Origin: a virus
Strand: one strand, 5' to 3'
IMG/VR virus record: IMGVR_UViG_3300025086_000203
Location: 1-26,118 of that record
Length of the DNA stretch: 26,118 nt
The notes beneath the pieces are model-generated. The model made no database searches. It was not told the origin of the DNA and worked only from the letters and a program-made list of their open reading frames with translations. A program made the translations under genes and the position numbers. Below are positions 1 through 26,118 of the stretch, in pieces; positions within the stretch are counted from its first letter, which is position 1, and every line of letters starts with the position of its first letter.

Positions 1-628
1 GAGCGGCTTGCTGATTTGCAAGTCCTGTTTGCTGCTCAAGAGACGCTTGCTGTATTGCGCGCTGTTGTTGACCGGTTATATCAAATTGAGCTGCACGCTG
101 CGCTTGATTGAATGCATTAGCTCTTTCCCGTGCAATTAAATCCGCCGCCTGTTGACCGTATGCCTTGCGCGTTTCTGCTTCAGCTATGCCTTGACGAGAT
201 CCGCCGAATGCATTTGCGGCCGTAGCTTGGGCGCCTTGCTGATTTAATGACATTTCTTGTGCGCCACCTAAATCACGCAATCCTGACTCAATAACTGCAT
301 CAGTGTATGGCGACATATAATTAGCCATGTTTGCATCCGCAATGCTGCCAACATTTCCAATTTGGGCTGCTTGCGCTGTTGGAGTAGCCATTGACGCTAT
401 ATCGCCATATGTATTAGCTGCCTGATTATATAACGGAGTACCCATGCTTAGAGCCCCATAACCGGTCATCGCTTGTTGCTGTAAAGGCGTCATGCCTGCA
501 ACGCGATCTCCCTCAAAAGATTGATATGGCTGCGCTAAAAAGTCTTGAGCAAATGGTATTACAGTGCCTTCCAAGAAGTCCTGTTGGAATTGTGGCATAC
601 TTTTTGTTTCGGTACTTTTAGATCCCAT
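1..628 (-). CDS. Large internal virion protein, N-terminal 209 codons (cut by window edge)
   Basis: An open frame runs leftward off the window with no stop in 209 codons. The start is ATG at 628, in a TAATG overlap with the stop of the GNAT-like gene, which suggests coupled translation. The protein begins MGSKSTETKSMPQFQQDFLE, followed by VIPFAQDFLAQPYQSFEGDRVAGMTPLQQQAM. It then becomes rich in Ala and Gln (QQGAQATAANAFGGSRQG, RANAFNQAQRAAQFD), with predicted long helices and no signal peptide. I recognise this N-terminal type (PQFQ...VxPxAxxF...VAGxTPLQ) from large virion proteins of marine podovirus-like phages, where it is usually annotated as a structural or internal (ejection) protein. 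Its place at the end of the tail block fits that role. The C-terminal part, including any lytic transglycosylase domain, lies outside the window. Confidence 0.75.
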   Translation of the reverse strand, partial: MGSKSTETKSMPQFQQDFLEGTVIPFAQDFLAQPYQSFEGDRVAGMTPLQQQAMTGYGALSMGTPLYNQAANTYGDIASMATPTAQAAQIGNVGSIADANMANYMSPYTDAVIESGLRDLGGAQEMSLNQQGAQATAANAFGGSRQGIAEAETRKAYGQQAADLIARERANAFNQAQRAAQFDITGQQQRAIQQASLEQQTGLANQQAA

Positions 629-1080
629 TATCTTAACTCCATCTCATAATGAGTATACATCGCTTGAAATGGCGACGTGTCTACATATTTTTCAAAACCT
701 TTTCTGCCGTCAGCTTCGACGGCGTCGAGCCCTGCATCTAACGCTAATTTTTTCATTAGGTCTATTGCTTCGTTCATCCACTGCCTCATGCGTTTACCGC
801 CAATAAATTCAATCTTTAAATTTTTTCTTTGAGGGTGCTTTACAACCACGGTTGTCATGGCCGCTACTAACTTGTCCTCGAGATGAATAAGCCACATGAC
901 AGATCCACCTTCTCTTATGTCGTCTTCAACGTCCTGCATTGTGACGTTGTGAGCTTGCCTCAGTATCGCCGGAGCCAGTAACTCCATCCCCTCGCTAATG
1001 TAATCATCAAAGTCTTCAGTTAACACGGGTAATATGCTTACCTTTGGCTTTGTATCTAACTTTACTACATTATCTAACAT
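628..1080 (-). CDS. GNAT-like acyltransferase-fold protein
   Basis: This 150-aa protein starts at ATG 1080 behind a good AGGGGTG ribosome site. The middle has an alternating strand-helix pattern: GGSVMWLIHLEDKLVAAMTTVVVKHPQRKNLKIEFIGG, then GKRMRQWMNEAIDLMKKLALDAGLDAVEADGRKGFEKY. This resembles the beta4-alpha3-beta5 core of GNAT acetyltransferases: a strand reporting the environment, a helix packed with Leu/Met, then a strand carrying a small polar stretch. A clean acetyl-CoA loop (Q/RxxGxG/A) is not obvious; GGKRMRQW may stand in for it. Small GNAT-fold proteins are common next to internal virion proteins of podovirus-like phages, where T7 gp13-like roles have been proposed. Enzymatic activity is uncertain. 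It overlaps the next gene by one base. Confidence 0.55.
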   Translation of the reverse strand: MLDNVVKLDTKPKVSILPVLTEDFDDYISEGMELLAPAILRQAHNVTMQDVEDDIREGGSVMWLIHLEDKLVAAMTTVVVKHPQRKNLKIEFIGGKRMRQWMNEAIDLMKKLALDAGLDAVEADGRKGFEKYVDTSPFQAMYTHYEMELR

Positions 1081-1093
1081 ATTTACACCCCTA

Positions 1094-1444
1094 TCACCAC
1101 GTACTTAATCCGACACGTTTCCAGATAGCCGTAGAGCCGTCATAAGACGCAGTGCAAATGTAAATGTAATTTGTATCCCACGCAATCATGCCGATAACGT
1201 CGCCAGTAGAGCCAACGCTAGACGCAGGAGTGGCTTGCTTTGTAGCGAGCTGCCTAAATGCGCCGCTTGATGAAATAACTGCATATTTTTTAGAGGTGTC
1301 CCAAAGCACGACGCCATCCTCAGAAGGGTTATCGTCTGTAGTTTTATGATAAAAACGCGATAATTGACGCTGTAAATACGTCGTTAGGTTTTGCCCCCAT
1401 GCTTTTATGTCGTCGCCAATAGGTGGAAGTACCGGAGCCGCCAT
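1094..1444 (-). CDS. Small tail-associated structural protein
   Basis: A 116-aa protein that starts in a TAATG overlap with the end of the nozzle-like gene, so the two are probably translated together. The N-terminal half is helical (DDIKAWGQNLTTYLQRQLSRFYHK). The C-terminal half is beta-rich and ends GDVIGMIAWDTNYIYICTASYDGSTAIWKRVGL. This ending is a pattern I know from many phage tail proteins, where a short beta unit with DxxYIYxCTAxYDG...IWKR closes fibre or baseplate proteins. No enzyme motif is visible. Given the context, a minor tail component attached to the nozzle or the internal proteins is most likely. The exact role is unknown. Confidence 0.65.
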   Translation of the reverse strand: MAAPVLPPIGDDIKAWGQNLTTYLQRQLSRFYHKTTDDNPSEDGVVLWDTSKKYAVISSSGAFRQLATKQATPASSVGSTGDVIGMIAWDTNYIYICTASYDGSTAIWKRVGLSTW

Positions 1445-3255
1445 TATCTACGCCCACCTGCTTTAGCATCAATACGCATCGTGCCAACGCGCCATGCAGC
1501 ATATGGCGTGTCGCCCTCAACTCTCATACGTATCTGGCGACCAGAAAACCTGACGGCTGTAGGGTTGGCAGGCGTGTAGGGGCCGTGCGTTGATTCTGTT
1601 GCGTTTGGATAAAATCTGCTTTTAAACTTAATGTTTACGTCGCCTTGCGTTTTTTCGTCTGGTATGAGGTCAGTTACCTGCATAATTCTATCGCCAGATC
1701 CCATGCTAAACGGGCCGCTTTCTGCAAATACGCCATCTGCGTCGGTCACGGTAATATTATTGCCCATAGAATTACCATGCACGGTGCAGTAATATTTTAA
1801 GCTTGCAGGCGCATCGCTTGGCACGACAAAAGTTGTTTTTGCCCCCGAGCTTCCTGCGGTTCCAGTAGCTGTAACTCCAGAGGTATACGAAGTGTCGTCT
1901 GACGTTCTAAAAGCAATCGGGTGATTTGAATTAGAATTATCACTTTGGTCAAAGACATAAGTGTATCCGCGTTTAAGTGTAATTGCAGGATAGTTGCTGC
2001 CGTCTAAAATAAACCTGTTACCACCGCCAACGCTTGCAACTGTGACCGTGTATGTTTGAGTGTCAACGTAGCTCAAGCCAACCTCGTGGTCGAACATGGC
2101 GCCATCTTGCCCCATAAGCATAGGATACTCAAATACACCTCTAGATGCACCAGAGGTGCGCGAGAGGCTTCCTATAAGCCAATGGTTTTCCTTGTAGTCA
2201 AATGCAACGTATCGATCTATCTCTGTTGAGCTGCCAGAACAGTAAAACCACCAGATTTCTCCAAACTGGCCATTTGTAAACGCCCACGTTTTACTTTTCT
2301 GTGAAGTGTTTAAGTCGCCAAAGACATAATCATGTACGGCGCAAGGTATTTCTGACACGACATTTCCGTCAAAACGGAAAAAACCGCCGTTGCCCATCCA
2401 GAAAACACCCATATCAACGTCGGCTGCCGCACGCCTTGATATAGTGCCGCAGGACGTGCCAACTCGTTGAAAAGAGTACACATAAGGCGGTCCTATATAT
2501 CGGGCCGTGTGGGCATCGACATCTGTCAGAATAAGCGTCTGACCACGGGTTCTTATAGCCGTCTCTATCTGCCCAGACGTTTGCAGCTCTATGTCTCCTG
2601 CTTCGTTTGTCGAGGCCGGCGTCCAAGTCGTATTGTCTTCACGATCTGAAAATGCCACCTTACGAGGATTGCCACCTGCGCCAAGCGCAAACACAAATCG
2701 CTCTTCAGTTACTATTACGCCCAAATTATTAGTTGGTGCGTTGGCTACTACTGCGGCTTTAGAAGACGTGCCAAGTTGCCATTCTAAAATCCTACCGTCT
2801 GCCGTAGAGCACGCTAAAAGATACTCGCCCCAATTATCTAACGACCAAGTAGTTGCAGGAGAAAGATTACCAGTGTCTGGCCGAGGCGTGCCGTATGTAC
2901 CAGATCCGTAAAAGCCATATCCGTATCCAATATTTACAGATGCACTTTCAGATCCTGCCGTCAAATCTGTAGGCGCAATGTCGTATGCCGTACCGCCAGA
3001 TACAACGGCAAACAGCTCGTTATATGATCCTGCGGCAACATATCTCGTTCCGTTGTTACTTTCCCATGTGTGCATACCACGGGGGGCGTTGGTTGTAATC
3101 GATGCTATGTTTTCATTTACGCGCCAACCACCAATTGGTCTGAGTGATCCGTCTCTCCATCGTACTAATGAACCGTCACGCCACCTACCTGCTGCATCAA
3201 GGTCTGTGCCTGTTCTGTAAAATCCGGCAGGAATTTTTAGCGGTATTAGCGGCAT
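1444..3255 (-). CDS. Tail nozzle-like protein with an inserted cupredoxin domain
   Basis: This 603-aa protein opens MPLIPLKIPAGFYRTGTDLD and GRWRDGSLVRWRDGSLRPIGGWR. That opening, with later blade-like strands (ERFVFALG...RKVAFSDREDNTTWTP, GVFWMGNGGFFRFDG), is typical of beta-propeller tail proteins of podovirus-like phages, often annotated as tail tubular B/nozzle or a stabilisation protein. Residues about 400-505 form a separate beta domain: TYTVTVAS, RFILDG, ITLKRGYTYVFDQSD, HPIAFR, KTTFVVPSDAPASLKYYCTVHGNSMGNNITVTD. It carries His445, Cys490, His493 and Met497, the ligand set and spacing of type-1 copper proteins such as plastocyanin. The flanking sequence (HEVGLS ... FAESGPFSMGSGDRI) reads as one continuous propeller segment, so the cupredoxin appears inserted in a loop. 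The stop overlaps the next start (TAATG). A weak AGAG precedes the ATG. Copper binding and function are inference. Confidence 0.75.
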   Translation of the reverse strand: MPLIPLKIPAGFYRTGTDLDAAGRWRDGSLVRWRDGSLRPIGGWRVNENIASITTNAPRGMHTWESNNGTRYVAAGSYNELFAVVSGGTAYDIAPTDLTAGSESASVNIGYGYGFYGSGTYGTPRPDTGNLSPATTWSLDNWGEYLLACSTADGRILEWQLGTSSKAAVVANAPTNNLGVIVTEERFVFALGAGGNPRKVAFSDREDNTTWTPASTNEAGDIELQTSGQIETAIRTRGQTLILTDVDAHTARYIGPPYVYSFQRVGTSCGTISRRAAADVDMGVFWMGNGGFFRFDGNVVSEIPCAVHDYVFGDLNTSQKSKTWAFTNGQFGEIWWFYCSGSSTEIDRYVAFDYKENHWLIGSLSRTSGASRGVFEYPMLMGQDGAMFDHEVGLSYVDTQTYTVTVASVGGGNRFILDGSNYPAITLKRGYTYVFDQSDNSNSNHPIAFRTSDDTSYTSGVTATGTAGSSGAKTTFVVPSDAPASLKYYCTVHGNSMGNNITVTDADGVFAESGPFSMGSGDRIMQVTDLIPDEKTQGDVNIKFKSRFYPNATESTHGPYTPANPTAVRFSGRQIRMRVEGDTPYAAWRVGTMRIDAKAGGRR

Positions 3256-3259
3256 GTCG

Positions 3260-3676
3260 TTACTCTGGTTTTGTTGGCCATGAAATAGTGTTTGGAAATC
3301 CCGATTGCTGCGGCACGTTTAATAGGTCTGTACGGTACTGCGACCACTCAGATTGTTTTTCTGACGTCATATCTGCCCAACGAAGAGGGTTGGACACGAT
3401 ACAGTCTACTTCTGATTGTAATAAATGATCTCTCATCACTCTCGCTTGACTCGCTGCTTGTGCGTCTATTTCACTTTCCGTTGGTGCAGTGTAGACTACA
3501 AAGTCTGAACCAATCAATGTTAGTAAATCATTATTATTTATTGTCATGTCAGTGTCAGATGCGTCTAATGTATAGGGTATCCAACCAAACTCTGGATGAT
3601 TTATTTCAACATCAATTCTGCTGTTATCTGCTGCTAAAGACTTAGCATTTCTATATTCTGTTATCTCTATGCTCAT
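3260..3676 (-). CDS. Tail fibre assembly chaperone-like protein
   Basis: A 138-aa protein. The C-terminal half has RVMRDHLLQSEVDCIVSNP (residues 79-97) and then WSQYRTDLLNVPQQSGFP and ISWPTKPE (111-138). The pattern R-x-RD-x-LL-x-x-(S/T)D followed by W-x-x-YRxxLxxxPxQxGFPxxxxWP is the signature of the phage tail assembly chaperone family (Pfam Phage_tail_APC type). Those proteins help fold or trimerise tail fibres. The N-terminal half (YRNAKSLAADNSRIDVEINHPEFGWIPYTL) matches the beta-rich part that often precedes it. It starts in a TAATG overlap with the fibre gene upstream, which is probably its client. Family assignment is good; the identity of the client fibre is inferred from adjacency. 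Confidence 0.75.
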   Translation of the reverse strand: MSIEITEYRNAKSLAADNSRIDVEINHPEFGWIPYTLDASDTDMTINNNDLLTLIGSDFVVYTAPTESEIDAQAASQARVMRDHLLQSEVDCIVSNPLRWADMTSEKQSEWSQYRTDLLNVPQQSGFPNTISWPTKPE

Positions 3677-4527
3677 TATGAAATCCTTAAAAATAGTGTC
3701 GATGGCGCTCTATTGTTTACAACTCCTTGTCTATCAGCCGTTCCCATAGCTCTCCAAGTTCCACTAGGAGCACTACCGTCAATAGTTGCGGCTGTACTAT
3801 CGCTGTAAACGCTTGTTGAGAGAAAACCAGACGCTTTGAGGCTTGATCCCGAATAAGTAGTACCTGCAAAAAAAGTACCTGCCGTTGTTTGGCCTAATAA
3901 AGCATACGAACCTACTGCACCAAATGACAACCCTGCCGTAGCAGTTCCAACTTGCGCTGAAGTTGGCGCGGCAGAGGTTAAGTAACCTTGCGTAGAGTGA
4001 TCGCCCCACCCATAAGCAGTGTCCCAATTTGATTGACTAGACGTAGTCGGGATGCTGTAACCACTTGCTAATGAGATTGCAAATGTTCCGCTCGTTGTAA
4101 TTGTCGATGGGCTGACGCTTAAACCAGTTGGCACAGTCACTCCAACGCTTGTAACTGAGCCAGATCCTGCGGAGGCATTTATGTACGTTTTTATGTCTGA
4201 CAGTGCTACCTGCTTCATTGTGCCATCATCGTTAAACACAACGCGGTCTGCATCTACAACGGTTGTAGAAGTGGCGCTTGTGTCGCCATCAAGTATGTTA
4301 ATCTCAGCCGTGGTAACAGTTGCGCCGTCTAGCTTGTTAAGCTCTGCAGCCGTGCTAGTCATTGCCACGCCGCCAATTTGCAATGATGTCATGTTTGGCG
4401 TAGTTGCGTTTGTGCCGTCTGCGTTGTTATTTATCTCGGATACAATGTTGTCCAATGCCGTGTTTGTTGTGGTTCCCCACGTATCCTCAGATCCGCCTAC
4501 TGTCGCCTTGGTTATTGATAACGCCAT
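3676..4527 (-). CDS. Tail fibre protein
   Basis: A 283-aa, low-complexity Ser/Thr/Ala-rich protein with a strong ribosome site (AGAGGAGAAAG). The start MALSITKATVGGSEDTWGTTTNTALDNI is a standard virion-attachment N-terminus seen in many phage fibres. It is followed by the fibre-shaft signature AAELNKLDGATVTTAEINILDG, the strand-rich linkers SVTSVGVTVPTGLSVSPSTITTSGTF, and WDTAYGWGDHSTQGYLTS. The last repeat type (W..AY.WGDHs..GYL) is well known in phage fibre and neck proteins. The C-terminus SGTWRAMGTADRQGVVNNRAPSTLFLRIS resembles a short receptor-proximal cap. It is followed immediately by the assembly-chaperone gene, as expected for a trimeric fibre. Receptor specificity cannot be read from sequence. 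Confidence 0.8.
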   Translation of the reverse strand: MALSITKATVGGSEDTWGTTTNTALDNIVSEINNNADGTNATTPNMTSLQIGGVAMTSTAAELNKLDGATVTTAEINILDGDTSATSTTVVDADRVVFNDDGTMKQVALSDIKTYINASAGSGSVTSVGVTVPTGLSVSPSTITTSGTFAISLASGYSIPTTSSQSNWDTAYGWGDHSTQGYLTSAAPTSAQVGTATAGLSFGAVGSYALLGQTTAGTFFAGTTYSGSSLKASGFLSTSVYSDSTAATIDGSAPSGTWRAMGTADRQGVVNNRAPSTLFLRIS

Positions 4528-4539
4528 CTACTTTCTCCT

Positions 4540-5163
4540 CTATGCCGCGTTTTGCCAAGTATCGCTTGGCTTTGCCACATTTGTCCATGTCTCGCTTATA
4601 TCAGAAACATCTGTCCATGTCTCTGGTGTAATTTCCTGTACGTCCCATAAGAAACGTACTGGCATTGTCGGCGTGCCTGCCGTTATCTCTGTTGCAGCTA
4701 GAATATGATCCTGACTAAATATTACCGAATCAACTACTGGCGTAGTCGTGATTTCTTGCGGCTTCGCATGTACAATTTGCGTAAAAGAGATGCTATCTAC
4801 AACTGGCGCGCCTGCGGTAATATCGTTAACACCGTATCTTTGTTCAAGAACGAGGCTGTCTATTATTGGCGCGCCAGAAGTAATTTCGTCTGCGTTAAAC
4901 TCAAATAACAATACCAAACTGACGTTAAACGTCGGAGCTCCAGTAATAATGTCAGCAATTGAAAAGGTTTCATCTTCTGCAATTGTAACCGTGTCTAGCA
5001 GTACGGCGCCGGTTGTTATTTCGGTTGCAGTTAGTATGTGTGTTTGAGAAATACCTACTTGAGAAACAGGCGTCGTCGTTATGTCTGATATAGTAAACGA
5101 ATAGACCGCAATACCTGTATCATCTGCTACTGGCGCTACCGCTAGAGGTGAAAATCCAAACAT
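4540..5163 (-). CDS. Repeat-built tail/fibre protein (ITxGAPxxxS repeats)
   Basis: A 207-aa protein made mostly of seven imperfect repeats of 18-23 residues (residues about 22-170). Each centres on a (D/E)IT(T/S/A)(G/T)(A/T)P motif, with its Ile at residues 28, 49, 72, 94, 115, 138 and 160, followed by hydrophobic strand residues such as VVDSVIFSQ. This fits a beta-solenoid or stacked-strand fibre. The C-terminus changes to three Trp repeats, ETWTDV, ETWTNV and DTWQNA, which look like a distinct cap or interaction segment. I know similar repeats (ITTGAP..VDS) from marine phage virion proteins without a defined role. There is an AGGAT ribosome site before the ATG. There is no enzyme signature. 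A structural fibre role is inferred from composition and position. Confidence 0.7.
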   Translation of the reverse strand: MFGFSPLAVAPVADDTGIAVYSFTISDITTTPVSQVGISQTHILTATEITTGAVLLDTVTIAEDETFSIADIITGAPTFNVSLVLLFEFNADEITSGAPIIDSLVLEQRYGVNDITAGAPVVDSISFTQIVHAKPQEITTTPVVDSVIFSQDHILAATEITAGTPTMPVRFLWDVQEITPETWTDVSDISETWTNVAKPSDTWQNAA

Positions 5164-5188
5164 CGTTTATCCTATCACAAGTAAATTA

Positions 5189-5557
5189 TTAATTATTTAC
5201 AAGTGTCCATTCAGTATTTTCTTCGTCCCACATATATTGATTTCCATCATTTGGCATAGAAACTGGTGGCTCATACCGACAAGTTGTTTCATTTAATGCC
5301 CATGATGTATAATTTTGTGGCGGAACAAAGCCATCTAAATCTTCGCGCCATGTAAATCCTACGGCCGCGTAATTTTTCCTAAAAGAATTATTGTAACTGG
5401 TCTGTTTCCAATTTGTGTCATTTCCGTATAGCGACTTACAAAAAGCTATACCTAATTCTTCTAGTTCATTACCATTTTCATCCAATATAACGTTATTATT
5501 AAGCACGATAACCCTAAGTACGACATTACTATCATCTAATTCTGCAAAATGTGCCAT
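5189..5557 (-). CDS. Conserved marine-phage virion-associated protein (MAHFAxLD family)
   Basis: A 122-aa protein with a clear AGGAG ribosome site. The sequence MAHFAELDDSNVVLRVIVLNN, DENGNELEELGIAFCKSLYG, TNWKQTSYNNSFRKNYAAVGFTW and the ending NYTSWALNETTCRYEPPVSMP match a family that recurs in marine phages, including cyanophages, usually encoded among fibre and tail genes. Conserved features are the N-terminal strand pair, the GxxFCxxxxG segment, TNWKQTSYN..RKN(Y/F)A, and a final FxSWxLNE-like motif. The fold and function are not established. Its position between the Gly-rich adhesin and the repeat fibre argues for a particle-associated role. There is no signal peptide or transmembrane segment. 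Confidence 0.7.
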   Translation of the reverse strand: MAHFAELDDSNVVLRVIVLNNNVILDENGNELEELGIAFCKSLYGNDTNWKQTSYNNSFRKNYAAVGFTWREDLDGFVPPQNYTSWALNETTCRYEPPVSMPNDGNQYMWDEENTEWTLVNN

Positions 5558-5565
5558 TTTTACTC

Positions 5566-5622
5566 CTATGTAAAAGGTATAGTTCCACTAGACGTAAACT
5601 TATATATTCTGCTGATGAACTA
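5566..5622 (-). pseudogene. Remnant of a duplicated fibre C-terminus (YKFTSSGTIPFT)
   Basis: Between the Gly-rich adhesin gene and the next gene, a short stop-to-stop minus-strand frame reads FISRIYKFTSSGTIPFT and then TAG. The adhesin's own C-terminus, about 70 bases upstream in reading direction, is NIYKFTGSGSITF. The cores line up as IYKFTxSGxIxF, while the DNA has diverged at many codon positions. The frame has no start codon of its own and is preceded by TAG. I read it as a relic of a second, similar adhesin C-terminus left by fibre recombination or duplication. It is short, so chance cannot be fully excluded. Confidence 0.45.
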
Positions 5623-5632
5623 GGATAAGGCA

Positions 5633-6523
5633 TTAGAACGTGATACTCCCAGAACCTGTGAATTTGTAAATGTTGTAAGAGCCGTCAGTTGTTACTGTTG
5701 GTGATCCTGTCGTTGCTGTGGCTGTCGCTAAAGTACGGATAATTACAACTCCAGAACCGCCATCGCCGCCATATCCACCTGAGTTAAGATCACCATCACC
5801 ACCGCCGCCGCCACCAGTATTAGCTACGCCACTTGCAGCATTATTATTTCCATCGCCGCTGTCGCCGCCACCGCCAAGTCCACCTGAGGCATTAGGCTGA
5901 TAATTTGTTCCTGCGCCGCCTGCACCGCCGCCAGCATAATAAATTGCTGTACCAGTGATTGATGATTGCAAGCCTACACCACCAGCAGAGCCAGCCCCTG
6001 TATTGTCAGCAGGTGGACTTGAGCCTGCACCACCTGCACCGCCGCCACCGCCGCCGCCACTATTAGAGTCAGCATTACCGCCATCGTTGCCTTGTCCCGA
6101 TGTTCCTGCGCCACCAGAGCTTCCGTCAATACCACCACCTGCACCACCGCCTGAGCCACCTGCACCACCTGCGCCGCTAACTCCACTCTGACCATGTGCG
6201 CCATAACCGCCGCCAATCGCAGAAATAGTCGTTATTCCTGAGCCAGAAAGTGATGAGGTTGAACCTTGAGCACCATTTTGATCATAGCTCGTTGCACCCG
6301 CACCACCAGCACCAACTGTAACGGTATAGGAAATACCAGAATTTAGGTTAAGTGCTGTTCCAGTGAGCATACCACCAGCACCGCCTCCACCTGCGCCGCC
6401 ATCTCCATCACCCTGCGTATCACCTGAACCGCCTCCACCTCCACCACCTATTACAAGGTAGTCAGTTATTGGGTCAATAACTGTTCCTACAGCAGCAAGC
6501 AAAGCCATTTGTATGCCTGACAT
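5633..6523 (-). CDS. Glycine-rich tail adhesin
   Basis: A 296-aa protein (starting MSGIQMALL) that is dominated by glycine. The N-terminus MSGIQMALLAAVGTVIDPITDYLVIGGGGGGGSG leads into runs such as GGAGGGGAGGM, GGSGGGAGGG and GGGGGGGAGGAG, interspersed with short strands (SGISYTVTVGAGGAG, STSSLSGSGITTISAIGGG). It ends in GGSGVVIIRT ... GSYNIYKFTGSGSITF. This layout, DYLVIGGGGGGG then (YTVTVGAGG) and VIIRY-like and YxFTxSGxxxF endings, is that of the Gly-rich adhesin/fibre family found in many phages. It is comparable in principle to the poly-Gly sandwich of T-even gp38. It probably recognises receptors at the fibre tip. I chose ATG 6523 because it forms a TAATG overlap with the upstream stop; the longer frame from 6550 lacks support. 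Confidence 0.75.
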   Translation of the reverse strand: MSGIQMALLAAVGTVIDPITDYLVIGGGGGGGSGDTQGDGDGGAGGGGAGGMLTGTALNLNSGISYTVTVGAGGAGATSYDQNGAQGSTSSLSGSGITTISAIGGGYGAHGQSGVSGAGGAGGSGGGAGGGIDGSSGGAGTSGQGNDGGNADSNSGGGGGGGAGGAGSSPPADNTGAGSAGGVGLQSSITGTAIYYAGGGAGGAGTNYQPNASGGLGGGGDSGDGNNNAASGVANTGGGGGGDGDLNSGGYGGDGGSGVVIIRTLATATATTGSPTVTTDGSYNIYKFTGSGSITF

Positions 6524-7350
6524 TAGCTTACATTCCCTGTGATTACACAAACAGTACCACTAATAAACAATATTGTACAAACACCTCTAGTTGCTAACGT
6601 AACACTAGCCTTATCTGCATCTTCACCACCGATATATGCAGTAGTAATTGAGCACGTTATTGTGCGGTCACCTGATGTATTGTTAAATATAGAAATCGCG
6701 TCACCTGCGGAGAATGTGCTGTTTGGAACAGTTATTGACCCACCTGACCCAATGCCTACAAAGTTTCCTATATCACCAGTAGTCAATGTGTAGCTTGAGG
6801 TTTTGTCAGAGCCAGATTGCGGTATAGCTCTTATAGCTCCGTCACCATCACTTACAGTGCCGCTAAAAGTTGGAGATGCAAGTGGCGCTTTGGCTGCAAT
6901 GCTGTTTGTTACAGTTGTGGAAAAGTTTGCGTCATCCCCAAGTGCGGCTGCAAGTTCGTTTAAAGTATTTAAGGTTGATGGCGCACTGTCTACTAAGTTC
7001 GACACCTCTGTGTTGACAAATGCAGTTGTAGCTATCTTTGTAGAGCTATCACCTGCCGTAGCAGTTGGCGCTGTGGGAGTTCCTGTTAGTGCAGGGCTTG
7101 CTAATGGCGCTTTTGTATCTATTTGCGTTTGTATTGCGCTTGTGACGCCATCCACATAATTAAGTTCGGCTGTCGTAGCCGTAACACCATCTAAAAGATT
7201 TAGCTCAGTAGCCGTTGCTGTAATACTTAAATCGCTTAATGAAGAAACTGATCCAATACCTGCTCTTGGCAATGTAATATTAGCGTTTCCACTTCCATCC
7301 TCTGCACTTATCGTAATTGACCCATTTGTACTATTTAATTTAAGTGGCAT
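6523..7350 (-). CDS. Tail fibre protein with shared NTLNELAAALGDD core
   Basis: A 275-aa fibre protein with a strong GAGGTGA ribosome site. The N-terminus MPLKLNSTNGSITISAEDGSGNANITLPRAG is a common particle-anchoring module. Next come two shaft repeats (ATELNLLDGVTATTAELNYVDGVTSAIQTQID), then a linker APLASPALTGTPTAPTATAGDSSTKIATTAFV, then VDSAPSTLNTLNELAAALGDDANFSTTVTNSIA (residues 120-152). The C-terminal part (TLTTGDIGNFVGIGSGGSITVPNSTFSAGDAISIFNNTSGDRTITCS) is a typical jelly-roll-like domain also seen at phage fibre ends. Residues about 60-157 closely match the 397-aa fibre encoded at 8374-9567. It is translationally coupled to the Gly-rich adhesin downstream, suggesting they assemble together. 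Confidence 0.8.
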   Translation of the reverse strand: MPLKLNSTNGSITISAEDGSGNANITLPRAGIGSVSSLSDLSITATATELNLLDGVTATTAELNYVDGVTSAIQTQIDTKAPLASPALTGTPTAPTATAGDSSTKIATTAFVNTEVSNLVDSAPSTLNTLNELAAALGDDANFSTTVTNSIAAKAPLASPTFSGTVSDGDGAIRAIPQSGSDKTSSYTLTTGDIGNFVGIGSGGSITVPNSTFSAGDAISIFNNTSGDRTITCSITTAYIGGEDADKASVTLATRGVCTILFISGTVCVITGNVS

Positions 7351-7358
7351 GTCTCACC

Positions 7359-7556
7359 TCATAAAGATTTAAGTGCATCGAAAATGCTGACTTCTAGTTG
7401 TGTGCTAGTTGGCACTGTAATAGTTATATCGCTATTTATAGCAGATCCATCGCCTAAACGAAATCTAGTTTCTGCATCAAGAGTTTTATCTACTGCTAAA
7501 ACTTTCTGTGCAAATCCACCTGATATACCTGCCGCTATGTCTCTTGCTTTGCTCAT
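7359..7556 (-). CDS. Small virion-associated protein of unknown role
   Basis: A 65-aa protein with an AGGTGA ribosome site nine bases after the LamG-like gene's stop. The N-terminus MSKARDIAAGISGGFAQKVLAVDKTL resembles the N-terminal anchoring segment of phage fibre proteins that begin MSKARDLA. The rest (ETRFRLGDGSAINSDITITVPTSTQLEVSIFDALKSL) looks like a single beta module and a closing helix. It may be the detached N-terminal module of a fibre that lost its distal part, or a small capping protein. No catalytic motif is seen. Codon use and spacing are like its neighbours, so it is probably a real gene. Confidence 0.6.
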   Translation of the reverse strand: MSKARDIAAGISGGFAQKVLAVDKTLDAETRFRLGDGSAINSDITITVPTSTQLEVSIFDALKSL

Positions 7557-7563
7557 CAGTCAC

Positions 7564-8364
7564 CTACAAACCAAATTTATCTTCAAAATATGCAATCGCA
7601 TCATCGAAGTCACTTGTGCTTAATGCATCCGTCATATAAATTTCATAAACTTTGCCAGTAAACAAAATTGAACTTCCTCCACGACCACCAATATACAAAT
7701 CTTTATTCGTGGTTTGGTGAAATGGTATAGTACCGAATGAAATCACTCCATTTCTTTTGCCACCAAACTTTGATGAATAAAACATATCTGTTAGACTATT
7801 AGTTGATGGTAAATTGCTACCAAAAATAGTTTTTGTGGCGTTATTTACAGGGTCTTCTGTACCTGATCCATTGGCTTGTGTTGGATTGATGCCAGCAAAT
7901 GTTCCACCTCTTCGTACACCATATGTATAAGTAGTATCAGAATAATGATACATTCCATTATTATTATTAGCGTTTGTACTGTGTTCTAGAATAAAAGGAT
8001 TACTGCTTTCCTCTTCTATAACGCTAATAACACACATATTTGAAGGAAGTGTAATATTGAGAAAACCAAAAGACTGTACGGAATTAGGACTTGGATACTT
8101 AAAGTATGAATTTCCGTTACTATCAGTGCCTTTAGTAAAACCACCGCCAATAAAAGTAGCACTTTGCCCAACCGTATGTGTCCAAACAAAACTTGAACCA
8201 GAAGCGTTAAAATTAGTGCTTGGATTTTCCAAATGAAGTAATGTTGGTGTTGGTAAATCAGGAACTACTTTACCACCAGAGTTAAACCCTTTCACTGACC
8301 CACCGCCAAAGGTAGCTAACATCGGTGCATACAAAGGCTTTGGTTTTGGTATAAATAAACTCAT
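7564..8364 (-). CDS. LamG/concanavalin-A-like tail protein
   Basis: A 266-aa protein behind a strong AGAGGT ribosome site. The N-terminus MSLFIPKPKPLYAPMLATFGGGSVKGFNSGG is a Gly-rich anchoring segment. From about residue 40 the sequence is beta-rich with Gly turns (FKYPSPNSVQSFGFLNITLPS, YTYGVRRGGTFAGINP, DLYIGGRGGSSILFTGKVYEIYMTDALSTSDFDDAIAYFEDKFGL). The last segment, G-K-V-Y-E-I-x-x-x-x-x-x-L-S-x-x-x-x-x-x-x-x-x-Y-x-x-x-K-F/Y-G, is the standard closing motif of LamG/concanavalin-A-like lectin domains in phage and secreted proteins. A carbohydrate-binding minor tail role is likely. The glycan ligand cannot be told from the sequence. Confidence 0.7.
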   Translation of the reverse strand: MSLFIPKPKPLYAPMLATFGGGSVKGFNSGGKVVPDLPTPTLLHLENPSTNFNASGSSFVWTHTVGQSATFIGGGFTKGTDSNGNSYFKYPSPNSVQSFGFLNITLPSNMCVISVIEEESSNPFILEHSTNANNNNGMYHYSDTTYTYGVRRGGTFAGINPTQANGSGTEDPVNNATKTIFGSNLPSTNSLTDMFYSSKFGGKRNGVISFGTIPFHQTTNKDLYIGGRGGSSILFTGKVYEIYMTDALSTSDFDDAIAYFEDKFGL

Positions 8365-8373
8365 AGGAACCTC

Positions 8374-9567
8374 TTATGCGTACTGAGTAAGCGCAGCTAA
8401 AACAGTAAACGTAGCATCGGCTGTTTTGATAATCGTAAATGAATAGCTGTCTATACTACTTGCATTACCTGCTGTTGGCGCAGAACCACCTGACCATTTT
8501 GGTGTTACTGAACTACCATCGACTTGGTAAGCGTTTAGGTAATAAGCTGTAGAGCCTTGCGTCATTGCAATGGCAACCGTAAGTGACTGACCTATAGCTA
8601 AATTAGCATTTACGTTACTAAAGTTTATTGTTCTGTTTGCAGTCTGATTTGCAGTATAAAGCTCAACAGCTTGTACAACTGTATCAAATGTAATTGTACC
8701 TGTTGTAGAAGTTTGAACTGTTACTTTCTCGTATACTTCTTCTATGTCTAAAGTACCATCAACAGTAACACCGTCTGTTGTAGCCACGCCAGTTATGTCT
8801 ACACCTGTTGAAGTTGTTTCAAACTTTTTATTATGATTATGGTATAGCTCTGTAGAACCACCTTCAGAAACTTTAAAAGAAGTGCTATCATCAGCTTGTC
8901 TAACAAACTCAATAACATCATCTTTGATATATAATGTACCAGTAGTGCTATTTATTCTACTATTAGACCCATCATGAAAAATTTCTAAATCGTTACCAGT
9001 ACCAAACCTAGCCTTAACGTTATCACCTAAATCTACATTGCCTGTCATTGTGCCACCAGACAACGGCAACTTAGTAGCAATACTATTTGTTACTGTTGTG
9101 CTAAAATTAGCATCATCACCTAATGCAGCAGCAAGCTCGTTAAGTGTATTTAGCGTAGAGGGTGCGCTATCGACTAATGCAGTAACTTCTGTTTGCACAA
9201 ATGCAGTTGTAGCGACTTGCGTTGTGTTTGTACCAGTTGCGGCTGTGGGCGCTGTTGGCACACCTGTAAATGCAGGGCTTGCTGCATTGGGTTTAGCATC
9301 TAATTGCGTTTGAATATTACTTGTAACGCCATCGGTGTAATTTAATTCTGTAATTGTAGAAGTAAAACCTAAGTTTGTCAGTGCTGTTGTGGTATTTAAC
9401 AAATCACTTAAATTATTTGATTTACTCAAGCCAGACGAACTAACCGCATTGTTAACTGCCTCAACTGCTTTCGCTAGAAGCAAAAACGATTTTGCATCAT
9501 CAGACGTTGTTGCTGCGTCTATCTTGCTATCAAGTGTCGTTTCAAATGTTGCTGTATCTATAGCCAT
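8374..9567 (-). CDS. Tail fibre protein with cyanophage-type fibre module
   Basis: A 397-aa fibre. The N-terminal part has helix-forming segments (ATFETTLDSKIDAATTSDDAKSFLLLAKAVEAVNNAV). It is followed by the fibre-shaft motif TITELNYTDGVTSNIQTQLDAK, the linker SPAFTGVPTAPTAATGTNTTQVATTAFV, and VDSAPSTLNTLNELAAALGDDANFSTTVTNSIA (about residues 132-164). Residues about 171-260 (GGTMTGNVDLGDNVKARFGTGNDLEIFHDGSNSRI ... TLYIKDD) form the repeat module familiar from cyanophage and other marine phage fibres. The C-terminal jelly-roll-like part (TITFDTVVQAVELYT ... YSFTIIKTADATFTVLAALTQYA) is typical of fibre heads. It has a weak AGGG ribosome site. It shares its core with the 275-aa fibre at 6523-7350. 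Confidence 0.8.
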   Translation of the reverse strand: MAIDTATFETTLDSKIDAATTSDDAKSFLLLAKAVEAVNNAVSSSGLSKSNNLSDLLNTTTALTNLGFTSTITELNYTDGVTSNIQTQLDAKPNAASPAFTGVPTAPTAATGTNTTQVATTAFVQTEVTALVDSAPSTLNTLNELAAALGDDANFSTTVTNSIATKLPLSGGTMTGNVDLGDNVKARFGTGNDLEIFHDGSNSRINSTTGTLYIKDDVIEFVRQADDSTSFKVSEGGSTELYHNHNKKFETTSTGVDITGVATTDGVTVDGTLDIEEVYEKVTVQTSTTGTITFDTVVQAVELYTANQTANRTINFSNVNANLAIGQSLTVAIAMTQGSTAYYLNAYQVDGSSVTPKWSGGSAPTAGNASSIDSYSFTIIKTADATFTVLAALTQYA

Positions 9568-9569
9568 GT

Positions 9570-10136
9570 TTATAACCCTGCCAATGCAATTGCTTCAATT
9601 GTGTCTAAATCTGCGGCCTCAAAAGATGAGAACGCTACTACTTCTACTAAGTCTCCAGCTTCCGCTGCTTCTGTTAAAACTACTTGTGTTCCTGACGTAG
9701 CCGTAACATCCGTGTTTGCATTGCTTATTAACAATACACCGTTCATAAAAACTTGTACCTGATCAGGATCATAATTGACGGTAAATGTCGTTTGCCCCTG
9801 AGTAGCGGTAAACAATGTTGAAGTATAAGTTTGTGGTTTCAAATCGTCAGCCGTTGCAGATGCAAACACAGAGGCTGTACCAGTTAAACTTATTGCAGAT
9901 CCAGAGCTACTGCTTTCCTGCGGCGTTCTAGTAAGCGTTGGCCCTGTTGCATTGTACGTGCCAATCCCAATCTCCCAATAAGCCCCTTCTTCTATTACAT
10001 ATCTAATTTGATCGCCTGTGGCGGCTCCGGCGGCAGTAAAAGATTGATACCCACTAACTACACTAGTTAGAGTAATCGTGCCTGTACCAGTAGTGGTGGT
10101 TTCCATTTTTGCACGATTAAGGAGTTTAATTGGCAT
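9570..10136 (-). CDS. Tail/fibre-base structural protein
   Basis: A 188-aa protein with an AGGTGA ribosome site. The N-terminal half (MPIKLLNRAKMETTTTGTGTITLTSVVSGYQSFTAAGAATGDQIRYVIEEGAYWEIGIGTYNATGPTLTRTPQESS) is a beta module frequently found at the N-terminus of phage virion proteins. The C-terminal half (QGQTTFTVNYDPDQVQVFMNGVLLISNANTDVTATSGTQVVLTEAAEAGDLVEVVAFSSF) is the well-known phage fibre module FxVxYxxxxxxVFxNGVxL...G..IxLxxAxxxGDxVxV. Both modules are structural. It lies between the head-tail adaptor group and the fibres, so a fibre-attachment or tail-shaft role is plausible. No enzymatic residues are apparent. Confidence 0.7.
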   Translation of the reverse strand: MPIKLLNRAKMETTTTGTGTITLTSVVSGYQSFTAAGAATGDQIRYVIEEGAYWEIGIGTYNATGPTLTRTPQESSSSGSAISLTGTASVFASATADDLKPQTYTSTLFTATQGQTTFTVNYDPDQVQVFMNGVLLISNANTDVTATSGTQVVLTEAAEAGDLVEVVAFSSFEAADLDTIEAIALAGL

Positions 10137-10143
10137 ATATCAC

Positions 10144-10515
10144 CTAAGATGGATCAGGTATTTCTACGTCAAACGTAGCAATTGTAAATGTGTTACCAGA
10201 TGTAACGCTTTGAGAGGTTGTTAGTGTGCCAGTTGCTAATAAACGAGTAGCCGAAACGTCTACTATGGCAAAATGACTTGCCGTGCCAGTGCCTGTTACA
10301 GATCCGTCTGTAATAGCTGCGGCAGTTACCTTTCTTCCAGAAGTATCTCCATCTTGAGGCGCGCCAAAAGACAATGAAGTTGAATTGCCTAATGTATATG
10401 TCGTCGTCGCTTCTGCATAAGTTGTTGCTTCTTGGGAAGTTATATCAATTCTATCCGCCTCGGTATCTAACTTAGTTAAAGCAGCGTCTAAAACATAATC
10501 TGCTAATGTTGCCAT
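10144..10515 (-). CDS. Probable virion structural protein (head-tail region)
   Basis: A 123-aa protein behind an AGGAGAA ribosome site. The sequence begins MATLADYVLDAALTKLDTEADRIDITSQEATTYAEATTTYTLGNSTSLSFG. It continues in Ser/Thr/Gly-rich strands, GRKVTAAAITDGSVTGTGTASHFAIVDVSATRLLATGTL and TFTIATFDVEIPDPS. The family (LADYVLDAALxxLxxxAxxI...T..EATT) recurs between the adaptor and tail genes in phages with SU10-type capsids, where it is a small structural protein. No precise function can be given. Its position directly after the adaptor gene suggests a head-tail joining or tail-base role. Confidence 0.65.
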   Translation of the reverse strand: MATLADYVLDAALTKLDTEADRIDITSQEATTYAEATTTYTLGNSTSLSFGAPQDGDTSGRKVTAAAITDGSVTGTGTASHFAIVDVSATRLLATGTLTTSQSVTSGNTFTIATFDVEIPDPS

Positions 10516-10524
10516 ATTCTTCTC

Positions 10525-11145
10525 CTATGAATAACTGTTAATTTGCATACGCAGACCAGAGCCGCCATATTTAGCTTTGTCATTATTGCTATTTATACCA
10601 CTGATCGCACTTTGATACAATGCTGACCACGTTTGAGCTCGAGCGTCGTCAACTAAATATGGAGCACTATGAATTAAAGATCCGTATAGATAAGTATCTG
10701 GAAAATAATTTAGTATCCAATTTGAAGTATTGCTGTCGCTCAAAGTTGCAGTCCTAGCATAATAATAAAGCTCACCGGTATACGTTGTGTCAGGCTTTGG
10801 CCAAACCTCAATTTGCCCTGATATAACTGCATAATATTGTGGCCGCCCAGTTGTGTCAGAATTTTCGTTTCTTTTCTTTTGTAAAAATAAAGGCGTTGCC
10901 AGTTCTATTGGCCGCTCATCGACATCCAAATGAAACCTCACGGCCTCCATGAAATCAGAGGGCAGAGCTGTATATCTTGTGTCAATAGTTGCGGTGGCTC
11001 TTTGCTCCATACGCCAATGCCTTATTTTTCGATCCATATCCGTTTCGTTTAATGCGATAAAATCAGGTATTACGCTTGTTAAGTCATCTCTGTTAAGCCA
11101 GTTGGCTATGGATGTCTTGAGCTCAGAGTAAGTTGTAATGCTCAT
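10525..11145 (-). CDS. Head-to-tail adaptor protein (SU10 adaptor type)
   Basis: A 206-aa protein whose ATG overlaps the stop of the gene before it (ATGA). The N-terminal segment TYSELKTSIANWLNRDDLTSVIPDFIALNETDMDRKIRHWRMEQRATATID is a helical pair followed by DTRYTALPSDFMEAVRFHLD. Further on come PQYYAVISGQIEVWPKPDTTYTGELYYYARTATLSDSNTSNWILNYFPDTYLYGSLIHSAPYLVDDARAQTW. This combination is characteristic of the SU10-like/gp4-type phage adaptor family: L...I..WL.R.D....I..fI..aE..i.r, then alpPdf.e...l, then YYarip.Ls..n.tNwll...Pd.YLy..L..A. Adaptors sit under the portal and bridge it to the tail. It follows the capsid gene and its small partner, as usual for such modules. Confidence 0.85.
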   Translation of the reverse strand: MSITTYSELKTSIANWLNRDDLTSVIPDFIALNETDMDRKIRHWRMEQRATATIDTRYTALPSDFMEAVRFHLDVDERPIELATPLFLQKKRNENSDTTGRPQYYAVISGQIEVWPKPDTTYTGELYYYARTATLSDSNTSNWILNYFPDTYLYGSLIHSAPYLVDDARAQTWSALYQSAISGINSNNDKAKYGGSGLRMQINSYS

Positions 11146-11441
11146 AATGTGCCGGCCCTTGTCCTAAAAACTTGGTTATTACTATCGTTTAGCCATTTAC
11201 GCATCGCCTTCGGATCGTCTGCAATGCCTTGCTTCTTTAGCTCATAGTACACTGAAAGTGGAATTGACGCTACTTTATTAACATCTTTGTATCTATTAGG
11301 TGTTTCTTTAAATTCGTTTTTATTTCTTTCGGCTATGGCGGAGACATCTTGCTTTGTCTCAACGACATACTCGCCTTTATCAGTTACGTGCCAGTATTTG
11401 GTTATTCCGGTTGCAGGATCTCGGTCAAATAATCGTTTCAT
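11142..11441 (-). CDS. Small conserved protein following the capsid gene
   Basis: A 99-aa protein. I place the start at ATG 11441 (MKRLFDRDPATG) because GGAG lies six bases before it; a longer frame would need TTG at 11453 and would include that ribosome site. The sequence has an N-terminal beta hairpin (RLFDRDPATGITKYWHVTDKGEYVVETKQDVS), a helix (IAERNKNEF) and a C-terminal motif VASIPLSVYYELKKQGIADDPKAMRKWLNDSNNQVFRTRAGTL. This final pattern, ASIP..V...l...GI..D..a..rWLNdpdN..FRTR.G, is very typical of a small gene that follows SU10-type capsid genes in many phages. Its role is not defined; a head-completion or virion-internal role is inferred from position. It overlaps the adaptor start. 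Confidence 0.75.
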   Translation of the reverse strand: MKRLFDRDPATGITKYWHVTDKGEYVVETKQDVSAIAERNKNEFKETPNRYKDVNKVASIPLSVYYELKKQGIADDPKAMRKWLNDSNNQVFRTRAGTL

Positions 11442-11450
11442 TTTATACTC

Positions 11451-11479
11451 CAAATAAGTGGGGCGACTAACGCCGCCCC
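11451..11479 (-). terminator. Weak intrinsic terminator or attenuator after capsid gene
   Basis: Just downstream of the capsid stop, the minus strand has GGGGCG, an eight-base loop (GCGTTAGT) and CGCCCC, followed by ACTTATTTG. The stem (11460-11465 with 11474-11479) is perfect and GC-rich, but the T tract is interrupted. A leaky terminator that lets capsid mRNA outnumber the tail mRNAs is a common arrangement. Confidence 0.5.
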
Positions 11480-11486
11480 GACTGTA

Positions 11487-12440
11487 TTATGATGTAGACA
11501 GATCAAATACGCCTGCGTGAGCAGCCTCATTGAGTATCTCTAGTCCTGCCTCAACAATGATCATGCGCTTCTCAGCGTCACCAGTTTTGGCAAGTTCGAC
11601 CTGTTGGATAGGACGTAGCGTAGCTACAGCCGCATATTCTGGGTCCAAAAATAGGGCATCCCTATCTCTACTAAACCTGTTACAAACCACGGATAAGCTT
11701 CCAAAATCTGACAAATAGACATCGGCCGTACCGATAATTGTTGTCGGACTATCGGAAGGAGCCTGATAACGCTGCGCCGCGATACCTGCAAAACCCGATA
11801 CAACGGTTTTGTTGTGAGGCCCAACCATCAAGATGCTTGGCTCACCACCGGCTGTAAATGCAGCCTGCATTGCAGATTTTAGCATGGCTTCGGTAAATGC
11901 TGCTTGCGTACCATCTGTACGTGCATCAGTACCATTACCAGTCGGCGATGCGCCATCTGAAGCAAACACATCGTTAGTAGCAATCCATGCGCCAATACCG
12001 CCGGTTTCCCGTGCCGTGCTACTATTGCCTGCCACTTGAGCATTGTTATCAGTTAAAACTGCCTCTAAATCGCGCTTGATTTCCTTACCGCGCTTGGCCA
12101 TTTGGTATGCCAACTCATCGTTGCGGCCTGCAAGGTCTTGCGCTGCAAGGTTGTCAGCTACAATCAATGTACGACGTAGAATGTGCGTATAGTTGCCAAC
12201 GCGAGTGGTTGCTGAAGTAGAATCAAAAGAACCTACGTCATCCCCATCTATGTTGGCTGTTTTGCTCACTGCATTTAGGCTGTCAGTCTGCCACTCAAAA
12301 TAAGTATTGGATACTGATTTAGATCCAACATTACTTTGAAAAGGCGTGGTTTCGGGGGCGATACTCGAGATAACATCACTTAATGATTCCCGAATACCTT
12401 TTGCGTCAAAAGACGTAAAAGTATTTGATACAATAGCCAT
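11487..12440 (-). CDS. Major capsid protein (SU10/HK97 fold)
   Basis: A 317-aa protein with a strong AGGAG ribosome site. It opens MAIVSNTFTSFDAKGIRESLSDVISSIAPETTPFQSNVGSKSVSNTYFEWQTDSL. Then come NIDGDDVGSFDSTSATTRVGNYTHILRRTLIVADNLAAQDLAGRNDELAYQMAKRGKEIKRDLEAVLTDNNAQVAGN, and later PSILMVGPHNKTVVSGFAGI and DVYLSDFGSLSVVCNRFSRDRDALFLDPEYAAVATLRPIQQVELAKTGDAEKRMIIVEAGLEILNEAAHAGV. This is the SU10-type major capsid family: E.l.d.I..iap.eTPf.s..gk..a....eWqtD.L, r.N..qi......vs, e...q..k...elkRDlE...l, and a final ..L.v.ne.a...I. It builds the icosahedral shell with the HK97 fold. It lies directly after the scaffold gene, as expected. The length is typical. Confidence 0.9.
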   Translation of the reverse strand: MAIVSNTFTSFDAKGIRESLSDVISSIAPETTPFQSNVGSKSVSNTYFEWQTDSLNAVSKTANIDGDDVGSFDSTSATTRVGNYTHILRRTLIVADNLAAQDLAGRNDELAYQMAKRGKEIKRDLEAVLTDNNAQVAGNSSTARETGGIGAWIATNDVFASDGASPTGNGTDARTDGTQAAFTEAMLKSAMQAAFTAGGEPSILMVGPHNKTVVSGFAGIAAQRYQAPSDSPTTIIGTADVYLSDFGSLSVVCNRFSRDRDALFLDPEYAAVATLRPIQQVELAKTGDAEKRMIIVEAGLEILNEAAHAGVFDLSTS

Positions 12441-12451
12441 TTATAAATCTC

Positions 12452-13465
12452 CTATAGTAAGGCTTTTATTGCTAAAGCCGCGTCGTCGATGCGGCCGGAT
12501 TTTTTTGCGTTCTGAATCGCTTTTTGTGCATCTGACGTAGGTTTAGGCTGTGACGCTTTCGTGCCGCTCTTTAATGTTTTGGCGCGTGCTTTCTTTGGCT
12601 TAGCCTTTGCCGCAGTAACTCGCGTTTCTCCTCGATCATATAGCATGGCTTTCCTAGCTAACTTCACAAGCGTGGCATGTTTCAATCCCGTGATGTCTTC
12701 TTCGGTAAATCCTTCCCCAAGTAAAAAGTCCCTTATTTGGGTTGCTTCCTGCGCCGCAACTTTTGTGTCGCGCCACTCAGGTATGACTTCCGGAAGCATC
12801 TCGCGCTGTTGAGCTACAAATCTTGCTTCATATTGAGCTCTTTGTTGCTCTTGAAGCGTTTGCATTCTTTGTTGCTCAGACTGAACGGCTGCAATTTGAG
12901 CCTCACGCTCTTCTTGTTGCTTCCGCCATTGACGTTCTGCCTTCGCTGCCATCTTAGGATCTGTATCATACAGGCTGTCCCAATCTGGCTCCGGTTCCTT
13001 ATATTCCAATCGCTCCTTAAGTGCAGGCAACAATTGGTTATATTGTGCACGTTCACCCTCGATCTCAAGTTCTTTGGCTTCTATCGCTTTGCGCTGTTCT
13101 GCCAATTCTTGTGTCTTACGTGTGTAATCTCTCTGCCGCAGATTAGCTGCTTTCAACTCTTGAACGGTTATCTCTTCACCATCGACCTCTACTATGGCCC
13201 CTAGTATATCGAAGGATTCGTCTTCCGAACTTTCCGCATCTTCCTCGACTTCAAGCTCCTCCTCAGATCCTTCGACAACTGAATTATCTTCCTCAGTTGC
13301 TCCAGTCTCCTCAGAGGCTTCAACCTCCTCCACTACTTCATCAGTGGTTTCGGCCTCAAGCGCATCAGTTGCCGCAGCGTTATCCTCTTCGGGCGCAAGT
13401 ATGGCTCTGATTGCATTTTGAGCACTGTACAGATCAGTCCCTTGTGGGTTGTTGTTTTCTGCCAT
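12452..13465 (-). CDS. Capsid scaffolding protein
   Basis: A 337-aa protein placed between the portal group and the capsid gene. The N-terminal third is extremely acidic (ATDALEAETTDEVVEEVEASEETGATEEDNSVVEGSEEELEVEEDAESSEDES). Then comes a short conserved segment, IVEVDGEEITVQELKAANLRQRDYTRKTQELAEQRKAIE, that leads into a long Gln/Glu/Arg coiled coil. The C-terminus is strongly basic (AAKAKPKKARAKTLKSGTKASQPKP) and ends in a short helix, DDAALAIKALL. An acidic head, a coiled-coil middle and a basic C-terminus that binds capsid is the classic scaffold design. The motif (DG.E.Tl.El..g..rq.DYTrKTqela) is one I know from phage scaffolds. GGAG lies eight bases before the ATG. Confidence 0.85.
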   Translation of the reverse strand: MAENNNPQGTDLYSAQNAIRAILAPEEDNAAATDALEAETTDEVVEEVEASEETGATEEDNSVVEGSEEELEVEEDAESSEDESFDILGAIVEVDGEEITVQELKAANLRQRDYTRKTQELAEQRKAIEAKELEIEGERAQYNQLLPALKERLEYKEPEPDWDSLYDTDPKMAAKAERQWRKQQEEREAQIAAVQSEQQRMQTLQEQQRAQYEARFVAQQREMLPEVIPEWRDTKVAAQEATQIRDFLLGEGFTEEDITGLKHATLVKLARKAMLYDRGETRVTAAKAKPKKARAKTLKSGTKASQPKPTSDAQKAIQNAKKSGRIDDAALAIKALL

Positions 13466-13488
13466 CTCATTAACTCCATATTATGGGC

Positions 13489-13731
13489 TTATTTTCTTTT
13501 TATTTCAATAGCCCCGTTATCTACCATTGCACGCAGCGACTGGCGTACCATTTCAACGCCGCGTAATTTCATATAAATAGCCTCACGGCTATCACCATCA
13601 TTAGTTTCAGTAGATTTAAACTCAAACCAACAATCCTGCTCTATCTCATTTAAAAATCTTTTGAGATCTGTATCTTTTAATAGACGGTCAGCCTCTCTGC
13701 CGTCATCTATAATTTGCTGTTTAGTCTTCAC
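13489..13731 (-). CDS. Small conserved protein between portal and scaffold
   Basis: An 80-aa helical protein with a GTG start that overlaps the portal's last 11 bases, so it is probably translationally coupled. The sequence MKTKQQIIDDGREADRLLKDTDLKRFLNEIEQDCWFEFKSTETNDGDSREAIYMKLRGVEMVRQSLRAMVDNGAIEIKRK has two amphipathic helices separated by a short loop. The pattern (G..Ae.lL.d..f......ie......f..s...d...Re..y..lr.le.v...L..i...G) is typical of small portal-adjacent genes in podovirus-like and siphovirus-like phages. Function is unknown. A cofactor of portal or scaffold assembly is a guess from position alone. Confidence 0.65.
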   Translation of the reverse strand: MKTKQQIIDDGREADRLLKDTDLKRFLNEIEQDCWFEFKSTETNDGDSREAIYMKLRGVEMVRQSLRAMVDNGAIEIKRK

Positions 13732-15847
13732 CGCGTGCAGCCTCTTTTATTACGTCGGCCTGCGCCTTCATAACTTCCCGATTAATTGCCAGATCTGATC
13801 TAATCTTTTCGACGTTAAGCTGCGTGCCATACTTAGCTTTCATTTCTTCGGCTTTTACAAACAGATCTGCCTCTAGCTCGTCACGTTTTCTATCGTCATC
13901 CATTTGATATTGCTCACGCTTCATTTGCAGCTCGGCAGCTTTCTTTTGCATATCTGCCTGTATTTGCTGTATCTGAACTTGGATAAGCTGCTCATTTATA
14001 TCTGGCTTCTTGGGTTGTGGTGGCGGTTGGAACTGCGCCGGATCGCTCCAAAACTGCGAAGTATCTTTAAACCCTGCTATTTCTGTCATAGATTTTAATG
14101 TGTTAGAAAGCTTTTGCATATCTGTGAGTGGGTTTACTGGACCCATTGTCTGCATTGCATCTTTTTGCATTTCTGCGATCTGACGCAACATTAGCATACG
14201 CTCGGTGTCAGATCCGCGTCCTAGAGCAACATTTACCATTACATCCATATCAGCATTCCACACACGAGGATCTATAGGCACAAAATCATTTGTAAGTTTT
14301 ATCATCCGCTCACGGTCTTGGTGCGTTATTACTAGATGCAGTACAAGCTCATACATGCGCTTGACGCCAGTTTCAGCAAAAATACGCGCAATCATTTCAA
14401 CCTGTTGCTGAGCGGCGCTTACAGTAGCAGCAACGGCAGTTGCCGTGCTTGACTGTAAAGCATTAGCATCTAAACCTTTTGACGCCTTAGAGATGCCCGT
14501 GCGCGCCTCTTTGACCTCATCCATATACTTTAGCACTGGAAAAGAAGCTTGCCCTACAAACGGCATACTGAGCGGCTGTATTTGTCCGGCAGCTCTCTGG
14601 CGTATAATTGACCCTACTTCTGTGCTCATAGCGTCGTCAATATTCACCATACCCTCGACAACAGCTACCCGTGGATGGATTGACATGCTTAAACTGTCAA
14701 GCGTGTTACGCATAATAGACGACTTGATTCTCTGCACATCCATTACTGTATCGGCCACAGACATACCAAAAAAATCGTGGGGCTCGGGATCTGGGCAGAG
14801 CGTAGCAAACGGCGCCATGTGACAAGGCTCGTTCATAAGGATTTTGTTGCCGTCTCCGGCAGAGCAAATTTTACGCAGCTCAGCAATACCGTCGCCATCA
14901 TAATCGACACGAATATAATTCTCGACATACAAAACTTTTTTCATAGCAGGATCGCTGCGCTCGTTCATCTCGTTTGTTAAAGCCCTGTTCCGCGTGTATC
15001 GCTCTACATTTGTGTCCATTTCGTCGTAACTAGCGCCGAGCTCGGCTACCTCGTCGTAATCGTAACCCATCGCTACAAGCTCAGATACAGTTACAATCCG
15101 CCGGTGTGCGACGTAATCAGCTTCATCAACAGATTTGCTTTCCCGTGAAATTAGAAACTCTTCCGGAGGCACGGCCTCTAGCTTAACGCGCCCGTCTGGG
15201 TGCGTGTATGTAGCCCTAACGTCGTGCATCATAGGCGCAGGCATTTCCTCACCGGTCAACGGATCTTGCATCGGCTCACCCATAGGTCTTGATGCCGTGA
15301 TCTCAACGTCAACATTTGTATCTGACATCAAAGCAGCAAGAGCCATATCATCCAGACCCGAATATGGAATTGTTTCAAACTTAGTTTGATCGTCCCAATA
15401 GACTTTTAAAATGCCAACCTTACGAACAAGCGCATCCATAAAAGCAGCATGCATTTCTAAAAAACCGTTATTGTCTCGGTTTATGATGTAATTAGCATAA
15501 TCGGTTGCCTGTTTTGCAGAGGCAACGTCCTCCGGACCCTGCGGCACGTATTCAACAGTTTGATCGCTGCCGTGAAAAATACGCATAAGAGATGGCATAA
15601 GCGCCTGCACGGTGTCACGAACATCCATTGATACGACTTGGCTGCGCCCATCTTCTTCGTTGCCAAACGGCTCGCCTCGGTAATATTGCGTAGCTGCCGC
15701 CCTCTGTGGCGAAATATGGTTGTCGATAAAGTCGATTGCGTCGTCAATCTCTTTACCGACAATTCCTTGTAACTCTTCTTCAGACATGACGTCAGGATTC
15801 ATCTCTTGCTCAAGCTCGTCTACCATCTGGTTTATTTCACGATCCAT
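13721..15847 (-). CDS. Portal protein
   Basis: A 708-aa protein with an AGAGGTGA ribosome site. The N-terminal part shows FIDNHISPQRAAATQYYRGEPFGNEEDGRSQVVSMDVRDTVQALMPSLMRIFHGSDQTVEY. Then come EDVASAKQATDYANYIINRDNNGFLEMHAAFMDALVRKVGILKVYWDD, the wing/stem core EAVPPEEFLISRESKSVDEADYVAHRRIVTVSELVAMGYDYDEV and HDFFGMSVADTVMDVQRIKSSIMRNTLDSLSMSIHPRVAVVEGMV. This is the large portal family (P22/SU10-like) of podovirus-like phages: R...YY.Ge..........R S.vV..dV...v....p.l.r.F, D.in..i..d..g.......f.dall...gi.k..w, and r.P F.g.S.ad...diQ.i.s.l.R..LDnl. The last 110 residues are a charged, Gln-rich helix that probably forms the barrel. Twelve copies should form the DNA channel and dock terminase. 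Confidence 0.9.
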   Translation of the reverse strand: MDREINQMVDELEQEMNPDVMSEEELQGIVGKEIDDAIDFIDNHISPQRAAATQYYRGEPFGNEEDGRSQVVSMDVRDTVQALMPSLMRIFHGSDQTVEYVPQGPEDVASAKQATDYANYIINRDNNGFLEMHAAFMDALVRKVGILKVYWDDQTKFETIPYSGLDDMALAALMSDTNVDVEITASRPMGEPMQDPLTGEEMPAPMMHDVRATYTHPDGRVKLEAVPPEEFLISRESKSVDEADYVAHRRIVTVSELVAMGYDYDEVAELGASYDEMDTNVERYTRNRALTNEMNERSDPAMKKVLYVENYIRVDYDGDGIAELRKICSAGDGNKILMNEPCHMAPFATLCPDPEPHDFFGMSVADTVMDVQRIKSSIMRNTLDSLSMSIHPRVAVVEGMVNIDDAMSTEVGSIIRQRAAGQIQPLSMPFVGQASFPVLKYMDEVKEARTGISKASKGLDANALQSSTATAVAATVSAAQQQVEMIARIFAETGVKRMYELVLHLVITHQDRERMIKLTNDFVPIDPRVWNADMDVMVNVALGRGSDTERMLMLRQIAEMQKDAMQTMGPVNPLTDMQKLSNTLKSMTEIAGFKDTSQFWSDPAQFQPPPQPKKPDINEQLIQVQIQQIQADMQKKAAELQMKREQYQMDDDRKRDELEADLFVKAEEMKAKYGTQLNVEKIRSDLAINREVMKAQADVIKEAARGED

Positions 15848-15850
15848 GTG

Positions 15851-16351
15851 TCACCTCTTACGTCGGACTGCGTTAGCTGCTAATTCTAATAGGCTTGTTG
15901 CGCCTTTTTTGACAGGAAAATATAATGGCGCGTTTACTGCAATTGCGTCTAAAAGAGAAAGCCCCCCCAATGCAGCGTCTTTAGCTACACCTAATTTGTT
16001 TCCTTGTCGAAAATTATCAATTAAAGATTTGCCAGATGTTTTTAAATCTTCATATGCTACTGCGGAGCCAAGTATTGGAACAAAACCTGCTAATTGAGCT
16101 TGAGACATAGCCACCATTGGGTCTTCTCCGGCGTCTGTCCGCATATTATACATACCAGTAGTTATTTTATTTTGGCCCATTTCAATATTATACAACTGCT
16201 CTAAATCTTTATCTGAATATTTAAAATCGCCTTTTTTTCTAAAAATACCCTGATAAGGGTCAACAAAATCTTCTTCAAGTCTCTCATCAGCTATGTCGGG
16301 GAAATTTCCAACAATTCGATATGCTGCGCGTATATTTTGCGGATCTGCCAT
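15851..16351 (-). CDS. Unknown structural-operon protein with hydrophobic C-terminus
   Basis: A 166-aa protein starting in a TAATG overlap with the 409-aa gene. The N-terminal half is polar (MADPQNIRAAYRIVGNFPDIADERLEEDFVDPYQGIFRKKGDFKYSDKDLEQLYNIEMGQ). The C-terminal half has Ala/Gly/Leu stretches (LAGFVPILGSAVAYEDLKTSG and GLSLLDAIAVNAPLYFPVKKGATSLLELAANAVRRKR) that might form amphipathic or membrane-interacting helices, but there is no clear transmembrane segment. I do not recognise a family. Coupling to the 409-aa gene and position directly before the portal suggest a shared role with that protein, perhaps as a virion component delivered with DNA. This is inference. Confidence 0.55.
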   Translation of the reverse strand: MADPQNIRAAYRIVGNFPDIADERLEEDFVDPYQGIFRKKGDFKYSDKDLEQLYNIEMGQNKITTGMYNMRTDAGEDPMVAMSQAQLAGFVPILGSAVAYEDLKTSGKSLIDNFRQGNKLGVAKDAALGGLSLLDAIAVNAPLYFPVKKGATSLLELAANAVRRKR

Positions 16352-17580
16352 TACATTCCCCTACTTAAATAGCTTAATAAATCTCGCTCATTATTCTGAT
16401 AAGAGCCTAATAGCCCTCCGGCTCCTGCTACGCCCATCAAAGGTATTTTTCTATTAAAAACTAATTTAGCAACTTTTTTAGGAGATATGCCAAGCTCTTT
16501 GGCGGTGACGTTGATCCGTTCATCAAAAATGTCAGACACTGTTTTTCGATCAGACATGAGATTAGTTTCATCACCTAAACCAAACCACGAAAGCGCTTGA
16601 GATTCGGCAGGCTCAACGTCTAATTTTTTTGCTACATCGTCATAAATATCTGCAAATATTGGATATTCTGTTTGAGCTTTTACCTTTCTCCCGTCTACCT
16701 CTATAACTTGCGTTCCTATTGTGTCGTCTATCATGTTTGGCGTTAGCGTTTTTGGATCTTTTTTATAAGCTGCTTTAAATTTAGGTAATATAAATCCATC
16801 TGGCACAGAGCCTGCTTTGACCTCATTCATAGCCATAAGAGCTCCTCGTATAGCGTGCGTGTCAACCGTTACTCCAGAACGATTCCCAATCATATTAGCG
16901 CCAAAAGTTGCAGGTTTTGTATTAGTTGCTCTATCTATAGATCCAAATTCTGCAATGTCGTCCAACAATTTTCCGTGAATACCTCCTTTACCAGTCATCA
17001 TCGGATATCCTTTTTCAGATATGCCGCCACTTCCTTTTCCTACAAGCTCTCTAAAAGGTATTCCTGCGTCTAGTTTAGCCATAACAGATGTAGCATTTCT
17101 TATATTAGGCTCCACAGGCGTTCTCGGAGACGTTGCTGCAAAATATTTAGAAAAATCATCTAAATACTTTGCGGCTTCATCCTTACTCAAACCTGCTTTT
17201 AGAGCTGCTCTATAGATCGGCCCATCGCTACTATAAAAAAAACGAGCATCGCTTTCCGTAATACCACTTTTTAATATTTTTTCAGTTAATTTATCGGCTA
17301 TTTCCTGCCTTCCTTTAATAAGTGGCCGCGCCCTATCTTTTAAAGGCAAAGGAGCCAAAGGATTTGGGTTTCTGGGGTACATGCGGCCTAAATCCTCAGA
17401 AAACGCAACTCCAGAAGGCGTTTTGTAATCAGTATCTAAAATTCTTTCACGATCAGGATCTGGCTGTATTCTTTTTTTAGTTGGCAGCTCCATTCTGTCA
17501 GACATGATGTCATAAAAAGCTTTTAAGCCGTCGCGGCCACCTTTTGCGATTAGCTCAAGAAGATCTAGTTTGCTCGCCAT
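16351..17580 (-). CDS. Putative DUF7178-like (HhH/glycosylase-like fold) protein in the portal region
   Basis: A 409-aa protein. Three segments match a family that I recall as DUF7178-like: FFYSSDGPIYRAALKAGLSKDEAAKYLDDFSKYFAATSPRTPVEPNIRNA (residues 114-163), SGVTVDTHAIRGALMAMNE (235-253) and YPIFADIYDDVAKKLDVEPAESQALSWFGLG (306-336). The family shows (F)AALSPxxxxxxN, VTVDxHAxRA and Y...A....G..PxExQAxxW in this order. The all-helical core with a D-x-H motif (Asp240, His242 here) resembles helix-hairpin-helix DNA glycosylase-type proteins. Insertions between the motifs are larger here than I expect for small members. The C-terminus (LMGVAGAGGLLGSYQNNERDLLSYLSRGM) is hydrophobic and differs from the rest. 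It starts just after the basic 91-aa gene and is coupled to the 166-aa gene. Enzymatic activity is unproven. Confidence 0.5.
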   Translation of the reverse strand: MASKLDLLELIAKGGRDGLKAFYDIMSDRMELPTKKRIQPDPDRERILDTDYKTPSGVAFSEDLGRMYPRNPNPLAPLPLKDRARPLIKGRQEIADKLTEKILKSGITESDARFFYSSDGPIYRAALKAGLSKDEAAKYLDDFSKYFAATSPRTPVEPNIRNATSVMAKLDAGIPFRELVGKGSGGISEKGYPMMTGKGGIHGKLLDDIAEFGSIDRATNTKPATFGANMIGNRSGVTVDTHAIRGALMAMNEVKAGSVPDGFILPKFKAAYKKDPKTLTPNMIDDTIGTQVIEVDGRKVKAQTEYPIFADIYDDVAKKLDVEPAESQALSWFGLGDETNLMSDRKTVSDIFDERINVTAKELGISPKKVAKLVFNRKIPLMGVAGAGGLLGSYQNNERDLLSYLSRGM

Positions 17581-17581
17581 A

Positions 17582-17857
17582 TCACCACTTCACCTTGTTT
17601 GCCCAGAAAGCCGCAGACATTTTGCCCTTAGCAATATTTTTAGCGTGCCTAGCCTTAAATGATTTGGCACGCTTAGTCATTTTTTTGTCGCCGGTTTTAC
17701 CTTGTTGGCCAAACCTAATAGTCTTTACTTTGTCACCTTCTTTAGCCACCACCACATGCGATTTTTTCGGGTGGCTAGGCGTGCGTTTAGGCTTGTTGAA
17801 ACCTGACACGCCGGCACGTGCTAAACGTGGGTCTTTTTTACTTTTTCTTTCCGCCAC
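17582..17857 (-). CDS. Basic conserved marine-phage protein (SGFNKPKRTPSHP family)
   Basis: A 91-aa protein that is strongly basic. The sequence (KSKKDPRLARAGVSGFNKPKRTPSHPKKSHVVVAKEGDKVKTIRFGQQGKTGDKKMTKRAKSFKARHAKNIAKGKMSAAFWANKVKW) carries well conserved segments: GVSGFNKPKRTPSHPxKSHVVVAKEGDKVKTIRFGQQG and SFKARHAKNIAKGKMSAAxWAxKVKW. I recognise these from small proteins encoded near portals in many aquatic phages. The start is GTG at 17857, immediately after the TAA of the 57-aa gene and in the same frame. The beta core (HVVVAKEGDKVKTIRFG) and basic ends fit a nucleic-acid or capsid-interior protein, but no function is known to me. Confidence 0.7.
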   Translation of the reverse strand: MAERKSKKDPRLARAGVSGFNKPKRTPSHPKKSHVVVAKEGDKVKTIRFGQQGKTGDKKMTKRAKSFKARHAKNIAKGKMSAAFWANKVKW

Positions 17858-18031
17858 TTACTTTTTCTTTTTTTTGGCGGTCTTCGCGCTTTGCTTAAAA
17901 GCTTTTGCAGTTGGAGCCCCTTTAGAACCTACTTTACGCATTTTTTCTGGCGTTTTTCCTGCCGCTTTTTGGCGTTTGATTCTTTTACGTTTAGCGTGAA
18001 TGTTGGCATATAAGCCTTTTTTTGCTGCCAT
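17858..18031 (-). CDS. Lys-rich small protein (MAAKKGLYANIHAKRKRI family)
   Basis: A 57-aa protein starting at ATG 18031, two bases after the stop of the 36-aa gene. It reads MAAKKGLYANIHAKRKRIKR, then QKAAGKTPEKMRKVGSKGAP and TAKAFKQSAKTAKKKKK. About a third of residues are Lys and only one is acidic. The opening (KKGLYANIxAKRKRI...G.....MRKxGSKGAPTAKAF) is a small family I know from many marine phages in this same position. It probably binds nucleic acid or acidic capsid surfaces, but this is inference. The ribosome site is A/G-rich and weak (AAGAAGAAGAAA). An eight-A run precedes the end, and the TAA stop is followed in frame by the next gene's GTG. Confidence 0.7.
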   Translation of the reverse strand: MAAKKGLYANIHAKRKRIKRQKAAGKTPEKMRKVGSKGAPTAKAFKQSAKTAKKKKK

Positions 18032-18033
18032 AT

Positions 18034-18144
18034 CTATTTCTTCTTCTTCTTAACCATTTTCTTGCCAGACTTCTTTGCAGCTTTTTTTGCGGCTGCCATT
18101 CCCTTCTTGCTGTACGAATATTTCTTACCACCGACCATAGGCAT
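18034..18144 (-). CDS. Very small Lys-rich protein (MPMVGGKKYSYSKKGM family)
   Basis: A 36-aa protein from ATG 18144, chosen because GAGGAG lies a few bases before it; the longer frame from 18231 would add residues with no family resemblance. The sequence MPMVGGKKYSYSKKGMAAAK continues as KAAKKSGKKMVKKKKK. Fifteen of 36 residues are Lys and none is acidic. The opening (MPxVGGKKxxYxKKGMAxAK) recurs in small genes of many marine phages at the head of the structural operon. It is the first gene after the leftward terminator/promoter at about 18175-18225. Role unknown; a histone-like or DNA-condensing peptide packed in the head is possible. Confidence 0.7.
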   Translation of the reverse strand: MPMVGGKKYSYSKKGMAAAKKAAKKSGKKMVKKKKK

Positions 18145-18174
18145 AGCTGTCTCCTCACAGTTAAATGTAGGCCA

Positions 18175-18212
18175 ATCATACAGGATTATAAGAAAAAAGA
18201 AAGCCCGACATA
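18175..18212 (-). promoter_or_regulatory. Candidate leftward promoter of the structural operon
   Basis: On the minus strand a perfect TATAAT (18190-18185) and a second TATGAT (18180-18175) lie just after the terminator's T tract and about 40 bases before the first Lys-rich gene. The -35 match is poor (TTATGT at 17 bp for TATAAT). The site is plausible because a promoter is needed directly after a terminator, but a single-box match in AT-rich DNA is weak evidence. Confidence 0.35.
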
Positions 18213-18225
18213 AATTTAAGGGCTT
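18191..18225 (-). terminator. Intrinsic terminator for leftward transcription
   Basis: On the minus strand AAGCCC (18225-18220), a 13-base loop and GGGCTT (18206-18201) form a six-pair stem followed by TCTTTTTTCT. This is a standard intrinsic terminator in the leftward direction only, since no T run follows on the plus strand. It would stop transcripts that run from terL through the plus-strand island. Confidence 0.7.
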
Positions 18226-18232
18226 GTGCATA

Positions 18233-18251
18233 TGTTAACACTGTGTTAACA
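18233..18251. promoter_or_regulatory. Two TGTTAACA palindromes, probable operator
   Basis: TGTTAACA, three bases, TGTTAACA. Each half is itself a perfect 8-bp palindrome. The repeats overlap the -35 box and spacer of the plus-strand promoter, so a bound dimer would block RNA polymerase. Confidence 0.5.
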
Positions 18252-18263
18252 TGGGTATATAAA
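18235..18263 (+). promoter_or_regulatory. Sigma70-like promoter of the plus-strand island
   Basis: TTAACA (18235-18240), a 17-bp spacer and TATAAA (18258-18263) give five of six matches at both boxes with ideal spacing. Transcription would start near 18270 and reach ATG 18295 with a short leader that contains ACGGAGGTATCC. Confidence 0.65.
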
Positions 18264-18294
18264 TAGAATCACTCGCAACTAACGGAGGTATCCT

Positions 18295-18702
18295 ATGCGA
18301 CTATACACTAACAACCAAGGCGTCTGGGCAGGCACTCAGGCTGACGCTAAAAAACTTTTTAAAGTTCCTAACACCCCGACAGGCAACTTTGTCGAGGTTG
18401 ACGTACCAACAACCAAAGCAGAACTCATGGAGTTCTTAAACACTCACAGATGTCGCCCACAGAGCGGCCAAGACCTTGAGCGCGACAGCGTCAAGTTCAA
18501 CGACCCGAGCATTGCTCCGGCTTCCCCTTCTCAAGCACCACGCCCAGAGCGTCACGGTCAGTCAGCCAGTGCGTATAAGCCTGCCGGCGAACTCAACCGG
18601 TACGACGTGCAGGACGTCGTTCTTAACTGCGACAAGCGTTACTTAGGCGGCGCCTTGTCTGCAATCGTCACTCGCATCTATGACATAGATGACGATATTT
18701 AA
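18295..18702 (+). CDS. Plus-strand island gene 1: MRLY family protein of unknown function
   Basis: A 135-aa protein encoded opposite to the rest of the window, with an optimal ribosome site (GGAGGTATCCT). The N-terminal 50 residues (MRLYTNNQGVWAGTQADAKKLF...FVEVDVPTTKAELMEFLNTH) form a recognisable small module: a beta hairpin, then VxVPTxKxxLxxFLNxx. I have met this module in many aquatic phage genomes without a known role. The middle (about 55-95) is Pro/Ser/Gln-rich and likely disordered. The C-terminal 40 residues (AGELNRYDVQDVVLNCDKRYLGGALSAIVTRIYDIDDDI) form a helical segment with an acidic end. Its own promoter and operator-like site suggest timing that differs from the surrounding late genes. 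Confidence 0.75.
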   Translation: MRLYTNNQGVWAGTQADAKKLFKVPNTPTGNFVEVDVPTTKAELMEFLNTHRCRPQSGQDLERDSVKFNDPSIAPASPSQAPRPERHGQSASAYKPAGELNRYDVQDVVLNCDKRYLGGALSAIVTRIYDIDDDI

Positions 18703-18708
18703 TTTAAC

Positions 18709-18724
18709 GGGGGCTTCGGCCCCC
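18709..18724 (+). other. UUCG tetraloop hairpin between the two island genes
   Basis: GGGGGC, TTCG, GCCCCC: a perfect six-pair stem closed by the extra-stable C(UUCG)G tetraloop. No T tract follows, so it is not a standard terminator. It may stabilise the upstream mRNA, mark a processing point, or set the ratio of the two proteins. It sits seven bases after the first stop and seven bases before the second ribosome site. Confidence 0.6.
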
Positions 18725-18741
18725 ACTTACGGAGGTATCCA

Positions 18742-19536
18742 ATGAAAAACGTTAACATCAAACCAGTCAACCACGGCGAAACTAAAGCCGACAGAAACCG
18801 CTACTGCGGCCCGTCGGTCATTAGCGCCGTAACAGGCATGACAACCGGAGAAGCAGCTCGCCTGCTTCGCCACGTCGGTGGTCGCAAGTCTATCAAAGGC
18901 TCATCTGTTAGAGAAGTCACTGACGCTCTACAGATGTGCAACATCAAATCTACCTATAAAAACTTTGGCTTAAAGCTAGGCCGAAGCAAAGGCCCGACAT
19001 TAGCAGCTTGGCTTAGACATACTGTCAAAGAGCGCACTGCTAAACGTGTCTTTCTTATCGTCGCAGGTCATCACTGGCAGCTTGTCCAAGGCAGACGTTA
19101 CGTGTGCGGCATTGTTGGCGAACCAGTATCTATACGCGACAAAAAAGTTAAAAGACGAGCGCGTGTATCTAACGTATATGAGCTGTCACTTTTTGGCATC
19201 GCTGAAGCCGGTATAAAAATCGAAATACCTGCCGAGGCACGTAAGCCAAAGCGTGACGCAGTCGAAGCATCTGATTACTCAAAGGCAAAGCGCCTAGCTA
19301 AAAAGATGGAGATCGAGATCGATCTAGATCAGATCGGCCCGTCACGTAAGTACGACGTGCAGAAATGGATTAGCTACGATGACGTCGATGAGAACAACGA
19401 GCATCTCGACTTTGCCGACATGGGCGTAATCGATGGCCACTGCTCATACGACTGGTGGGAGCTGCACGGTAAGCTCGAAGAGATCCAAAGGTATCGTGAC
19501 GAGCACGGCTACCGGCGGTACAAAGAAGCCGCCTAA
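18742..19536 (+). CDS. Plus-strand island gene 2: C39/papain-like cysteine-peptidase-like protein
   Basis: A 264-aa protein with the ribosome site GGAGGTATCCA. Residues 20-45 read RYCGPSVISAVTGMTTGEAARLLRHV, which is the opening of C39-like and related papain-fold proteins: Cys22 at the start of helix 1 (xCGPxAIxxxTGxxxxEA). Residues 103-125 read VFLIVAGHHWQLVQGRRYVCG, with His110/His111 at the place of the catalytic His in GHxVxVxxG. A clear third residue (Asp or Asn after the second strand) is not obvious: the following segment is IVGEPVSIRDKK. The remaining C-terminal part is highly charged (RKPKRDAVEASDYSKAKRLAKKMEIEIDLDQ) and ends YDDVDENNEHLDFADMGVIDGHC..., unlike any domain I know. Possible roles include cleavage or deamidation of a host or phage protein. 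The stop overlaps that of terL. Confidence 0.6.
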   Translation: MKNVNIKPVNHGETKADRNRYCGPSVISAVTGMTTGEAARLLRHVGGRKSIKGSSVREVTDALQMCNIKSTYKNFGLKLGRSKGPTLAAWLRHTVKERTAKRVFLIVAGHHWQLVQGRRYVCGIVGEPVSIRDKKVKRRARVSNVYELSLFGIAEAGIKIEIPAEARKPKRDAVEASDYSKAKRLAKKMEIEIDLDQIGPSRKYDVQKWISYDDVDENNEHLDFADMGVIDGHCSYDWWELHGKLEEIQRYRDEHGYRRYKEAA

Positions 19537-20948
19537 ACAACGCCCCTGATACTACGTTTCAACGGCCGGCTCCATGAGCCGGTCGAACTCGTTCCGGATG
19601 CCAGTGTCGTGTGGTCATTTGCCAGTGACAAACAAACAGCGTCAGCTCTATCCGGAGACACAACGCCCCTCTTCTTCATAGCCTCCTTGCTCTCAACTTG
19701 GATCTTACCGGCCGAGGTAAAGTGATAACGAGGCGCAGCAAGCTCCGCATAAAGCGCATCATCACGCGGCAACCGGACGTCCATACCCTCAAGCCACGCC
19801 TTACACCTAAACCAGATCTCAGCGCGCAGGTTTAAATACGTGTCCTTCGACATAGCACGCTCCGACACGTTTAAGCCACGCGCAGGTAAACCTACCTCAC
19901 GCAATCGATCTAGCACTCCGGCGCCGAACCCGTTGCTGTCCACAATGATCTCTGTCGGCCGTTTAGACGGCGGCAAAATATCGTACTCTGCCTTAACAGC
20001 TCCGGAGAGCTGCATCAGATCGAGGTTACGCCACACAGTAAGCGGATGAATTACCGGACCCTGACGCTTGCATAGCACACTGCTATCGTTGCCTTGCCGT
20101 GCGACGTCCAACCCCCAGACGTATGCAGCATCTTCGTGCACCTTAATATCGCTTGCCATCGCGTGCTCAATCAGAGCTACCGGTATCACGGTATCTTCCT
20201 CGGACGGTGGAAAGTTGCCAAGAACACGCACATGGTACGCAGGGCTGTCCTCTCCATAGCGCCTTTTCATGTCGTCGATGTAGTCGTCGGAAACTCGAGG
20301 AGAGCTCACGCAGGAAACGTGCATCGTATGCCAGTCATCGCGCAGCCGGTTATGCGTGTCATAAAAGAAACCCGTATTTCGCGTCGGGTTGCCGGTAAGC
20401 ACAGTGGTCGCATTGTGTCCGGACATCGATCCACTGGCGGCCTCAAAAACGGCATTTGGGACGCCGCTCGCCTCGTCGGCGATCAATAATACGTCTGAAC
20501 TATGCACGCCGGCAAGCGCCTCCGGCTGCTCAGCTCTAGACGTGCGAACCGATATAAACGCGCTCTCAGGGCTCTTCTTCAGCTCGATACGATCAGACTT
20601 AACCTCAAGCAGCTTGTCAAAGGGTGGCCTTAGACGCTTAGCTACATTTTTCATTTCCGCAAAACAGGCGTCAAAGAGCTGCGCCGAGGTAGGAGCTGTA
20701 ACCACGGTTTTACTTGGAACACGCATTAAGACGTGCCAGACGGCAGCCATAGCCACGGCAGTTGATTTTCCTACACCGTGTCCAGATCGGACAGTTATAC
20801 GTCGTCGCTCTGGATCAGCCACCGACATAAGCAGCTCACTTTGCCACTGATCCGGCTCGATGCCAATTACCTCGGAGGCAAAGGCTACTGGGTCGCTCTG
20901 ATAGCGTCGCATAAGTTGCAGGAAAGGATTACTGGTCGGCTTGTTCAT
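19533..20948 (-). CDS. terL: Terminase large subunit (packaging ATPase/nuclease)
   Basis: A 471-aa protein with GGAG seven bases before ATG. Motor motifs: Walker A GHGVGKST (residues 56-63), Walker B VLLIADEA with Asp158 and catalytic Glu159, and motif III LTGNP (184-188). The C-terminal RNase H-like nuclease has GLDVARQGND (Asp281), EIIVDSNGFG (Asp337) and SPDRADAV (Asp433, Asp436). All key residues are present, so the enzyme looks intact. It pumps DNA into the prohead and cuts concatemers, working with the small terminase upstream and the portal. The GHGVGKS-type Walker A is common in terminases paired with Sf6-like small subunits. The gene converges on the plus-strand island: TAG of terL and TAA of the island gene share the bases CTAA. 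Confidence 0.93.
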   Translation of the reverse strand: MNKPTSNPFLQLMRRYQSDPVAFASEVIGIEPDQWQSELLMSVADPERRRITVRSGHGVGKSTAVAMAAVWHVLMRVPSKTVVTAPTSAQLFDACFAEMKNVAKRLRPPFDKLLEVKSDRIELKKSPESAFISVRTSRAEQPEALAGVHSSDVLLIADEASGVPNAVFEAASGSMSGHNATTVLTGNPTRNTGFFYDTHNRLRDDWHTMHVSCVSSPRVSDDYIDDMKRRYGEDSPAYHVRVLGNFPPSEEDTVIPVALIEHAMASDIKVHEDAAYVWGLDVARQGNDSSVLCKRQGPVIHPLTVWRNLDLMQLSGAVKAEYDILPPSKRPTEIIVDSNGFGAGVLDRLREVGLPARGLNVSERAMSKDTYLNLRAEIWFRCKAWLEGMDVRLPRDDALYAELAAPRYHFTSAGKIQVESKEAMKKRGVVSPDRADAVCLSLANDHTTLASGTSSTGSWSRPLKRSIRGVV

Positions 20949-21065
20949 TTTAGGGCTCCATTTCTTAAAATTTTTTTTCGATGGTGCGTGAAGAGGTCGT
21001 CGATTTTTGCACCGGTCAGCGCAGAATCAGGGGGGGGCTTTTTTGCATATAACCGTATAAGTTCG

Positions 21066-21081
21066 CATAATACTTATTATG
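21066..21081. repeat. Inverted repeat CATAATA-CT-TATTATG
   Basis: Perfect seven-base arms separated by CT, in the leader of terL. It overlaps by three bases with an ATGTTAACA motif shared with the island operator. It looks like a protein-binding site rather than a terminator. Confidence 0.45.
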
Positions 21082-21093
21082 TTAACAAAACGG

Positions 21094-21107
21094 TACTATA
21101 TATAGTA
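21094..21107. repeat. 14-bp perfect palindrome TACTATATATAGTA
   Basis: A perfect AT-rich palindrome in the terL leader, next to a leftward AAAAAAGGAG tract (21120-21111). The TATATATA centre could serve as a -10 region, an operator or a strand-opening element. Confidence 0.45.
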
Positions 21108-21232
21108 TGCTCCTTTTTTATATGACTAAATGTTGATCGGATACAAGATATAGTGGTTTATTGACAGAAATGCTGCAATGCAGTATTCGCGCGCGCGCCT
21201 GCGCGTCGGTGTCTCGATGCATGAAATCGTAC

Positions 21233-21685
21233 TTACTTATCAACGATTTCCTCCGCTTCTCCATCGATCACGTCGCCGCTAACTTCACGTAACAATGCGG
21301 CAGCTTCTGCATGTAAATCGCCAACGCTAATGTTTACTGCAACCTCTTTATGGCGCGTATCGTACTGAGGATTAAGCTTCGCAGCCATCCACTTATCGGT
21401 ATCAACTTGCAGCCTTGCTGAGTTAATTGTGTTATCTTCAGCGTGCACGTTCAGCGCCGTGTTAACAGCTCTTGACGCAAAGAAATGAGCTGATTGCTCT
21501 TGTGCTTCTGCGTATCGCTGACGGCGTCCTTCTGCCATGTCTAGCCATCTCGACCACAACTTATAACCAATACCAATGTCTTTGAGCAGCTCAGTTAACG
21601 TCGTACCAGTAGCTAACCGGTTGAACAGCTCGTCCTCACCTATCTTGGTTACATTGGCTAACTTTACATCTGCAACTTTACCCAT
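21233..21685 (-). CDS. terS: Terminase small subunit (Sf6-like)
   Basis: A 150-aa protein. Residues about 18-50 (DELFNRLATGTTLTELLKDIGIGYKLWSRWLDM) form a helix-turn-helix DNA-binding motif of the type seen in Sf6-like small terminases. The next segment (AEGRRQRYAEAQEQSAHFFASRAVNTALNVHAEDNTINSARLQVDTDKWMAAKLNPQYDTR) is the diagnostic oligomerisation core. R..Y..Ar..qA......i...a, then ..v..arLr.dt.kW...klnP..y is familiar from this family. The C-terminus (ISVGDLHAEAAALLREVSGDV) is probably the terL-binding tail. It forms a ring that recognises the packaging site and delivers DNA to the large subunit. The start ATG follows the 48-aa gene's stop directly (TAAATG). The terL gene is 284 bp further on, an unusually wide gap for this compact genome. 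Confidence 0.85.
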   Translation of the reverse strand: MGKVADVKLANVTKIGEDELFNRLATGTTLTELLKDIGIGYKLWSRWLDMAEGRRQRYAEAQEQSAHFFASRAVNTALNVHAEDNTINSARLQVDTDKWMAAKLNPQYDTRHKEVAVNISVGDLHAEAAALLREVSGDVIDGEAEEIVDK

Positions 21686-21832
21686 TTACTTCTCCTCGAT
21701 TTTAGCACGATCACTGACAAATGCAGTAACGGCTTTCATAACATACGGCAGATCTTTCGCCGGTATTGTTGCTACCAGTTTACCATCAACCCATACTCTC
21801 AGTCCATCGTCATACACCGACCAGTTTACCAC
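21686..21832 (-). CDS. 48-aa small protein with GTG start (unknown)
   Basis: A short frame read from GTG 21832, which overlaps the last codons of the 197-aa gene (CCGTGGTAA supplies both TGG TAA and GTG). It runs to TAA immediately before the terS ATG. It reads MVNWSVYDDGLRVWVDGKLV, then ATIPAKDLPYVMKAVTAFVS and DRAKIEEK. It has a well-formed beta hairpin (YDDGLRVWVDGKLVATI) followed by an amphipathic helix, and it fills the gap exactly. An AGGAT lies about ten bases before the GTG. I see no known family. The exact fit between neighbours with coupled ends argues for a real gene. Confidence 0.6.
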   Translation of the reverse strand: MVNWSVYDDGLRVWVDGKLVATIPAKDLPYVMKAVTAFVSDRAKIEEK

Positions 21833-22419
21833 GGTATATCATCCTCCATAATTGGTATTGTGTTTCCCTTATCAACAATGTGCGTAATCTTTGCCTTTGG
21901 GAAAGATGTAAACGCATCATTTAAAAACGTGTCAGTAAATTCTTGTCGCACAATCCTAGCTGCATCTTCGAAGCTATACACTATCCAATCAGGATATTTT
22001 ACCCGTAGCTCAGCTACACCTTCCATTGCAAAGCAAACAACCTTATCACTATCATCCATTGTCACGGCATAAGCATGTGCCGGCAATGGCTCATGCCCTG
22101 CATCAAGCGCAGACTGCTCTAGCTTGTCCCATGCTTTCATTAGCTGCCCTGCTACTTCGTGTGTCGCTACAATATTTTCCTCGGCTACAAACTTCTCCAG
22201 AGCCTCGTATGCAGCTCTGAATCGTCCGGCAAGCTCTGGCGCTACTAACGACGGTAAACTATCTCCCCACCTACGCTCCATTTCTCGAGCCTTACGATCT
22301 AGCGGCTCAAGCTGCCCCCATACTCCTGCGGAGATAGGTTTACTCTGTTCGCCATGCCTAACATCAAACGACTTTTTATCTTTTATCTTATTTGCGCTTA
22401 TTCTTCTTTTCACTGCCAT
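21826..22419 (-). CDS. 197-aa conserved-looking protein of unknown function
   Basis: The N-terminus is basic (MAVKRRISANKIKDKKSFDVRHGEQSKPISAGVWGQLEPLDRKAREMERRWGDSLPSLVAPELAGRFRAAYEALEKF). The centre is helical (VATHEVAGQLMKAWDKLEQSALDAGHEPLPAHAYAVTMDDSDKVVCFAMEG), and the C-terminus (VAELRVKYPDWIVYSFEDAARIVRQEFTDTFLNDAFTSFPKAKITHI) is mixed and ends in an acidic tail, MEDDIPW. The pattern (G.W....l...a...e.rWG...Lp.LV.pela.rf......l) recurs in early/packaging regions of Caudoviricetes next to small terminases. No function is known to me. GGAAGG sits only two bases before ATG 22419; the GTG at 22413 with better spacing is an alternative start that would shorten it by two residues. The CCGCAGTT repeat region lies directly upstream. 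Confidence 0.65.
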   Translation of the reverse strand: MAVKRRISANKIKDKKSFDVRHGEQSKPISAGVWGQLEPLDRKAREMERRWGDSLPSLVAPELAGRFRAAYEALEKFVAEENIVATHEVAGQLMKAWDKLEQSALDAGHEPLPAHAYAVTMDDSDKVVCFAMEGVAELRVKYPDWIVYSFEDAARIVRQEFTDTFLNDAFTSFPKAKITHIVDKGNTIPIMEDDIPW

Positions 22420-22425
22420 GCCCTT

Positions 22426-22549
22426 CCGCAGTTAACATTGTTACGTCCGAACTCCCTGCCGCAGTTACGTATATATACGTAACAACTGCGGCGGAAGGTT
22501 TTCTCCGCACTTCTCGCAGTCTTCCGCACTTCAACTGCGGTAACTGCGG
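22426..22549. repeat. Iteron-like CCGCAGTT repeats with a long palindrome
   Basis: CCGCAGTT or its complement AACTGCGG occurs five times: 22426-22433, 22459-22466, 22484-22491, 22533-22540 and 22542-22549. The second and third flank an 18-bp perfect palindrome, TTACGTATATATACGTAA (22465-22482), forming an extended 35-base imperfect hairpin (22458-22492, one arm has an extra GTT). A second element, TCCGCACTTC, occurs twice, 19 bases apart start to start (22504 and 22523). This density of short repeats in a 147-bp gap suggests a protein-binding cluster such as a replication origin or a multi-site operator. Confidence 0.6.
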
Positions 22550-22566
22550 TAACATCAAAACGCCCC

Positions 22567-22800
22567 TCAATGGACCGTCTCACTGCCATCCACAGATAGC
22601 TTCAGCATACGCTGCAAGTCGGCCATGTTTCGATTGGCATCATGTGCCACATCGACCATTGCGTCGAACAGGAGCACGTACTGTGTAATTGGCAACGGAG
22701 CTATCGGCTGATGCTCTTTGAGCCACACGATGCTCGCCTCACCAGTTGTGTCGTCCCACACTATCTCGGCAAGCTTTTTCTTACTCTTTGGCTTTGTCAT
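22567..22800 (-). CDS. 77-aa small protein, unknown
   Basis: The start ATG 22800 lies inside the end of the upstream gene (20-base overlap) with GGGGAAAG before it. The N-terminus is basic (MTKPKSKKKL). It is followed by a beta hairpin, AEIVWDDTTGEASIVWLKEHQPIAPL, then helices (ITQYVLLFDAMVDVAHDANRNMADLQRMLKLSVDGSETVH). No family is evident to me. It is the last gene before the repeat-rich gap. It could be a regulator or a replication accessory, but nothing in the sequence shows this. Confidence 0.6.
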   Translation of the reverse strand: MTKPKSKKKLAEIVWDDTTGEASIVWLKEHQPIAPLPITQYVLLFDAMVDVAHDANRNMADLQRMLKLSVDGSETVH

Positions 22801-23050
22801 TGGCTTTCCCCTCCTGTAGCAGCTTAAACTGCCTGATGCGCCACGCTACGACCTCAAGCTCGTCGGCCATGTGGTCAGTTATAATACCGCTAAATAGCGG
22901 CTTACGGTCCCTAGCAGTAAGCGCCTCTCCGGCTATTAATGCAAATGTGTGATCTTTTTTAGATAATTCAAACGTCATGTGAGCGACCTCGTAATGCTCA
23001 CGCTTAGTCTCAGGGTGTCTGCGCTTTGCTTTGACGCTATGGGTGCTCAT
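22781..23050 (-). CDS. 89-aa small protein, unknown
   Basis: I start this at ATG 23050 (MSTHSVKAKRRHPETKREHYEVAHM), because ATGA overlaps the PAPS-family gene's stop; a longer frame from 23080 would overlap it by about 34 bases. The body reads TFELSKKDHTFALIAGEALTARDRKPLFSGIITDHMADELEVVAWRIRQFKLLQEGKANDKAKE: a basic N-terminus, a short strand region and a C-terminal helix. I do not recognise a family. It is coupled on both sides, so it is very likely real and co-expressed with the replication genes. Confidence 0.6.
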   Translation of the reverse strand: MSTHSVKAKRRHPETKREHYEVAHMTFELSKKDHTFALIAGEALTARDRKPLFSGIITDHMADELEVVAWRIRQFKLLQEGKANDKAKE

Positions 23051-23880
23051 CCAGTACACTCCCCGTCGTCTGCTTGGCAAAAGAAATCTTCCATGTCATA
23101 GATCCAATCGCCTTGTCTTTCTAAATCTGATTTCATCTTTTCTAAATTCCTATCAAGGCGAAACGGAAATCCTATTTCTTTTTCAATGTTAATCCACCAT
23201 GATGCTCTTTCTGGGTAGTGTCGCAGCATATAAGCCGTGGTGTCCTCCGATTTAAGAAAACAAAAGTCACAATTCCCACTTGGACATTTACCTCTATGAT
23301 TTGGTAATTTTAAATCAAAGTTAAAAGCCTGTAACTGTTTGCCCCAAAACTCAGCTATATCAAATTTGCTAACTTTTGCGGTATTTAATGGATACCAGTA
23401 ATGCCATTTATCATTACTTGTTTCTTTGCATCTATGACGCTCATCAAACCTTATACCAACAGCTTGTGTCCAATTTTGCCATTTCTGATATTTGGTAATA
23501 AATCTTTTTATTGTCAGCATTTTAAGTTCTGTCGTACAAAATCTTTTCATTGGCTGCGGCATAAACTTTTTAAAATGTAATAACTCAGTAAATGGCTCTC
23601 CATTTATCGATGCTGTATCTCTTGTAACTATTCTATATGTAGGACTATTATTAATTCTTGTATATTCTAGCCATGTGATATGCACACGCCAACGCTCGCT
23701 GCACTCTTGCACAAAGTCTAATGTCTCAGGCATCTCACGCCCAGTATTCGCAAAGATAACCTTACAGCGATCTGGCAAATCTCCGTTAGCCTCAAGTATT
23801 TGATGCAACATATATGCGCTAGTTCTACCTCCGCTTAAACTAATTTGTACGTTTCCCTCTGGAAGTTTATATGCGCTCAC
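23047..23880 (-). CDS. PAPS-reductase/DndC-like ATP-pyrophosphatase family protein
   Basis: A 277-aa protein. The start is GTG 23880 in a GTGA overlap with the primase stop. The N-terminus reads GNVQISLSGGRTSAYMLHQIL; SGGRTS (residues 16-21) is the PP-loop (SGGxDS-type) that binds ATP. Then come VIFANTGREMPETLDFVQECSERW (strand-helix typical of PAPS reductases), KRFCTTELKMLTIKRFI with Cys115, VGIRFDERHR and GKCPSGNCDFCFLKS with Cys199, Cys204 and Cys207. Cys115 plus this cluster could hold a 4Fe-4S centre. Relatives include sulfate-assimilation PAPS reductases, DNA phosphorothioation DndC and many phage homologues with unknown substrates. Sulfate reduction in a phage is less likely than a thiolation or nucleotide-modification role, but this is inference. 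Its coupling to the primase suggests DNA metabolism. Confidence 0.75.
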   Translation of the reverse strand: MSAYKLPEGNVQISLSGGRTSAYMLHQILEANGDLPDRCKVIFANTGREMPETLDFVQECSERWRVHITWLEYTRINNSPTYRIVTRDTASINGEPFTELLHFKKFMPQPMKRFCTTELKMLTIKRFITKYQKWQNWTQAVGIRFDERHRCKETSNDKWHYWYPLNTAKVSKFDIAEFWGKQLQAFNFDLKLPNHRGKCPSGNCDFCFLKSEDTTAYMLRHYPERASWWINIEKEIGFPFRLDRNLEKMKSDLERQGDWIYDMEDFFCQADDGECTG

Positions 23881-26063
23881 AGCCCTGCCTCCTCACGGCT
23901 GATCCAATCGCCGACAATAACTACCGGAACCTCGCGCCCATCGCGCTTACTGAGCCACGTCGAGTGACGTAGCACGTCAGTTTCAAGCCACTTCTTAGCT
24001 ATTGCCCGAGCTCTCGCTTTCTCATGTTTCTTATCTAAGTCTAGCCTAAGCACTTTTGCAACGGCTATGCCAATCCAGTTTTTTGCTCTAACATCTGACC
24101 GATACGGCTCATCTGCCTGCTCGGCCTCACCTACGGCACGCTGTACAGCTAAAGCATCTTTCGGTCCGATGCCATCAAATAGATCTGGCATGGCAAACGA
24201 CGTTGCTACACCTACATATTCGCCATTGGGCAGCTCGACACCGACCATACGCCGGTACACGGCATGTGCCGCAGGCGGAGCTAGGTTTGACTTGCCGTCG
24301 TCAACTCTAAATATGCCGAGACTTTCTTGCTCGCTAACACCAAGCTTTAGCGCATCGTCTTGACTAATCTTGTTAATGACCCTCGCAGCTCTTGCTGCAC
24401 CGATTAATGAGCCTGCGCCCCTGACACTGTCTACAGTAGCCTCGTCGCCATTGCTCTTACGTATGTGATGCACCAACCCGATACTACAGTCAGTCGCATC
24501 GCAGACACGCCGCACGGCTGCCACCGCTGCGTTCATTGCCACGTTATCATTTTCGTTGATCTGGTTTGCGCCAACCCATGGGTCGATAAATGCGACACCA
24601 ATTTTATGATGCTCAATTTTTTCAATCATGTAGTTAACAAGATCATCGTGCACCTGTATGCCTTCCCTACCTTGGCTCGCAAACATGATTTGCATATCAC
24701 GGCCTGCGTCAAGAAATAGCCTACCTTCAATATCTTCCGGAGCGATGTTAAAGTGCAGCATTGCTGCGACTAGTCTACGTTGCATCTCCTCCAATGGATC
24801 TTCGAGGTTAACAACCCAGACATTACACTGCTCACGTACCTGCTCACCGAGCAAAGGTTTACCGGTAGCAATTGCTAAAGCCTCGACGATTTGCATTGAC
24901 GTCTTACCAACGCCTCCGGCGGAAGCTAAAACGCTGACGTTGGATCTAATGTAGTGGTTACCATAGATCCAACGCCGCGCAGGGATCAACGCAGGGTCGA
25001 TCCAAGTGAAGGGCGTGGGCCACTGCCTCTCGGCCTCTAATGCCTCTTGCACTTCCTGTTCTACTGGCTTAGCAGTTGCCAGTGCTTCTCGCAACTTGGT
25101 TTCTCCTACCTCACGCAGGTAGTCGTTAGCATCTTTGACGTTGTCGACCCCGAGCTGCGAGAAGCGCACGACGTACACACTAGTCGATCCATCGCCGCGT
25201 AATACGTCAGCTACTGCATCAACATTTAAATCTGGATCAGCGCATATTGTGACGTCAGAGGCGCGTGGCACGTTGTAAGTAGACATACCTGCCTTCCCAA
25301 ACGTGCAAATGACTGTAGCCTCGTCTCCGACAGCCTGACGCACGCTTAATGCATCTTCTGGCCCTTCGGTCAATATAATTGGTCCAGTCGATCCTACGCT
25401 CATTACATTGCCTGCTATTACGCCTCGGCTATATTTACTGATGCCATTGTGCTCACGCTTACGGCCCTCCGGAGTAAGCAATACGCTTTGTATGCCCTCG
25501 ACCTCACCGTCCTCACTGAGTGCCGGAAAGACAATTGCAGGGCCGTCGTACACATTAGGGCTGAACCGCGCTATGTTCGAGGCTGTACTAGCTCTAAGGC
25601 CACGATGATTGAGATAAAGTAGTGCAGGTCTTACGGCGTCTTTATTTTCTCTGTTGATCGGGACGCTACGCTCCCAAGTCTGACGCGCCTTGTTCATCTT
25701 ATCAATGCGCGTCTCGTCATCTCTCGCTAATAAATCAGACGCTGCAAGCTTACTGATTAACCGCTCGAAGTCGCTTGCCGTATATGGCACGGCGTCTGAG
25801 TTTTCTAATTGCTTTGGATTTTCGCCGCCACGTTTAAAGCCTGACCCAATGGTCGCCTTAATCTCTGGCTCGTTTAATCCGATTTGTTTTGCCGCGCCGT
25901 GTAAATCGACGATGGCCTTGTCGAGCAGCGCAGGCGCTAGATGCGCGTGCCTGCCAATGGTGAAAGCAGCCTTGTTAAGCACTTCGTTACGCCCTCCACG
26001 TAACGCATGTACTACGTCGCCTACAACGCTCTCACGCACCTTTTCAAAATATGATTCGCTCAT
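23877..26063 (-). CDS. Primase-helicase (Toprim plus RepA/AAA_25 ATPase)
   Basis: A 728-aa protein with AGAGGT before ATG. The N-terminal segment (residues 1-80, with GGRNEVLNKAAFTIGRHAHL and IKATIGSGFKRG) is a helical PriCT-like module. Residues about 150-320 form a Toprim domain: YLNHRGL...GPAIVFPALSEDGEVEGIQS...LTEGPEDALSV with Glu233, and VTICADPDLN with Asp276 and Asp278. Residues about 350-600 are a RecA-like/RepA helicase: SVLASAGGVGKTSM (Walker A, Lys387), VNLEDPLEEMQRRL, IGVAFIDPWVG (Walker B, Asp494), GLVHHIRKS and SVRGAGSLIGAARAARVI. The C-terminal 130 residues carry a winged-helix-like tail. It probably primes and unwinds DNA for replication. I see no zinc finger at the N-terminus, so primer synthesis should be treated as probable rather than certain. 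Confidence 0.85.
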   Translation of the reverse strand: MSESYFEKVRESVVGDVVHALRGGRNEVLNKAAFTIGRHAHLAPALLDKAIVDLHGAAKQIGLNEPEIKATIGSGFKRGGENPKQLENSDAVPYTASDFERLISKLAASDLLARDDETRIDKMNKARQTWERSVPINRENKDAVRPALLYLNHRGLRASTASNIARFSPNVYDGPAIVFPALSEDGEVEGIQSVLLTPEGRKREHNGISKYSRGVIAGNVMSVGSTGPIILTEGPEDALSVRQAVGDEATVICTFGKAGMSTYNVPRASDVTICADPDLNVDAVADVLRGDGSTSVYVVRFSQLGVDNVKDANDYLREVGETKLREALATAKPVEQEVQEALEAERQWPTPFTWIDPALIPARRWIYGNHYIRSNVSVLASAGGVGKTSMQIVEALAIATGKPLLGEQVREQCNVWVVNLEDPLEEMQRRLVAAMLHFNIAPEDIEGRLFLDAGRDMQIMFASQGREGIQVHDDLVNYMIEKIEHHKIGVAFIDPWVGANQINENDNVAMNAAVAAVRRVCDATDCSIGLVHHIRKSNGDEATVDSVRGAGSLIGAARAARVINKISQDDALKLGVSEQESLGIFRVDDGKSNLAPPAAHAVYRRMVGVELPNGEYVGVATSFAMPDLFDGIGPKDALAVQRAVGEAEQADEPYRSDVRAKNWIGIAVAKVLRLDLDKKHEKARARAIAKKWLETDVLRHSTWLSKRDGREVPVVIVGDWISREEAGL

Positions 26064-26077
26064 TTATTATACCTCTG

Positions 26078-26118
26078 TTATGTGCGACGCCCCAGACCTG
26101 ACTCATAGGGCGCCGCGT
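26078..26118 (-). other. Possible tail end of an upstream gene (cut by window edge)
   Basis: One minus-strand frame entering from the right edge reads AAPYESGLGRRT then TAA at 26078-26080, fourteen bases before the primase start. A second frame closes with RGAL and TGA at 26103-26105. Either could be the end of the preceding gene; 41 bases are too few to decide. Confidence 0.25.

Follow-up and report, generated by a model that had tools for sequence, protein, structure and literature searches.

A hypervariable antisense gene slot adjacent to terL in uncultivated phages has a putative CtrA-type promoter in common with the replication operon

The two rightward genes at positions 18295-19536 of a 26.1-kb linear virus record (IMG/VR IMGVR_UViG_3300025086_000203, positions 1 to 26,118; the full 26,118 nt are referred to here as the window) are likely to be the current cargo of a hypervariable antisense slot that has a CtrA-type promoter in common with the replication operon and is co-expressed with it early. 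In a group of uncultivated marine podovirus-like phages, the slot separates terL from the structural block and is oriented against both; it would be transcribed from its own copy of the replication-operon promoter. As that promoter has a full CtrA-type site, the cargo is probably turned on early, at the same time as the replication genes. This switch-on would follow the state of the host CtrA phosphorelay, with the surrounding late genes on another programme, and the cargo genes would be exchanged as units between fixed edges, namely the promoter, the terL stop and the UUCG-hairpin junctions. A literature search covering part of the literature found no earlier description of a terL-adjacent slot. 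CtrA control of phage genes is already known, and what is new here is the antisense exchangeable slot and the promoter that it has in common with the replication operon.

A reading made from the sequence alone had described a rightward two-gene island in an otherwise leftward window, converging on terL with overlapping stops. This arrangement was confirmed, as all other identified genes in the window, including those on both flanks, are on the minus strand, and the stops of gene 2 and terL overlap in the 4 bases CTAA (Table 1). On the other side, the genes for small lysine-rich proteins form the start of a leftward structural block that includes portal, scaffold and capsid genes. The GC content of gene 1 (0.53) and gene 2 (0.50) is inside the range of the neighbouring genes, and a foreign origin based on GC content was rejected.

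The same reading had attributed matched ribosome sites, a promoter of its own, operator-like repeats and an internal hairpin to the island, and each has a counterpart here. The same 12-mer, ACGGAGGTATCC, stands before each of the two genes, with no further copy in the window and none across 100 shuffles. The promoter-like element before gene 1, TTAACA and TATAAA separated by 17 nt, is conserved in relatives with differing cargo; a stock sigma-70 scan of the window did not report it because the -10 rule of the scan needs a final T. The putative -35 is held within a perfect 21-bp palindrome (18232-18252) made up of two TGTTAACA units 11 bp apart, which shares the longest perfect arms in the window. 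Since approximately 1 in 6 Markov shuffles contains a 10-bp palindrome arm somewhere in the 26 kb, the strength of the palindrome was not accepted as evidence on its own, and the support for an operator comes instead from the position of the palindrome and from the conservation of its box in homologous slots. The hairpin between the two genes (-17.2 kcal/mol, z -2.0) recurs at the junctions of other cargo genes. The terminator-like hairpin for leftward transcripts is weak (-7.7 kcal/mol, z -1.8) and conserved only in part, and one of its stem arms is overlapped by the conserved CTTG of the promoter.

Table 1. Features of the slot and its edges in the window.
Feature	Position	Strand	Remarks
Genes for small lysine-rich proteins (phrog_7595, phrog_16028, phrog_33179)	17582-18144	-	Left edge of the slot
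Terminator-like hairpin and T-run for leftward transcripts	18192-18225	-	AAGCCC-13 nt-GGGCTT, TCTTTTTTC
Conserved CTTG block	18223-18226	+	Belongs to the extended promoter common with the replication operon; lies upstream of the CtrA-type box
GTTAAC-N5-GTTAAC box (= TTAA-N7-TTAA, CtrA-type full site)	18234-18250		Overlaps the putative -35; core of the 18232-18252 palindrome
Putative cargo promoter	18235-18263	+	TTAACA (18235-18240), 17-nt spacer, TATAAA (18258-18263); arrangement conserved in relatives
Ribosome-site block, gene 1	18282-18293	+	Identical to gene 2 block
Gene 1 (135 aa)	18295-18702	+	Conserved N-terminal domain of ~50 aa, exchangeable C-terminal part
Intercistronic hairpin GGGGGC-UUCG-GCCCCC	18709-18724	+	Cargo gene junction
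Ribosome-site block, gene 2	18729-18740	+	Identical to gene 1 block
Gene 2 (264 aa)	18742-19536	+	Predicted papain-like (C39-type) fold; invariant Cys22, His111, Cys122
terL	19533-20948	-	Fixed right edge of the slot; stop shares 4 bases (19533-19536) with gene 2 stop

A TerL search identified 80 viral relatives, and 42 non-redundant loci were used for the slot statistics. In most relatives the stretch between terL and the structural block carries genes opposite to terL, often with the same 4-base stop overlap, and the slot varies in length from approximately 0.2 to 3.2 kb. In total, 149 cargo ORFs, 147 of them from relatives and 2 from the window, form 48 protein families with 26 singletons, some of the small ones possibly spurious as ORF calling was mechanical. 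Recognisable cargo includes HNH endonucleases, a helix-turn-helix protein, a C5 cytosine DNA methyltransferase found in four contigs (L036, L040, L042 and L059) and another DNA methyltransferase (phrog_24333) in the L088 slot, which suggests that DNA-modification genes are among the cargo at this site. Contents differ even between loci whose TerL proteins are at least 97% identical: L026 carries both gene 1 and gene 2, L034 has a different gene 1, and L027, L028, L031 and L033 have unrelated slot genes. The comparison of synteny that had been proposed thus indicates that the site is nearly constant while its contents come and go, and no simple inversion of the whole region was seen among the TerL relatives. 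Three loci (L038, L085 and L098) have neither a good box nor clear counter-oriented cargo. The reason that the island genes run counter to the late region would be that they occupy a slot for swappable genes.

Like a moron or exchangeable accessory locus, the slot genes are present or absent between close relatives, and a conserved promoter-like element is retained with different cargo and would serve as their own promoter. The window scan listed no plus-strand terminator-like site after the cargo, so a terminator of its own, as expected of a moron, was not found. Seven copies of GGGCTTCGGCCC were found in 61 kb of slots and none in 350 kb outside them; the copies are typically between cargo genes in the context stop-(T)CAAC-hairpin-AC-ribosome site. 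In most slots the UUCG hairpin has no T-run and is therefore probably an RNA-processing or insulating element. It may also act as a seam for cargo exchange, in which case recombination would occur there.

Even where the cargo is quite different, the sequences before it align on GTTAAC-N5-GTTAAC. The exact box occurs 23 times in the 136 kb of slot sequence downstream of terL in the 42 loci, whereas the remaining 274 kb of these contigs has no copy, and no GTTAAC pairs were found at any other spacing from 0 to 15. Allowing up to 2 mismatches, 35 of the 42 slots have a box; among the 7 that do not, 2 are on contigs that break off inside the slot, before its entry is reached. The shorter form TTAA-N7-TTAA (18235-18249 in the window) is found at 24 sites in the 42 slots compared with 7 in the rest, and exact CtrA-type sites number only 1-4 per record of 32-39 kb and are mostly intergenic. 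Two layouts were distinguished. In layout A, which is that of the window, CTTG is ∼10 upstream of the box and TATA is at +22 to +24; in layout B, CTTG is ∼15-16 upstream and TATA is at +19. The -10 offset is different in approximately half of the slots, and some slots have no TATA box at all, so that the regulator, if it is CtrA, might repress in some slots. In the gap between terS and terL (20949-21232), the window also contains a G run (AGGGGGGGGCT), a CG-repeat stretch and a lone TGTTAACA at 21080 with CTATATATAG after it, which could be a degenerate form related to the cargo promoter.

The extended pattern CTTG-N7-GTTAAC-N5-GTTAAC-N5..7-TATA was found in 22 stretches of viral contigs. Seven are terL slots, 3 are at the other end of the early accessory region, and approximately 12 are at the head of the operon leading to the primase-helicase gene, an assignment seen in full in some stretches and made in others by the same neighbouring genes. 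The slot copy and the replication-operon copy are present together on one 35-kb contig (L208, L216) and likewise in G002, where the replication operon also encodes an exonuclease VIII-like protein. As this type of promoter heads the replication/recombination operon of relatives and not late genes, the slot genes are most simply read as early genes among late ones, which supports the earlier suggestion of separately timed expression. In the window phage the replication-operon copy would lie beyond the right end of the window, and we infer its presence there.

Further features were observed around the replication genes and the accessory regions. The window encodes a PAPS-reductase-domain protein (23047-23880) that adjoins the primase-helicase gene. 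A second accessory region in full-length relatives (9524-13349 in L187; 15528-20715 in L185/L186, G002) is bounded on either side by GTTAAC-pair boxes; its genes converge, and in G002 they include one that resembles an endolysin gene. The second longest perfect palindrome in the window (GTTACGTATATATACGTAAC, 22464-22483) separates small leftward genes. It is nested in a larger inverted repeat, GCCGCAGTTACG...CGTAACAACTGCGGC, close to several CTGCGG/CCGCA repeats, and this region could be an origin or an operator.

CtrA is a cell-cycle regulator in alphaproteobacteria with the consensus TTAA-N7-TTAA (PMC9437464), and the full site of Dinoroseobacter shibae CtrA is TTAAC-N5-GTTAAC (PMC7232146). 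The slot box is an exact match to this published roseobacter consensus, spacing included, and the island operator is probably not private but a CtrA site of the alphaproteobacterial type (PMC7232146, PMC9437464). CtrA binds such sites in alphaproteobacterial phages and activates or represses the genes behind them (EMSA, lacZ fusions; Mascolo et al. 2022, PMC9437464). In Caulobacter, single CtrA sites overlapping the -35 are the usual activating layout (PMC11264516), and since the candidate site in the window also overlaps the -35, the analogy suggests activation in the window phage.

The hosts are likely to be alphaproteobacterial. Gene 2 homologues were found in 9 phage records and all 9 infect Alphaproteobacteria. 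Among isolated phages whose host is named, the closest by TerL is Sinorhizobium phage phiM5 (49%), which has been placed near marine lineages assigned to alphaproteobacterial SAR116 (PMC10386132). TerL matches in MAGs are scattered, have conflicting labels and are probably misbinned, and host assignment by this route was dropped. The box, phiM5 and gene 2 lines of evidence agree in pointing to CtrA and Alphaproteobacteria, short of proof. It is also conceivable, though doubtful, that host CtrA is a single licensing switch, turning on both the replication operon and an antisense cargo whose transcript would run into terL and hold back packaging until the late programme.

The main rival to CtrA control accepts the slot and its early promoter but takes the GTTAAC pair as the operator of a phage-encoded regulator, with host CtrA uninvolved. 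Two tandem 8-bp palindromes one helical turn apart would suit a pair of dimers, and the half-site TGTTAACA is itself palindromic, so that a dimeric phage regulator could also bind. Such a regulator would fit the single layout that slot and replication-operon promoters share within a phage lineage, and some cargo families and early accessory genes of unknown function might encode it. However, the box has exactly the consensus that was published independently for the CtrA site of a roseobacter, a scan of 28 further proteins gave only one marginal HTH_38 match (E 0.007), and helix-turn-helix proteins are cargo in only a few slots. This explanation is therefore considered unlikely. A different role for the box, in which it mainly serves the divergent leftward structural operon as a CtrA-gated late switch (cf. 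lytic deferment) and the cargo promoter is a by-product, is more improbable again. The box does lie in a divergent gap, the sequence upstream of it is also conserved and CtrA-timed lysis has been proposed (PMC9437464), but copies of the extended promoter elsewhere head the replication operon, and in the window phage a terminator-like hairpin is just leftward of the box.

That the island is an ordinary moron, a single recent two-gene insertion with a private constitutive promoter and an orientation due to chance, is very unlikely, even though unrelated phages also have relatives of gene 2, each a single counter-oriented gene with another sequence upstream. The promoter stays conserved when the cargo is entirely different, genes in the slot are as a rule counter-oriented, and the GC content of both genes (0.53 and 0.50, as above) is within the range of their neighbours. 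As promoter and slot are common to dozens of relatives, this explanation was already disfavoured. The preferred reading remains an exchangeable antisense slot with a CtrA-type promoter in common with the replication operon.

A role of the current cargo in host takeover or regulation, which the sequence-only reading had given as an example, is speculative. In gene 1, the first 50 residues are conserved and the C-terminus changes. Searches of gene 1 and gene 2 against Pfam, PHROGs, NCBIfam and PADLOC returned only a sub-threshold match of gene 1 to DUF6021. The sequence-only reading had likened the gene 2 product to a cysteine peptidase, and the likeness is partly supported, by the predicted fold and two catalytic-type residues. 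The structural model (pLDDT 82) has C39 domains as its best Foldseek matches (PCAT1, PDB 8vp9 and 6mpz; probability 0.99-1.0), with E-values of only 3e-3 to 3e-2 and TM scores of 0.35 (query) and 0.59 (6mpz). Cys22, in a CG motif, and His111 are invariant in 18 sequences down to 42% identity, as is Cys122. The likeness does not extend to a Pfam match or to any other curated C39 profile (PHROG, NCBIfam, PADLOC), nor to an invariant Asp/Asn after His111 (residues 112 to 146), Asp133 being His in some members. A sequence profile search against the PDB gave only chance matches to designed proteins, and no gene 2 relative was found in bacterial genomes. Peptidase-like is a fair label for the predicted fold of gene 2, more so than for its function. 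The product is probably a papain-like thiol enzyme with a target in the host or the phage, the activity itself being a guess. Besides those in the slot, relatives of gene 2 are found alone and counter-oriented in other phages, and towards the end of a rightward operon in CRP-901-like phages, in many cases directly preceded by a homologue of gene 1.

If the preferred reading holds, CtrA control, so far described for a few phage isolates, would also apply to a group of uncultivated phages from aquatic habitats, and would be tied to the replication operon rather than to scattered genes of unknown function. The conserved box before swappable terL-adjacent genes provides a handle for harvesting early accessory genes from metagenomes, including nucleases, methyltransferases and possible anti-host proteins. 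A further question that becomes testable is whether phages in aquatic habitats sense the cell cycle or the motility state of the host before replicating.

Parts of the arrangement are known from other systems. In Roseobacter phage CRP-901, gp26 is homologous to gene 1 (N-terminus) and gp28 to gene 2. Their order is that of the window, and they are likewise on a rightward operon converging on leftward genes. However, this operon is a long one of small, helicase and nuclease genes, the two homologues come close to its end, and no GTTAAC box was found there. Sinorhizobium phage phiM5 has a related order of TerL, portal, scaffold and capsid genes (TerL 49% and portal 42% identity) but differs in having a forward-oriented putative peptidase gene directly after terL, and neither a counter-oriented slot nor an exact box was found in the 22 kb read. 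The Dinoroseobacter shibae CtrA site is a host site, whereas the window box has the same consensus and spacing in phage DNA. The phages phiCbK, Cp1R7A-A1 and vB_BsubS-Delta (PMC9437464) likewise have TTAA-N7-TTAA in intergenic promoter regions before small genes of unknown function, and in both cases relatives and gene-sharing partners infect Alphaproteobacteria. They belong to a different phage lineage and their sites crowd into terminal repeats or one gap region, whereas the group of the window phage has its few exact sites (1-4 per record) at fixed promoters, one at the antisense terL-adjacent slot and one at the replication operon.
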